A stretch of DNA of 64,000 nucleotides from Chitinophagaceae bacterium (lineage in GTDB: Bacteria > Bacteroidota > Bacteroidia > Chitinophagales > Chitinophagaceae): positions 1 to 64,000 of the forward strand of contig CANGEW010000001.1 of the NCBI GenBank assembly GCA_947452965.1. Direction: 5' to 3'. Numbering within the stretch: the stretch's first letter is position 1; each line of letters begins with the position of its first letter. The notes below the pieces were generated by a model. That model was not told the origin of the DNA, did no database searches, and saw only the letters and a list, made by a program, of their open reading frames with translations. Below are positions 1-64,000 of the stretch, piece by piece. The position numbers and the translations under genes were made by a program.

Positions 1-602
1 ACCAGCGTTTTACCTTCACCGGTAGCCATTTCGGCAATTTTGCCTGTGTGAAGCACATACCCACCAATTAACTGCACATCATAATGCACCATATTCCATT
101 TCACTATGTTTCCAGCTGCATTCCAAACATTTTTATGAATAGCTTTCTCTCCTTGTATGATTACATGATCTTTAGTAGCTGCAATTTTTCTGTCGAGTTC
201 AGTTGCAGTAGACTCTAATGTTTCGTTCTCTTTGAACCTTCTGCCCGTTTCCTTAACAACTGCAAACGCTTCGGGCAAAATTTCCAATAAGGCTTGTTCG
301 ATTTTTTGATCTCTATCTTTTTTTAACGCATCTACTTCATTATATATAAGATCTCTTCCATTAATATCTTCTGTTGGTAGTGCTTCTGCCTCTTTGTTTT
401 TCAGCGCAATTAGCTCATTTACAGAAACGAGATGTTGCTGAATTCTATTTTTAAATTCAGTTGTCTTTGATCTTAATTCATCGTTCGATAAAGATTGATA
501 TTGTGCATATATCTGATTGATTTTTGCAACAACGGGTAGAATGTTTTTTACGTCTTTTTCGCTTTTGCTTCCGCCAAATAATTTTGAGATAATTCGTAAC
601 AT
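1..602 (-). CDS. secA: Preprotein translocase subunit SecA, N-terminal part (gene continues beyond window start)
   Basis: Reverse-strand translation from ATG at 602: [32 protein letters not shown]...; ends in ...[26 protein letters not shown], the SecA Q-motif/Walker A region. Confidence 0.93.
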
Positions 603-870
603 ATTATACTACTATATGAATGGGTTTTATAAATGTTTGGTCTGTCAAATTTAATGCTATGTTTTTTTTAGACATAATGACAGTGCGCAAAGGTAAAGGA
701 AGTTTCTACCTATTGTGCATAAATTATGTTATATCAATAGATTATCTTATAAAAAAGGCCCATCGTCGAGGAAATGTCCACTTTTTCAATAATTGAGATA
801 AAAAAGAATAATTCATCAGAAATTGTGGCAAAATAGCAGACATATAGCTATAAATTATACCGAATTACCC

Positions 871-878
871 TACATTTG
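871..878 (+). promoter_or_regulatory. Candidate Bacteroidota -7 box (TACATTTG) for atpG
   Basis: Matches TAnnTTTG 58 nt before the atpG start; no convincing -33 TTG. Confidence 0.4.
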
Positions 879-935
879 CAACCAAATATGGGGCTCTAAC
901 CCATATTATTCCAAAATTACCAAACAGAATTTTTT

Positions 936-1817
936 ATGAGTGGCGCTTTAAAAGAAGTTAGAAATAGAATCAAAAGTGTACAAAGCACCCAGCAGATCAC
1001 AAAAGCAATGAAAATGGTGAGTGCTGCAAAGTTGCGTCGTGCTCAAGACGCCATTACTCAGATGCGTCCATATGCACAAAAACTTCAAGAAATGCTTAGC
1101 AATATTGTTAGTAGTAGTGAAGGCGATTTGTCTATGAATTTAGCAACGGAAAGACCTATTGAAAAGGTATTGATTATTGTGGTGACTAGCGATAGAGGAT
1201 TGTGTGGCGGATACAACAGTAACTTAATAAAATTAGCAAAATCAACCGCAAAAGAGAAATATGCGACACAATTTGCTAAAGGCGAGGTTAGTATCCTGCC
1301 AATTGGAAAAAAAGGATTTGAGCATTTTTCAAAAAATGGTTTCAAAGTGGTAGATGCTTATTGGGATATTTTCTCAAATCTAACATTTGAAAGAGTGCAA
1401 AGTGCTGCAAAGTATGCCATGAATGCTTTTGCGGCTAAAGAGTTTGATGCCGTTGAAGTGATTTACAGTGAATTCAAAAATGCAGCCTCTCAAGTGTATA
1501 TTGCTGAGCCTTTTTTACCTGTAAAAAAAGTAGATGCTACAACGAATAAGAAAAAGTCTGATTTCATTTTCGAACCCAATCAAGAAGTTTTAATTGCTGA
1601 GTTAATGCCTAAAATTTTAAACACTCAATTATATAAAGCAGTACTAGATGCCAATGCAAGTGAGCATGGGGCTAGAATGACCGCGATGGATAAAGCAAGT
1701 GACAATGCAAATGAGTTATTAAAATCATTAAAAATTAGTTACAACCGCGCTCGTCAAGCTGCAATCACAACCGAATTAACAGAAATCGTAAGTGGAGCAG
1801 CTGCATTGCAAGGATAG
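936..1817 (+). CDS. atpG: F1F0 ATP synthase gamma subunit
   Basis: MSGALKEVRNRIKSVQSTQQITKAMKMVSAAKLRRAQ... and C-terminal YNRARQAAITTELTEIVSGAAAL are classic AtpG motifs. Confidence 0.97.
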   Translation: MSGALKEVRNRIKSVQSTQQITKAMKMVSAAKLRRAQDAITQMRPYAQKLQEMLSNIVSSSEGDLSMNLATERPIEKVLIIVVTSDRGLCGGYNSNLIKLAKSTAKEKYATQFAKGEVSILPIGKKGFEHFSKNGFKVVDAYWDIFSNLTFERVQSAAKYAMNAFAAKEFDAVEVIYSEFKNAASQVYIAEPFLPVKKVDATTNKKKSDFIFEPNQEVLIAELMPKILNTQLYKAVLDANASEHGARMTAMDKASDNANELLKSLKISYNRARQAAITTELTEIVSGAAALQG

Positions 1818-1862
1818 GCTAACATTTGGATTTACTTATTTTACAATTTAGATTTAATTAAG

Positions 1863-2534
1863 ATGGAAATATCTCAAATCATACCTCATATTGAAGCGTT
1901 GATTTTTGCGAGTGACAAGGCTTTGACCATTGAAGAAATCAATGAGTTGGTGAATAACGCTTTGGGATTCATAGAAAACAGAGCTACCATTGATCAAATC
2001 ACCGCAGCCGTGGAAGGAATTAAAGAAAAGTATGATACAGAGTTTTACGCGTTTGAGCTAAAACAAAGCGGGGGCGGATGGCAGTTTTTAACAAAGCCTG
2101 CATTTCATAAAACAGTTGCATTATTAAATGGCGATAAATTTTTAAAAAGACTTTCTTCAGCTTCATTGGAAACGCTTGCTATTATTGCCTACAAACAGCC
2201 TATTACTAAAAGCGAAATTGAATCTATCAGAGGGGTGAATTGTGATTATGCCGTACAAAAATTATTAGAAAAGGATTTAATTATTATTTCCGGAAGAAAC
2301 GAAGACGCTGTAGGTAAACCCCTTATTTATTCTACCTCAAAATCATTTATGGATTATTTTGGAATTAATAGTCCGGATGAATTGCCGAAAATCAATGAAG
2401 TATTGATGGAGGAATTGGTTAAAGCGACCATCGTCAATCCTGATTCTCAATACGAAGAAGAATTAGATAACATTCCACCTCAGGAAGAACCACAATCAGA
2501 AGAAAACACCAGTTCGTCTGAGGAACCATCATAA
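1863..2534 (+). CDS. scpB: Segregation and condensation protein ScpB
   Basis: LSSASLETLAIIAYKQPITKSEIESIRGVNCDYAVQKLLEKDLI is the ScpB winged-helix signature. Confidence 0.93.
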   Translation: MEISQIIPHIEALIFASDKALTIEEINELVNNALGFIENRATIDQITAAVEGIKEKYDTEFYAFELKQSGGGWQFLTKPAFHKTVALLNGDKFLKRLSSASLETLAIIAYKQPITKSEIESIRGVNCDYAVQKLLEKDLIIISGRNEDAVGKPLIYSTSKSFMDYFGINSPDELPKINEVLMEELVKATIVNPDSQYEEELDNIPPQEEPQSEENTSSSEEPS

Positions 2535-2554
2535 CAATCAATAAAAATTATCAG

Positions 2555-2578
2555 AGGCATGTAATCGTGCCTTTTTTT
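2555..2578 (+). terminator. Rho-independent terminator after scpB
   Basis: Stem AGGCATG-TAAT-CGTGCCT (one G-T pair) followed by a T-run. Confidence 0.8.
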
Positions 2579-2598
2579 ATTTATAGAAACCATTGTTT

Positions 2599-4596
2599 AT
2601 GCTTAAAACGATTTTGTCTATTTTCGCCGTTTTACTTTTACAAACATCTTTTGCAGGGAGTCACTATTATTGGATTGGCGGTACTTCTGGCCAATGGACT
2701 ACAGCGGTAAATTGGTCTAGCGCTTCCAATGGTGCACCCGGTACCTTTTACCCAAGTGCAAACGATTTTGTGCATTTTGATAACGGACAATCCGTAAGTG
2801 TTGATTACAATTTGTCTTCGAATGATGTTGGCTTTGCCGGTTTTTACATTACCAATAATACACAACTAGAGTTAATCAATAACTTTTCAGTTTCTAAAAG
2901 TTTAACGATCAACAGCGGTGCTAACACTTCTTACTTCGAGATAGTTCAAGCAGGCTCTTCGCTAACACTAAAAAGCAATACAAACAATGCTTTGATATTT
3001 GGGAGCAATACTTATTCAAGTGGAAGGATGGTATTTAATGGCCCTGTATATTGCATCAACCAATCAATCAATACTACGTATGGTCCTACTTTAAACTCAA
3101 CAGACTCCATTATCATCAATGATCTTTTTTATGTGGGCCCTTCCATTTCTACCACAGTCAGAGGCAGTAACCCTATAGGCAGCAAGTTTAGATTGTCGCC
3201 CACAGGCGTTTATCAAATTGATAAAAATGAAGGCTTTGTAATTGGAGGAAAATGGCTATCAGGATCATTATTAAAAATAACCGGAACCATCAATCAGCTT
3301 CCAACTTATTGGGGCGGATATCCATATACGTATGGTGGAGTAGAAATCAATATCCCAAATGCTACAAGCGCCTATAACCTTAACTTTAATTTACCCAGTA
3401 ATATTACTTTTCAAGGAGATTTCACAGTTAAAGATTTAGGTAAGATACCTGGAATGCAATTGGCTGCAAGTCCATCAGTTACTGTGCAAGGCGACTTTGT
3501 GATTGAGAAAGGAAATGTAATTCTTGCTAAAGCATTAAGTTCTCCTGGTGGAACAGTTACTGTATATGGTGGTTTGTCTCAAGACACCAGTACCGTTTTA
3601 AATTTACAAGAAGGTTCTTACCCTTCTACTTTAAAAATTGGCGGAGATTTCGATTCTAAAGGAACGATAACAGAAACCGGAAGTGCTGCAGGGTCAGCTG
3701 TTGAAATGAATGGCAGTTCTTCACAATATCTTTCTTTAACAGGCAATGTTATCTATGATGTTTCATTGTCTATCAACAATTCAAACGGCATAGTTGCGCT
3801 CTCGGATATTTATTGGTCAACCGGAACCGGTGCTATCCTGAATCTCATCAACGGTTCCATTGATATGAATCTCAATAATAAAAATTTATACATCAGAAAT
3901 AGCTCTAATAATGCCATCAATGGTGGTTCCTTGGTTTCTCATGTCATTGGCAGATTAACACGTACTACTTCAAGTGCCAGCGAATACACCTTCCCGATAT
4001 CCAATAATATCTCAGACCTGGCAACCCTGAAAATAACACCTGTCAACAACAACATAACGGATTGGAATACTTCATTCATTCGCAATAATTCAAACAACAA
4101 CATTGGATTACCTACAGGCATTACTTCCATATCATCCTATCGTTGGGATATAGATAGAACTGGCATCACTCCTGCTGACGCTTCAATAATGGATTTCAAA
4201 TACAGCAACATTAGCACTAATGGAATAACCGATTCGTCTATTGTTAACATTGTTCGATGGGATACAAATGCTTGGACTAATTTAGGGGGTACTTATGATG
4301 GAAATGCCGGAATCAATTCTATCAGTTCTCCTATTTCGAGTTTTGGATCTTTTAGCTTTGGCTTTATTGGATGCGAGAACAATTATTGGAATGGCTCAGT
4401 TAGCGCTGCCTGGGAAAACCCTGCTAATTGGGATTGTGGGGCAATCCCAACAGCCAGCACTACTGTTTACATCAATAATAATAAACCCAACTACCCAACT
4501 GTAAACTCAATGGCAATTTGTAAAAAATTATATAGCGCCCCAGGTGTATCTGTAACAGTTACAAGTGGCTATAAATTAGAAATTGTGGGACACTAA
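2599..4596 (+). CDS. Secreted hypothetical protein with N- and C-terminal YYW-G-W-NW modules
   Basis: Long ORF with signal peptide (MLKTILSIFAVLLLQTSFAGS); HYYWIGGTSGQWTTAVNW near the N-terminus and NNYWNGSVSAAWENPANW near the C-terminus. ORF track start 2593 is TTG; ATG at 2599 preferred. Confidence 0.75.
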   Translation: MLKTILSIFAVLLLQTSFAGSHYYWIGGTSGQWTTAVNWSSASNGAPGTFYPSANDFVHFDNGQSVSVDYNLSSNDVGFAGFYITNNTQLELINNFSVSKSLTINSGANTSYFEIVQAGSSLTLKSNTNNALIFGSNTYSSGRMVFNGPVYCINQSINTTYGPTLNSTDSIIINDLFYVGPSISTTVRGSNPIGSKFRLSPTGVYQIDKNEGFVIGGKWLSGSLLKITGTINQLPTYWGGYPYTYGGVEINIPNATSAYNLNFNLPSNITFQGDFTVKDLGKIPGMQLAASPSVTVQGDFVIEKGNVILAKALSSPGGTVTVYGGLSQDTSTVLNLQEGSYPSTLKIGGDFDSKGTITETGSAAGSAVEMNGSSSQYLSLTGNVIYDVSLSINNSNGIVALSDIYWSTGTGAILNLINGSIDMNLNNKNLYIRNSSNNAINGGSLVSHVIGRLTRTTSSASEYTFPISNNISDLATLKITPVNNNITDWNTSFIRNNSNNNIGLPTGITSISSYRWDIDRTGITPADASIMDFKYSNISTNGITDSSIVNIVRWDTNAWTNLGGTYDGNAGINSISSPISSFGSFSFGFIGCENNYWNGSVSAAWENPANWDCGAIPTASTTVYINNNKPNYPTVNSMAICKKLYSAPGVSVTVTSGYKLEIVGH

Positions 4597-4658
4597 CTTT
4601 GTAAATGTTGAATTTCAAATCGCAACCTTTTAATAGGTTAACCACAAGCTAACCATTA

Positions 4659-4666
4659 TATTTTTG
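4659..4666 (+). promoter_or_regulatory. Candidate -7 box (TATTTTTG) for maeB
   Basis: TAnnTTTG match 88 nt upstream of the maeB ATG; no clear -33. Confidence 0.4.
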
Positions 4667-4753
4667 TACATTGCAAAGCGTTGAAATTGATAAGTGTAGC
4701 ATCGACAACAAAAACGCAGAAGTTGTTTTATAAAAGCGTTGAAACATTTAGTT

Positions 4754-7093
4754 ATGGCAAAAGAAATTAGAAAACAAGAAGCATTAGAATATCATTCCAA
4801 AGGCAGACCTGGGAAAATTGAAGTAGTGCCTTCTAAAGAAGCTAAAACTCAAAGAGATCTTTCATTAGCATATTCTCCCGGCGTAGCAGAACCTTGTAAA
4901 GAAATTGCTGCAAATCCAGATGACGTATATAAATATACATCTAAGGGCAACTTAATAGGTGTAATCAGTAATGGATCTGCCGTTTTAGGTCTTGGAAATA
5001 TTGGCCCTACAGCAAGCAAGCCTGTGATGGAAGGAAAAGGTGTCTTATTTAAAATATTTGCAGATATTGATGTATTTGATATTGAAATCAATGAAACCGA
5101 TCCGGAAAAATTTGTTCAAATAGTAAAATCTTTAGAGCCCACATTTGGTGGGATTAATCTAGAAGACATTAAGGCTCCAGAATGTTTTTATATAGAGCAA
5201 GAACTGCGAAAACAATGTAACATTCCAGTGATGCACGACGATCAACATGGAACCGCCATCATTTCAGCCGCTGCGCTATTAAATGCACTGGAAATTCAAA
5301 AGAAAAAAATAGACAAGGTTCGATTTGTGGTTAATGGCGCTGGCGCCGCTGCAATGGCCTGTATCAAATTGTACGAATCTTTAGGTGCAAAACCTTCTAA
5401 TTTTATTCTGTTTGATAAAGATGGAGTTTTATATAAGGGAAGACCCGACATAGAAGATTTCAAACAGCCCTTTTGTATTGATGCTAAATACAAGGATTAT
5501 ACGCTTGATAAAGCAATGAAGGATGCAGATGTGTTTCTTGGTTTGAGCATTGGAAATGTAGTTACACAAGATATGATCAAAGTGATGGCAAAAAATCCAA
5601 TTGTTTTTGCCATGGCCAATCCTGACCCCGAAATATCTTACGACAAAGCAATGGCTGTTCGAAAAGACTTAATCATGGCTACTGGCAGAAGTGATTATCC
5701 AAATCAAGTTAACAATGTACTCGGCTTTCCATATATTTTTAGAGGAGCTTTAGATGTAAGAGCAAAACAAATCAACGAAGCCATGAAACTAGCTGCTGTG
5801 AAAGCTTTAGCAGAACTAGCCAAAACACCCGTTCCAGACATTGTAAACTTGGCGTATAATGATAATGCAATTTGCTTTGGCCCTACCTATATTATTCCAA
5901 AACCTTTTGATCCAAGATTGTTATCTACTGTAGCTCCAGCCGTAGCAAAAGCGGCTATGGACAGTGGAGTAGCTAGAATAAATATTAATAACTGGGATGC
6001 ATATGCTATAGAATTGAATAAACGATTAGGTTTGGATAATCAATTAAGCAGGGTGCTAATTAACAAAGCAAGAACCAACCCTAAGCGAATTATTTTTGCA
6101 GATGCGGAAAACTCTAAAATATTAAGAGCTGCCCAATTAGTAATGGAAGAAGGTGTAGGCTACCCAATATTGTTGGGAAATGAAAATAAAATCAGAGAAA
6201 TCGCTGCTGCAAATTCTGTGGATCTTGATGATATGCCAATCATTAACCCAAAAGATGATGAACATGATGAGTTAAGAAAAGAGTTTGGAGAACTGTTTTT
6301 TAATAAAAGACAACGAAGAGGTATTAACAGATACGAAGCCTACAAAGCCATGAAAGATCGCAACCATTTTGGTTGTATGATGTTGGAAACAGGCGAAGCG
6401 GATTGTATGATTAGCGGCTTGAGTAAAAATTATCCTGAAACTATCCTTCCGGCATTACATATTATCGGTACCGAACCAGGAGTAAAGAGAATTGCAGGAA
6501 TGTATCTTCTTTTTACCAAAAGGGGGCCCTTGTTTTTGGCAGACACCACTATTAATTTAAATCCAACTGCAGAAGAGCTAGCTGAAATTACCATCTTGGT
6601 AGCAAAAGAAGTAAAACAATTTAACATCGTGCCAAGAATTGCCTTATTATCTTTTTCGAATTTTGGAAGTAGTGATGCGCCTGAAGCCAGATTGGTTAGG
6701 CAGGCAAGAGAAATCATTAAACAAAAGAATCCATCTTTGATTTGTGATGGAGAGATACAGGGAATTGTAGCCTTTAATAATGAAATCTTAAAAGAAAATT
6801 ATCCTTTTACTGAATTGGCTAACGGAGAAGTAAACACGCTAATATTTCCAAACTTATCTGCCGGAAATATTGCCTACAACCTTTTACAAGAAATTGGTGG
6901 TGCCGACAGCGTTGGCCCCATCATTTTAGGAATGAAAAAACCTGTGCATGTGCTTCAACTTGGCAGTACCATTCGATCTATTTTCAACATGGTTGTAATT
7001 GCAGTAGTGGATGCGCAGGCAAAAAACAAAACGAATGTGCAAGAAGCAGTTAAAAAAAGCAAGTGGTGGAAGCGTAAGCCAAAAACAAATTAA
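4754..7093 (+). CDS. maeB: NADP-dependent malic enzyme fused to phosphotransacetylase-like domain
   Basis: Malic enzyme motifs ([42 protein letters not shown]) and C-terminal PTA-like domain ([17 protein letters not shown]...). ATG at 4754 preferred over the TTG at 4739. Confidence 0.96.
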
Positions 7094-7099
7094 TATCTC

Positions 7100-7837
7100 A
7101 TGAACTTTTTCACTCATTTTGGCAGATACTTTTTAATGATCAAAGGGATGTTTAGCAGACCCGAAAATCCAAAATTGTATTGGAAAGAATTTATGCATCA
7201 GTGTGCTGAAATCGGTTTAGGGTCTATCGGAATTGTTAGTATCATTTCTATATTTATGGGGGCTGTAAGTGCTTTGCAGACAGCCTATCAAATCACCAAT
7301 CCACTTGTGTCCAAATACATCATTGCACAAATTATTCGCGATACAGTGATTTTGGAATTTTCACCCACGCTGATTTGTGTGGTGCTAGCAGGTGTAGTAG
7401 GCAGTAAAATTGCCAGCGAATTAGGCAACATGAGGGTGAGTGAGCAAATTGATGCATTGGAAATCATGGGTATCAACTCTAAAACCTATCTGATTTTACC
7501 AAAAATTGCTGCCGCAGTAGTAGTAGTGCCAATGCTGGTAGTCATATCAATGTCACTCGGAATTTTGGGTGGGAGAATCACTACATCTCTTGCAGGTATT
7601 CTAACCACTGATACCTATGACAAAGGCCTCGTGGAGCTTTTTAAACCCTACAATGTTTTTTTTGGATTAACCAAAGCATATACTTATTCATTTATTATTA
7701 GCTCTATTCCTGCTTATTTTGGATATTATGTGAAAGGAGGCTCTTTAGAAATCGGCATCAATAGCACTCGTTCAGTAGTTATCAGTTGTATTGTAATTCT
7801 CATAGCAGATTATATTCTAGCCGCTTTACTTTTATAA
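7100..7837 (+). CDS. mlaE: MlaE/YrbE-family ABC transporter permease
   Basis: MlaE-like core LEFSPTLICVVLAGVVGSKIASELGNMRVSEQIDALEIMGINSKTYLILPK. Confidence 0.9.
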   Translation: MNFFTHFGRYFLMIKGMFSRPENPKLYWKEFMHQCAEIGLGSIGIVSIISIFMGAVSALQTAYQITNPLVSKYIIAQIIRDTVILEFSPTLICVVLAGVVGSKIASELGNMRVSEQIDALEIMGINSKTYLILPKIAAAVVVVPMLVVISMSLGILGGRITTSLAGILTTDTYDKGLVELFKPYNVFFGLTKAYTYSFIISSIPAYFGYYVKGGSLEIGINSTRSVVISCIVILIADYILAALLL

Positions 7838-7839
7838 TT

Positions 7840-8613
7840 ATGATTGAATTTAAAAATATATTCAAAAAATTTAGTGATAAGCAAGTACTCAACGACGTGA
7901 GTCATACTATGCTTTCAGGAAAAACCAATTTGATTATTGGCACCAGCGGGAGCGGAAAAACGGTGCTGCAAAAATGTTTAGTGGGCTTATTTGAACCCGA
8001 TGCAGGTGAAATTATTTACGAGGGTAAAAGCTTTACACAAATGACAGAAGATGAAAGAAAGTTACTTCGTCAGCAAATTGGCATGCTCTTTCAAGGATCG
8101 GCATTATTTGATAGTTTAACCGTTGAAGACAATATCAAATTTCCTCTGGATATGTTTACAAGAGATACTCATCAACAAAAGCTGAAAAGAGTAAACGAAG
8201 TATTAGATAGAGTAAACCTTATCGGAAGCAATAAAAAATTCCCTTCTGAAATCAGCGGTGGAATGAAAAAAAGAGTAGGTATTGCTAGAGCTATTGTATT
8301 AAATCCAAAATTTTTATTTTGCGATGAGCCCAATTCTGGACTTGACCCTCAAACGTCTATGATTATTGATAAACTGATTTCTGATATCACTAAAGAAAAT
8401 AATATTACGACCATCATCAATACACATGATATGAATAGCGTAATGGAAATTGGCGATAATATCCTGTATTTAAAAGACGGGAAGAAAGAATGGGCTGGGA
8501 ATAGTAAGGATATCATCTTTTCCGATAACCAAAATCTCAATCAATTTATTTTTGCTTCTGAATTTTTACAGGGAGCCAAACGATTGAGAATGATGGAAGA
8601 AAAAAATCCCTAA
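7840..8613 (+). CDS. mlaF: MlaF-like ABC transporter ATP-binding protein
   Basis: Walker A GTSGSGKTV, signature SGGMKKRVGIARAI, Walker B FLFCDEP; ATG at 7840 preferred over the ORF-track start. Confidence 0.9.
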   Translation: MIEFKNIFKKFSDKQVLNDVSHTMLSGKTNLIIGTSGSGKTVLQKCLVGLFEPDAGEIIYEGKSFTQMTEDERKLLRQQIGMLFQGSALFDSLTVEDNIKFPLDMFTRDTHQQKLKRVNEVLDRVNLIGSNKKFPSEISGGMKKRVGIARAIVLNPKFLFCDEPNSGLDPQTSMIIDKLISDITKENNITTIINTHDMNSVMEIGDNILYLKDGKKEWAGNSKDIIFSDNQNLNQFIFASEFLQGAKRLRMMEEKNP

Positions 8614-8677
8614 TCTATAGCCGACTCTATTGCTAAGATTATTATACTATTGTTATTCAGCTTTCACTGAAGACCCT

Positions 8678-8685
8678 TATCTTTG
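8678..8685 (+). promoter_or_regulatory. Candidate -7 box (TATCTTTG) for sucD
   Basis: TAnnTTTG match 35 nt upstream of the sucD ATG; nearest TTG (8650-8652) is 25 nt upstream. Confidence 0.5.
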
Positions 8686-8719
8686 CCAAAATTAATTTTA
8701 CACTTTTTTAATATTTAAC

Positions 8720-9595
8720 ATGTCAGTTTTAGTTAACAAAGATTCAAAAGTAATTGTACAAGGTTTTACAGGTACAGAAGGCACTTTCCATGCAACACAA
8801 ATGATTGAATACGGTACCAATGTAGTGGGTGGCGTTACCCCCGGTAAAGGTGGAAGTACTCACTTAGATAGACCCGTTTTCAATACAGTAGCAGATGCTG
8901 TAAAAACTGCAGGAGCTAATGTTAGTATCATTTTTGTACCCCCAGCATTTGCAGCCGATGCCATTATGGAAGCCGCTGAAGCTGGAATTGCTTTAGTTGT
9001 TTGTATTACAGAAGGCATCCCTGTTCAAGACATGGTTACTGTAAAAAATTATTTAAAAGGAACCCAAACAAGATTAATTGGACCCAACTGTCCCGGTGTA
9101 ATCACAGCAGAGGAATGCAAAGTAGGTATTATGCCTGGCTTTATCTTCAAAAAAGGAAGAATAGGCATTGTTTCAAAATCAGGAACTCTCACCTACGAAG
9201 CAGCTGATCAAGTAGCAAAAGCTGGGTTAGGTATTTCTACCGCTATCGGTATTGGTGGAGATCCTATCATCGGAACTACAACCAAAGAGGCTGTAGAGTT
9301 ATTGATGCATGATGATGAAACAGATGCGATTGTAATGATTGGAGAAATTGGAGGCGGAATGGAAGCCGAAGCCGCTCATTATATTAAATCAACTGGCAAT
9401 AAAAAACCTGTTGTTGGTTTTATCGCCGGACAAACAGCACCTCCCGGACGTCGTATGGGTCACGCAGGAGCAATTGTTGGCGGGGCTGATGATACGGCAG
9501 AAGCTAAAATGAAAATTATGGGCGAATGCGGTATTCATGTAGTGGCTAGTCCTGCTGATATAGGTAAAACAATGGCCTCAGCATTAAAAAAATAA
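8720..9595 (+). CDS. sucD: Succinyl-CoA ligase (ADP-forming) alpha subunit
   Basis: [45 protein letters not shown] motifs. Confidence 0.97.
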
Positions 9596-9622
9596 AAAAA
9601 CACTCAATATATTTCACAACTC

Positions 9623-9649
9623 AGCGCCGATAAAATCGGCGCTTTTTTT
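9623..9649 (+). terminator. Rho-independent terminator after sucD
   Basis: Perfect 8-bp stem AGCGCCGA-TAAAA-TCGGCGCT followed by T7. Confidence 0.92.
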
Positions 9650-9673
9650 GGGAGATTAATTATCTTTAAATGA

Positions 9674-10072
9674 ATGAAAAAAGAAGCTACTTATACCATA
9701 CCTATTCAATACCGAAAGATGGAAAATCTTCATATTGTATTCTGGCTATTTAAAGATATCGCCTGGTGTATGATATGGAAGCCTTTAGGTATTATCATGG
9801 TTATGCCTACACTTTTTATCTCTATACTGATTGCCTGGCGCACCCGACAGTTTATGAGTGAGCTATGCCACAACATTGCCATTACTGTATGGATTAGTGC
9901 TAATAGTTATTGGATGATTAGTGAATTCTTTCATTTTGACACGATGATAATATTTGGCAATTTCACCTATAAACATTTAGCTCTAATCCCTTTTTTTATG
10001 GGCGTAATCTGCCTGGCCTTCTACTATCTATTTTGGAAGCCAAAGCATAAAAATGAATTGGAAACAATGTAA
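9674..10072 (+). CDS. Small hypothetical membrane protein
   Basis: 132-aa ORF, aromatic-rich, with several hydrophobic segments; located between the sucD terminator and aspS. Confidence 0.65.
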   Translation: MKKEATYTIPIQYRKMENLHIVFWLFKDIAWCMIWKPLGIIMVMPTLFISILIAWRTRQFMSELCHNIAITVWISANSYWMISEFFHFDTMIIFGNFTYKHLALIPFFMGVICLAFYYLFWKPKHKNELETM

Positions 10073-10162
10073 TAGAATTTAATCTTACGTAGAGTTTATA
10101 AATCGAAGCTTTAACTATTATTGAAACGTTTATCTAAACAGGCTATTTTTATTGGTTTGGCT

Positions 10163-10170
10163 TATATTTG
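10163..10170 (+). promoter_or_regulatory. Candidate -7 box (TATATTTG) for aspS
   Basis: TAnnTTTG match 37 nt upstream of the aspS ATG; no clear -33. Confidence 0.45.
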
Positions 10171-10206
10171 CATCCTATTTTCTTATAAATTTTTAATTCT
10201 TTTACC

Positions 10207-12036
10207 ATGTTTAGATCCCATACTTGTGGAGCATTGAGATTAGCTGATGTAAACAAAACAATTACTTTAGCTGGCTGGGTTCAAACTATCAGAAAGTTTG
10301 GCAGCATCACCTTTGTCGATTTGAGAGACCGTTATGGGATTACTCAATTACTTTTTGCTGAATCACTAAATGAAAAGCTGGAAGCCAATCCTTTAGGAAG
10401 AGAATATGTATTACAAGTAACAGGAATTGTAAATGAAAGAAGCAATAAGAATACTAATATTCCTACAGGTGAGATTGAATTGCTTGTGAATGATTTTACT
10501 GTTTTAAATAAATCGATTACACCACCCTTTACGATTCAGGACGATACAGACGGGGGCGACGATTTGAGAATGAAATATCGTTTTCTAGATTTGAGAAGAC
10601 AAGCGGTTAAAAAAAATCTTGAATTGCGATATGCTGTAGGACGCAGCGCACGTAATTATTTACATGAGCAACAATTCATGGATATTGAAACGCCCTTTTT
10701 GATCAAATCAACTCCAGAGGGAGCCAGAGACTTTGTAGTACCCAGTAGAATGAATGCCGGGCAATTTTATGCATTACCCCAATCGCCACAAACTTTCAAA
10801 CAATTATTAATGGTAAGCGGATACGATCGTTATTACCAGATTGTAAAATGTTTTAGAGATGAAGATTTGAGATCTGACAGACAGCCAGAGTTTACACAAA
10901 TCGATTGTGAGATGGCTTTCGTAGAACAAGAAGATATCTTGAACATGTTTGAAGGGTTGATAAAAAGAATTTTTAAAGATGTAAAAAATATCGACTATAC
11001 GAATGCAGTGGAAAGAATGAGTTGGGAAAACGCTATGTGGACGTATGGCAACGACAAGCCCGACATTCGTTTTGAAATGCAATTATGCAACTTAAAATTT
11101 CCCTCACATACTTTTCCTTCACAAAAAGATATATCATCATTAATTAGTGGGGCTGATTTCAAAGTGTTTGACGAAGCTGAAACTGTAATCGCAATTGCCG
11201 CTCCAGGATGCAGTGAATACACCAGAAAACAAACTGACGAACTAACAGAATGGGTAAAACGTCCACAAATAGGCATGAAAGGAATGGTGTACATTAAATG
11301 CAATGCGGACAGCTCTTTCAAAAGCAGTGTAGATAAATTTTATTCCGAAGAAAAATTAAAAGCAATCGCTGAGTCCTGTAAAGCGCAAGCAGGTGATATG
11401 ATATTTATTTTAGCAGGCGCCGAAGAAAGAACAAGAAAAGCCACAAGTGAATTACGTCTTCATTTGGGACAAATACTAGGATTAAGAAAAATCGACGAAT
11501 TCAAATTATTATGGGTATTAGACTTTCCATTATTTGAATATGCAGAAGATGATAACCGATGGGTGGCACGTCATCATCCTTTTACATCACCCAAGCCTTC
11601 GGATATTGAAATGATGATTCAAAACAATCCTGTTATTGAAAATGCAGCGGAATACTTAAAACACCCCTACGCATCTATCAAAGCCAATGCATATGATATG
11701 GTATTGAATGGTAATGAAATTGGGGGAGGGAGCATTCGAATTTTTCAAAAAGAATTACAACAAAAAATGTTTGCCGCTCTTGGCATGGATGAGCACGAAC
11801 AACAACATAAATTTGGCTTCTTATTAGGTGCTTTTGAATATGGGGCGCCTCCTCATGGTGGTATTGCCTTTGGGTTCGACAGGCTTTGCGCTATATTGGG
11901 TGGAAGTGAAAGTATTCGAGATTTTATTGCATTTCCAAAAAATAATAGTGGTAGAGATGTAATGATTGATGCACCTTCAACCATTGATGAAAAACAACTC
12001 ACAGAATTGGAAATCAAATTGAATAGCGGATCTTAG
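10207..12036 (+). CDS. aspS: Aspartyl-tRNA synthetase
   Basis: [47 protein letters not shown] insertion; C-terminal [29 protein letters not shown]. Confidence 0.97.
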
Positions 12037-12054
12037 AATTTCTTTTGTGACACT

Positions 12055-14925
12055 CTACAATTCTTCCTTCAAATATTTTGCCGTAAAACTATTTTTTGCG
12101 GCAATCATTTTTTCTGGAGTTCCTTGAAACAATACCATACCGCCGCCAGCACCTCCTTCTGGACCAATATCAATAATATGATCAGCCATTTTAATCATAT
12201 CTAGATTGTGTTCAATTACCAACACCGTATTCCCTCTATCCACTAATTTATGTAGCACATCTAGTAAATGACTAATATCCTGAAAATGCAAGCCTGTACT
12301 AGGCTCATCTAAAATATAAAAAGTTTTACCGGTATCACGCTTTGCCAATTCAGTAGCAAGTTTTACTCGTTGCGCTTCTCCACCACTTAATGTTACTGCA
12401 CTTTGACCAAGAGTGATATAACCCAAGCCAACTTCTTGCAATACTTTTATCTTCCTGTAGATATATGGAACTGCATTAAAAAATTCAACAGCATCATCTA
12501 CCGTCATATCCAGCACATCACTGATAGACTTTCCTTTATACCGAATTTCAAGTGTTTCTCTATTGTATCTTTTTCCTCGACACTTTTCACAATGCACTAA
12601 AACATCGGGTAAAAAATTCATTTCAATTACACGCATACCGCCGCCTTCACAAATATCACATCTGCCATTTTTAACATTGAAAGAAAAACGTCCTGCATTA
12701 TAGCCTCTGATTTTTGCTTCTGGAACAGCAGCAAACAATGTTCTAATATCAGTAAAAAAACCGCAATAGGTGGCAGGGTTACTTCTAGGCGTTCTTCCTA
12801 TTGGGCTCTGATCAATCTCTATCACTTTGTCAATGTGTTCCAATCCTTTCACAGACTTATACTCTAATGGATTAGTTTTTGAATGATAACAATATTGATT
12901 AAGAATTGGATACAACGTATCATTGATTAAAGTTGATTTTCCACTACCACTCACCCCTGTTACAAAAATTAATTTTCCCAGAGGAAACTGCACAGAAACA
13001 TCTTTTAAATTGTGTCCTGAAGCTCCATTTAATTCAATAAAGCAACCATTCCCTTTTCTTCTCTCTACTGGAATGGGTATCTTTTTTTTACCACTAAGAT
13101 ATTGAGCGGTTTCGGAATTAGTTTGAATCACTTCCTGTGGAGTGCCTTGTGAAACAATATTACCTCCATGGGTACCCGCTTTTGGACCAATATCTACTAA
13201 GTAATCGGCAGCCATCATAATATCTTTATCATGCTCTACTACCAATACACTATTACCTATATCTCTTAAATTACACAAGGCCGCTATTAATCGCTGATTA
13301 TCTCTCTGATGTAATCCGATACTAGGTTCATCTAAAACATACGTGATACCTTGCAATTGTGAGCCAATTTGTGTAGCTAGTCTGATTCTTTGATACTCCC
13401 CACCACTCAAACTTTTTGAAGGTCTATATAATGTTAAATAAGTAAGTCCGACATCTAGTAAAAATTGCAATCTTTCTCTGATTTCCTTTACAACATCTTT
13501 TGCAATATTATTTTGCTTCGCTGATAGTCTTTTTTCAATATTTGTAAACCAATTTGCCAACATCTCTAGATCCATTTCACTTAATTCTGCAATATTTTTT
13601 TCATCCAATTTAAAAAACAGACTTTCTTTCTTTAACCTGGTTCCATTACAGGATGTACAAGGTTTTAGAGTCATAAACTTCTCTACCCAATCCCTCATTG
13701 CTTCGGTTGTATTCAAAGCAGTAAACCATCTTTTCATCATAGGAATGACTCCTTCATAATCTGAGGAATAACTACTCGTTATAACATCTTCCTCTTCCAC
13801 ATCTATTTCAATAGTATTTGTTTCCACTTCTTCCTTACCATATAACAAAAGATTCATGGCTTTTTCAGGGAGCTCTTGTAATGGTTTATCTAAATTAATC
13901 TTATGTTTCTTTGCCAATTGCTGCACTTGCTTAAAAGACTGTGCTTCTCTTTCCTCACCTAATGGTGCAATGCCCCCCGTATTTACAGACTTTGAGTAAT
14001 CAGGAATTACGGCTTCCATATTGATTTGATATACTGTTCCCAACCCTTTACAAGTACTGCAAGCTCCATAGGGTGAATTAAATGAAAATGCATTAGGTGA
14101 AGGCTCTTCATAACTAATTCCTGTATCCAAACACATCAACTGCTTGCTATATTGAACTACAGTATTATTATCATTAATTAATAAAAACAATAAATCTTTT
14201 CCTAATTGCAATGTTTTTTGTACACTCTGACTCAATCGTAATTTCATGTCGTCAGTAACCTGTAATCGATCCACCACTACTTCAATGTCATGTATTTTGT
14301 ATCGATCTAATTGCATTTTAGCACTGATATCTTTGACTTCCCCATCTACTCGCACTTTTACAAATCCTTTTTTTCTGATGTCTTCAAACAACTCTCTATA
14401 ATGTCCTTTTCTTCCACGAATCAGCGGTGCCAACAAAGTAATTTTTTGATTATGAAATTTCTCGAAGATGGAGTGCACAATTTCTTCTTCGCTAAATTTC
14501 ACCATTTTTTTTCCTGTATTGTAACTGTATGCTTCTCCTACTCTGGCGAATAGTAATCTTAAAAAATCATAGATTTCTGTAATGGTGCCTACGGTGCTTC
14601 TGGGGTTCTTGTTGGTGGTTTTTTGCTCTATCGAGATCACAGGAGATAAACCAGTGATTTTATCTACATCCGGACGTTCCATATCTCCAACAAACTGTCT
14701 AGCATAGGCAGAAAAACTTTCCATATACCTGCGCTGACCTTCGTTATAAATAGTGTCGAAAGCCAAAGATGATTTTCCGCTTCCACTTACCCCTGTAAAT
14801 ACAACCAATTTATTTTTAGGAATAGATATGTCAATATTTTTTAGGTTGTGCTCTCGAGCACCAACTACCTCAATACAATCTTGGGGCACGGGATTTGAAA
14901 GAGAGATTTTTTTTCGAGTAGCCAT
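12055..14925 (-). CDS. uvrA: Excinuclease ABC subunit UvrA (canonical copy)
   Basis: Two ABC modules ([60 protein letters not shown]), CxxC zinc modules, and canonical LIRGRKGHYRELFEDIRKKGFVKVRVDGEV UvrB-interface region. Confidence 0.96.
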   Translation of the reverse strand: MATRKKISLSNPVPQDCIEVVGAREHNLKNIDISIPKNKLVVFTGVSGSGKSSLAFDTIYNEGQRRYMESFSAYARQFVGDMERPDVDKITGLSPVISIEQKTTNKNPRSTVGTITEIYDFLRLLFARVGEAYSYNTGKKMVKFSEEEIVHSIFEKFHNQKITLLAPLIRGRKGHYRELFEDIRKKGFVKVRVDGEVKDISAKMQLDRYKIHDIEVVVDRLQVTDDMKLRLSQSVQKTLQLGKDLLFLLINDNNTVVQYSKQLMCLDTGISYEEPSPNAFSFNSPYGACSTCKGLGTVYQINMEAVIPDYSKSVNTGGIAPLGEEREAQSFKQVQQLAKKHKINLDKPLQELPEKAMNLLLYGKEEVETNTIEIDVEEEDVITSSYSSDYEGVIPMMKRWFTALNTTEAMRDWVEKFMTLKPCTSCNGTRLKKESLFFKLDEKNIAELSEMDLEMLANWFTNIEKRLSAKQNNIAKDVVKEIRERLQFLLDVGLTYLTLYRPSKSLSGGEYQRIRLATQIGSQLQGITYVLDEPSIGLHQRDNQRLIAALCNLRDIGNSVLVVEHDKDIMMAADYLVDIGPKAGTHGGNIVSQGTPQEVIQTNSETAQYLSGKKKIPIPVERRKGNGCFIELNGASGHNLKDVSVQFPLGKLIFVTGVSGSGKSTLINDTLYPILNQYCYHSKTNPLEYKSVKGLEHIDKVIEIDQSPIGRTPRSNPATYCGFFTDIRTLFAAVPEAKIRGYNAGRFSFNVKNGRCDICEGGGMRVIEMNFLPDVLVHCEKCRGKRYNRETLEIRYKGKSISDVLDMTVDDAVEFFNAVPYIYRKIKVLQEVGLGYITLGQSAVTLSGGEAQRVKLATELAKRDTGKTFYILDEPSTGLHFQDISHLLDVLHKLVDRGNTVLVIEHNLDMIKMADHIIDIGPEGGAGGGMVLFQGTPEKMIAAKNSFTAKYLKEEL

Positions 14926-14997
14926 TGTTACAAAATTGCATCAAAGATAACTACAATTTAATGGGCATTTTGTTTAATTCCTCGGGATGAATATTTA

Positions 14998-16893
14998 TTA
15001 ATATAGTGCTACAACCGCACCCTTTTTTTTAATAACAGGTGATTGTAGAATCCTATAAGAAGCCATCCATACAAAAGTTTCAACATTACTTTTTTTTCCC
15101 TCATACATGCCGTCCCATTTCTGATAGGGATTATTGGATTTGAATATAATTTGCCCCCATCTATTATAAATAACCATCGAGAAATCATTGAGTACACTCA
15201 GATCGCCAATAGGTCCAAATGTATGATTCGTATTATTATTCCTTGGAGCAAATGCATTAGGGAATTCAATGATTCCTCTGCAATCAACCAACACATGAAT
15301 GGAATCAGTTGCAGAACAACCATATTGATTGGTAACCTCTACATAATATGTGCCTGAATCTTTTACTACAAAAATTGGTGACTGACTATGATTTTGCCAT
15401 AAATAACTTCTAAAATTTCCAGGATTTAGCATTAATTGTTGCCATACACAGATTGTAGTATCTCTTCCTAAATGAGGTTGTGCAGGAATAATTATATTAT
15501 CGATATAAATACTGTCTGTTTTCGCTACACATAGATTGGCATCTGTTACCGTAAGTAGATATTTTTTATAGAAAGAGAGATTATTAATAGAAGCCATGGT
15601 AGCTCCATTTGACCATAATATTGAATAGGGAGAAATCCCTCCATGAACAACCACTTGGATAGATCCATTATTTTGATTACATGTGGCATTCTTTACAAGG
15701 GTATCTAATTGGAGCTTAGCTGGTTCGCTTATTAGCAAGGATGCATTAGCTGGGCATGCATTCCCCTGACTAACCGTTACTGAATAATTTCCAGCAGTTA
15801 CATTATTTAATGTATTTGATGTTGCATTGTTTGACCATGCATATTGAAAAGGAGGTGCACTACCCGTAACTATTGAATTTATTGACCCGGTATGGTTTCC
15901 GTTACAAAGAATGGGTTGTGTAATTTGTAGAGACACGCCTAAAACAACCACATCTTTTTCTGTAGTAATATCTGGCGTTGCGGAAAAATGCTGAATTAGT
16001 TTAACATGATATGTACCAGGGGCAGAAAATTGATGCGTGACATTTGAACTATTGGAGGTATTATCAGGAGAAGTAACATCGCCAAAATTCCATTCTACAC
16101 CTGTGGTACAAAATGAGTTACTAGCCGTAAATTGAATTGTACTATTTCCAACACAACTATATATATATCCTCCTGTGGTGGCAACTCCTTCTGTAATGGA
16201 AAAGTCATCTATGGCAAACCCATCATAACTATTACATTGAGTGCCGGCTCCAAAAACAAATCTAAATTGAATAAAAGAAGATATAGAAATATTTTTTAAG
16301 TTAAACTTTGCAGTTAACCATTGTCCACTTCCATTGGTTCGAGCACAATCACCCGTGAGTGAGCTGCCTGTCCACCCTGGCACTCTTCCAATATAACGAA
16401 TGTTGGAAGCATTATACCAATTAACTGCTTCACAATTATTATTGGATGCGTCCGAACCTAATGAATTCCAAGTCATTCCATTGTCAATGGTATATTCTAG
16501 TCTTACTCCATCCCAAGAATTTTCTGTTTCCCAAAAAACTGAAAAAGAAATAGTAGGATTTAATAAAGATGAAACGTCATAACACGGACTATTCAAATAC
16601 GAAACACCACCTTGATAACCAGTGCTTGAAAGACTCCCTGCAATCCAACAACGTTGACCACTAGCCGCTGCAGTAATGCCTAACTTGGTACCTGGAGAAA
16701 TAACACCCCAATTCCAATGCGTGTTACTGGAAGCAACCCAGCCACCATCTGAAGTTTCAAAATCCTCTGTAATGGGAGCCACCAATGTTATGGCACACTG
16801 ACCCGAAGTATGATTTGTTATAAAAATCACCATTATAAAACACAATAACAACAAGCGCAATCCTTTCATAAAAGGATATAAAAGTAACATCAT
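14998..16893 (-). CDS. Secreted PKD-domain protein with gliding-motility/T9SS type B C-terminal domain
   Basis: Signal peptide, PKD-like segment (VEWNFGDVTSPDNTSNSSNVTHQFSAPGTYHVKLI), C-terminal IIEFPNAFAPRNNNTNHTFGPIG...YNRWGQIIFKSNNPYQKWDGMYEGK typical of the type B sorting domain. Confidence 0.88.
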   Translation of the reverse strand: MMLLLYPFMKGLRLLLLCFIMVIFITNHTSGQCAITLVAPITEDFETSDGGWVASSNTHWNWGVISPGTKLGITAAASGQRCWIAGSLSSTGYQGGVSYLNSPCYDVSSLLNPTISFSVFWETENSWDGVRLEYTIDNGMTWNSLGSDASNNNCEAVNWYNASNIRYIGRVPGWTGSSLTGDCARTNGSGQWLTAKFNLKNISISSFIQFRFVFGAGTQCNSYDGFAIDDFSITEGVATTGGYIYSCVGNSTIQFTASNSFCTTGVEWNFGDVTSPDNTSNSSNVTHQFSAPGTYHVKLIQHFSATPDITTEKDVVVLGVSLQITQPILCNGNHTGSINSIVTGSAPPFQYAWSNNATSNTLNNVTAGNYSVTVSQGNACPANASLLISEPAKLQLDTLVKNATCNQNNGSIQVVVHGGISPYSILWSNGATMASINNLSFYKKYLLTVTDANLCVAKTDSIYIDNIIIPAQPHLGRDTTICVWQQLMLNPGNFRSYLWQNHSQSPIFVVKDSGTYYVEVTNQYGCSATDSIHVLVDCRGIIEFPNAFAPRNNNTNHTFGPIGDLSVLNDFSMVIYNRWGQIIFKSNNPYQKWDGMYEGKKSNVETFVWMASYRILQSPVIKKKGAVVALY

Positions 16894-17001
16894 TCACCTT
16901 ATTTTCCATTAAGAAAACAGAAATTGTTAAAATTGAATAAAATAGACTCCTATAGTTATTTATATTATGTGAATAACAACGATAGCATTTACCCTAATTG
17001 T

Positions 17002-17009
17002 TATATTTG
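17002..17009 (+). promoter_or_regulatory. Candidate -7 box (TATATTTG) for the M1 peptidase gene
   Basis: TAnnTTTG match 71 nt before the ATG; no clear -33. Confidence 0.45.
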
Positions 17010-17079
17010 CATTTCAAAAAAATTATTTCTGTAACAAAGAGTATTACAGAAATCCTGTTGGTTCATTAACAAAGAAATT

Positions 17080-19341
17080 ATGAAAATATTTTTAACTGTA
17101 TGTATTCTAACAATTTTTGGAGGAAAGGCTTTTTCACAAATAGATAGCAGTGCTACTGAAAAGTGTAAAAGATCCCATTTGGCTTCTTTTCAATCTACAC
17201 AACGAGTAAATTATTTTCAGTATCCTACCATGAGTAAGTATGATGTAAAATATATCAAACTAGACCTTAACGCAGAAGCCAATAACAGAGCCATTTCTGG
17301 CAATTGCTTGACGATTTCAAAAACAACTACCACACTGGATAGTTTTGTTACAGAATTAAAAAGCAATATGATCGTAGATTCTTTGTTCATCAACGGTATA
17401 AAAAAATCATTTACACAATCCAACGACCATATATTTGTTACAATCAATCCAGCTATTCCAACAAACACTATCTTTTCTGCCTTAATTTATTATAAAGGGA
17501 CCACTAATAGCATTGGTGTATATGCGGGCGTAGGTCAAAACACTGGATTGGAATATACAGCCACCTTATCTGAAAGCTATCAAGCGAGAGAGTGGTTTCC
17601 TGTAAAACAAATTTTAGAAGATAAAATAGACTCCCTAGATGTTTGGGTTACCACAAGCAACACCAATAAAGTCGGATCAAACGGAAAGTTAATTGGAATA
17701 GATAATCTTCCCAATAATAAAGTAAGATATCGTTGGAAAAGCAGACATCCAATCAATTACTATCTACCAAGCATAGCAGTAGGAAACTATATGGAATATA
17801 AAAACTATGCTAAACCTTCCGCAATGGCACCTGATTCGATTTTAGTGCTTCATTACTTACCAAACAATACAAACTACTTTAATACAGCCAAAACAAACCT
17901 TGATAAAACACCCTTATTTATTGAGAAGTTTAGCGAATTGTATGGATTATACCCATTTAGTGATGAAAAATATGGCCACAGTATCGCCTCTATTAATGGT
18001 GGCATGGAGCATCAAACCATGACTACCATGGACAGCTATGGGTCCACACTTATTGCACATGAACTTGGTCATCAATGGTTTGGTGATAATGTAACATGTG
18101 CCAAATGGAATGATATTTGGGTAAATGAAGGATTTGCAGCTTATTCAGAATATTTGGTAATAGAAAAGCTTCCTGCGCTTTTTACTACTACTACACCCTC
18201 AGCCTATATGCTCAACATTCACAACAATGTAATGAGTGTTGCTAACGGGAGTGTATATGTGCCCGATGCTTCTGTATATGATGAAAATAGAATTTTTAGT
18301 AGCAGACTTACCTATGACAAAGGCTCTGCCATTATTCATAATCTACGTTTTGAAATGCGAAGTGATAGTTTGTTTTTTCAAACCTTAAAGAACTATCAAA
18401 ATCAATATAAAAATAGTGTAGCCACAGCTGATGATTTTAAGCGTGTTGCAGAAGCAACTTGTAATAGAAATTTTACGGATTTCTTTAATCAATGGTATTA
18501 TGGAGAAGGATATCCGACTTTTAATATTACATATTATAAACCCACTTCGGATACACTTTTGTTTTCAATCAATGAAACTACAAGCGCACCGACAGTAACT
18601 TCTTTTTTTAAAGGGTATCTTGAACTTACAATCAACTCTGGTCAGGGAGACACTACCATTATAGTTAATCTAAATAACAATAATCAGGTTTTCACCTTAC
18701 GCTATTTAAAAACTCCAAACAACTTTGTAGTAGACCCCAATAACTGGATGTTAAATAATACAGGTGCAATTACAAATGGAGTAGTTGTTCCTCTAAAATT
18801 GATTTCATTTACAGGATACGCCAATAATCAATGTAACGATATATTGAATTGGAAAACAGCTAACGAAACCAATGTAAAAAAATACATCATTGAGCAGAGT
18901 GTTGATGGAAAAAACTTTGTCTCAATTGGCGAAAAAACAGCCTTTAATCAAATTGAGAACAACTATCATTTTGAAACAGAACTACAACATAACAACTTAG
19001 TATTCTATAGAATTAAATCCATTGATCAAGATGGATCATTTCATTATTCAAACACTTTGTCTTTAAGAAATTATTGCACAAATTCATTTGATATTGACTT
19101 GTCTCCTAACCCAATTGCTAATCAACTAACCATTCATATAAATTCTTCAGAAAAAACTAACCTCACCTATTCAATTGTTAATCCATCTGGTAAAGTCATT
19201 CTTACGCAGTCTAAAACCATCGAACAAGGATATAATGATTGGCAAATCAATAACTTAAAGAATACAGCTACCGGAACTTACGTAATTCAATTCATCACTG
19301 AAAAAGGACAAATTATTTCCAAAAAATTTATCAAGAACTAA
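17080..19341 (+). CDS. M1-family metallopeptidase with T9SS type A C-terminal sorting domain
   Basis: GGMEH substrate loop, HELGHQWFGDNVTC...NEGFAAYSEY zinc motif; C-terminal LSPNPIANQLTIHIN...GTYVIQFITEKGQIISKKFIKN. Confidence 0.93.
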   Translation: MKIFLTVCILTIFGGKAFSQIDSSATEKCKRSHLASFQSTQRVNYFQYPTMSKYDVKYIKLDLNAEANNRAISGNCLTISKTTTTLDSFVTELKSNMIVDSLFINGIKKSFTQSNDHIFVTINPAIPTNTIFSALIYYKGTTNSIGVYAGVGQNTGLEYTATLSESYQAREWFPVKQILEDKIDSLDVWVTTSNTNKVGSNGKLIGIDNLPNNKVRYRWKSRHPINYYLPSIAVGNYMEYKNYAKPSAMAPDSILVLHYLPNNTNYFNTAKTNLDKTPLFIEKFSELYGLYPFSDEKYGHSIASINGGMEHQTMTTMDSYGSTLIAHELGHQWFGDNVTCAKWNDIWVNEGFAAYSEYLVIEKLPALFTTTTPSAYMLNIHNNVMSVANGSVYVPDASVYDENRIFSSRLTYDKGSAIIHNLRFEMRSDSLFFQTLKNYQNQYKNSVATADDFKRVAEATCNRNFTDFFNQWYYGEGYPTFNITYYKPTSDTLLFSINETTSAPTVTSFFKGYLELTINSGQGDTTIIVNLNNNNQVFTLRYLKTPNNFVVDPNNWMLNNTGAITNGVVVPLKLISFTGYANNQCNDILNWKTANETNVKKYIIEQSVDGKNFVSIGEKTAFNQIENNYHFETELQHNNLVFYRIKSIDQDGSFHYSNTLSLRNYCTNSFDIDLSPNPIANQLTIHINSSEKTNLTYSIVNPSGKVILTQSKTIEQGYNDWQINNLKNTATGTYVIQFITEKGQIISKKFIKN

Positions 19342-19398
19342 AGTTTCATTAGTATTGATAACTGCTTATTTTTGCAAATAATTATAAAATCACTGCAG

Positions 19399-19743
19399 AT
19401 GCAAATAGAAGTATTAAAATCAAAAGTGCATAGGGCCGTTATTACTGAAGCAAACTTGAACTATGTGGGAAGTCTTACACTTGATGAGGACTTGATGGAT
19501 GCTGCTAATATGATTGAGCATGAGAAAATCCATGTTGTAAATGTAAATAATGGAGAAAGATTAGAAACCTATTTGATAAAAGGTGCGAGAGGGAGCGGAG
19601 TAGCTTGTTTAAATGGTGCCGCGGCAAGAAGAGGTGCTCCTGGCGATGTAATTATAATTATTTCTTATGCTATTATGGACTTTGAGGAAGCTAAAAAACA
19701 TAAACCTACTTTAGTATTTCCAAAAGAAGGAAATCGTTTATGA
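19399..19743 (+). CDS. panD: Aspartate 1-decarboxylase
   Basis: [38 protein letters not shown] cleavage site present. ATG at 19399 preferred over the TTG at 19372. Confidence 0.96.
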
Positions 19744-19744
19744 T

Positions 19745-21955
19745 TTATATTACCCATAAACCTACTTTATTTAATTGATTGATGGGTTTGTTATCCCAAA
19801 ATAATTCAAAATCATCAAAGCCTTTTTCTTCGTAAGACTTTTGCACATCTGCTATCGTCCATTTTTTATCTGATAGAATAGATACTTGAGTAAGTAAGCT
19901 TACCAGCCACTCACCTTTTTCTTTGTCAACTTTAATATTTACCGCATTTTGTAATCCTTGAAAAGTAATAGAAGCCACTTCCCATTGATTGCCTTTTTTT
20001 GATTTTGTAAGAATTTCAACGCTAGGTTGAGCACCCACGAAAATTACTTTGTTAGTTGGCAGGTAACTTCTAACAGCCTCTTCAGAAATTGCCTGATTAA
20101 TAAAATCAGGATCAATACTGGTTTTTGGCACTTTCATTTCGAACCATTTGTGCAAAGGTTCATCTAAACCGATTTCTTGCATGAAATTGAATAAAGATTT
20201 TTTTAACCCCTGACTATACAAATTATGATCTGTACCCGTTTCATCAATATGCACCACATCATTGTTGGCAAAAGTTATTTCGTTTGCCGGCGCTATTGTT
20301 ACGGCAAACTTTTCTGGATTTATTCCAACAGGACTATGAGCTGTCATGGCAAATTGATGCCAATAAGCGGACTTTAAAATACCTGCTTTAAACATTTGTC
20401 TTACCATTTCCAAACTATCAATCGTTTCTTGTGCTGTTTGAGTAGGAAATCCATACATCAAATATGCATGAACCATTATGCCTGCTTCTGTAAAATTTCT
20501 ATTAACAATTGCTACTTGTGCTACGGTTACTCCTTTATGAATCAACTGCAATAAACGATCGCTGGCCACTTCCAATCCACCAGATACCCCTATACATCCA
20601 CTTTGTTTGAGCAGTAAGCACAAATCTTTTGTAAAGGCTTTTTCAAATCGGATATTCGTCCACCAACTTATTTTTAATTTCCTTTTAATAATCTCTACTG
20701 CTAATTCTTTCATAAGAGAGGGTGGAGCTGCTTCATCTACAAAATGAAAGCCTGTTTCCCCAGTTTGCTCAATCAATTTTTCTATTCTATCGCATAAAAT
20801 ACCCGCCGTTAGCGGTTCGTATCTTTTAATGTAATCCAAACTCACATCACAAAATGTACATTTCCCCCAGTAGCATCCATGCGCCATAGTTAGTTTGTTC
20901 CATCTACCATTACTCCATAAGCTATGCATAGGATTGATGATCTCAATAGCCTGAATATATTTATCTAACAACAAATCCGAATAATCTGGAGTGCCTACTT
21001 GAGCTTGCTTATAATCTTTACAAGCTGTATTATCAAAATACTTTACTTGATTGTCATGAAGTAAATACGTTCTTTTTAAATTATCTTCTTTAATCGTGCC
21101 GCTCATGAATTGAAGTAAATTTTCTAAGGGTGCTTCGCCATCATCTAATGTAATAAAGTCGAAAAATTGAAAAACTCTTACATCTTTTAGGCTTCTTAAT
21201 TCTGTATTGGGGAAGCCGCCACCCATGGCTATTTTACTTTTGGGGAAATATTGTTTGATATAGCCAGCGCATCGGAAAGCAGCATATAAATTTCCCGGAA
21301 ATGGAACAGAAACTGCAACTAAATCTGGTTGTAACATGCTCATTCTTTGAGATAGAAGTTGCACTAATAACTGATCAATAAAAGTATAAGGTCTTTGTAA
21401 AGCTTCGTATAACTCATCAAATGTATTAGCGCTTCTGCCAAGCCTTTCTGCATATCTACTAAATCCAAAAAATGGGTCTACACATTCTTTAATTACATCA
21501 CTTATGTCTTCCAAATACATAGTCGCGATATGCTTAGCCTTATCATGAATCCCCATACTGCCAAATGCCCAATGCAAATCATCTAGTTGTTTAAATCGGC
21601 TTGCTTCTGGTAAAAATTTTCTCTGAGATATTTGATAACACATGGTATCGCAATGCCCTTGCAAAAAAGAAATCGCCACCTCAATGGTTTCAATATATTT
21701 ATCTTTTAATAAAATTATTCTTTTGGCATTATCGGAAATACTTACCCAATTTGGATCATGGATATCAGGACAATGATTAAAAAGTTTTTCTAATCCATTT
21801 TTACTAAACACAGCTAATGTAACTTCTATACCTAAATCACTTTGATAGGAAGAAATATTTTTAGTATTAAAAAAACCTTTTAAATAAGCCGTAGCCGGAT
21901 ACGGAGTATTAAGTTGTGTAAAAGGTGGCGTAATTAGATAAACCTTAGTTGACAA
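19745..21955 (-). CDS. B12-binding-domain radical SAM protein
   Basis: N-terminal B12-binding-like region (DLVAVSVPFPGNLYAAFRCAGYIKQYFPKSKIAMGGGFPNTEL) and cluster motif HGCYWGKCTFCD. Confidence 0.9.
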   Translation of the reverse strand: MSTKVYLITPPFTQLNTPYPATAYLKGFFNTKNISSYQSDLGIEVTLAVFSKNGLEKLFNHCPDIHDPNWVSISDNAKRIILLKDKYIETIEVAISFLQGHCDTMCYQISQRKFLPEASRFKQLDDLHWAFGSMGIHDKAKHIATMYLEDISDVIKECVDPFFGFSRYAERLGRSANTFDELYEALQRPYTFIDQLLVQLLSQRMSMLQPDLVAVSVPFPGNLYAAFRCAGYIKQYFPKSKIAMGGGFPNTELRSLKDVRVFQFFDFITLDDGEAPLENLLQFMSGTIKEDNLKRTYLLHDNQVKYFDNTACKDYKQAQVGTPDYSDLLLDKYIQAIEIINPMHSLWSNGRWNKLTMAHGCYWGKCTFCDVSLDYIKRYEPLTAGILCDRIEKLIEQTGETGFHFVDEAAPPSLMKELAVEIIKRKLKISWWTNIRFEKAFTKDLCLLLKQSGCIGVSGGLEVASDRLLQLIHKGVTVAQVAIVNRNFTEAGIMVHAYLMYGFPTQTAQETIDSLEMVRQMFKAGILKSAYWHQFAMTAHSPVGINPEKFAVTIAPANEITFANNDVVHIDETGTDHNLYSQGLKKSLFNFMQEIGLDEPLHKWFEMKVPKTSIDPDFINQAISEEAVRSYLPTNKVIFVGAQPSVEILTKSKKGNQWEVASITFQGLQNAVNIKVDKEKGEWLVSLLTQVSILSDKKWTIADVQKSYEEKGFDDFELFWDNKPINQLNKVGLWVI

Positions 21956-22042
21956 AAGAAATAATTTTATGCAAAATAATCAATACCACAAGAATAACAT
22001 CAATTTATTAGAACACATTTCAATACTGCTGATAAAAAATAA

Positions 22043-22050
22043 TATATTTG
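22043..22050 (+). promoter_or_regulatory. Candidate -7 box (TATATTTG) upstream of the DoxX-like gene
   Basis: TAnnTTTG match 77 nt before the ATG; no clear -33. Confidence 0.35.
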
Positions 22051-22126
22051 TCATCATTAAATCGAAATGAAATAAAAAAATAGAATCAATTAAAATAAGA
22101 TTCAAAAAACATTTAAAAAATAAACA

Positions 22127-22504
22127 ATGAAACAACAAAAAACAATTTTTTGGATTACTACCACATTAATTTTTCTTTTTGAAGGCGTTATGCCTGCATT
22201 AACTTCTCAAACAGAAATGGCAAAAAAAGGAATTACTGATTTGGGGTATCCACTATATTTTGGAACTGCATTAGCCGTTTTTAAAGTCATAGGAGCTCTT
22301 TCTTTGATATTGCCAATGATCCCTAAGCGTATAAAAGAATGGGCATATGCAGGTTTCGCATTTGACTTTATTTTTGCAGGAATCAGTATCATTGCAATAC
22401 ATGGCATTTGCATTGAGGCTATGTTCCCATTAATTACTTTTATCGTATTAGCTCTTTCTTACGTGTCTTATCATAAAATTGAGGCATTGAAAAGTAATTC
22501 ATAG
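22127..22504 (+). CDS. DoxX-like family membrane protein
   Basis: FWITTTLIFLFEGVMPALTSQTEMAKKGITDLGYPLYFGTALAVFKVIGALSLILP resembles the DoxX-like family. Confidence 0.75.
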   Translation: MKQQKTIFWITTTLIFLFEGVMPALTSQTEMAKKGITDLGYPLYFGTALAVFKVIGALSLILPMIPKRIKEWAYAGFAFDFIFAGISIIAIHGICIEAMFPLITFIVLALSYVSYHKIEALKSNS

Positions 22505-22508
22505 TCTT

Positions 22509-22934
22509 ATGGAGCACAGTATCTATCCTTGTATTTGGTTTGAAAATCAAGCACATGTTGCAGCTGATTATTATTGTAGCATTTTTCGCAATGCTACAAT
22601 ATTGTCATCCAACCCTATGGCAGTTGTTTTTGAAATCAACGCCACAAAATTTATGGCATTGAATGGGAATAAGCCTAATGGATTTAATGAAGGAGTTTCA
22701 TTTGTAATTACTTGTGATACACAAGAAGAAATCGATTATTACTGGGAAAAATTAACAACCGAAGGTAAAAAAGGCAGATGCGGTTGGGTTACAGATAAAT
22801 TTGGCGTGTCGTGGCAAATTGTACCGAGTATTTTAGGAGCAATGATGAGTGACCCAGATAAAGCACCAAAAACCATGTATGCATTTATGCAAATGAAAAA
22901 ATTTATTATTAGTAAATTATTAGAAATACAATAG
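22509..22934 (+). CDS. VOC/PhnB-like (glyoxalase superfamily) protein
   Basis: IYPCIWFENQAHVAADYYCSIF...GFNEGVSFVITCDTQEEIDYYWEKLTTEGKKGRCGWVTDKFGVSWQIVP typical of PhnB-like VOC proteins. Confidence 0.85.
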   Translation: MEHSIYPCIWFENQAHVAADYYCSIFRNATILSSNPMAVVFEINATKFMALNGNKPNGFNEGVSFVITCDTQEEIDYYWEKLTTEGKKGRCGWVTDKFGVSWQIVPSILGAMMSDPDKAPKTMYAFMQMKKFIISKLLEIQ

Positions 22935-22957
22935 GCGGATTTTTACACATTCTGATT

Positions 22958-23671
22958 TCAATCACACTTTGTTAAATAGTGCTTTCTTAATTTCTCTGGC
23001 ATTTTTTCAATAGTATATCTTAACATGGTTCTAGGCATAGATGTAGTATGATCATCTAAAAAATCTTCAATAGCTGCCGGTTTTTTTTGCCAAGCTTCTC
23101 TTAACATCCAGCCCGCTGCTTTATGTATTAAATCATGTTTGTGTGAAAGCATGATTTTAGAGAGAGCTAGAATATCCTTCACGTCATTTTTTCTGATAAA
23201 GTACAAAGTTGCTATAATCGCTACTCTGTTTTCCCAGATATTATCAGATTTCGCATATTCATACAACAAAGTCCGTTCTTTATCTAATAACGATCTTCCC
23301 AAAATTAAATGAGCGCTAGAATCTACTAAATCCCAGTTGTTCACTCGGTGCAACTTATTTAGATATAAATCTAGCCATTGCCTTTCGGTGTTTGTTTTGG
23401 AAGCTTCGTTATATTTAATGACCAGAATAAAAATACCTGTTAATCTTTCTTCATGAAAAATAGAGTCTAATAATTTTTCCACTGTTTTTGCATCACAATC
23501 CTTATGGAATTTCTTTGCAATCATTCTTTGTACAGGAACAGATACCCCAAGAAAACAATCACCTTCTCCATATTCACCCTTGCCTGTTTTGAAAAATTTT
23601 TGTGAAATAATTGCGCGTTCTTTTGTTGAACAATTTTCTAATTGTTGATGTATTTTTTTGTATGTGTTCAT
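22958..23671 (-). CDS. DNA alkylation repair (AlkD-like) protein
   Basis: FFKTGKGEYGEGDCFLGVSVPVQRMIAKKF...NNWDLVDSSAHLILG...KAAGWMLREAWQK typical of AlkD-like HEAT-repeat proteins. Confidence 0.88.
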   Translation of the reverse strand: MNTYKKIHQQLENCSTKERAIISQKFFKTGKGEYGEGDCFLGVSVPVQRMIAKKFHKDCDAKTVEKLLDSIFHEERLTGIFILVIKYNEASKTNTERQWLDLYLNKLHRVNNWDLVDSSAHLILGRSLLDKERTLLYEYAKSDNIWENRVAIIATLYFIRKNDVKDILALSKIMLSHKHDLIHKAAGWMLREAWQKKPAAIEDFLDDHTTSMPRTMLRYTIEKMPEKLRKHYLTKCD

Positions 23672-23696
23672 GCAAGCAGTATACTTACTTCAAAAA

Positions 23697-23723
23697 TAAA
23701 AAACCAATCTGAATGGTTGGTTT
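23697..23723 (-). terminator. Rho-independent terminator of the TonB-dependent receptor gene
   Basis: Stem AAACCAATC-TGAAT-GGTTGGTTT (one T-G pair) with flanking A/T runs between 23671 and 23749. Confidence 0.75.
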
Positions 23724-23748
23724 TTTATACTAATTATTTAATTACCTT

Positions 23749-26700
23749 CTAGAAATTATATTTGACTCCCAGTTGCATTTGCCATCTTGAATTAATTGGA
23801 TCCAAAGTATAATAATGATTATCTATTCCTGTCGGTTTTACAAAATTAAATGAAGGCGTATACCCGGTTGAAGGAGCTCCAGGGTTTTTGCTTCCATCAT
23901 TTACGAACTTTAAAAAGTTTACTGTATAATTATTAAGGTTGGTTACAAAGTTTACATGACCCCAATCGTTATTAATCAGGTTAAGTACATTTAAAATGTC
24001 TAAACTAATTTGTAAAGTTTTATAATGATTTGATTTACTCAATTTGAATTCATGTAATATTTTCATGTCCAAATTATGCACCCATGGTGTTCTTAATCCA
24101 TTTCTTTCTGCATACTGACCTCTTCTGGTTTTTAAATAAGGATCATTTTCAATAAAATCATTTAAATCTACCCATTGTTGTTGTGCTGAATAGGTAACAT
24201 TCCCATTTCCATCTTTTACATCCATCAACTTGATATCATTTGCATCTTTAGGAATATACGGCAACATCGCATTGGATCCATTAGCAAAAGGAGCAGATTG
24301 ATACACTAAAGAATAAGGATTTCCTGATGCTCCAGAATAAAAGAATGTAATGGAAGTAGAATTCGTTTCATTCCATTTACACAATGCCCCAAAAGTAGCT
24401 ACGATTCTATGTCTTAAATCAAAATTTGAATATGACAGAGCAGAGCTATTAGGAGTAACGCTAGGATTTAAATTAAAGTTACTCTCCCATGAATTTCTGA
24501 TACCATTTGAAATATCTCTACTTTCACCATAAGTGTACGCAACACTCCAATTAATACCCATGGGCACACTAAATACTTTAATCGCATTATTGATTTTAGA
24601 CAACTGTGCAGTGATATTGTAACGATATCCTTCAGATGTATTTGTTAACATGTAAACATTTGAAAATTTCGAGTTGTATTTTCCGCCGACATATACAGGG
24701 GTTTCTGTTGGACCATTGCTAAAATAAGAAACACTGTCTTTTAAATTAATTTGTTGAAACTTAACATCTGTAATGGTTTTTGTATACAACAAATCAAGCG
24801 TAAACTTGTAGCCATTGCCAAACTTATAATCTAAAGCCAAGTTACTTCTCCAAACCATTGGAAGTTTGAAGTTGTTATCAAATACATCTACTTCATGAGT
24901 ACTGCTTTTACTTAACCCGCCATATTTTGTTACCGTATCTCTAAGCCCTTCTGGATTTAACGATAAAGGCACAGAAACTCCCGATGCAGGTCCATTCCAG
25001 TCAATGTTTCCGTAAGTATTACCATTAAGCGTATACGCATATCCATACCATGCAAATGGAACTCTTCCAGTAAATAGTCCTGTACCGCCTCTTAAGACCA
25101 TTTTCTGCTGATTCATTATTTCATATTTGAACCCAATACGAGGAGAAATAGAAAGTTGAGCAGGTAACGAACCTCTAATATCCTTAAAGCTCGTTGCACT
25201 ATACGTAGGGTTAGAGGAAATATAATTCACAGAATTCGTGCTATTTAACAATGTGTCGAGTGTTGGCTGATTGAAAGCAAACGAATAATCAATTCTTATA
25301 CCTGGAGTGATTTTAAATTTATCCGTAACCGATAATTCATCTTGTAAATAAGCACTCAAAAGCCCTATTTTAAATGGATTTGGAGGATTGTTGTAAATAT
25401 CATCTCTTTTGTTAGATAAATTTGGATCTGTGATAAAAGCCCCTCTGATTCTGCTTGGATTATCATTTAAAAAACTATTTAATCCTCTTGAATATTCCCA
25501 GCGTCCATTAAATGAATTCACAAAACCATACGTTAAATCATACAATTCATTATGTGTACCCAATGTGATTTTATGAATACCTTTTGTATAGGTAAGATTA
25601 TCTGTTATCTCATATGTCTGTTGTTTTAAATTATATATAGATGCTTCTCTCCAGGTTCCTAGTGTAATTCTTCCGTTATCAATATCAATATAGGGAGCCA
25701 TTGTTCCAGGAAAATCTCTATACTCATGTACATTTATATAACTAAGGATAAACTGGTTATTGATTTTATTATTAAACTTAGTTTTTAATTCTGCAGTGAG
25801 ATTGGTGTTGATGGTATGTTGGGTAAAATCATTTGAGCCAAATTGAAAGTTGGTAGAAGAACGTTCTAAATTATTGGCTTTTCCGTACGTAAATATCCCT
25901 CTTACCGACAAAGTGTTTTTTTCATCTAAATTAAAGTCCAATCTGCCAAAAAGCTTGTCACTGGTTGTGTAAATATTATATGGTTCATTAAAACTTCCCG
26001 CATCATACCCCAGAGATTTTAATTTATCATAAATCTTCTGCCCCTCTTCCAATGTCATGGCTGCGCCTGGATCCCCAACATTATACGTACTAGGCTCTTG
26101 ACGGTCGGTATGTTCATAATTGAAAATATAAAAAGCTTTATTCTTTTTAATTGGACCACTAATCGTGGCGCCTAGCTGATAATCATAAAAAGAACTTCCT
26201 ATAGATGTTTTCAGGCCATCTACGCTTTTTCCAACGCCCAAACCATTTCTTCCATAACTGTATATAGAACCATGTAATATATTGGTACCGCTTTTAGTTA
26301 CTGCATTTACACTTCCTCCAGTAAAATTTCCTAATTTAACATCAAAAGGAGATAATTGAACTTGTACTTCTTGAATGATATCAATGCTATAAGGAGTGGT
26401 TCTTGTTCCTGCACCAGCAGCACCTGATTGTCCGCCACCACTTACACCACCAGCAGAATTACTAAATCCAAAAGCATCGTTATTAATAGCACCATCTATG
26501 GTAAGATTATTATACCTAAAGTTAGAACCCGCAAAAGAGTTGTTATTAGACTGTGGAGTTAATCTGGTGAAATCAGACAGGCTTCTGCCAATACTTGGCA
26601 AAGTTTGTAATTGGCGACTATTTACATTAGTACCCTCTTTAGTTTTACTGGTTACAACTACAGACGACAACTCCGAAGTATTCGTTTTTAAAGTAATGCT

Positions 26701-27027
26701 AATATCAGGATTGTTGCCTAAAGTAAAATATACATCACTCAACACTTCTTCTTTATAACCAGTATGAGATATTTTCATAGTATAAGGACCTCCAGGTCGC
26801 AATCCAGCCAAATAAAAAATTCCTTTTTCATTGGTAATCGTATTCACTACCAGACCTGTTGGTTCATGTTTTATTGAAACCGTTACACTCATCAAATTAG
26901 AACTATTTTCACCCTTTACTCTACCACTAATAGAAGAGGATGTTTCTTGAGCAAAAGAAGTGTTGAATAAGTTTACAAACAAAAAAATTAGAGAAAATTG
27001 GTGAATGATTTTTTGAGAATTAAACAT
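23749..27027 (-). CDS. TonB-dependent outer-membrane receptor with N-terminal carboxypeptidase-regulatory-like domain
   Basis: SSISGRVKGENSSNLMSVTVSIKHEPTG...; plug (SIGRSLSDFTRLTPQSNNNSFAGSNFRYNNLTIDGAINND) and long beta-barrel ending ...GVKYNF. Confidence 0.9.
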   Translation of the reverse strand: MFNSQKIIHQFSLIFLFVNLFNTSFAQETSSSISGRVKGENSSNLMSVTVSIKHEPTGLVVNTITNEKGIFYLAGLRPGGPYTMKISHTGYKEEVLSDVYFTLGNNPDISITLKTNTSELSSVVVTSKTKEGTNVNSRQLQTLPSIGRSLSDFTRLTPQSNNNSFAGSNFRYNNLTIDGAINNDAFGFSNSAGGVSGGGQSGAAGAGTRTTPYSIDIIQEVQVQLSPFDVKLGNFTGGSVNAVTKSGTNILHGSIYSYGRNGLGVGKSVDGLKTSIGSSFYDYQLGATISGPIKKNKAFYIFNYEHTDRQEPSTYNVGDPGAAMTLEEGQKIYDKLKSLGYDAGSFNEPYNIYTTSDKLFGRLDFNLDEKNTLSVRGIFTYGKANNLERSSTNFQFGSNDFTQHTINTNLTAELKTKFNNKINNQFILSYINVHEYRDFPGTMAPYIDIDNGRITLGTWREASIYNLKQQTYEITDNLTYTKGIHKITLGTHNELYDLTYGFVNSFNGRWEYSRGLNSFLNDNPSRIRGAFITDPNLSNKRDDIYNNPPNPFKIGLLSAYLQDELSVTDKFKITPGIRIDYSFAFNQPTLDTLLNSTNSVNYISSNPTYSATSFKDIRGSLPAQLSISPRIGFKYEIMNQQKMVLRGGTGLFTGRVPFAWYGYAYTLNGNTYGNIDWNGPASGVSVPLSLNPEGLRDTVTKYGGLSKSSTHEVDVFDNNFKLPMVWRSNLALDYKFGNGYKFTLDLLYTKTITDVKFQQINLKDSVSYFSNGPTETPVYVGGKYNSKFSNVYMLTNTSEGYRYNITAQLSKINNAIKVFSVPMGINWSVAYTYGESRDISNGIRNSWESNFNLNPSVTPNSSALSYSNFDLRHRIVATFGALCKWNETNSTSITFFYSGASGNPYSLVYQSAPFANGSNAMLPYIPKDANDIKLMDVKDGNGNVTYSAQQQWVDLNDFIENDPYLKTRRGQYAERNGLRTPWVHNLDMKILHEFKLSKSNHYKTLQISLDILNVLNLINNDWGHVNFVTNLNNYTVNFLKFVNDGSKNPGAPSTGYTPSFNFVKPTGIDNHYYTLDPINSRWQMQLGVKYNF

Positions 27028-27078
27028 TACTAAGAATTAGGTGTGTTAAAATTTTATTAATAAAGTATTAAATTATTG

Positions 27079-27106
27079 CAAAGTAAATAGCCTGATGTTA
27101 CGTCAA
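27079..27106 (-). promoter_or_regulatory. Candidate promoter of the TonB-dependent receptor gene (TTG-N17-TTACTTTG)
   Basis: Minus-strand reading TTTTG ACGTAACATCAGGCTAT TTACTTTG, one mismatch to TAnnTTTG; 51 nt upstream of the ATG. Confidence 0.5.
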
Positions 27107-27155
27107 AATGTCTAAATGGTTACCTAAATGTTACCTAAATGTTACCTAAATGTTA
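27095..27155. repeat. 11-bp phased direct repeats ((A)AATGTTACCT) upstream of the TonB-dependent receptor gene
   Basis: TTA cores at 27098, 27120, 27131, 27142, 27153: spacings 22, 11, 11, 11 bp. Confidence 0.9.
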
Positions 27156-27377
27156 AGTGATGCAGATTGAATAGAAACCCTCACAAATATCTGTAAGCAG
27201 GTTTATAAGATACAACAACCAAGATTTGAGAAAATAATGAGAAATATTATTATCGTAAGAAAAAATCAGCAATTGGTTACCCATTCAAATATCTAACCCT
27301 TGTACAAGCGGCTCTTCTGTATAATATTAGAAATACCAAAAAACTATTGATTAATATACATTAATATACATTTAGTA

Positions 27378-27410
27378 AAGAAGCCAATGATAGTTAATTG
27401 GCTTCTTTTT
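27378..27410. terminator. Strong hairpin at the end of the glycosyltransferase-like gene
   Basis: 11-bp perfect stem AAGAAGCCAAT-GATAGTTA-ATTGGCTTCTT; T-run better on the + side than the - side. Confidence 0.6.
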
Positions 27411-28491
27411 AGGATTGACTAAATAATTTTACACTAGTCTGTTCTGCTAGTAAATAATATTTAGCATTGTTAGCAGATGCTATTTTATTTACAACTGACT
27501 TAGGCGTAAGATGGGTATTGTAATAATCTAACACATTATTACTCATCTGTGAAACTACCTCATTACGCAAGCCGTATGCCTTTTCAATTACTACAGATAG
27601 ATTTTCTGCATTGTTAAAGAACAAAGAGTTGTGACCATCCACTAGTGGCGGATGCATCATTTCTGCATATTCCTTTTGAATAATCGGTATACATCCAACA
27701 GACATCGATTCGGCTATATTGTGACAATAAGGCATTACAACACCCGGACAAGCCAAAAAAAATGAAAACTGACTTAAATATTTTCTATACTCTTCAAAAT
27801 GCATTCTAAAAGAATCCGTCTTGATAATAATGCATTTATGATCTGAATTACTCATTAAAAAACTGGTCAACTCCGAAGCGCTTTTGATTATTGTCAGAAA
27901 ATTACGAGTCAATAATTGATCGTATATTTTATTTCTGGAAAGAACGTTGAAATGTCTTTCTGGCTCATCGCCATAAAATCTAATATCAAAATTTCCTGCC
28001 ATAAATATTGATTTTTTTTTCTCAATATTTTCTAGATTGAACAAATGAACATCATGATGATAAAAGTTGGGATGCATAGAAATGGGAATATAAAAAGCAG
28101 GATCAACTGAGTTATTTGATGGCAAAAGAAAATTAAAATAATTAGGTAGTAAGTTCTTTTCGTTAAAACAGATGATTGGGGTTTTGCTTTTTTTAAAGGC
28201 GACAATTTTTTCTTTTATCAAATATTGCAGATAGCTTTCCCCGCCAAGAATTTCATTAAAAATAGCAAAGTTTCGATTGAGTGTGATTTGATAACCTTCA
28301 ATCGCAAAAAATTTTGCTAACACATAAAAATACCTTCCGTATAATTGGAGTTGTATTACGTCAAAATGAACAGTTTTCTTCTCTTTGACAAGGACTGGAT
28401 TTTTATACCTTATATACTGTAAATAATTGTGAAATAGCGTCTTATATTGACGAAAATATTTTCCAATGAATTTTCTACCTCTATAATACAT
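27409..28491 (-). CDS. Exostosin/glycosyltransferase-like protein
   Basis: Single ORF with C-terminal FFLACPGVVMPYCHNIAESMSVGCIPIIQKEYAEMMHPPLVDGHNSLFF, typical of a donor-site GT-B/exostosin-like region. Confidence 0.6.
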   Translation of the reverse strand: MYYRGRKFIGKYFRQYKTLFHNYLQYIRYKNPVLVKEKKTVHFDVIQLQLYGRYFYVLAKFFAIEGYQITLNRNFAIFNEILGGESYLQYLIKEKIVAFKKSKTPIICFNEKNLLPNYFNFLLPSNNSVDPAFYIPISMHPNFYHHDVHLFNLENIEKKKSIFMAGNFDIRFYGDEPERHFNVLSRNKIYDQLLTRNFLTIIKSASELTSFLMSNSDHKCIIIKTDSFRMHFEEYRKYLSQFSFFLACPGVVMPYCHNIAESMSVGCIPIIQKEYAEMMHPPLVDGHNSLFFNNAENLSVVIEKAYGLRNEVVSQMSNNVLDYYNTHLTPKSVVNKIASANNAKYYLLAEQTSVKLFSQS

Positions 28492-28792
28492 AACAAAATA
28501 TAAAATTAAAATGAATTATAATTTTAATTAAACTGCTCCGTATAACTGAATAAAATCATTGAAACAGCCAGATTTCTTGAATCATCCACTAATTTATCCT
28601 TTAGTGTAAGCTAAATTAATCTATTTTTTACAAGTGTATTATTAGCAGTTTGGCAAAGAATTTATAGGAGTCGGCTGGCGCATTCTTTTTCTATAGAAAG
28701 TGTTAGAATGTGAAAGAAAACTACACAGTTTATGCCCAAAGAACAAATCCCCTTTTTTACGAAATCGCAATACAGTCAAAGGTTTTAGATGA

Positions 28793-28829
28793 AACTAAAA
28801 ATGACAACCCGTTTTTGGATTGTCATTTT
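28793..28829 (-). terminator. Terminator downstream of the tRNA pair
   Basis: Stem AAAATGACAA...TTGTCATTTT; minus-strand reading is followed by TTTTTAGTTTC. Confidence 0.75.
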
Positions 28830-28840
28830 GGTAGTAATGT

Positions 28841-28914
28841 CGGGATGGCAAGATTCGAACTTGCGACCTCCTGGTCCCAAACCAGGCGCGATAACCGGGC
28901 TACGCTACATCCCG
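28841..28914 (-). tRNA. tRNA-Pro (anticodon TGG)
   Basis: Reverse complement CGGGATGTAGCGTAGCCCGGTTATCGCGCCTGGTTTGGGACCAGGAGGTCGCAAGTTCGAATCTTGCCATCCCG folds as a tRNA; anticodon loop TTTGGGA; CCA not encoded. Confidence 0.97.
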
Positions 28915-28973
28915 AACGGTAATTATTTTGAGGTGCTAAAGGAACTAGCCCACTCCTTCTCTCAAAAAAACTG

Positions 28974-29064
28974 CGGAGAGAGAGGGATTCGAACCCTCGG
29001 TACAGGTTTAAGCCCGTACAACGGTTTAGCAAACCGGCCCTTTCGGCCACTCAGGCATCTCTCC
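28974..29064 (-). tRNA. tRNA-Ser (anticodon GCT)
   Basis: Reverse complement GGAGAGATGCCTGAGTGGCCGAAAGGGCCGGTTTGCTAAACCGTTGTACGGGCTTAAACCTGTACCGAGGGTTCGAATCCCTCTCTCTCCG; long variable arm; anticodon GCT. Confidence 0.97.
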
Positions 29065-29092
29065 TTTTCTTAGCCCCTTCTTTAAGGGGTTG

Positions 29093-29122
29093 CAAAAATA
29101 CAATTCAATAAGTTACTGCCAA
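29093..29122 (-). promoter_or_regulatory. Consensus Bacteroidota promoter for the tRNA-Ser/tRNA-Pro unit (TTG-N19-TATTTTTG)
   Basis: Minus-strand TTTTG GCAGTAACTTATTGAATTG TATTTTTG; 28 nt upstream of the tRNA-Ser 5' end. Confidence 0.8.
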
Positions 29123-29162
29123 AATAAAAATCAAAATAGATTCAACTTTATTTTGGTATTTA

Positions 29163-30596
29163 TTACATCGTTGCTAATTGCACCTTGTGCTGCAACTCTA
29201 ATACGCTCTCTTTAAATAAATTGTCAGTATCCATCAAATCCTTAACTGTCTGACAACTATGTATTACCGTTGTATGATCTCGTCCTCCAAAATGCTCACC
29301 AATTGTTTTTAATGAGTTTTTTGTAAATGATTTTGATAAAAACATTGTTATTTGTCTCGCTTGTACAATTTCTCTTTTTCTGGTTTTTTGTAACAACTTG
29401 TCATACGGCACGTCAAAATACTCGCATACCATCTTCTGTATTGTGTCTATTGTGATTTCTTTTGTAGATGATTTTACAAAATTACGCAATACCTTTTTAG
29501 CTAATTCTAAATCTATTTCTCTTCTGTTCAAAGAAGATTGAGCCAATAAAGAAATTAATGCGCCTTCTAATTCTCTTACATTGCTATTAATATTATATGC
29601 AATATACTTTACGACTTCTTTCGGCATCTCCAATCCATCATTACTCATCTTCTTCTCCAATATCTCAATCTTGGTCTCATAGTCCGGCAGTTGCAAATCC
29701 GCACTCAATCCCCATCTAAAACGACTCAATAATCTTTCCTGAACACCTTCCAAATCCTTAGGTGACTTATCACTGGTTAAGATTAATTGCTTTCCGCTTT
29801 GATGTAAATGATTGAAAATCGAGAAAAATGCATCTTGTGACTTTTCTGCACGATTAAAAAACTGCACATCGTCAATGATTAACACATCTACCATTTGATA
29901 GAAATGTATAAAATCATTAATGGCATGATTTTTACTATGATCAATAAATTGATTGATAAATTTTTCTGAACTCACATACAATACAACCTTGTTATTGTAT
30001 AATCTCTTCACTTCATTTCCAATGGCTTGAGCCAAATGAGTTTTTCCCAAACCTACTCCACCATAAATAACTAAAGGATTGAAAGATGTTGATCCTGGCT
30101 TTTCCGCTACTGTTTTGCCAGCTCTTCTTGCCACTCTGTTACAATCACCCTCAATATAGGAATCAAACGTGTAAGAAGAATTCAACTGTGGGTCAATCTG
30201 CATTTTCTTCAACCCTGGTATTACAAATGGATTCTTTACGGGATTGTTTACCACCAATGGGAAATCCATTTCATTGCTAGCATAAGACTTATACCCATTA
30301 CCAGGTACATCCATGGTTAATGGTTTGTTTTTGCTATTACCACTATCTACCATTATTCTATACTCAAGTCTCGCTTCCTTACCTAATTCCCTTTTTAATG
30401 TTTTTGCTAATAATGAAACATAATGCTCTTCTAAATACTCAAAGAAAAACTGACTGGGAACTTGGATGGTAAGTACCTTCTCTTTAATCGCAACAGGTTT
30501 GATGGGTTCAAACCATGTTTTGAAATGTTGCCATTCAACAATGTCTTTTATGATCTCTAAGCAATTACTCCAAACTTTCTCAAAAGACTTCTCCAT
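29163..30596 (-). CDS. dnaA: Chromosomal replication initiator protein DnaA
   Basis: NPLVIYGGVGLGKTHLAQAIGNEV (Walker A), VLIIDDVQFF (Walker B), C-terminal GGRDHTTVIHSCQTVKDL (DnaA-box binding). Confidence 0.98.
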   Translation of the reverse strand: MEKSFEKVWSNCLEIIKDIVEWQHFKTWFEPIKPVAIKEKVLTIQVPSQFFFEYLEEHYVSLLAKTLKRELGKEARLEYRIMVDSGNSKNKPLTMDVPGNGYKSYASNEMDFPLVVNNPVKNPFVIPGLKKMQIDPQLNSSYTFDSYIEGDCNRVARRAGKTVAEKPGSTSFNPLVIYGGVGLGKTHLAQAIGNEVKRLYNNKVVLYVSSEKFINQFIDHSKNHAINDFIHFYQMVDVLIIDDVQFFNRAEKSQDAFFSIFNHLHQSGKQLILTSDKSPKDLEGVQERLLSRFRWGLSADLQLPDYETKIEILEKKMSNDGLEMPKEVVKYIAYNINSNVRELEGALISLLAQSSLNRREIDLELAKKVLRNFVKSSTKEITIDTIQKMVCEYFDVPYDKLLQKTRKREIVQARQITMFLSKSFTKNSLKTIGEHFGGRDHTTVIHSCQTVKDLMDTDNLFKESVLELQHKVQLATM

Positions 30597-30906
30597 TATT
30601 AATAATCCTATTTATAAACTGATCAAATGTTGTTTTTTGTAAGCATACTTTTAATACCATATGCTTCCTTTTTTTCGGACGGCGAATATCCTCACAAAAT
30701 GTTGAAAAAAAAACTTTTTATTCAAACTTTTTTTTAGTATTCAAAAAAATACTGATGAAAAACATCTATATTTTTTTTGGGACATTGAAAATAGGAAATT
30801 ATGACCACAAAACGGACACATTTATTAAAAAATAAAATATTATTTAATGAGGGGCCGTATAATTATTAATTTTCGAAGCAGGGTAGCTTGTTTCGTAAAT
30901 TAAGTC

Positions 30907-30914
30907 TACTTTTG
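30907..30914 (+). promoter_or_regulatory. Candidate -7 box (TACTTTTG) for the DUF3127 gene
   Basis: TTG (30888-30890) N16 TACTTTTG, 19 nt upstream of the ATG. Confidence 0.55.
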
Positions 30915-30933
30915 ACAACTAAAATAACACATC

Positions 30934-31323
30934 ATGAGTTACGAATTAGCAGGCAAATTGGTTGCCAAATACGATACAGTGCAAAGAACAGAATCTTTCA
31001 AAACCAGAGAATTTGTAGTAGAAAAAACAGACGATATCAATGGTAGAACCATTGTTAATTTCGTAAAATTCCAATGCGTTCAAGATAAAACAGCCATTGT
31101 AGACCGAGTAAATACTGGTGACGACGTAAAAGTATATTTCAATATCAAAGGATCAAAATGGGAAAAAGAAGGTAAAACCAACTATATCACCAATCTTGAT
31201 GCATGGCGAATTGAACAACTACTTAAGTCTGGTAGCAGTGCGGGTGTTGATAATGAGTACCTAGAACCTTTAGACACCTTCTCATCCAACACTTCAGATG
31301 CTGTGGATGATTTGCCTTTCTAA
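30934..31323 (+). CDS. DUF3127-family protein with SSB-like acidic C-terminal tip
   Basis: MSYELAGKLVAKYDTVQRTESFKTREFVVEKTD...VNFVKFQC...GDDVKVYFNIKGSKWEKEGKTNYITNLDAWRIE; ends ...DAVDDLPF. Confidence 0.85.
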   Translation: MSYELAGKLVAKYDTVQRTESFKTREFVVEKTDDINGRTIVNFVKFQCVQDKTAIVDRVNTGDDVKVYFNIKGSKWEKEGKTNYITNLDAWRIEQLLKSGSSAGVDNEYLEPLDTFSSNTSDAVDDLPF

Positions 31324-31366
31324 TTTCAATTCAACACATCCCTGTTTTTAGGATAATACCTAACAC

Positions 31367-32944
31367 ATGCAACAAAAAATCACCTTAAGGCTTACCCCAG
31401 CTGACGCCGCAAACGTTGCCGGCATAAAAAAGCATATTGCCCAACATGCAGGGGTAAAAGAAACCGCTATTTCTGGATTCCAAATTCTAAAAAAATCAAT
31501 CGACGCCAGAGGCAAAAATGTATTGTTTAATATTACAGCCAACGCCTTTATCAATGAGCCATTCCATACTGAAGAGTCGATGAGTTTTCAATTCAAAGAT
31601 GTTCATCTTGCACCAAAAAAAGTTATTATCATTGGCGCAGGACCAGCAGGATTATTTGCCGCTCTTTTTCTAATTGAACAAGGCATCAAGCCTGTCATTT
31701 TAGAAAGAGGTAAAGATGTTAAAAGCAGAAGACGAGATTTAGCCACACTAAATAAACAAGGGATTGTAAATTCGGAAAGCAACTATTGTTTTGGCGAAGG
31801 TGGCGCAGGCACCTACTCTGATGGAAAATTATACACTCGAAGCAACAAAAGAGGAAACATCAATAGAATTCTAGCCCTGTTTGTAAAATTTGGAGCACCG
31901 GAGCATATTTTATACGACGCCCACCCTCACATTGGAACCAATAAGCTCCCACAAATCATAACAGCAATGAGGGAACAAATTATTTCCTGTGGTGGCGAAG
32001 TGCATTTTGAAAAAAAACTTTCCGGATTCAAATTAAATAGAAATAAAATTGAGCATGTTATCACATCAGACCAATCTACTTTTACGGCTGATGCTTACAT
32101 TCTAGCCACTGGTCATTCTGCCAGAGATATTTTTGAATTACTTTACCAAAATCATATTTTAATAGAAGCAAAACCTTTTGCACTGGGAGTTAGAATTGAA
32201 CACCCTCAGGAATTAATTGATAAAATACAATATCACTGCGATAATAGAAGCGAGTTCTTGCCACCGGCCTCTTATAGTTTAGTAGATCAAATTCATCAAA
32301 AAGGAGTATTTTCTTTTTGTATGTGTCCTGGAGGTATTATTGCACCTGCTTCTACAAACCCAAAGGAATTAGTCGTGAATGGATGGAGCCCCTCAAAAAG
32401 AAACAATCCTTTTGCTAATAGCGGCATGGTGGTTCAAATTGATGAAAAAGATGCAATAAAACACACCAAACATTTACAATTAGAACAAAACCATCCATTA
32501 CTATTCATGTACTTCCAACAATTGGTTGAACAAAAAGCCTTTGCGGCCGGAGGTGGAAAATTTGTTGCGCCAGCTCAACGATTAGTAGATTTTTGCGATC
32601 ATACCATTTCTGCAAGTCTTCCCAAAAACTCCTACCTGCCTGGATTACACTCTACGGATGTTAATGAAGTATTACCCCAATTTATCTCCAAAGTCTTAGC
32701 TGATGGATTCAAAGCGTTTGGAAAAAAAATGAAAGGCTACTTTACCAACGAGGCTATTGTAGTGGCAACTGAAAGCAGAACTTCCAGTCCTGTGAGAATA
32801 CCCCGACTTGCAAATGGAGAACACCCTCAACTTGCAAACCTTTATCCCTGCGGAGAAGGGGCAGGATATGCCGGCGGAATTGTTAGCGCAGCTATGGATG
32901 GCGAAAATATCGCTACAATGATTGCTGAAAAATTTAATGCCTAA
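31367..32944 (+). CDS. NAD(P)/FAD-dependent oxidoreductase (FAD-dependent dehydrogenase family)
   Basis: KVIIIGAGPAGLFAALFLIEQGIKPVILERG Rossmann motif; C-terminal NLYPCGEGAGYAGGIVSAAMDGENIA. Confidence 0.9.
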   Translation: MQQKITLRLTPADAANVAGIKKHIAQHAGVKETAISGFQILKKSIDARGKNVLFNITANAFINEPFHTEESMSFQFKDVHLAPKKVIIIGAGPAGLFAALFLIEQGIKPVILERGKDVKSRRRDLATLNKQGIVNSESNYCFGEGGAGTYSDGKLYTRSNKRGNINRILALFVKFGAPEHILYDAHPHIGTNKLPQIITAMREQIISCGGEVHFEKKLSGFKLNRNKIEHVITSDQSTFTADAYILATGHSARDIFELLYQNHILIEAKPFALGVRIEHPQELIDKIQYHCDNRSEFLPPASYSLVDQIHQKGVFSFCMCPGGIIAPASTNPKELVVNGWSPSKRNNPFANSGMVVQIDEKDAIKHTKHLQLEQNHPLLFMYFQQLVEQKAFAAGGGKFVAPAQRLVDFCDHTISASLPKNSYLPGLHSTDVNEVLPQFISKVLADGFKAFGKKMKGYFTNEAIVVATESRTSSPVRIPRLANGEHPQLANLYPCGEGAGYAGGIVSAAMDGENIATMIAEKFNA

Positions 32945-32988
32945 GCCTTACTATTTGACAGTACTTTTGCATTACCTAAAGCAATGCT

Positions 32989-33918
32989 ATGAATCTTATT
33001 GAATTGCATCAACTAAAAAAACACTTTGCTACCCAAAAAGCTGTCGATGACATCAGTTTCAACATCAAAGAAGGAAGTATTTTCGGTTTACTAGGGCCTA
33101 ACGGTGCTGGTAAAACGACACTCATCAGAATGATTACCGGAATTTTTCTGCCTGATAGCGGAGAAATATTATTTAATGGAAAAAAATTCAATCCTAATGA
33201 CGATGTTAGCAAGATAGGCTACATGCCCGAAGAAAGAGGTCTTTATAAAAAAATGAAAGTTGGTGAGCAAGCGTTATACTTGGCTCAATTAAAAGGAATG
33301 AGTCGTGGTGATGCAATGAAAAACCTTACAAAATGGTTTGTGAAATTAGAGATGGAAAGTTGGTGGAATAAAAAAGTGGAAGACCTAAGTAAAGGCATGA
33401 GTCAAAAACTACAATTTGTCACTACCGTGCTTCATCAGCCGCAATTGATTATTCTAGATGAGCCCTTCAGCGGATTAGATCCTGTGAATGCCAACCTTAT
33501 CAAAGAAGAAATTTATACCCTTGCGAAAAATGGCGCTACGATTATCTTCAGTACGCACAGAATGGAACAGGTAGAAGAAATTTGTGACCAAATTGCACTC
33601 ATCAACACTGGTAAAAAAATATTAGATGGAACGGTACATCAAGTGATACAAGATTTCAAAGAAAATATCTATAAAATAGGAATAGATGGCACCTATGAAA
33701 ACCTAAATCCTTCCTTGTTCACAATTATACAACACAAGCAAAATGAGATAAAACTAAAACTAAACGAAGGGATCACTACCAATCAACTGTTACAGTATTT
33801 TATCAATCAACAAGTTTCTATTCGTTCTTTTGAAGAAGAACTTCCTTCCTTAAATGATATTTTTATAAAACTGGTAGAGAATTCAAGCGCCAGTAGAACT
33901 TTTTTACAACAAAATTAA
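32989..33918 (+). CDS. ABC transporter ATP-binding protein (NatA-like)
   Basis: GLLGPNGAGKTTLIRMITGIF, LSKGMSQKLQFV, LIILDEPFSGLDP. Confidence 0.92.
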   Translation: MNLIELHQLKKHFATQKAVDDISFNIKEGSIFGLLGPNGAGKTTLIRMITGIFLPDSGEILFNGKKFNPNDDVSKIGYMPEERGLYKKMKVGEQALYLAQLKGMSRGDAMKNLTKWFVKLEMESWWNKKVEDLSKGMSQKLQFVTTVLHQPQLIILDEPFSGLDPVNANLIKEEIYTLAKNGATIIFSTHRMEQVEEICDQIALINTGKKILDGTVHQVIQDFKENIYKIGIDGTYENLNPSLFTIIQHKQNEIKLKLNEGITTNQLLQYFINQQVSIRSFEEELPSLNDIFIKLVENSSASRTFLQQN

Positions 33919-33929
33919 TTTTCTATTCT

Positions 33930-35228
33930 ATGAATAAAATCATCCTCATTATTAAAAGAGAATATCTTACTCGTGTAATGAAGAAATCTTTTTTAGTGAC
34001 CACGCTTCTGGTTCCTCTCATTATGTTTGGATTTTACATCGCCATCATAGGAATTTCCATGCAAGGAAATAATGATATTCAAAAAATAGCAGTAATTGAC
34101 AACGCTCATCTTTTTAATGGAAAAATTAAAAGTCAAAAAAAAGAATTGAGATTTTTTATCATTAATAACGAAACCGAAGCATCCTTTTTACCAAAATATA
34201 AAAAACTAGGATACACTTCTTTTTTACTCATTCCGGCAGATACCTCTAAAGTATATAAAGGTAAATTCATTTTGCACAGTGAAACTTCTGTGAATATCAT
34301 CACTATGGATGACATCCAAGAGCTTATCAATAATAACATTAGAACAAAACAATTACTGGCCAATGGTATTGATCCCCAAAAATTTGAGGAGGCCACTAAA
34401 GACGTTTATATAGAAAATACTATTGAAACTAAAGAAGGTTCTAAAAAAAGCGTGGCAGCCGTTTCTTATGGAGTAGCATTTTTTTGTGGCATCTTAATCT
34501 ACATCATGATGATGACATATGGTACACAAGTGCTTAGAGGTGTTACCGAAGAAAAAACTAATAGAATCGCAGAGGTTATCATTAGCTCTGTGAAACCTTT
34601 TCAATTAATGATGGGCAAAATAATTGGAATTGGTGCCGTAGGCCTCACTCAATTTTTGATTTGGTTGATTTTGCTAATAATGGTTCAATTTGCTATCCCC
34701 GTTTTTTTTCCTGAAGTCATTCAAAACATGGGTCAATCAAATGCAATGGCATCTGAAAATGTTCAAATCGCAAGTATTACACTAGAGGGTCTTTCTGCAT
34801 TACCGATTGGAAAAATTGCAGGTTGTTTTATTTTTTATTTTCTGACTGGATATATCACTTACGCCTCTATTTTTGCTGCGGTAGGTAGTGTAGTAAGTGA
34901 AGACCATCAGGAAGCTCAACAACTCATAACACCTGTCATGATGCCTATATTAATGGGATTTGTCATCATGACAAAAGCAGTAAACGACCCCAACAGTACG
35001 CTCGCAGTATTTGGCAGCATTTTTCCACTCACTTCACCAATTGTGATGATGGGAAGAATTACTTCGGATGTCCCGACCTGGCAACTGGCATTATCCATGT
35101 TTTGTTTGATTGGTTCTTTTATTTTATTTACCTGGATAACTGCAAAAATTTACAGGACTGGTATTTTGCTATATGGAAAAAAAATCACCTGGAGAGAAAT
35201 GATAAAATGGGCTTTTGTAAAAAATTAA
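33930..35228 (+). CDS. ABC transporter permease (NatB/ABC-2 like)
   Basis: MNKIILIIKREYLTRVMKKSFLVTTLLVPLIMFGFYIAI; EEKTNRIAEVIISSVKPFQLMMGKIIGIGAVGLTQFLIW. Confidence 0.9.
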   Translation: MNKIILIIKREYLTRVMKKSFLVTTLLVPLIMFGFYIAIIGISMQGNNDIQKIAVIDNAHLFNGKIKSQKKELRFFIINNETEASFLPKYKKLGYTSFLLIPADTSKVYKGKFILHSETSVNIITMDDIQELINNNIRTKQLLANGIDPQKFEEATKDVYIENTIETKEGSKKSVAAVSYGVAFFCGILIYIMMMTYGTQVLRGVTEEKTNRIAEVIISSVKPFQLMMGKIIGIGAVGLTQFLIWLILLIMVQFAIPVFFPEVIQNMGQSNAMASENVQIASITLEGLSALPIGKIAGCFIFYFLTGYITYASIFAAVGSVVSEDHQEAQQLITPVMMPILMGFVIMTKAVNDPNSTLAVFGSIFPLTSPIVMMGRITSDVPTWQLALSMFCLIGSFILFTWITAKIYRTGILLYGKKITWREMIKWAFVKN

Positions 35229-36166
35229 TACCTTCTTAGAAGGGTCAGCTCTTCCTGATAATCTTTCCATATTTCTTTTACAATGGCAGCAGCAGGCATG
35301 ATTTTATCTATTAAACAACTTGCCTGCCCAATCTCTAATTCCCCTTGTGTAAGATCCCCTTCAAACATTCCTTTTTTTGCACGACCTCTTCCAAGGATTT
35401 GCAATAAATCTTCTTTTGATGCCCCTTGCAATTCTGCTTGATTAATCTGAGTAAAGAAATCGTTTTTTATGAGTCGTACTGGAGTTAATTGTTTTAAGGA
35501 AAGCTGTGTATCACCTTCTTTTAAATGAATAACGGTATTCTTGAAATTAATATGACTCGAGGCCTCTTCGCTTGCTATAAACCTACTGCCTATCTGAACT
35601 CCAGCAGCACCCAAAACAGTTGCTGCAAGCATCTGCTTACCAGTAGCAATTCCACCTGCGGCAATTACAGGAATATCTACTGCTTTACAAACAGAAGGGA
35701 TTAATACCATGGTGGTGGTTTCTTCTCTACCATTATGTCCGCCCGCTTCAAATCCCTCAGCAACAACAGCATCACAACCTGCCTCTTGTGCTTTGACAGC
35801 AAATTTGCTGCTACTCACAACATGCACTACAATAATGCCGTGCTCTTTTAATTTAGTAGTATGTGTAACCGGATTACCGGCAGATGTAAATACAATAGGT
35901 ACCTTTTCTTCAATGATGGTTTGAATATGCTGGTCTATATCTGGATACAACATTGGCAAATTCACCCCAAATGGATTTTTAGTGGCTTGTTTACATTTCT
36001 GAATATGCTCTTTCAAAACTTCAGGATACATACTACCACTACCTATCAATCCTAACCCTCCAGCATTGCTAACTGCACTGGCTAAACGCCAACCACTTGC
36101 CCAAATCATTCCTGCCTGAACAATGGGTATTTCTATTTTGAATAATTCTGAGATAGAAACTTTCAT
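35225..36166 (-). CDS. Nitronate monooxygenase / FMN-dependent 2-nitropropane dioxygenase family
   Basis: IPIVQAGMIWASGWRLASAVSNAGGLGLIGSGSM...GCDAVVAEGFEAGGHNG...PVIAAGGIATGKQMLAATVLGAAGVQIGSRF. ATG at 36166 preferred. Confidence 0.9.
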   Translation of the reverse strand: MKVSISELFKIEIPIVQAGMIWASGWRLASAVSNAGGLGLIGSGSMYPEVLKEHIQKCKQATKNPFGVNLPMLYPDIDQHIQTIIEEKVPIVFTSAGNPVTHTTKLKEHGIIVVHVVSSSKFAVKAQEAGCDAVVAEGFEAGGHNGREETTTMVLIPSVCKAVDIPVIAAGGIATGKQMLAATVLGAAGVQIGSRFIASEEASSHINFKNTVIHLKEGDTQLSLKQLTPVRLIKNDFFTQINQAELQGASKEDLLQILGRGRAKKGMFEGDLTQGELEIGQASCLIDKIMPAAAIVKEIWKDYQEELTLLRRY

Positions 36167-36185
36167 GGAGTTTATAGTAGGTTTA

Positions 36186-37190
36186 TTATGATTTTCCACC
36201 TGCTAAATCAATAGCCGTATTATCGCCTATATTTAAATTTCTGCTAACCCCTTTTACTTCTGCATCGTTGCCTATCAATGAGCTATTCAATACGATTTCT
36301 ACTAAATTTGAATAGGCTCCGATAATAGAATCTTTAATGATTGATTGATTGATAACAGTATGTTCACCAATAGCAACATTGGGACCAATAACAGAATTTT
36401 TGATGACACAACCTTCGCCTATAGTAACCGGAGGAACAATAATTGTGTTTTGAAAAGAGTTTTTCTCAAATACGTTGCCACCAAACTTTTTCAACATGAT
36501 AGCATTAGAATAAAGTAAGGTTTCCTTCTTTCCGCAGTCAAACCAGTTAGACACTTTAAATGATTTAAATGACACCCCTTGCTGAATCATACATTCTAAA
36601 GCGTCTGTCAAATTAAAATCTACAAAATGGTCTTCGTTGGCTGAAATGATTTTATGTAAACATTGATACATAACATCGGTTTCAATAATCTTATAAATGC
36701 CTACCAATGCCATATTGCTTTTGGGTATCGTTGGCTTTTCTATCACCCTTGTAATGAACCCATCTTCGTCTTCTTCCGCTACACCAAAATTTCTTGGATC
36801 GTCAACATTTTTTAATCCCAATAAAGAACAAGGCGTCTCAATTACTTGTTTTACATCATATTCAGCTATTGTGTCACCCAATACGATGATTGCCTGATCA
36901 TTACCCACAATCTCCTGTGTTAATGAAACCGCATGACCAATTCCATGACGATCATTTTGTTGAACAAAATGAGATTGAATGTCAGGGTAGTTTTCGGTTA
37001 CATAATCCTGAATTTTTTCGCCTAAATAACCAATAATAAATACAAATTCTTGTATCCCAGCTTCCCTTAATTGATCTACAATGATGCTCAAAATGGTTTT
37101 ACCTGCAAGGGGGATTAATGCCTTAGGTTGTGTATAAGTATGTGGCCTCAACTTTGTGCCTGCACCTGCCACTGGAATAATAGCCTTCAT
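36186..37190 (-). CDS. Sugar-phosphate nucleotidyltransferase with C-terminal left-handed beta-helix
   Basis: MKAIIPVAGAGTKLRPHTYTQPKALIPLAGKTI; C-terminal hexapeptide-like repeats (IGEGCVIKNSVIGPNVAIGEHTVI). Confidence 0.9.
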   Translation of the reverse strand: MKAIIPVAGAGTKLRPHTYTQPKALIPLAGKTILSIIVDQLREAGIQEFVFIIGYLGEKIQDYVTENYPDIQSHFVQQNDRHGIGHAVSLTQEIVGNDQAIIVLGDTIAEYDVKQVIETPCSLLGLKNVDDPRNFGVAEEDEDGFITRVIEKPTIPKSNMALVGIYKIIETDVMYQCLHKIISANEDHFVDFNLTDALECMIQQGVSFKSFKVSNWFDCGKKETLLYSNAIMLKKFGGNVFEKNSFQNTIIVPPVTIGEGCVIKNSVIGPNVAIGEHTVINQSIIKDSIIGAYSNLVEIVLNSSLIGNDAEVKGVSRNLNIGDNTAIDLAGGKS

Positions 37191-37306
37191 AATTATTTAT
37201 TTCAAATGGTGAAATTAGGACATTTTTCATAGATAGCTTGTTGACAATTTTATAAACTATGTTGATAACCAAATAAACAAGATCTCTTTCAAAACCTTGT
37301 GATTTG

Positions 37307-37314
37307 TATCTTTG
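37307..37314 (+). promoter_or_regulatory. Candidate -7 box (TATCTTTG) for glyA
   Basis: TAnnTTTG match 18 nt upstream of the glyA ATG; no clear -33. Confidence 0.45.
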
Positions 37315-37331
37315 TAGTCAAATATATTTTT

Positions 37332-38612
37332 ATGTACAAAGACAATGCGATTTTTGATTTAATTGGAAAAGAATTAGATAGACAAAGACATGGTATTGAG
37401 CTCATTGCAAGTGAAAATTTCACAAGCATGGAAGTCATGAAAGCTATGGGATCAGTTCTTACAAATAAATATGCAGAGGGGTATCCTGGAAGAAGATACT
37501 ATGGAGGATGCGAAATTGTGGATCAGGTGGAGCAATTAGCGATTGACAGAATCAAGCAAGTTTTTAATTGCGAATATGCTAATGTTCAGCCCCATAGCGG
37601 AGCACAGGCAAATGCCTCTTTGATGTTAGCGATTTTACAGCCCGGTGATAAAATTCTCGGTCTTGATTTAAGCATGGGAGGACATTTAACACATGGCTCT
37701 CCTGTAAATTTTTCAGGAAAATATTTCAAACCCTCATTCTACGGGGTAAAAAAAGAAACCGGATTGATTGATTACGAAATGTTGGAAGAAAAAGCCAGAG
37801 CGGAGAAACCCCAGCTTATCATTTGTGGCGCTTCCGCATATAGTCGTGATATTGACTATGCAAGAATCAGAAAAGTTGCCGACGAAGTTGGAGCATTTGT
37901 ATTATGCGATATGGCACATCCGGCAGGACTGATTGCTAAAGGGTTATTATCTTCCCCTTTTGAACATTGTCATTTTGTAACAAGCACCACTCATAAAACT
38001 TTACGTGGGCCAAGGGGAGGAATTATTTTGATGAAGAAAGATTTTGAAAATCCTTTTGGATTAAAAGATTTGAAAGGTAATGTGAGAATGATGAGTAATT
38101 TGATTGACATGGCGGTATTTCCCGGAACTCAAGGGGGACCCCTAGAACATGTAATTGCCGCCAAGGCAGTTGCTTTTGGTGAATTATTATCTGATGAGTT
38201 TACCGATTACGTTACACAAGTTCAAAAAAATGCCCAAGCGATGGCTAAAGCATTCATAGCCAAGGATTATCAAATCATTAGTGGGGGCACCGACAATCAT
38301 TTAATGTTGATAGATTTACGTAATAAAAATATCACTGGAAAAAAAGCACAGGAAACGTTAGATAGAGCACATATTACACTCAATAAAAATGCCGTTCCTT
38401 TTGATGATAAAAGTCCTTTTGTAACTAGCGGCATACGTGTTGGCGTTCCTGCTATCACCACCAGGGGTATGAAAGAAAAAGATATGCAAACTGTTGTAGA
38501 TTTGATTGACCGCGTTTTGATGGATATAGATAATGAAGCGAATGTTGAATCCGTAAGAACAGAAGTAAATAAATTAATGAAACAATTCCCGCTGTATCCT
38601 GAGTTAGGATAA
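37332..38612 (+). CDS. glyA: Serine hydroxymethyltransferase
   Basis: [62 protein letters not shown] (PLP lysine). ATG at 37332 preferred. Confidence 0.97.
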
Positions 38613-38637
38613 TCGTTTTACTATTAAATCGGCATGT

Positions 38638-39048
38638 ATGATACAAAGAATCCAAAGTATTTGGTTATTGTTAGCAAGCATATGCACTTTTTGCTCGCTT
38701 CAATTACCTTTTTATTCAGGAAGTTTAGCCAATAACAATGTAGTAGTGTTTGTAAATGGTATGTATAGTTTTCCCATTTCATTTGTAACTATTGTAATTG
38801 GTGTGCTTACGACAATTAGTATTTTTTTGTATAATAATCGCCCTTTACAAATGAGGTTTTGCTTGTTTAGCTTGATATTAGAAAGCTTATTGATCTTCCT
38901 TTATTTTACTCAAACGAAGCAATTCATTTCAGGCACACTATCTCTTTCTTCAATTTTGCAGTTATTAGTATTTTTCTTTGTGCTACTAGCTTTCAGAGGA
39001 ATCTTCAAAGATCACAAAATTGTAAAAGAAAGTGATCGTTTGAGATAA
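38638..39048 (+). CDS. DUF4293-like membrane protein
   Basis: MIQRIQSIWLLLASICTFCSLQLPFYSG start and four hydrophobic segments, as in DUF4293 proteins. Confidence 0.75.
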   Translation: MIQRIQSIWLLLASICTFCSLQLPFYSGSLANNNVVVFVNGMYSFPISFVTIVIGVLTTISIFLYNNRPLQMRFCLFSLILESLLIFLYFTQTKQFISGTLSLSSILQLLVFFFVLLAFRGIFKDHKIVKESDRLR

Positions 39049-39054
39049 TTAATA

Positions 39055-41904
39055 CTATAAAAATTTAGCCGTATAGCCCACCTTCTTTTTCTTTAATTCG
39101 GAAGGTGTTCCTGTAAACACTAAATTTCCTCCTTCAGCGCCTGCCTCAGCACCCAGATCAATAATCCAGTCACAACATTTCAACACATCTGTATTATGCT
39201 CAATTACAATGATGGAATGACCTTGATCTACCAACGCATTAAATGAGGTTAATAGTTTTTGAATGTCGTGAAAATGCAATCCTGTAGTTGGCTCGTCAAA
39301 AATAAACAACGTAGTGCCTTGCGATTTCCCCTTTCCTAAAAAAGAAGCTAATTTGACCCGTTGCGCTTCTCCTCCGCTTAAAGTATTAGAAGACTGCCCT
39401 AATTTCACATATCCCAATCCCACATCAGACAAAGGCTGAATAGCTTTCGCAATAGCTATTCCATTTTTTGAATCGTTAGTAAAAAATTCAATTGCCTCAT
39501 CTACACTCATTTCTAATAATTCGTGAATATTTTTATCATTATATCTAACTTCCAGTACTTCATCTTTGAATCGCTTTCCTTTGCACATATCGCATTCTAA
39601 ATGAACATCGGCCAAAAACTGCATTTCCACAACTTGCGAACCCTCTCCTTTACAAGTATCGCATCTGCCGCCATCCACATTAAATGAAAAATGTTTAGGC
39701 ATAAACCCCCGCATTTTGCTTAGAGGTTGTTTAGAATACAAGTCTCTTATTTCGTCATAGGCTTTTATATAGGTAACGGGATTGCTCCTACTAGACTTTC
39801 CAATAGGATTTTGATCTACCAATTCTAATTGTTTAATGTAATCAATATCTCCACTTAATTTTTTGTACATCCCAGGCTTATCTACAAATTCTCCTAAGTG
39901 CTTTTTTAATGCTGGATATAAAATCTGTTTGATTAACGTGGTTTTACCACTTCCGCTTACCCCGCTTACAGCACAAATTGTATGTAAAGGAAATTCAACG
40001 GTTATATTTTTTAAATTGTTCTCTTTTGCGCCCTCTACGGTGATGCTTCTGTTCCATTTTCTGGGGGTTTTAGGCGGCTCTATTTTTAAAGTGCCGGAAA
40101 GATATTTACCAGTTAAGCTTTTTTTATTTTGGATAATTTCTTCATAGTTTCCAGCAGCAACAAGTGTCCCACCTAAATGGCTAGCCAATGGGCCCATATC
40201 TATTATATAATCTGCTTCACGCATCATCATTTCATCATGCTCTACTACTACAACCGTATTCCCTAAGTCACGCAACTCTTTTAATACAGAAATAAGGCGC
40301 TCTGTGTCTCTTGAATGCAAGCCAATAGAGGGCTCATCTAATATGTATAATGAATTAGTTAAATTACTTCCTAAACTTCTAGTAAGTTGAATTCGTTGGC
40401 TCTCACCGCCGCTCAGTGTATTAGCTAATCTGTTAAGTGTAATATAACCTAGTCCAACATCTAGAAGTGTTTTTAATCGGTGATGAATCTCCAGGAGTAT
40501 TCTTTTTGCTACTTGCTGGTCATATTCACTCAAAGACAACTTTTCAAACCATTCATATAAATCTTTAACCGGCCATTCGCAAAGTTCTCCAATATGTTTT
40601 CCTCCGATTTTCACATACAACGCATCTTTTCGTAACCGATAACCTTTACAATCAGGGCAAGTCGTTCTGCCTCGATATCTACTCAATAAAACGCGATATT
40701 GTACTTTGTATAAATTCTGTTCTACTTCTTTAAAAAAATCATTGATGCCATAGGCATCTTTGTTACCATTCCAGAGTTCTTCCAATTGAGATGACGATAA
40801 TTCCATAATGGGTTTGTGAATCGGAAAATCAAACTTTTTAGCTGCCCTAATAAAAGCATCCTTCCATGAACTTAATTTTTCGCCTCTCCAAGGTGCAACG
40901 GCTCCTTCAAATAAACTCAATCGTTGATCCGGAATCACTAAATCTTTATCTATTCCTAATACATGAGAAAAACCTTCGCAAGTGGGACAGGCTCCAAATG
41001 GATTGTTGAATGAAAACAAGTTTGGGGCAGGTTCTTCAAACAGCATGCCATCTAATTCAAATTTATTACTGAATTGAAATGTTTTATTATCATTTATCAA
41101 CAACGTTACTACTCCTTCCCCTTCATAAAAAGCCGTTGATACAGAATCTGCTATTCTATGTAAATCATCTTGATCAAAATCTTTTTTAACTAAACGATCG
41201 ATTAAAACAAACGTGTCGGTTGTATTTGTTTTAGATGATTTGAAAACAGGATGCTTTTTATTTTCTAATAATTCTTCAATTCTGAGTACCTCTTTACTAA
41301 AATAAATTCTTGAAAATCCTTTTTGCAACAAAATAGAAAGCTCTTCTTCTATGTCTCGTTTAGCGTGTTTTTTAAACGGAACCAATAAAAGAATTTTATC
41401 ACCAGCTTTTAATTGATTGATTGTTTTAATAATATCTTCAACGTCATCTTTTTTCACTTCTGCTCCACTAACAGGAGATATGGTTTTTCCAACGCGAGCA
41501 AACAACAAACGTAAATAGTCATAAATTTCTGTCATACTGCCAACTGTACTTCTGGGTGTTCTAGTAACAACTTTTTGTTCAATGGCAATAGCGGGACAAA
41601 GACCTTGTATCATATCCACATCAGGCTTATTCATTCGTTGCATAAATTGTCTTGCGTATGAACTCAGACTCTCTGCATATCTTCTTTGGCCTTCTGCAAA
41701 CAAAGTATCTATTGTTAAAGAAGATTTTCCTGATCCAGAAACTCCCGTAACTACGACTAGTTTATTTCGTGGTATGGTTACCGTTACATTTTTTAAATTA
41801 TGTACTCGTGCGCCCTTAATCACAATATTATTAGAAGAATGTACGTTAGTAATAACAGGTTTTTTTATAGTGGTTTTTTCTTTCATTATCTTTTTGTTCA
41901 ACAC
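39055..41904 (-). CDS. Second UvrA-family protein (excinuclease subunit A paralogue)
   Basis: Full-length UvrA architecture ([94 protein letters not shown]). Confidence 0.92.
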
Positions 41905-42168
41905 TGCGAAATTAGGCTAAGATTGCGGTTAATACTGAGAAAAATACGCGATTTGTAAAATATACTGCGTAAATCTACGTATGGTTTTAGAGCACTACTA
42001 CTCGATTTTTCATTTTACGTAAAAAATTGTTTAAAATTTTTTGGAGGGATACAAAACGACTATACCTTAGCAGTACAATATCCAAATAAAGAAAAAAGGT
42101 TCCCTAAATTAACCGCTTCTTTAAAAAGATATTTCATCCAAATCCAAACCAACAAAAACTGAAAAACC

Positions 42169-42750
42169 ATGAAAAACCTTACCCAACTTACCGACCAAGA
42201 ATTAGTTCGCAGCTACATGAACAACGAAGCAGATGCATTATCAGTTTTGGTAGCTCGTTACAAAGACAAAATTTTCACTTCTATCTATTTATTAGTAAAA
42301 GACAAATATCTTGCTGAAGATATTTTTCAAGATGTATTTATCCGTATTATTGACACATTAAGAAATGGTCGTTATACAGACGAAGGAAAATTTTTACCAT
42401 GGGCTTTACGTATTGCGCACAACATGTGTGTGGATCATTTCAGAAAAGTAAAACGTAGTCCAAGTATCAAAACAAGTGAAAATCATGACATTTTTGAAGT
42501 ATTAAATTTCTCTGAAGCTGGTAAAGACGAGAAAATTATGCAAAATGAAACAAGTGATAAAATCAGAAGAATGATTGATATGTTGCCAGAAGACCAAAGA
42601 GAAGTAATTATTCTTCGTAATTATGCTGATTTGAGTTTTAAAGAAATTGCACAATTAACTAATTCTAGCATCAATACTTGTTTGGGAAGAATGCGTTATG
42701 CTTTGATTAACTTAAGAAAAATGATGACTGAAATGCAAATTGCATTGTAA
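42169..42750 (+). CDS. ECF-type RNA polymerase sigma factor
   Basis: Sigma2 YLAEDIFQDVFIRIIDTLRNGRY and sigma4 LPEDQREVIILRNYADLSFKEIAQLTNSSINTCLGRMRYALINLRK. Confidence 0.93.
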   Translation: MKNLTQLTDQELVRSYMNNEADALSVLVARYKDKIFTSIYLLVKDKYLAEDIFQDVFIRIIDTLRNGRYTDEGKFLPWALRIAHNMCVDHFRKVKRSPSIKTSENHDIFEVLNFSEAGKDEKIMQNETSDKIRRMIDMLPEDQREVIILRNYADLSFKEIAQLTNSSINTCLGRMRYALINLRKMMTEMQIAL

Positions 42751-42772
42751 CATAAAAACATGGTTCTTACAC

Positions 42773-42800
42773 AAACCCTTTCCAACTGGAGAGGGTTTTT
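42773..42800. terminator. Bidirectional terminator between ECF sigma and dsbD-like genes
   Basis: 11-bp stem AAACCCTTTCC-AACT-GGAGAGGGTTT (one T-G pair) followed by T-rich tract. Confidence 0.85.
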
Positions 42801-44736
42801 ATTTTGTTGTAAGTGCCTTTATTCCACATTGAAGCCATTCTAGATAAGCTTTTTTATCAGGTGTATAACCAATAGGTCGATTGGCTAACTGTTCTTCTGA
42901 GTTTATGATGGCATAAAAAGGTTGGGCGTTATTTTGAAAATTTTCTTGCTCTAAGGTTGACCATTTGTCTCCATAATTATTAATGATTTTAGAGGGTCCT
43001 TCTTTGGGTTGATACAAAAATTGCTCAGATGGTGGCAGCTCTTTCTTATCATCAACATACAAAGAAATCACAATGAAATTCTCACTCATTAACTTATATA
43101 CTTCTGGATCGCTCCAAATATTTTCTTCCATTCTTCTGCAGTTCACACAAGCATAACCAGTAAAGTCGATTAAAATTAGTTTATGTGCTGCTTTTGCCAT
43201 TGCAATGCCTTCTTGGTAATCCTTAGAACAATGAAAGCCCAAAACACAATCGGATTCCTTTTTATAAATACTATAATATAAAGGAGGTGGAAAGCCGCTA
43301 ATGAGTTTTAAATTTGCCCAATTTGTATTGGTGACACCTGGTAATAAATACAAAGTAAAGCATCCTACAACAAAACCAATTACTTTTCTGGCCGATGAAA
43401 TTTTGGGGGTATCGCTATCATGTGAAAATTTAATTTTACCAAAAAGATAAAAGGTAAGTCCTAACCCTACCAATATCCAGATGCCAATAAAAATTTCTCT
43501 CTTGAGGAGCCCCCAATGCATCACTAAATCTGCATTCGATAAAAATTTAAAAGCTAACGCAATTTCTAAAAAACCCAAGACTACTTTTACTGAATTTAGC
43601 CAACCGCCAGATTTTGGTAAAGATTGAAGCCAATTAGGGAATAAAGCAAATAATGCAAACGGCAATGCCAACGCTAACCCAAATCCGCCCATTCCGGCTG
43701 TTAGCTGCATAGCCCCTCCATCGCTTACTAAAGAACCGGCTAATAATGAACCTAATATGGGTCCTGTACATGAAAAAGAAACCAATGCCAAAGTTAAAGC
43801 CATAAAAAAAATCCCAAAGATATTACCGGCTCCTGCTTTACTATCTGCTCCTGTGGAGAAAGATGCAGGCAAAGAAATTTCATAAAAACCAAAAAAAGAA
43901 AATGCAAAAAAAATAAAAATCAAAAAGAAAAAAACATTTAGATAAACATTGGTAGATATGTTGTTTAAAAATGCAGGATTAATAGAATCTAAAAAGTGAA
44001 AAGGCAAACTCAGTAGGACATAAATAAAGAAAATAAAAAAGCCATATAAAAATGCATTTTTAATGCCTGATTTTTTATTAGTCGCTTTTTTTGTAAAAAA
44101 AGATACCGTGAGGGGGATCATTGGAAAAACACATGGAGTAAGCAAAGCAATTAATCCACCTAAAAAACCAATGAAAAATAAGCTTCCTAAACTTTTGGAG
44201 ACATCGTTTTTTATCGGCGCAACTCCACAATTACTGATTGGGTGATTAATGTCAATGGTGGGAATTTTTAACCTTTTACTTACAATTGAATCTCCAGACA
44301 AGCTAATCAAAAGGTTGGTTTCTTCTGGTATAAAATTGTTTTCTTTAGAAACATTGTACGTAATTGTTGCCTGAATATTATTTACTGAGCTATCTGAAAT
44401 AGTAATTTTTTGTTCTAATTCTATACTATTAATAAACACCTTTTTTTTCTTTTCATAAATGAGATCATTTACAAAAGTAGGCTTGCTTTGTATTTGAATG
44501 GGATCAGCAAGTAGTGAAGGCGTATACTTTACAACAACTCCCTCTAACTGATCTGCTTTATCTTGATCATATAAAATCCAACCTGAAGAAATGGCTCCTT
44601 TGATATGAATTAAATATTGATTTTCTTGAATCGCTTTTACTTGGTAACTCCATGTAACTACACTACTTTCTTGTGCATACATCAATGTAGGTAACATTAT
44701 AATCAAAAGAAACAGAAGTACTAGTAGCTTTTTCAT
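42799..44736 (-). CDS. dsbD: DsbD-like thiol:disulfide interchange protein (alpha-like, transmembrane and thioredoxin domains)
   Basis: LLTPCVFPMIPLTVSFFTKK and SFSCTGPILGSLL transmembrane cysteines; thioredoxin-like IDFTGYACVNCRRMEENIW. ATG at 44736 gives a good signal peptide. Confidence 0.88.
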   Translation of the reverse strand: MKKLLVLLFLLIIMLPTLMYAQESSVVTWSYQVKAIQENQYLIHIKGAISSGWILYDQDKADQLEGVVVKYTPSLLADPIQIQSKPTFVNDLIYEKKKKVFINSIELEQKITISDSSVNNIQATITYNVSKENNFIPEETNLLISLSGDSIVSKRLKIPTIDINHPISNCGVAPIKNDVSKSLGSLFFIGFLGGLIALLTPCVFPMIPLTVSFFTKKATNKKSGIKNAFLYGFFIFFIYVLLSLPFHFLDSINPAFLNNISTNVYLNVFFFLIFIFFAFSFFGFYEISLPASFSTGADSKAGAGNIFGIFFMALTLALVSFSCTGPILGSLLAGSLVSDGGAMQLTAGMGGFGLALALPFALFALFPNWLQSLPKSGGWLNSVKVVLGFLEIALAFKFLSNADLVMHWGLLKREIFIGIWILVGLGLTFYLFGKIKFSHDSDTPKISSARKVIGFVVGCFTLYLLPGVTNTNWANLKLISGFPPPLYYSIYKKESDCVLGFHCSKDYQEGIAMAKAAHKLILIDFTGYACVNCRRMEENIWSDPEVYKLMSENFIVISLYVDDKKELPPSEQFLYQPKEGPSKIINNYGDKWSTLEQENFQNNAQPFYAIINSEEQLANRPIGYTPDKKAYLEWLQCGIKALTTK

Positions 44737-44755
44737 ATCTCCATAATTCAAATGA

Positions 44756-44782
44756 ATAAAAAATCCCGAAATATTCGGGATT
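44756..44782 (-). terminator. Terminator of the free DsbD-alpha-like gene
   Basis: 9-bp stem AATCCCGAA-ATA-TTCGGGATT; minus strand followed by TTTTTTATT. Confidence 0.85.
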
Positions 44783-44794
44783 CAAAGTTAGTTT

Positions 44795-45253
44795 TTATTT
44801 GTCTTCTAATTTTACCGAAAATGAAACATCTGTTGGAGGGAGACATTTTTGATCATTACAAACCATAAAATTAACCGTTCCCTTTATGATGGTATTTGCT
44901 TTTGTTTTAAGCGTTAGTTTTTGAACAAAATCAACTTTATTTTCATAAAATTTTAATTTTGAATCAAAGTTCTTGTCATAGGCAAATTTGGCTTTTCCTT
45001 GTTCTGTAACTTTACCCTCTAATTTTACTAATGGATTTTTTGAAAACACGAATGAAGTAGATACGGGGCCATCACCTGCTTCTTGAGCATATACATGCCA
45101 TTTGTTTTGAATAGTAGCTATTGCATGAATCTCATATTTTTTATCAGAAATCTTTTTGGCTGTAAACTCCCATGTTACAGGTTTTTCAATTTGTGCCCAT
45201 GTGCTTAATGAATAAAAAAATAAGGCTACAAATAATATAAATATTTTTTTCAT
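44795..45253 (-). CDS. Stand-alone DsbD N-terminal (alpha)-like secreted protein
   Basis: Signal peptide MKKIFILFVALFFYSLSTWAQ and ...GTVNFMVCNDQKCLPPTDVSFSV (cysteine pair). ATG at 45253 avoids overlap with purQ. Confidence 0.85.
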   Translation of the reverse strand: MKKIFILFVALFFYSLSTWAQIEKPVTWEFTAKKISDKKYEIHAIATIQNKWHVYAQEAGDGPVSTSFVFSKNPLVKLEGKVTEQGKAKFAYDKNFDSKLKFYENKVDFVQKLTLKTKANTIIKGTVNFMVCNDQKCLPPTDVSFSVKLEDK

Positions 45254-45302
45254 GTGTCTTCGATTAAAAAGTGAATATAGTAATGTGCGTTGTGTAATAC
45301 TA

Positions 45303-45974
45303 TTAATTGATGCCAAAAATTGTGTTAAACACTTGTAATCCATCTCTGTTTTGAAGGTTTGCACTAGAAGCTCTTTCTGGATGAGGCATCATGCCAAAAA
45401 CATTTCTTCCTGCATTGCAGATACCTGCAATATTGTTAATAGCGCCATTAGGATTGCTTTCTGTCGTAACTTGTCCATTTTCATTACAATATCTATAGAT
45501 GATCTGATTATTAGCCTCTAAAGATTCGAGAACGTCTGCTTGGGCAAAATACCTGCCTTCACCATGAGCAATTGGAATTTTTAAAACAGCGGAATTATTA
45601 GATGCTGAATTTGTGAGGTAAATGTTTTTACAAATAAATTGCTGGTTGGCGTTTTGCAACAATACACCTGGAAGAAGTCCGCTCTCACATAATATTTGGA
45701 AACCATTACAAACACCCAATACTTTTCCTCCCCTATTGGCAAAGTCTATTACGCTTTGCATCATTGGACTAAACCTAGCTATGGCGCCACAACGTAAATA
45801 GTCACCATAACTGAATCCGCCTGGTAATACGATGCAATCGTCTGTAGTGAACATGCTTAGGTCGCTGTCTTTATGCCAAAGCTGAATCACTTCTTGATGT
45901 AAATCTTGTTCCAATGACTCAATCATGTCCCTATCACAATTTGATCCAGGAAAAACGACTACTCCAAATTTCAT
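45303..45974 (-). CDS. purQ: Phosphoribosylformylglycinamidine synthase subunit PurQ
   Basis: MKFGVVVFPGSNCDRD; GGFSYGDYLRCGAIA; GKVLGVCNGFQIL; GMMPHPERA. Confidence 0.97.
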   Translation of the reverse strand: MKFGVVVFPGSNCDRDMIESLEQDLHQEVIQLWHKDSDLSMFTTDDCIVLPGGFSYGDYLRCGAIARFSPMMQSVIDFANRGGKVLGVCNGFQILCESGLLPGVLLQNANQQFICKNIYLTNSASNNSAVLKIPIAHGEGRYFAQADVLESLEANNQIIYRYCNENGQVTTESNPNGAINNIAGICNAGRNVFGMMPHPERASSANLQNRDGLQVFNTIFGIN

Positions 45975-46034
45975 AAGTTACTAAATTTTTACATTTTAAA
46001 ATATGTGATATAAAACAAAAATACTCAGAATGTA

Positions 46035-47024
46035 TTAATGTGAAATAAAAAAACAACTCACGGCAACAGAAACTCCTATTAATGCCCAAAATATTATGAG
46101 ATTAACCCATTTATTCACTGAATAAAAAAAGAACGAACTCAATAAAACTGAAAGGGGGCCAACTGAAATAATCCAATCAAAAAAACTAGCTGTTTTATTT
46201 AAAAAAGGCAATACAAGAGCTAATATAAAAAACAAATATAATATTGACCAGCAGTTTCTAGATTGAACCAATAGCCTGCGCATGTTTTGTTGTATAAAAT
46301 AAACACCGATTAAAGATATGATAGCAACTACAATTAATCCTACCCATTGCATATTAGATATAACAATGAAAGGTATTTTAAATCCAAACATGCTTGGAAT
46401 CAAATTAATATTTTTTACATCCATTAAAAAATTAATCGACACGATGAAATAATATGGAGTTAATAATCCTAAAAAAACTATGATCCATTCATGCAATCGA
46501 AAAGGCCTTGAAATAGAAAGTGCAAATAAAACCGGAAAAATAAAGAAAAGTGAAGGGGCATAAATTAATGATGTGAGACCCAACAATAACCCTAGGTTAA
46601 AGATTTTTTTTTGGGGATGATGAACATTATTAAGCTTGAAAAGCATCGATAAAATCCAAATAATGAATGTATTTGCAACAAAAGCCGCAGTAACTTGTCT
46701 GTGAAACACTCCCATTGAAATAACTAACAAATAGCTCATCCCAATTAAATAATGGGATTTTGAAAACATTTTTTGGTCATTGATGATTTTGTTGAGCAAC
46801 AAAGCCTGTACAAACAATAATATAATAAAAAAAATGGAGCATGTAACAGATGTATTTCCTGTAACATGTGATAAAAAATTAGCTAACGAATGATACAGAA
46901 TGGTATCTCCAGGCTGGATTGACACCAAACAAGGAGTTGCAAATATGGACCAATTTAGCAAAAAGCCAAAAATGATAAGCAAAAAATTATTAAAGGGAAT
47001 ATTACTTTTAAAACTGCCTACCAC
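46035..47024 (-). CDS. Hypothetical polytopic membrane protein (possibly DUF6427-like)
   Basis: 329-aa ORF with multiple hydrophobic helices; gene context only. Confidence 0.6.
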   Translation of the reverse strand: MVGSFKSNIPFNNFLLIIFGFLLNWSIFATPCLVSIQPGDTILYHSLANFLSHVTGNTSVTCSIFFIILLFVQALLLNKIINDQKMFSKSHYLIGMSYLLVISMGVFHRQVTAAFVANTFIIWILSMLFKLNNVHHPQKKIFNLGLLLGLTSLIYAPSLFFIFPVLFALSISRPFRLHEWIIVFLGLLTPYYFIVSINFLMDVKNINLIPSMFGFKIPFIVISNMQWVGLIVVAIISLIGVYFIQQNMRRLLVQSRNCWSILYLFFILALVLPFLNKTASFFDWIISVGPLSVLLSSFFFYSVNKWVNLIIFWALIGVSVAVSCFFISH

Positions 47025-47106
47025 TATTAAAATTGATTGGTTTAATTAGCAAAATTCATACTTTAACATGCAAAAAAATACGATGTGAATAAATAGGGGA
47101 AACTTG

Positions 47107-48615
47107 TTAGAATTCTATTTTAGCAAACCCGATTTGATTTTGATATAAAAAAGGAATGATGGTTTGATAATTTCCAATCTGCTTTGCCAATTTGGGCATG
47201 AAATAATATGCTTCTTCCGTATTTTTTATTGCAGGATACCTTTTAATGTCCCCTGTTGGCATTAGACTTTGATTGCTGATGATATTCTTATTGTTTTGAT
47301 TAGCTATGTATAAAAAGAAGAGCTCTGAACCACTGTTCAAAGTTGAAAAAGATAAATAAGTGTCATCATCAACTTCGGATTGTTTTTTGGTAATTACATT
47401 ATTCCATTGAAGATGTAAAGAACTATCAATGCTTACCAACAGTATGTCATTATTAGAATATCGAGTAGTTCTATATTGATTGTAGTTGTCATATCCGCCA
47501 TATGAATAATTATAAGGACTGTTATTGTAATAATTATTATTGGAAAGAGAAAAGCCCATATTCGGATTCATATTCCACTGATTATTGGTGTTTTGACTTT
47601 CTGAATATGCATTTTCAGCAATTAAAACAAAACTTCCATTCTTTTTTAATAATATATTTTTGGGAATCAACTTGTCAATACTATAATTATCTATTTGTGT
47701 ATTTTTTATACTGTTTAGAAATGATTCAGAAAATGTGTTGAAAGCGATTTTTGGGATGTCTAATTTATTAGCGGAAAAAATCATTGTGAATAATCCATCC
47801 AAACTGTTCTTGTTATCTTCATGATAATAACTATTGATCAGATAGTTCTTGTTTAAGTTATCAACTTTAATTAACACATGGTCAATATACTTATTATCTA
47901 GAGGAACGGGTATTCGAAACAAGCTATCAGAATTCTTTTTATGCATAAATATTTCGAGTGAATGATAGTTGTCTGCAAAACGATTTTTGGTTTCTTTTGC
48001 AAAAAGCATATTGCCATCATTGTCTATATATACATCACTTAAAAAGTCTTTGTAAGTATTGTATGAAAAAAATTTATGGATGCTATCAATCACTATTAGC
48101 TGGTTATTAAATAATTTGGCAGTCAATGATAACTCTTTGTTTTTGACAAGTCTTTTATAAATCAACAGCTTGGATTTATCCTCACTATAAGCGACTGCAT
48201 ATATTTTATCATCCGCAAAAAATCCTATTTCCGTACTGTCTAATCTGTTAGGCAAATTGCCTGTAGTGCCACTTAAAGAAACGTGTAAAGCTTCGCAATA
48301 CACAATATGATTACTTTCGTACTGATATACAATTAAAAATCCGGTTTTTACTTTTATAAAACCTATTGTAGAGGCGCTTTCGGGAATGGCGTTCAAGAAC
48401 TCTTTTGAAATCAAGTTCATCGATGCGTCATAAACACTAATTAGACTTTGATGATTTGCTTTTTTATAGATTAATATGTTATCGTCTACTTTTCCTAAAA
48501 TTTCAAACTCTATATTTTTTGAGTCGCCTTTTTCTGGAATGGCATAGGTAATTTTTTGTGCTGAAAGGTGTTGTAAAGTCAACAAGCTGATAAGCATTAT
48601 GATCATTCTCTTCAT
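47107..48615 (-). CDS. Hypothetical secreted protein with Asn/Tyr-rich insert
   Basis: Signal peptide MKRMIIMLISLLTLQHLSAQ; low-complexity NTNNQWNMNPNMGFSLSNNNYYNNSPYNYSYGGYDNYNQYR. Confidence 0.7.
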   Translation of the reverse strand: MKRMIIMLISLLTLQHLSAQKITYAIPEKGDSKNIEFEILGKVDDNILIYKKANHQSLISVYDASMNLISKEFLNAIPESASTIGFIKVKTGFLIVYQYESNHIVYCEALHVSLSGTTGNLPNRLDSTEIGFFADDKIYAVAYSEDKSKLLIYKRLVKNKELSLTAKLFNNQLIVIDSIHKFFSYNTYKDFLSDVYIDNDGNMLFAKETKNRFADNYHSLEIFMHKKNSDSLFRIPVPLDNKYIDHVLIKVDNLNKNYLINSYYHEDNKNSLDGLFTMIFSANKLDIPKIAFNTFSESFLNSIKNTQIDNYSIDKLIPKNILLKKNGSFVLIAENAYSESQNTNNQWNMNPNMGFSLSNNNYYNNSPYNYSYGGYDNYNQYRTTRYSNNDILLVSIDSSLHLQWNNVITKKQSEVDDDTYLSFSTLNSGSELFFLYIANQNNKNIISNQSLMPTGDIKRYPAIKNTEEAYYFMPKLAKQIGNYQTIIPFLYQNQIGFAKIEF

Positions 48616-48708
48616 GTAATAATTTATTAACACTTAAATTTACAATAAAACAAAGCTACTTTTACTAGAACTAATTGTATTGTTAATTGTTAGTTTATTT
48701 TATAACTT

Positions 48709-49650
48709 ATGTCAATGCAAACTGTCATTATAACTGGAGGAACTGGATTAGTTGGCAAATCCCTCACCAAATTGCTGGTTGACAAAGGATTTGAAGTGAT
48801 CATCCTTACCAGAAACACCCATAATCAACCCCAATTTCTACACGTTAGCTATGCTCATTGGGATGTAGCTAAACAAAAGATTGATACTGACGCATTAGCA
48901 AAAGCCGATTTTATTATTCATCTGGCGGGGGCGGGAGTGGTTGATAAAAAATGGACAGCTGCATATAAAAACGAAATCGTAACCAGCAGAACCAAAAGCA
49001 GTGAGTTATTGATAAACACTTTAAAAAACAACAATCATAAAGTGCAAGCAATCATCAGCGCCTCTGCCATTGGTTGGTATGGGCCGGATATCATACACGG
49101 AAAACAATTTATTGAAACCGATCCGGCTGACAATAGTTTTTTAGGAAACACCTGTAAAGAATGGGAAGAAAGCATTGAGCCTGCTACCAATTTAGGTATC
49201 AGAGTTTGCAAACTTCGTACAGGCATTGTGTTGAGTAAAAAAGGAGGTGCGTTGGCCGAGTTTATAAAACCTATCAAAATGGGTGTAGCCGCCATTTTGG
49301 GCAATGGCAAACAAATTGTAAGCTGGATACATATCGATGATCTTTGTAGAATGTTTTTATATGCCATTGAAAACAACCAACTTTCTGGAAGTTACAACGC
49401 AGTAGCGCCTATGCCTGTAACCAATAAAAACCTAACACTTACCTTAGCTAAAATAATAAAAGGAAGTTTTTTTATACCCATGTATGTTCCCTCATTGATT
49501 TTGAAAATCATGTTAGGACAAAGAAGTATAGAAGTACTCAAAAGTTGTGATGTTAGCTGTGAAAAAATCAAAGCAACAGGGTTTATTTTTCTATACCCAA
49601 GCATTGAAGCCGCTTTAAAAAATATCACAACTACTTCAAATTCTGCATAA
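48709..49650 (+). CDS. TIGR01777-family NAD-dependent epimerase/dehydratase-like protein
   Basis: TVIITGGTGLVGKSLTKLLVDKGFEVIILTRN; LRTGIVLSKKGGALAEFIKPIKMGVAAILGNGKQIVSWIHIDDL. Confidence 0.9.
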   Translation: MSMQTVIITGGTGLVGKSLTKLLVDKGFEVIILTRNTHNQPQFLHVSYAHWDVAKQKIDTDALAKADFIIHLAGAGVVDKKWTAAYKNEIVTSRTKSSELLINTLKNNNHKVQAIISASAIGWYGPDIIHGKQFIETDPADNSFLGNTCKEWEESIEPATNLGIRVCKLRTGIVLSKKGGALAEFIKPIKMGVAAILGNGKQIVSWIHIDDLCRMFLYAIENNQLSGSYNAVAPMPVTNKNLTLTLAKIIKGSFFIPMYVPSLILKIMLGQRSIEVLKSCDVSCEKIKATGFIFLYPSIEAALKNITTTSNSA

Positions 49651-51778
49651 AATAGTCGGTCACTTTTTGATATAAATGAGCCCTGTCTTTTCCCAGCACA
49701 TTATGCTCGTGTCCGGGATAAATCATGTAATCTACCTGAACCCCTTTGTCAACAGCTGCTTTTACCAGGTTTACTGAATGTTGCATGACCACCACATTAT
49801 CCTGCATGCCGTGAATCAACAATAACTTCCCTTTTAAGTTGCCTATTTTTTTGGTAAGATCTGTAGCATCGTATCCTTCTGGATTCTCCTGGGGGCGATC
49901 CATATAGCGTTCGGTGTACATGATTTCGTAGAACTTCCAATTAGTTACCGGACCACCGGCAACAGCCGTTTTAAAAATGCCCGGATGTGTAAGCATAAAA
50001 TCAACCGTCATAAAACCACCATAACTCCAGCCAAATAAGCCCATATTGTTTTTATCGGCGTAAGGCAATGATTGTAAATAATTAATGCCCGACATCAAAT
50101 CTTCCATTTGTTTTTCACCTGCTCTTCTAAAGATGGCTTGTTCAAAATCTTTGCCTCTGTTGGCGCTACCTCTTGTATCTAATGTGAATACTATATAGCC
50201 TCTTTCGGCCATGTACTGAAACCAGTAATCTCCTGCACCGCCGTTCCATGCATTCAAAATCATTTGTGCATGCGGACCACCATACCAATACACTATCACT
50301 GGATATTTTTTTGTGCTGTCAAAATTTACCGGCTTGAACAATCTGCAATACAAATCAGCACCATCTGAATTTTTGATAGTAAAGATATTTAGTTCGCCCT
50401 GGGCATATTTTACCAGCGGATTGTTGGCTTGTAACAAGGTTTTGCTTTTACTTGTTTTTGTTTCAATTAACTGAATGGTTCTTGGATTTTGAGGGGTACT
50501 TGCATTATCAAGAACATAACTACCGTCTTCACTCACTTGTGTATTATGAAGATTATTGCTTTCAGTGATGTTTTTTATTTTACCGGATTTTACATTTACT
50601 TCTGAAAGATTTTTTGATACTGGTGACACTTTCGTAGATACAAAAAACAGATTATCTCCCTTATCATCAAACCCTTTCACTTCAAGCACTTCCCAGTTTC
50701 CTTTAGTGAGTTGCTTTACAAGGGTTCCGTCTGAATTATATAAATACAAATGATTCCACCCGTCTCTTCTGCTTTGCCAAATGAATTGTTGCGGATTGTT
50801 TTTTACAAACAACATAGGTACTAACGGTTCAGCATATTTGCTGTCTGATTCTTCAAACAAAGTTTTCACATAAACACCAGTGGTGGCGTTGTATTGATTT
50901 ACCCAAAAATGATTTTGTTCTCTGTTTACAATTACTATGTAAATAAATTGATCATCAGGACTCCAGGCAATATTGGTCAAAAATTGTTCGGCAGGACCGG
51001 TAGTTTTAACCCAAATCGTTTGCTGTGTAATGGTATTATAAATACCCAGTGTTACATGATGACTCGAATCCCCGGCCATTGGATATTTCACATTATTAAC
51101 AGCAGCAGGTCTTTCTGTCCAGTCGATGATTGGGTAATTAGGAACCATGGTTTGATCCATTCTGTAAAAAGCAAGCAATTTTCCATTATTACTCCAAAAA
51201 GTTCCTTTGGTAATTCCAAACTCGCTTTGATGTACCGTTGACGCATACACGATATTTTCACTGCCATCGTTGGTAACTTGTTTGGTGGTATTGTTTTTTG
51301 AAACGAACAGATTATGATTGTCAACATAAGAAAAAAAGCCATCGTTGCTTTCTTCCAGGTTTTCTTTAGCATTTAGCTCTTTGTTGATAGCAATCTTACA
51401 TTCACCCGAAACTGTATTACAGTAAATTTTTTGTCCTTTAACGGTTGATGTCCAATGATCTTTGAAAAACTGAACAGCAGGCATGGAGGTTACCGTATCA
51501 ATAGACAGTTTACGCAATTGGTTATTGAATTGAGAAAGAGTTACAAAAGTGGATTCTTCTTTTGAAGTAAAAGAGCCTTTCATCCAGGTATCTGCTCCAT
51601 TTACTTTTTTTATGTACACATAATCATTAGTGCCTTTGATAAACTGAAGTTGCTTTAGATTTTCTGGCGCAAGAGTCGTTCTGGCGTTTAACATGGCCTC
51701 TTCCATGGTTAATTGCTGCAGTTGAGCAAAAGAAGAAGTTGCGAGAAACAAAAAGAAGACTAGAAGATATTTTTTCAT
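49631..51778 (-). CDS. S9-family prolyl oligopeptidase / DPP-IV-like peptidase
   Basis: Signal peptide MKKYLLVFFLFLATSSFAQ at 51778; catalytic GLFGWSYGGFMTVDFML and late HGMQDNVV...GHEHNV. Confidence 0.93.
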   Translation of the reverse strand: MKKYLLVFFLFLATSSFAQLQQLTMEEAMLNARTTLAPENLKQLQFIKGTNDYVYIKKVNGADTWMKGSFTSKEESTFVTLSQFNNQLRKLSIDTVTSMPAVQFFKDHWTSTVKGQKIYCNTVSGECKIAINKELNAKENLEESNDGFFSYVDNHNLFVSKNNTTKQVTNDGSENIVYASTVHQSEFGITKGTFWSNNGKLLAFYRMDQTMVPNYPIIDWTERPAAVNNVKYPMAGDSSHHVTLGIYNTITQQTIWVKTTGPAEQFLTNIAWSPDDQFIYIVIVNREQNHFWVNQYNATTGVYVKTLFEESDSKYAEPLVPMLFVKNNPQQFIWQSRRDGWNHLYLYNSDGTLVKQLTKGNWEVLEVKGFDDKGDNLFFVSTKVSPVSKNLSEVNVKSGKIKNITESNNLHNTQVSEDGSYVLDNASTPQNPRTIQLIETKTSKSKTLLQANNPLVKYAQGELNIFTIKNSDGADLYCRLFKPVNFDSTKKYPVIVYWYGGPHAQMILNAWNGGAGDYWFQYMAERGYIVFTLDTRGSANRGKDFEQAIFRRAGEKQMEDLMSGINYLQSLPYADKNNMGLFGWSYGGFMTVDFMLTHPGIFKTAVAGGPVTNWKFYEIMYTERYMDRPQENPEGYDATDLTKKIGNLKGKLLLIHGMQDNVVVMQHSVNLVKAAVDKGVQVDYMIYPGHEHNVLGKDRAHLYQKVTDYFMQNLK

Positions 51779-51810
51779 GTTGTAAATACTTTTAAATAGA
51801 ATATTTTCAA

Positions 51811-52072
51811 TAAATAAAATCCCACCCTTGTTGGTGGAGAACACCAACAAGGGCCACAAATTACAGAAAATTATATTGATGGAGAACAACTCGAACAAGG
51901 GCCAATCAAAGTGAGTAAATCCAGACCCTTTCTTATTGGTGTATAACACCAACAAGGGCCACAAGGGCAGATGAGAGTGAATAAATTCATCACCACCCTT
52001 ATTGGTATAAGACCTAGAACGACTTAGAATCTAGACCTTCCATGTTGGTGTAAAACACCAAGAATTGCCCAA
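51811..52072. repeat. Tandem array of diverged palindromic hairpin units (consensus near CCCTTGTTGGTG-n-CACCAACAAGGGCC)
   Basis: Perfect 12-bp inverted repeat at 51825-51853; further imperfect copies centred near 51884, 51944, 52008 and 52053, some with related GTGA(G/A)TAAAT spacers. Confidence 0.85.
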
Positions 52073-52135
52073 AAGCGAAAATATTGAGACTTATAATCTT
52101 TGTAGCTATATAATAAATTGTTACGCGTCAATATT

Positions 52136-52166
52136 TTGCTTTATGCCCTTATTTGCGGTATTTTTG
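52136..52166 (+). promoter_or_regulatory. Candidate metG promoter (TTG-N20-TATTTTTG)
   Basis: TTTTG at 52135-52138, 20-nt spacer, TATTTTTG at 52159-52166; G of the -7 box lies 6 nt before the metG A(TG). Confidence 0.55.
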
Positions 52167-52171
52167 CCAAG

Positions 52172-54295
52172 ATGAATCAGCCTAAAAGATATTTAATTAC
52201 CTCTGCCCTTCCTTATGCTAACGGGCCCAAGCATATTGGCCATTTGGCAGGAGCATATTTGCCTGCAGATATATATGTGCGATATTTACGTGCTCAAAAA
52301 AGAGATGTTGTGTTTGTTTGCGGAAGTGATGAACACGGCGCCGCCATTACCATTCAGGCAATGAAGGAGCAAACCACCCCTAAAGCCATCGTTGATAAAT
52401 ACCATGCTTTGCTGGAAAGCAACATGAACGATTTGGGTATTTCTTTCGACATATACCATCGAACTTCTGCACAAATCCATCACGAAACAGCCCAGGAATT
52501 CTTTACCAAACTCAATAATAACGGCGATTTAGAATTGCAGGAATCTGAACAATATTTTGATGAAGCAGCCAATACTTTTTTGGCCGACAGATACATCACC
52601 GGCACCTGCCCTATTTGTAGTTACGATAAAGCCTATGGCGATCAATGTGAAAAATGCGGTACTTCCTTAAGTCCGGAACAACTCATTCATCCAAAAAGTA
52701 CGTTGAGTGGCAATCCTCCGGCCAAGAAAAAAACCACTCATTGGTATTTGCCTCTTAATAAACATGAGGACTTTTTACGGAAATGGATACTCGAAACACA
52801 TCAGTCCGACTGGAAAACGAATGTGTTGGGTCAATGCAAAAGCTGGATTGATGCCGGCTTACATCCAAGAGCCGTTACCAGAGACTTGGAATGGGGTGTT
52901 AAAGTTCCTTTGGCAGATGCTGAAGGAAAAGTATTGTATGTTTGGTTTGACGCGCCTATTGGCTATATCAGTGCTACCAAACAATGGGCCATTAACAATA
53001 ACAAAGACTGGAAACCTTACTGGGAAGATAAAGAAACCAAACTGATTCATTTCATTGGAAAAGACAACATTGTATTTCACTGTATCATATTCCCTGTAAT
53101 GCTTCAATTGCATGGAAACATTTTACCAGAGAATGTACCCAGCAATGAGTTCATGAATTTGGAAGGCGATAAAATGAGTACAAGCAGAGGCTGGAGTATT
53201 GAAATGGACGAATACATCACCGACTTTGTGAAAAAAGAAAATGGTGGCGATATGATGGTGGATGCACTTAGATATTATTTAACTGCCATCGCACCAGAAA
53301 CCAAAGACAGCGAGTTTACATGGAAAGGATTTCAGGACGCTTTGAACAGCGAACTTGTTTCCATATTCGGGAATTTTGTGAACAGAACATTTGTGTTAAT
53401 GCACAAATTATGCAATGGAAAAGTTCCTGCTTTTCATAATGACATCGCAGATGATGCAGATACAGCTCTGTTAAAAAATATACTTTATACAAAAGAGACT
53501 GTTGAAACAAATATAGAACAGTACAAATTCAGAGATGCATTATTTGAAGTGATTGACCTTTCTCGTAAAGGCAATAAATACATGCAAGACAAAGAGCCGT
53601 GGATTGTTGCCAAGCAGGTAGATGAGAATGGGAAACCCACTGCAGCTGCTCAAAAACAAATAGACAACTGCTTACATCATTGTTTACAACTATGTGCCAA
53701 TCTGGCTGTGTTAATTAATCCATTCCTTCCGCTTACCGCAAAAAAAATGTGTTACATGATGAAGGTGGTAGACAAAATACTGGAATGGGAAAATGCCGGA
53801 AAATCAAATCTCTTAAGCATTGGCTATTCATTAAGAGCACCTGAATTGTTATTCAGAAAACTGGAAGACGAGGAAGTGAAACAACAAATTGAAAAACTAC
53901 AAGCAAAAAGTAAAAAACTGATGGAAAATACTACGCCAGCTGCTGAACCAACTGTAAAAACTGTTGTATCAAAAGAAGAAATTCAGTTTGATGATTTTGC
54001 AAAAATTGATTTAAAAACAGGCACCATCGTTGCAGCCGAAAAAGTAGAAAAGGCTGACAAACTATTGAAACTATTAGTTGATTTAGGTTCCGAACAAAGA
54101 AGCATTGTTAGTGGTATTGCACTACACTTTCAACCCGAAAATATTATTGGGCAAAAAGTTGTAGTTGTGACCAACTTAGCCCCCAGAAAAATGAGAGGTA
54201 TTGAAAGCAACGGTATGATCTTAATGGCTGAAAATAACAATGGGAAATTATGCTTCGTGAGCAGTGATGTGGTGAACGGAAGCAATGTGAGTTAA
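52172..54295 (+). CDS. metG: Methionyl-tRNA synthetase
   Basis: MNQPKRYLITSALPYANGPKHIGHLAGAYLPADIYVRYLR; CPICSYDKAYGDQCEKCG zinc module; GDKMSTSRGW (KMSKS); C-terminal tRNA-binding domain (DLKTGTIVAAEKVEKADKLLKLLVDLG). ATG at 52172 preferred. Confidence 0.97.
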   Translation: MNQPKRYLITSALPYANGPKHIGHLAGAYLPADIYVRYLRAQKRDVVFVCGSDEHGAAITIQAMKEQTTPKAIVDKYHALLESNMNDLGISFDIYHRTSAQIHHETAQEFFTKLNNNGDLELQESEQYFDEAANTFLADRYITGTCPICSYDKAYGDQCEKCGTSLSPEQLIHPKSTLSGNPPAKKKTTHWYLPLNKHEDFLRKWILETHQSDWKTNVLGQCKSWIDAGLHPRAVTRDLEWGVKVPLADAEGKVLYVWFDAPIGYISATKQWAINNNKDWKPYWEDKETKLIHFIGKDNIVFHCIIFPVMLQLHGNILPENVPSNEFMNLEGDKMSTSRGWSIEMDEYITDFVKKENGGDMMVDALRYYLTAIAPETKDSEFTWKGFQDALNSELVSIFGNFVNRTFVLMHKLCNGKVPAFHNDIADDADTALLKNILYTKETVETNIEQYKFRDALFEVIDLSRKGNKYMQDKEPWIVAKQVDENGKPTAAAQKQIDNCLHHCLQLCANLAVLINPFLPLTAKKMCYMMKVVDKILEWENAGKSNLLSIGYSLRAPELLFRKLEDEEVKQQIEKLQAKSKKLMENTTPAAEPTVKTVVSKEEIQFDDFAKIDLKTGTIVAAEKVEKADKLLKLLVDLGSEQRSIVSGIALHFQPENIIGQKVVVVTNLAPRKMRGIESNGMILMAENNNGKLCFVSSDVVNGSNVS

Positions 54296-54309
54296 TTTTT
54301 TTTACACTG

Positions 54310-55212
54310 ATGATTACAATCCCTCCATACTTACAACGTGGCAACACGATTGGCATTACTTGTCCTGCTGGATATATGCCCAAACAAAAAGCCGATGCTT
54401 GTATCGCAACATTACAAGAATGGGGCTTTGAGGTAATGGTAGGTAAAACTGTGGGCAGCGCTTCTAAAAATTATTTCAGTGGTACCGATGAGGAGAGAGC
54501 CAATGAATTGCAAGCTATGTTAGACGACAAAAACATTCATGCAATTTTATTTGGCAGAGGAGGATATGGAATGAGTCAAATTATTGATCGATTGGATTTT
54601 AAAAAATTTAAAAAAAATCCAAAATGGTTAATTGGATTCAGCGATATAACTGTATTACATACTCATATATTCAGTAATTATAAAATTGTCACACTTCATG
54701 CTCCAATGGTAGGCGCTTTTAATCAAAAGAGTATTTATATTGATCATTTACACAACGCATTATTAGGCAAAAAAGCTCATTACAGTTTTCCATTACATCC
54801 CAACAACCAATTAGGAAGCAACAAAGGAATATTATTAGGAGGTAATCTTACTTTGTTGGCAAATGTGATTGGCACGCCCTCAGACTACTCAACCAAAGGA
54901 AAGATTTTATTCATTGAAGACATAGGAGAATATTTGTATAGCATTGACAGATTATTAATGCAATTGAAAAGAGCAGGCAAATTAAAGAGCCTAGCAGGAT
55001 TAATTGTAGGAGGTTTTACTGACATGAAAGATACTGAAAGACCTTATGGCAAGAAGGTGCAAGACATTATTAAAGAAATAGTTCAGGAATACAAATACCC
55101 AATTTGTTATAATTGTCCGATCAGTCATAATAAAGAAAACGTAGCAGTAAAAATTGGTATTACCTATGAACTGAAAGTGACCAAGAGTAAAGTTTCTCTA
55201 AAAGAAATATAA
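54310..55212 (+). CDS. ldcA: LD-carboxypeptidase (S66 family)
   Basis: ITCPAGYMPKQKADACIATLQEWGFEV; LFGRGGYGMSQIIDRLDF; LLGGNLTLLANVIGTP; LFIEDIGEYLYSIDRLLMQL. Confidence 0.92.
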   Translation: MITIPPYLQRGNTIGITCPAGYMPKQKADACIATLQEWGFEVMVGKTVGSASKNYFSGTDEERANELQAMLDDKNIHAILFGRGGYGMSQIIDRLDFKKFKKNPKWLIGFSDITVLHTHIFSNYKIVTLHAPMVGAFNQKSIYIDHLHNALLGKKAHYSFPLHPNNQLGSNKGILLGGNLTLLANVIGTPSDYSTKGKILFIEDIGEYLYSIDRLLMQLKRAGKLKSLAGLIVGGFTDMKDTERPYGKKVQDIIKEIVQEYKYPICYNCPISHNKENVAVKIGITYELKVTKSKVSLKEI

Positions 55213-55215
55213 CAA

Positions 55216-55518
55216 TTAACTAGACGCTTTTTTCCAAGCATCCATTCCTCCTTGCAGATTTATCAAATTAGAAAATTGAAGCCGTTCTTGTAAACGTTGA
55301 ATGGCAATTTGGCTTCGGATTCCTTTTTGACAATAGAATACGACAGGAATATCTCTTTGAATCTTTGAAGCTTTTTCAAAAATTTGCTGTAATGGAATAT
55401 GATCTCCTCCTATATGAAAAGCTTCTCTTTCAAAAAATTCTCTTACATCAATCAACTGAAGCGTTTCATGTTGTTTGATTTTTTGCTGAAGTTCGACTGG
55501 TGTAATGGAATGAATCAT
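55216..55518 (-). CDS. Rhodanese-like domain protein
   Basis: LQLIDVREFFEREAFHIGGDHIPL...VVFYCQKGIRSQIAIQRL (active-site Cys). Confidence 0.9.
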   Translation of the reverse strand: MIHSITPVELQQKIKQHETLQLIDVREFFEREAFHIGGDHIPLQQIFEKASKIQRDIPVVFYCQKGIRSQIAIQRLQERLQFSNLINLQGGMDAWKKASS

Positions 55519-57543
55519 TTAATATTGTTCATCTTCTTCGTTATCCCAAACCCTGGTAAGTTTTAATTTGTTTACAGGGGCTACAATGAGTGGAAATTTC
55601 TCTACTGCCACATTGCTTTGTTCTAACCCGAAACTACGTTCTTCGCTTACGCTCAATTCTTTTATCCAGAAATACAAACGCATGATAATATGTTCAACAA
55701 CAGGTAATTCATTATCTTGACTTAAGAATTTTTCCATAACAATGAATTGAAAATCACCCACCATGTTATTTCTTTGTTGACTTTCGTATCTGCTGGTAAT
55801 ATTTACTTCTCTATTTGCAACTAAATCCTCAACTACTTTTTTGAACATTAAATTCAATCTAGGTTGAATTCTAAAGCCTAATTTAAATTCTACACGAATG
55901 ATGTCATTAGGAATAATATGTTCTACTGAATATTCGCTAGTGTAAGGATCATCCAAAGTGTCAACATGCACAAACCAGTAAATATCCGCACGCTTGGGCT
56001 TACCTCTTAAAATGCTATGAATGATTTTATGTTCAATTTCTTTTGGATTATTGGCACTAGTTAAATACACTAAATGAGTAGCGCATTTTGGAACAGTGGT
56101 ATCATTGCTCAACTCTTCAATCTTTGGAATATACTCTTCTACTCTAACAAATTCAACGTATCTATTTTTAATTTTTCTAGCACGATACCAAACATACATA
56201 ACCATAAACAATCCTCCGCCGATGATTAAAGTTACAAATCCGCCATGTGGAAATTTATCGAGGTTGGCGATTAAGAAGCAGGCTTCCAATGCTATGTAAA
56301 GAATAAGGAAAAGCCATATCAAAGGTTCGGCAACACGTTTAGAAATCAAGAAATTAGAGAATAATACGGTTGTAGCAATCATACACAGTGTGATAGCTAA
56401 TCCATATGCAGCTTCCATAGCACCTGAAGATCTAAAGTATAAAACGATTGCACAACAACCTGCAAACAATAAACTATTAATACCTGGGATATACAATTGT
56501 CCTTTAGCTTCAGTAGGATATTTAATACGCATTTTGGGCCATAGGTTTAAACGAATGGCTTCACTAATAAGTGTAAACGAACCACTTATTAATGCTTGGC
56601 TGGCAATTATGGCAGCAGCGGTAGCGATGATGATTCCCCAAATCAAAAACCAATTAGGCATAATTTGATAAAATGGATTAATCATATTAATACCATTGGT
56701 AAAAACATGGCCTTTCTGTGTGAGAAGCCAAGCACCTTGTCCGAGGTAATTCAAAATCAAACATGCTTTTACAAAAATCCAAGAAAATCTGATATTTCCA
56801 CGGCCGCAATGTCCCAAGTCGCTATATAGAGCTTCAGCACCTGTGGTACATAAAAATACCGCCCCTAAAATCCAGAAACCTTTTGGATAGATAGTTAATA
56901 GTTTAAATGCATAATAAGGATTAAAAGCTTTAAAAACAGTTAGATCGGTTGATATATGTGATAAACCTAAAACAGCTAACATCACAAACCACAATGACAT
57001 TATAGGACCAAATATTTTACCAATAGAGTTGGTTCCAAATTGCTGCATAAAAAACAATACCGACAAAATTGACAACACTATAATTATTATCGTTTTTTCA
57101 TGTATACCATTTAAAGCCGGAATATTATTTAATCCTTCAATAGCAGAAGTAATAGAGATCGGTGGTGTAATCATGCCATCTGCTAAAAGCGCTGCCCCGC
57201 CAAGCATTGCAGGAATTACAAGCCATTTTTTTTGGCGTCTTACTAATGTATATAATGAAAAAATTCCTCCTTCACCTTTGTTGTCGGCTTGCAAAGTGAG
57301 CAACACATATTTTAGGGTAGTCTGTAACGTTAGTGTCCATATGATACACGACAATCCTCCAACGATAAGCAGCTCACTAATTTCTTTGCCATTAATGATA
57401 GAGCTAAAAACATAGAGTGGTGAAGTTCCAATGTCACCATAAATAATACCTAATGCGATTAATAAGCCTGCGGCTGTTACTTTGTTGATGTTATGACTGC
57501 TCACAAAAGTGAATTTACATGAGTTTGTAAAGAATACGACCAC
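55519..57543 (-). CDS. kup: KUP-family potassium transporter
   Basis: ALGIIYGDIGTSPLYVFSSII; ALLADGMITPPISITSAIEGL; TTGAEALYSDLGHCGRGNIRFSW. Exact start uncertain. Confidence 0.95.
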   Translation of the reverse strand: MVVFFTNSCKFTFVSSHNINKVTAAGLLIALGIIYGDIGTSPLYVFSSIINGKEISELLIVGGLSCIIWTLTLQTTLKYVLLTLQADNKGEGGIFSLYTLVRRQKKWLVIPAMLGGAALLADGMITPPISITSAIEGLNNIPALNGIHEKTIIIIVLSILSVLFFMQQFGTNSIGKIFGPIMSLWFVMLAVLGLSHISTDLTVFKAFNPYYAFKLLTIYPKGFWILGAVFLCTTGAEALYSDLGHCGRGNIRFSWIFVKACLILNYLGQGAWLLTQKGHVFTNGINMINPFYQIMPNWFLIWGIIIATAAAIIASQALISGSFTLISEAIRLNLWPKMRIKYPTEAKGQLYIPGINSLLFAGCCAIVLYFRSSGAMEAAYGLAITLCMIATTVLFSNFLISKRVAEPLIWLFLILYIALEACFLIANLDKFPHGGFVTLIIGGGLFMVMYVWYRARKIKNRYVEFVRVEEYIPKIEELSNDTTVPKCATHLVYLTSANNPKEIEHKIIHSILRGKPKRADIYWFVHVDTLDDPYTSEYSVEHIIPNDIIRVEFKLGFRIQPRLNLMFKKVVEDLVANREVNITSRYESQQRNNMVGDFQFIVMEKFLSQDNELPVVEHIIMRLYFWIKELSVSEERSFGLEQSNVAVEKFPLIVAPVNKLKLTRVWDNEEDEQY

Positions 57544-57608
57544 AAATGTATAAGTAAATTTGGTACAAAAAGAGGCTTATTCTATTTAAATTATTATGAA
57601 GGGTTATC

Positions 57609-57640
57609 TAAAAAGAAAAGCCCCTCTTTTGGAGGGGTTT
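57609..57640 (-). terminator. Terminator downstream of ftsZ
   Basis: Stem AAGCCCCTC-TTTTG-GAGGGGTTT (includes one G-T pair); minus strand followed by CTTTTCTTTTT. Confidence 0.85.
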
Positions 57641-57696
57641 CTTACAAACAAAAATCACAAACACAGTTTTGAGATGTGCCGATAGTTAATCAGGCA

Positions 57697-59616
57697 TCAA
57701 TCTGGTTTTTTACCATCTAGGAAAGTATTAATCGTTCCTATTTCGGCTTGGTTATTTTCATTAGTCTTCACGGTATATGCGCTATAAAAAGTTTCTACAT
57801 TAGCAATTTGGTTGGTCATATCCATATTGCGGCGGAGATAAGCTGGAACGGTTTCAAACTCATTATTAGGATCGGCAGCATTTACGTTAAACGAAAGATT
57901 ACGCAATTTTGCTATCCGTTCCGCAGCCCGGCGCCTTAATTCTTCTGTTTCGTCCTGCAAAGCAGGTTCCTCAACAGGAGATGTCATGATGGGCTGAGTT
58001 TGTTGTACAACCGGCTCTTCCGCCGCGTTCTGGGTTAGTTTTTCAACCAGTTGCATTTCGATTAAAGGTTCGTCATCCTGAAAAGAAATCTGCAGGGGTT
58101 GAGGCTCTTCATTTGTATTGGATTCTTGGTTTTTTGGCTCTTCTACATAGATCTGTGTAGGTTTTGCCAAATAGCCTCCCGACGAAAGTTGGCTATTATC
58201 ATTAGAAGCGGCTGCTTCGACATTTTTTAGTTCTACGCTTTTTTCTTTTGTAGTTCCAGGTGCAATTTCTTCAAAATCAATTTTTGTAGTTGGAATCTGA
58301 TCAAATGAGTTAGATATTTCAAAGAAAATTGGCTCATCATTTATTTGAAGATCATCATTTACTGAAGTTGATACCAATTCTTGAGTTAGGTCAGGATTTG
58401 TCTCTTCTTTCAATTTAGGCATCATAGATTCTTCCATCACATCATCGATCATGAAATCAATGGTTATTGAATTGCTTTTTAAAGAGTTTTCTACTGCAGG
58501 TTCTACAATTGTTTCTAATGGTTTTTCTTCCAAAACAATTTCTTTTGTAACGGGAATAGACATCGGAGTAACAGACGCTGGCACTTCTAATTGAAGAACT
58601 ACTTTATCATCTTCTTTACTTGAACGTGTATTGATTTTTGCAAACGGATCTTTATGATCAAAACCAGTTGCAATTAGAGTTACGCCAATTTGACTACCCA
58701 ATGTATTGTCATATCCTAAACCTAGGATAACATCTGTCTCATCCCCTGCTTGAGATAATAAATAGTTTTGAATCACTTCTACCTCATCCATTGTAAATTC
58801 ATTTTCACCTTCAGCACTATTAATATTGATCAATATCCACTTAGCTCCTCTGATTTCACTATCATTCAATAGAGGTGAATTCAATGCATTTTCAATCGCT
58901 TCCTGTGCTCTATTTTCACCTTCTGCATATGCACTGCCTAAAATAGCCACACCACCATCTTTCATAACTGTACAAACATCCGCAAAATCGACATTGATCT
59001 GACCTGTGCTATTGATAACATCGGTAATACATTTTGCAGCAGTAGCTAACACATTATCAGCTTTTCCAAAAGCTTCTTTCATTTTTAAGTTACCGAATTG
59101 ATGACGTAATTTATCATTGCTAATCACCAATAAGGTATCTACATGTTTTTTCAACAAATCAACACCTTCTTGAGCCTGTGCTAAACGCTTTTTACCTTCA
59201 TAAGCAAAGGGAGTTGTTACAATTCCAACTGTAAGAATATTTAAATCTTTGCAAATTTTTGCAATAATAGGAGCGCCACCTGTTCCAGTTCCACCACCCA
59301 TGCCTGCTGTGATGAAAGCCATTTTGGTATTCACTTCCAGAATTCTTTTTATTTCTTCCAAACTTTCTTCAGTTGCCTGACGACCAATATTTGGGTTTGC
59401 TCCGGCTCCTAGCCCTTGTGTTAAATGTGGGCCAAGTTGTATTTTATTGGGAACATTACTCAATGCGATGGCTTGCGCATCAGTATTGCAGATTATGAAA
59501 TTCACACCTTCAATATTTTGTGAATACATATGATTAACTGCATTGCTACCACCTCCGCCTACACCAATTACTTTGATAATAGAGGATTGTTCTTTTGGTA
59601 AATCAAAATGAATCAT
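57697..59616 (-). CDS. ftsZ: Cell division protein FtsZ with long C-terminal linker
   Basis: IKVIGVGGGGSNAVNHMY; AFITAGMGGGTGTGGAPIIAKI tubulin signature; ~300-aa acidic linker; ...VPAYLRRNM... Confidence 0.97.
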   Translation of the reverse strand: MIHFDLPKEQSSIIKVIGVGGGGSNAVNHMYSQNIEGVNFIICNTDAQAIALSNVPNKIQLGPHLTQGLGAGANPNIGRQATEESLEEIKRILEVNTKMAFITAGMGGGTGTGGAPIIAKICKDLNILTVGIVTTPFAYEGKKRLAQAQEGVDLLKKHVDTLLVISNDKLRHQFGNLKMKEAFGKADNVLATAAKCITDVINSTGQINVDFADVCTVMKDGGVAILGSAYAEGENRAQEAIENALNSPLLNDSEIRGAKWILININSAEGENEFTMDEVEVIQNYLLSQAGDETDVILGLGYDNTLGSQIGVTLIATGFDHKDPFAKINTRSSKEDDKVVLQLEVPASVTPMSIPVTKEIVLEEKPLETIVEPAVENSLKSNSITIDFMIDDVMEESMMPKLKEETNPDLTQELVSTSVNDDLQINDEPIFFEISNSFDQIPTTKIDFEEIAPGTTKEKSVELKNVEAAASNDNSQLSSGGYLAKPTQIYVEEPKNQESNTNEEPQPLQISFQDDEPLIEMQLVEKLTQNAAEEPVVQQTQPIMTSPVEEPALQDETEELRRRAAERIAKLRNLSFNVNAADPNNEFETVPAYLRRNMDMTNQIANVETFYSAYTVKTNENNQAEIGTINTFLDGKKPD

Positions 59617-59654
59617 ATAGAATTAGATTATGGGTTAGTTAGTTGTTTTTTGTA

Positions 59655-61067
59655 TTACAATGTTGTATCTGGTTCTTCTTTAAACATATCAATAAGATTA
59701 TTTTTAAAGCTGTCCATAAATTCTTTCAATGTTCTACGGGGTTGTACTTCTACAGTATCTGATTCTTTTTCAACCACCACATCTTCACCAACATTAGTAA
59801 GAGCTGCTTCAGAGACTACGCTAATGTAATTGTCGGCCATTTGCTTATTCTTATTCTCATAATCGTTATACCCTTTCAGAATCAATCCAATACATGTGCT
59901 ATACATGGGCATTGCTAATTCATCGTTATATTCTCCCGACAAGTGCTCATTTGGAATACCGATGCGTGCATTCAATCCGGTTAAATACTCTGTTAATTGC
60001 AATAAATGTTTTAATTGAGAACCACCGCCCGTTAAAATGATACCGCCGTTCAAATTTCTGTTATCAAGACCCACTTGTTTTAAGTGATACGAAACAAAAT
60101 CCATGATTTCGCTCATTCTGGCTTGAATGATATTAGCCAACTTCTTAACAGAGATTTCTTTAGGCGCCATCCCACGCAAACCAGGAATTGTAATATAAGT
60201 GTTAGACTTGGTTTCATCGCTCAGTGCACTACCAAATTGAACTTTCATAGCTTCGGCCTGAACTTTTAAAACACCCAATCCTAATTTAATATCATTGGTA
60301 ATATTTTCACCACCAAATGGTATAACTGCTGTGTATTTAAGTACACCTTCGTAAAAAATAGCCAAATCAGTAGTACCGCCGCCTATATCTACAATCGCTA
60401 CACCTGCTTCCAAATCTTGTTCACTCATTACCGCAGCGGCTGATGCCAAAGGTTGCAACACTAAATCCTTTGTTTTTAATCCGGCCTTTTCTACGCTTCT
60501 GTTAATGTTACGAATAGCATTTTTGTCGCCTGTAATGATATGGAAATTTGCACCCACTTTCACTCCGCTGTATCCAATCGGATTAGCGATATTTTGAAAA
60601 TTATCTACTGTGAATTGTTGAGGAATTACATCAATAATTTGATCTCCTAATGGAATGTATGTTCTGTACTGATCCGCTACTAAACGATCAATTTCTTCTT
60701 GTCTGATTTCTTCTTCAATAGTTTGCCTTACAATATCACCTCTTGTTTGTAAGCTCTTGATATGCTGGCCTGCAATGCCAACATACACTTCATTAATATT
60801 TAAACTGGGGTTGGATTCATAACATTTTTCCAATGCCATTTGAATGGCTTTAATGGTTTGGTCAATGTTAAGTACCATTCCGTGTTCTACGCCGTTACTG
60901 TTAGCACGACCAAAACCAAGAATTTCCAGTTTGCCGAATTCGTTTTTTCTGCCGGCAATAGCAGCGATTTTTGTAGTCCCTATATCAAGGCCTACAATGA
61001 TGGGTTGTTCCTGATGCATAGTTGTTTGGTTTGTGTTTGTTTGTATGTTTGGTTCGTTAGAAGACAT
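59655..61067 (-). CDS. ftsA: Cell division protein FtsA
   Basis: PIIVGLDIGTTKIAAIAGRKNEFGKLEILGFG; VAIVDIGGGTTDLAIFYEG; GGIILTGGGSQLKHLLQL. Confidence 0.96.
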   Translation of the reverse strand: MSSNEPNIQTNTNQTTMHQEQPIIVGLDIGTTKIAAIAGRKNEFGKLEILGFGRANSNGVEHGMVLNIDQTIKAIQMALEKCYESNPSLNINEVYVGIAGQHIKSLQTRGDIVRQTIEEEIRQEEIDRLVADQYRTYIPLGDQIIDVIPQQFTVDNFQNIANPIGYSGVKVGANFHIITGDKNAIRNINRSVEKAGLKTKDLVLQPLASAAAVMSEQDLEAGVAIVDIGGGTTDLAIFYEGVLKYTAVIPFGGENITNDIKLGLGVLKVQAEAMKVQFGSALSDETKSNTYITIPGLRGMAPKEISVKKLANIIQARMSEIMDFVSYHLKQVGLDNRNLNGGIILTGGGSQLKHLLQLTEYLTGLNARIGIPNEHLSGEYNDELAMPMYSTCIGLILKGYNDYENKNKQMADNYISVVSEAALTNVGEDVVVEKESDTVEVQPRRTLKEFMDSFKNNLIDMFKEEPDTTL

Positions 61068-61073
61068 GATGTT

Positions 61074-62108
61074 TTATTTATGATGTGGTTTATTTTTGAT
61101 TTGTTTTGGTATTGATTTGTTTTTTTGTCTATACACTTGTATGATTGAATCCACTTCTTCTTCATTTCTTTCTATAGAACTTTGGATAATAGAAAAATCT
61201 GTTGAGTTATTGGCGTTATCTTGAATAATGGTTTGAGTGGAATCGGTGGACATTCGCGTAGCATAAGCTGTCATTGCTTTCATGATTGCAATGGCTCTTA
61301 ATGAATCTTCTCTTACCTCTTCTATGCCTCTTATATTCGCAACGACTTGATTCTTGTATTGCAAATTGATTTTGCTGTATTTATTCCATCCATATTGAGG
61401 AATAATTTTTTTATAAAAGAGTTTGAATTTTTGAAACTTTTGATTCATGTTGGTGCTGTCTCCAAATATCACTTGCTGATTACCCATTTTGGGAATTATT
61501 TCAAATTCTTGATTTTTATTAATATCAACCTGGTCAATCATTGACATTAAGAAAGAATCTTTTTGGATAAACAGACTCATCGCTTGAATATTGTACAAAA
61601 GACTACTGTCTTTTGCTGTTAATTTTTTTTCATTAATTGAACAATTTGTAAATACAGGAAGACGTGCCGTATGTTTGTTACTCAATGGTAATATCCTTAT
61701 ACAATTATCAATATAAAAAGTATTCCCATCTGTTGTAAAGACTCTTGCTAATGGCTCTCTCTCTTCAACATGAGCTCTAAGTACTCCATTGTTATCAAAG
61801 AACAAAGCTGCCGAATTTAACCAAACATCTTTTTTTAATTCTTTTTCCATCGCTTCCAAATTAAATTGTGCAATAGGAGTGCCGACTAATTTTTTTCTCG
61901 CATAACTACAAATAATGTTTTTAATGTCATTTTTATCAATAAAGACATTATTAGTAGCGCCTTCAATATCAATATAAAACCCGGTGCAAACTTGAGATGC
62001 TTTTTTCTTATGGGCAGCAGACATCAAAAACAAAACAGAAACACCTAGCAATATCCAAAGGAATGCGCTTAGTAATTTTTTCCATTTTATTTTTTGTAAG
62101 CCTTTCAT
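61074..62108 (-). CDS. ftsQ: Cell division protein FtsQ/DivIB-like
   Basis: Single N-terminal TM, POTRA-like region, and position between murC and ftsA. Confidence 0.85.
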   Translation of the reverse strand: MKGLQKIKWKKLLSAFLWILLGVSVLFLMSAAHKKKASQVCTGFYIDIEGATNNVFIDKNDIKNIICSYARKKLVGTPIAQFNLEAMEKELKKDVWLNSAALFFDNNGVLRAHVEEREPLARVFTTDGNTFYIDNCIRILPLSNKHTARLPVFTNCSINEKKLTAKDSSLLYNIQAMSLFIQKDSFLMSMIDQVDINKNQEFEIIPKMGNQQVIFGDSTNMNQKFQKFKLFYKKIIPQYGWNKYSKINLQYKNQVVANIRGIEEVREDSLRAIAIMKAMTAYATRMSTDSTQTIIQDNANNSTDFSIIQSSIERNEEEVDSIIQVYRQKNKSIPKQIKNKPHHK

Positions 62109-62111
62109 TTT

Positions 62112-63515
62112 CTATAATTTGATCAAAACATTTTTTATAGGTTCAACCAGGATATCTATATCTCCGGCTCCTGCAGTAATAAGTATTTCAATATTTTTTT
62201 TGTTTGCGACTTCTTTAAGTATATCTTCTTTACAAACAAGTTTTACTTTATTAGTTTCCATAAACCTCGCAATAATTTCACTTGTTACACCCGGTATTGG
62301 CTCTTCTCTTGCAGGATAAATAGGCATCAGCCAAACTTCGTCTGCCATATTCAAGGCTACTGCAAATGCTTTCGCAAAATCTCTTGTCCTTGAAAACAAA
62401 TGTGGTTGAAAAATTATCAAACATTTTTTTTCAGGATATAAATTTTTTACACCCTTAATTAATGCCTCTAGCTCTTGAGGATGATGGGCATAATCATCTA
62501 TCATTATCAATGAATCATTTTTTACCAAAAACTGAAACCTTCTTTGTACACCTTGGTAAGATGATATTGATTTTTTTATAGAAGTATCACTGATACCTAT
62601 TTGTTTTGCAACTGAAATAGCAGCAATTGCATTTTCAACATTATGCAAACCTCCCATATTCAATTCCACGTTGTACAGCGTTTCATTGCCAATTACTACA
62701 TTAAAATCATACGCTCCATTTTTGATTTTTATATCAGTTGCATACGCGAATGATGGATTCTTTAAATCGTATGATTGTTTTTTTTCTGTGGCAAAAGAAA
62801 CAGTGTTTTGTAATCCATTCTTATAATACAATATGCCATTGTTTTTTATTTTTGCCGAAAAATCAACAAATGCTTTAGTAAAACTATCTTCTGTACCATA
62901 AATATCTAAATGATCTGGATCTATTGCCGTAATCACAGCTATGTCTGGATTCAATTGTAAAAAACTTCTATCGTACTCATCAGCCTCTACCACGCAAACA
63001 TTTTTTTCACTGCTCCAAAAATTTGTTTTGTAGTTACTAGCAATGCCCCCTAAAAAAGCATTACAGCCATATCCGCTATCTCTGAGTATGTGTGCAATCA
63101 TAGAACTAGTGGTAGTTTTACCATGTGTGCCCGCTACACAAATGTTAAAAGCATTTTTTGTGACCCACCCCAACACTTCGCTTCTTTTAAAAACCGGATA
63201 TTGATTCGCTACTAAATAATTGTATTCTTGATGATTAGCAGGAATCGCAGGTGTGTATACCACAATACTTGCAGATTTATCAATTAAATCAATATTGTCC
63301 TCAAAATGAATACGAATGCCTTCTTCCTGTAATTGCTGAGTAAGGACAGTCGGTGTTTTATCATAGCCAGACACATTCACTCCTCTGCTATTAAAATATC
63401 TTGCAATTGCACTCATACCAATGCCACCTATACCTAAAAAGTATATAGAACTTCCAGAAGCCTCTCCTGAAGCAACCAACTTAAAAAAATGTTCTATGTT
63501 ATTTTCTCTTACCAT
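62112..63515 (-). CDS. murC: UDP-N-acetylmuramate--L-alanine ligase
   Basis: IYFLGIGGIGMSAIARYFNSRGVNVSGYDKT; CVAGTHGKTTTSSMIAHIL; MIDDYAHHPQELEALI. Confidence 0.97.
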   Translation of the reverse strand: MVRENNIEHFFKLVASGEASGSSIYFLGIGGIGMSAIARYFNSRGVNVSGYDKTPTVLTQQLQEEGIRIHFEDNIDLIDKSASIVVYTPAIPANHQEYNYLVANQYPVFKRSEVLGWVTKNAFNICVAGTHGKTTTSSMIAHILRDSGYGCNAFLGGIASNYKTNFWSSEKNVCVVEADEYDRSFLQLNPDIAVITAIDPDHLDIYGTEDSFTKAFVDFSAKIKNNGILYYKNGLQNTVSFATEKKQSYDLKNPSFAYATDIKIKNGAYDFNVVIGNETLYNVELNMGGLHNVENAIAAISVAKQIGISDTSIKKSISSYQGVQRRFQFLVKNDSLIMIDDYAHHPQELEALIKGVKNLYPEKKCLIIFQPHLFSRTRDFAKAFAVALNMADEVWLMPIYPAREEPIPGVTSEIIARFMETNKVKLVCKEDILKEVANKKNIEILITAGAGDIDILVEPIKNVLIKL

Positions 63516-63518
63516 TTT

Positions 63519-64000
63519 TTATTTGAGATGGTTTAATATCTCCTTTGCTACAATTTTATCAGCATCCAAAATTTTTAACTGCTGAATGTTATTTATTAAT
63601 TCTTCTTGCATTTTTTTATTTTTAGAAAGTTCAATGATTGCAGGAACGAGTTTCTCCAAAACGTTTTTATCTTCAATCATTAAAGCCGCCTGTTTATCTA
63701 CCAATTTTTGAGCATTTACTTTTTGGTGATCTTCTGCGGCAAAAGGAAAAGGAACAAAAACTACTGGTTTACCAACAGCACACAATTCTGCAATTGACAT
63801 CGCCCCACTTCTGCTGATTACAATATCTGCAGCCGCGTATGCATCTTCCATTTTTACAATAAAATCTGACACATACACATTGCTTCTTCCACTGCTTGCT
63901 AATTTTGCTTTGTTATAAAATCCTTTACCAGTTTGCCAAATCAATTGAAGATTGTTTTGTTCAAACAAATCTATATGTTTCAATATCGCTTCATTGATGC
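63519..64000 (-). CDS. murG: MurG glycosyltransferase, C-terminal part (continues beyond window end)
   Basis: Frame stays open to the window edge (INEAILKHIDLFEQNNLQLIWQTGKGFY); YAAADIVISRSGAMSIAELCAVGKPVVFVPFPFAAEDHQKVNAQ. Confidence 0.95.
   Translation of the reverse strand, partial: INEAILKHIDLFEQNNLQLIWQTGKGFYNKAKLASSGRSNVYVSDFIVKMEDAYAAADIVISRSGAMSIAELCAVGKPVVFVPFPFAAEDHQKVNAQKLVDKQAALMIEDKNVLEKLVPAIIELSKNKKMQEELINNIQQLKILDADKIVAKEILNHLK

Follow-up and report, generated by a model that had tools for sequence, protein, structure and literature searches.

Five hairpin units between the divergent genes for an S9-family peptidase and methionine--tRNA ligase (metG), in the 64,000-nt stretch of Chitinophagaceae DNA analysed here (the window), are very probably a decaying array of repetitive extragenic palindromes (REPs), of a family linked to a REP-associated tyrosine transposase (RAYT). 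We base this assignment on intergenic, multi-locus copies of the hairpin that occur across Bacteroidota and flank a specific clade of RAYTs with a member in the host genome.

The units all lie on the same strand, about 50 bp apart, and span positions 51825–52070 (approximate centres 51839, 51889, 51944, 52005 and 52053; Table 1); wherever the orientation is readable, an A-rich loop has a GGC tag to its right. Decay in units 2, 4 and 5 has gone too far for full pairing. The array contains no inverted REPIN/BIME pairs, all of its units being in direct orientation, and the units are tied together by direct-repeat families of 29–49 nt with 60–90% identity. The original prediction, made from the sequence of the window, had described a perfect 12-bp inverted repeat, decayed relatives and related spacers, all of which are present, the first exactly as claimed. 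It had also seen no further copy in the 64 kb; we found none in the window at 0–1 mismatches, and copies exist elsewhere in the genome.

Table 1. Features of the array, its neighbours in the window and the RAYT of the host genome
Feature	Position	Strand	Description
REP unit 1	51825..51855	+	perfect 12-bp stem CCCTTGTTGGTG-GAGAA-CACCAACAAGGG (51825-51853), then 3' GGCC tag; folds as hairpin
REP unit 2, decayed	51875..51903	+	ATTGATGGAGAACAACTCGAACAAGGGCC; GGGCC tag retained; 79% to unit 1 over 29 nt
REP unit 3	51926..51960	+	CCCTTTCTTATTGGTG-TATAA-CACCAACAAGGGCC; 90% to unit 1 over 29 nt; folds as stem-loop
REP unit 4, truncated	51996..52014	+	CCCTTATTGGTATAAGACC
REP unit 5, decayed	52042..52070	+	ATGTTGGTG-TAAAA-CACCAAGAATTGCCC
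Spacer GTGAGTAAATCCA	51911..51923	.	with preceding bases CAAAGTGAGTAAAT, like relatives' conserved peptidase leader AAAAGTAAGGAAAT
Spacer GTGAATAAATTCA	51977..51989	.	second copy of same flank as 51911..51923; direct-repeat family D3
S9-family peptidase	49631..51778	-	715 aa, signal peptide; neighbour, outside element
metG, methionine--tRNA ligase	52172..54295	+	neighbour
Probable metG promoter -7 element TATTTTTG	52159..52166	+	conserved in relatives; outside array
Host RAYT	G000:C7:29003-29494 (protein L176:1483-1998)		172 aa; apparently intact; within hairpin cluster; clade member

In GTDB, a strict version of the hairpin pattern was found in at least 118 stretches, nearly all of them from Bacteroidota and distributed over several orders; the matches outside Bacteroidota fell mostly within ORFs and were taken as chance. 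The hairpin is present in 2 to about 250 places in many Bacteroidota genomes, and the match counts per carrier run from 3 to 246 with both strands counted. The consensus of 306 unique units, each a DNA stem-loop of some 25 nt, is a 10-bp stem with a TTGGTG/CACCAA core and a loop of 3–6 nt, usually A-rich, followed by a 3' GGC tag that is conserved at 73–81% per position. The search pattern already fixed the inner six stem pairs, which are uninformative by themselves; outer pairs 2–4 are paired at frequencies of 0.81, 0.80 and 0.67, compared with 0.62, 0.62 and 0.39 in shuffled units, with C-G, G-C, T-A and A-T all found, i.e. they covary, and pairing ends at outer pair 5. Only 10 of 267 copies lie within ORFs of at least 200 aa, although these ORFs account for 62.5% of the DNA concerned, so that 96% of the copies, against 37.5% of the DNA, are outside long ORFs. 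A copy may stand alone, form an inverted pair with another about 100–125 bp away (common in Chryseolinea) or belong to a direct array with a period of 43–107 bp. The 5' GTAG/GTGG tetranucleotide of canonical REPs is absent from the family, which has the 3' GGC tag instead. Its absence rules out only the canonical REP type, because REPs of subclass 2.6 and class 3 are described in PMC6006769 as lacking GT[AG]G.

The commonest conserved neighbour of the hairpins is a divergent RAYT of about 172 aa that carries an HUH motif (NHIHIIW) and a Y motif (YIHNNP). This family matches Pfam Y1_Tnp weakly, and Y1_Tnp, used as a probe, retrieved ordinary IS200 transposases without nearby hairpins and missed the RAYTs of the host genome, which were recovered with a profile built from the hairpin neighbours. 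The best PDB match of the profile is E. coli TnpA-REP (4er8, E=5.5e-8), and the top-ranking NCBIfam model is that for REP-associated tyrosine transposases. In a tree of 41 proteins, the RAYTs that have a hairpin within 600 bp cluster together (0 of 500 shuffles gave a value as low). One clade (support 99/97) has a hairpin within that distance in 17 of its 23 members, the host's RAYT included; the seed alignment was drawn from hairpin neighbours and is biased in that respect, and nine positive loci, the host's among them, are outside the seed. The hairpin-negative members include L262, L263 and L265, whose flanks bear other or decayed hairpins, and 69 of the 73 hairpins flanking RAYT genes point outward.

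This partner gene also bears on whether the array is the relic of a MITE or an insertion sequence mobilised by a non-RAYT transposase. The many inverted pairs about 100–125 bp apart in high-copy genomes do resemble a miniature element with hairpin ends; however, such pairs are equally the standard REPIN/BIME form, no other conserved neighbour gene comes near the RAYT in frequency, and hairpins at canonical IS200 Y1 transposase loci are not above background (2–3 near-matches per 94–133 kb at ordinary Y1 loci and peptidase loci). We consider such an origin improbable and retain the RAYT-linked REP family.

Two observations concern the match between hairpin and RAYT. At L265 and L262, both from the host's genus, RAYTs of the clade are flanked by other hairpins (GTCTGGTCTCC-TGACCAACGGC; GCCGTGGCGTGGCC), and the REP sequence seems to change along with the RAYT. 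At L008 and L026 (Ohtaekwangia and a Bacteroides MAG), TTGGTG hairpins also lie close to RAYTs of another lineage, whose nearest relatives lack them; a partner switch or a simple insertion is possible there.

In the host genome, the strict pattern with a 5-nt loop rose above chance at the window locus only, which suggested a single orphan locus. That reading was ruled out when a 4-nt loop was allowed: with up to three mismatches there were 23 matches across the genome (both strands counted), compared with 0 for the reversed control. Four doublets form an array at C1:137.6 kb, C7 has a cluster, and C43 has an array of three units that lies between convergent genes and has 48–56 bp spacing like that of the window array; the copies on C18, C12 and C13 are single or weak. 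These counts are minimal, because the assembly is 87% complete and in 93 contigs. Within the genus, an exact GTTGGTG-N3..6-CACCAAC is present in 35 of 93 genomes, with a maximum of 61 sites; in some of these genomes, lone GC-rich matches look like chance. A stricter hairpin pattern had no match in 59 relatives. Three REP loci of the host (L176:2646-3410, L218:2507-3412 and L219:1131-1871) adjoin genes ending in GFSVRLVRD or GFSLRLVKD, which by eye resemble Fib_succ_major-type proteins; this may be chance if such genes are common.

The original prediction would have been abandoned had this been a single locus without conservation in relatives, an objection that the other host loci and the copies in many Bacteroidota remove. 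It had offered REP/MITE-like repeats and processed RNA stem-loops as readings and had proposed checking whether copies are intergenic and whether a REP-associated transposase co-occurs. The REP reading stands, with copies outside long ORFs flanking a RAYT clade represented in the host genome, and the RNA reading is unneeded.

The host RAYT was found by the neighbour-profile search of the genome (E=1.7e-55) and has intact motifs (NHIHLIW and YIHQNP). It scores 72.7 bits against the NCBIfam model for REP-associated tyrosine transposases (NF047646), just under the 80-bit cutoff, which its close relatives L078 and L082 exceed, and its AlphaFold model (pLDDT 91) has 4er8 as the top Foldseek match (E=1.2e-8). 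The hairpins around it have 4-nt loops and CAACGGCTC feet, accompanied by a second type, GTTGGTC-loop-GACCAAC; on its left side, the host RAYT breaks the outward-pointing rule. The window array, which is on a separate contig, has a 5-nt loop and an AAGGGCC foot instead. Because loop length and foot differ, the resident RAYT may not have placed the window array, which is possibly an orphan relic with respect to it; the mismatch in loop length suggests an array made by another RAYT, since lost or missing from the assembly, that is now decaying.

The REP cluster at C7 contains, at G000:C7:29616-29711 (L209:5616-5731), a second copy (98%) of 116 nt from the RAYT 3' end, as if copied with a hairpin unit. 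The host genome also has a second, degenerate RAYT (G000:C4:119420-119908; L177:1477-2016, minus strand), whose HUH motif reads NRIHIIW and whose NP is lost; it adjoins seven GTGTCGACACGCAC-type palindromes (L177:2127-2432), mostly 45–47 bp apart. A relative of this RAYT from a different species of the genus (L267) retains NHIHVIW; GTTCGTGTCGACACGAAC, which lies alongside, is a REP of like design but unrelated sequence.

The peptidase/metG gap is 393 bp in the host, compared with 125 bp in the closest relative and 205, 227 and 76 bp in others with the same head-to-head gene order; deletion of 51811–52072 would leave 131 bp. Since the gaps of these relatives are short and hairpin-free, the array is, judged from this comparison, a lineage-specific insertion. 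On the peptidase side, AATAAATAAAA abuts unit 1 and agrees with the relatives, in which the bases that follow it, GTAAGGAAAT, are similar to the in-array spacer GTGAGTAAAT. This is suggestive, and only suggestive, of an insertion that struck the peptidase promoter region, a piece of which would have been duplicated along with the units. The gap of the closest relative (L180) contains, at the corresponding site, GGTTTGTGTATGACCAACAAA, which looks like a hairpin of the second type (GTTGGTC/GACCAAC) in a decayed state and may be an older REP remnant. On the other side of the array is the probable metG promoter, whose -7 element was assigned by the consensus TAnnTTTG. The long peptidase ORF opens at 51964, the signal peptide MKKYLLVFFLFLATSSFAQ at 51778, and the orthologues align from the Met at 51778, so the upstream extension reads through the repeats and is artificial, as had been predicted.

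The position of the array between two promoters could point to a locus-specific regulatory RNA or attenuator, whose hairpins would be transcribed as part of the leader of the peptidase or of metG and would control expression; the spacer at 51904–51921 is like the relatives' conserved peptidase leader, so some hairpins could fall in the peptidase 5' leader. However, the hairpins are missing at this site in all relatives with the same gene order, the units are decayed, the array is upstream of the conserved metG promoter, the identical hairpin type adjoins unrelated genes, and the array sequence had no match among Rfam covariance models up to E=1, which together make regulation of this kind a shade less probable even than a MITE or insertion-sequence relic. 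GC-containing stem-loops within an intergenic gap might be taken for a bidirectional terminator or for chance palindromes, but both can be dismissed. About 230 bp of array hold three exact TTGGTG-N5-CACCAA sites, whereas 200 shuffles of the 64-kb window that preserved dinucleotides had 0.005 on average and 1 at most; no T-runs follow the stems (no simple terminator, as the first reading had held); and the covariation, phylum-wide recurrence, copy number and partner gene speak against both.

The TnpA-REP proteins of E. coli and Stenotrophomonas bind a single-stranded hairpin, cut beside it via a 5'-phosphotyrosine link and join the 3' end to another site (PMC8266576). By analogy, the RAYT, as an HUH/Y1 single-strand nuclease, would recognise its hairpin in single-stranded form, cut beside it through such a link and join the 3' end at a new location, seeding intergenic copies. 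The space between the promoters of the peptidase and metG would have received one or more REP copies in this way, and tandem duplication on the spot (of about 50 and 105 bp) would then have produced the five-unit array. We infer the mobilisation of the hairpin family by the RAYT lineage of this clade, the direction of cutting and the present state of the window copies as inert relics.

The case is of a known kind and fits the Bacteroidetes RAYT subclass 2.6 (Bertels group 5) with atypical REPs, described in PMC6006769: a TnpA-REP of about 179 aa with NH[LIV]H and YIH[QN]NP motifs and atypical, GTAG-free flanking structures that have copies elsewhere. The family studied here shares the phylum, the size (about 172–179 aa), both motifs, flanking structures with copies elsewhere and the absence of the 5' GT[AG]G tag. 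Compared by eye with the published table, not with its authors' model, the host RAYT agrees in length (172 aa), NHIH and YIHQNP, and has no clear match to the W motif (WQ). The passages of that paper on these REPs give no sequence, whereas the present analysis defines the core, the 3' GGC tag, a 10-bp stem with covariation and the outward orientation; the structures described there are weak, whereas the stem here is strong (12 bp and perfect in unit 1).

With E. coli TnpA-REP (subclass 2.2, PDB 4er8; PMC8266576) the family shares the HUH/Y1 fold, REPtron layout, intergenic hairpins and BIME-like inverted pairs; E. coli REPs, however, are GTAG-tagged and have a bulged stem, neither of which is found here, the tag being GGC 3' on the A-loop strand and GCC 5' on the other. 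Pseudomonas REPINs (PMC3116915) are likewise intergenic, RAYT-linked and, as in the high-copy genomes here, inverted hairpin doublets, whereas the window array is a direct tandem with another sequence and another RAYT subclass. CGTC-tagged palindromic repeats have been reported in Bacteroidetes among other phyla; these and the GTAG-tagged ones (PMC3733652) are also palindromic and intergenic, but their tags differ from the GGC(G)/(C)GCC of this family. The hairpin sequence itself yielded nothing, or unrelated eukaryotic sequences, in the text of open papers.

We raise, as a tentative and rather doubtful idea, that Bacteroidota share an ancient REP/RAYT lineage, with a TTGGTG-loop-CACCAA core near-unchanged over several orders and a GCC/GGC guide instead of GTAG, so that target choice and cleavage would follow pairing rules unlike those of every TnpA-REP studied. 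The single window locus is ordinary biology, a decayed repeat in a gap. The hairpin family explains spurious N-terminal extensions on gene calls, such as WPLLVFSTNKGG, and the Bacteroidota RAYT subclass with "atypical" structures gains a concrete sequence as candidate substrate, together with a REPtron layout and a set of listed carrier genomes, which makes binding and cleavage assayable.
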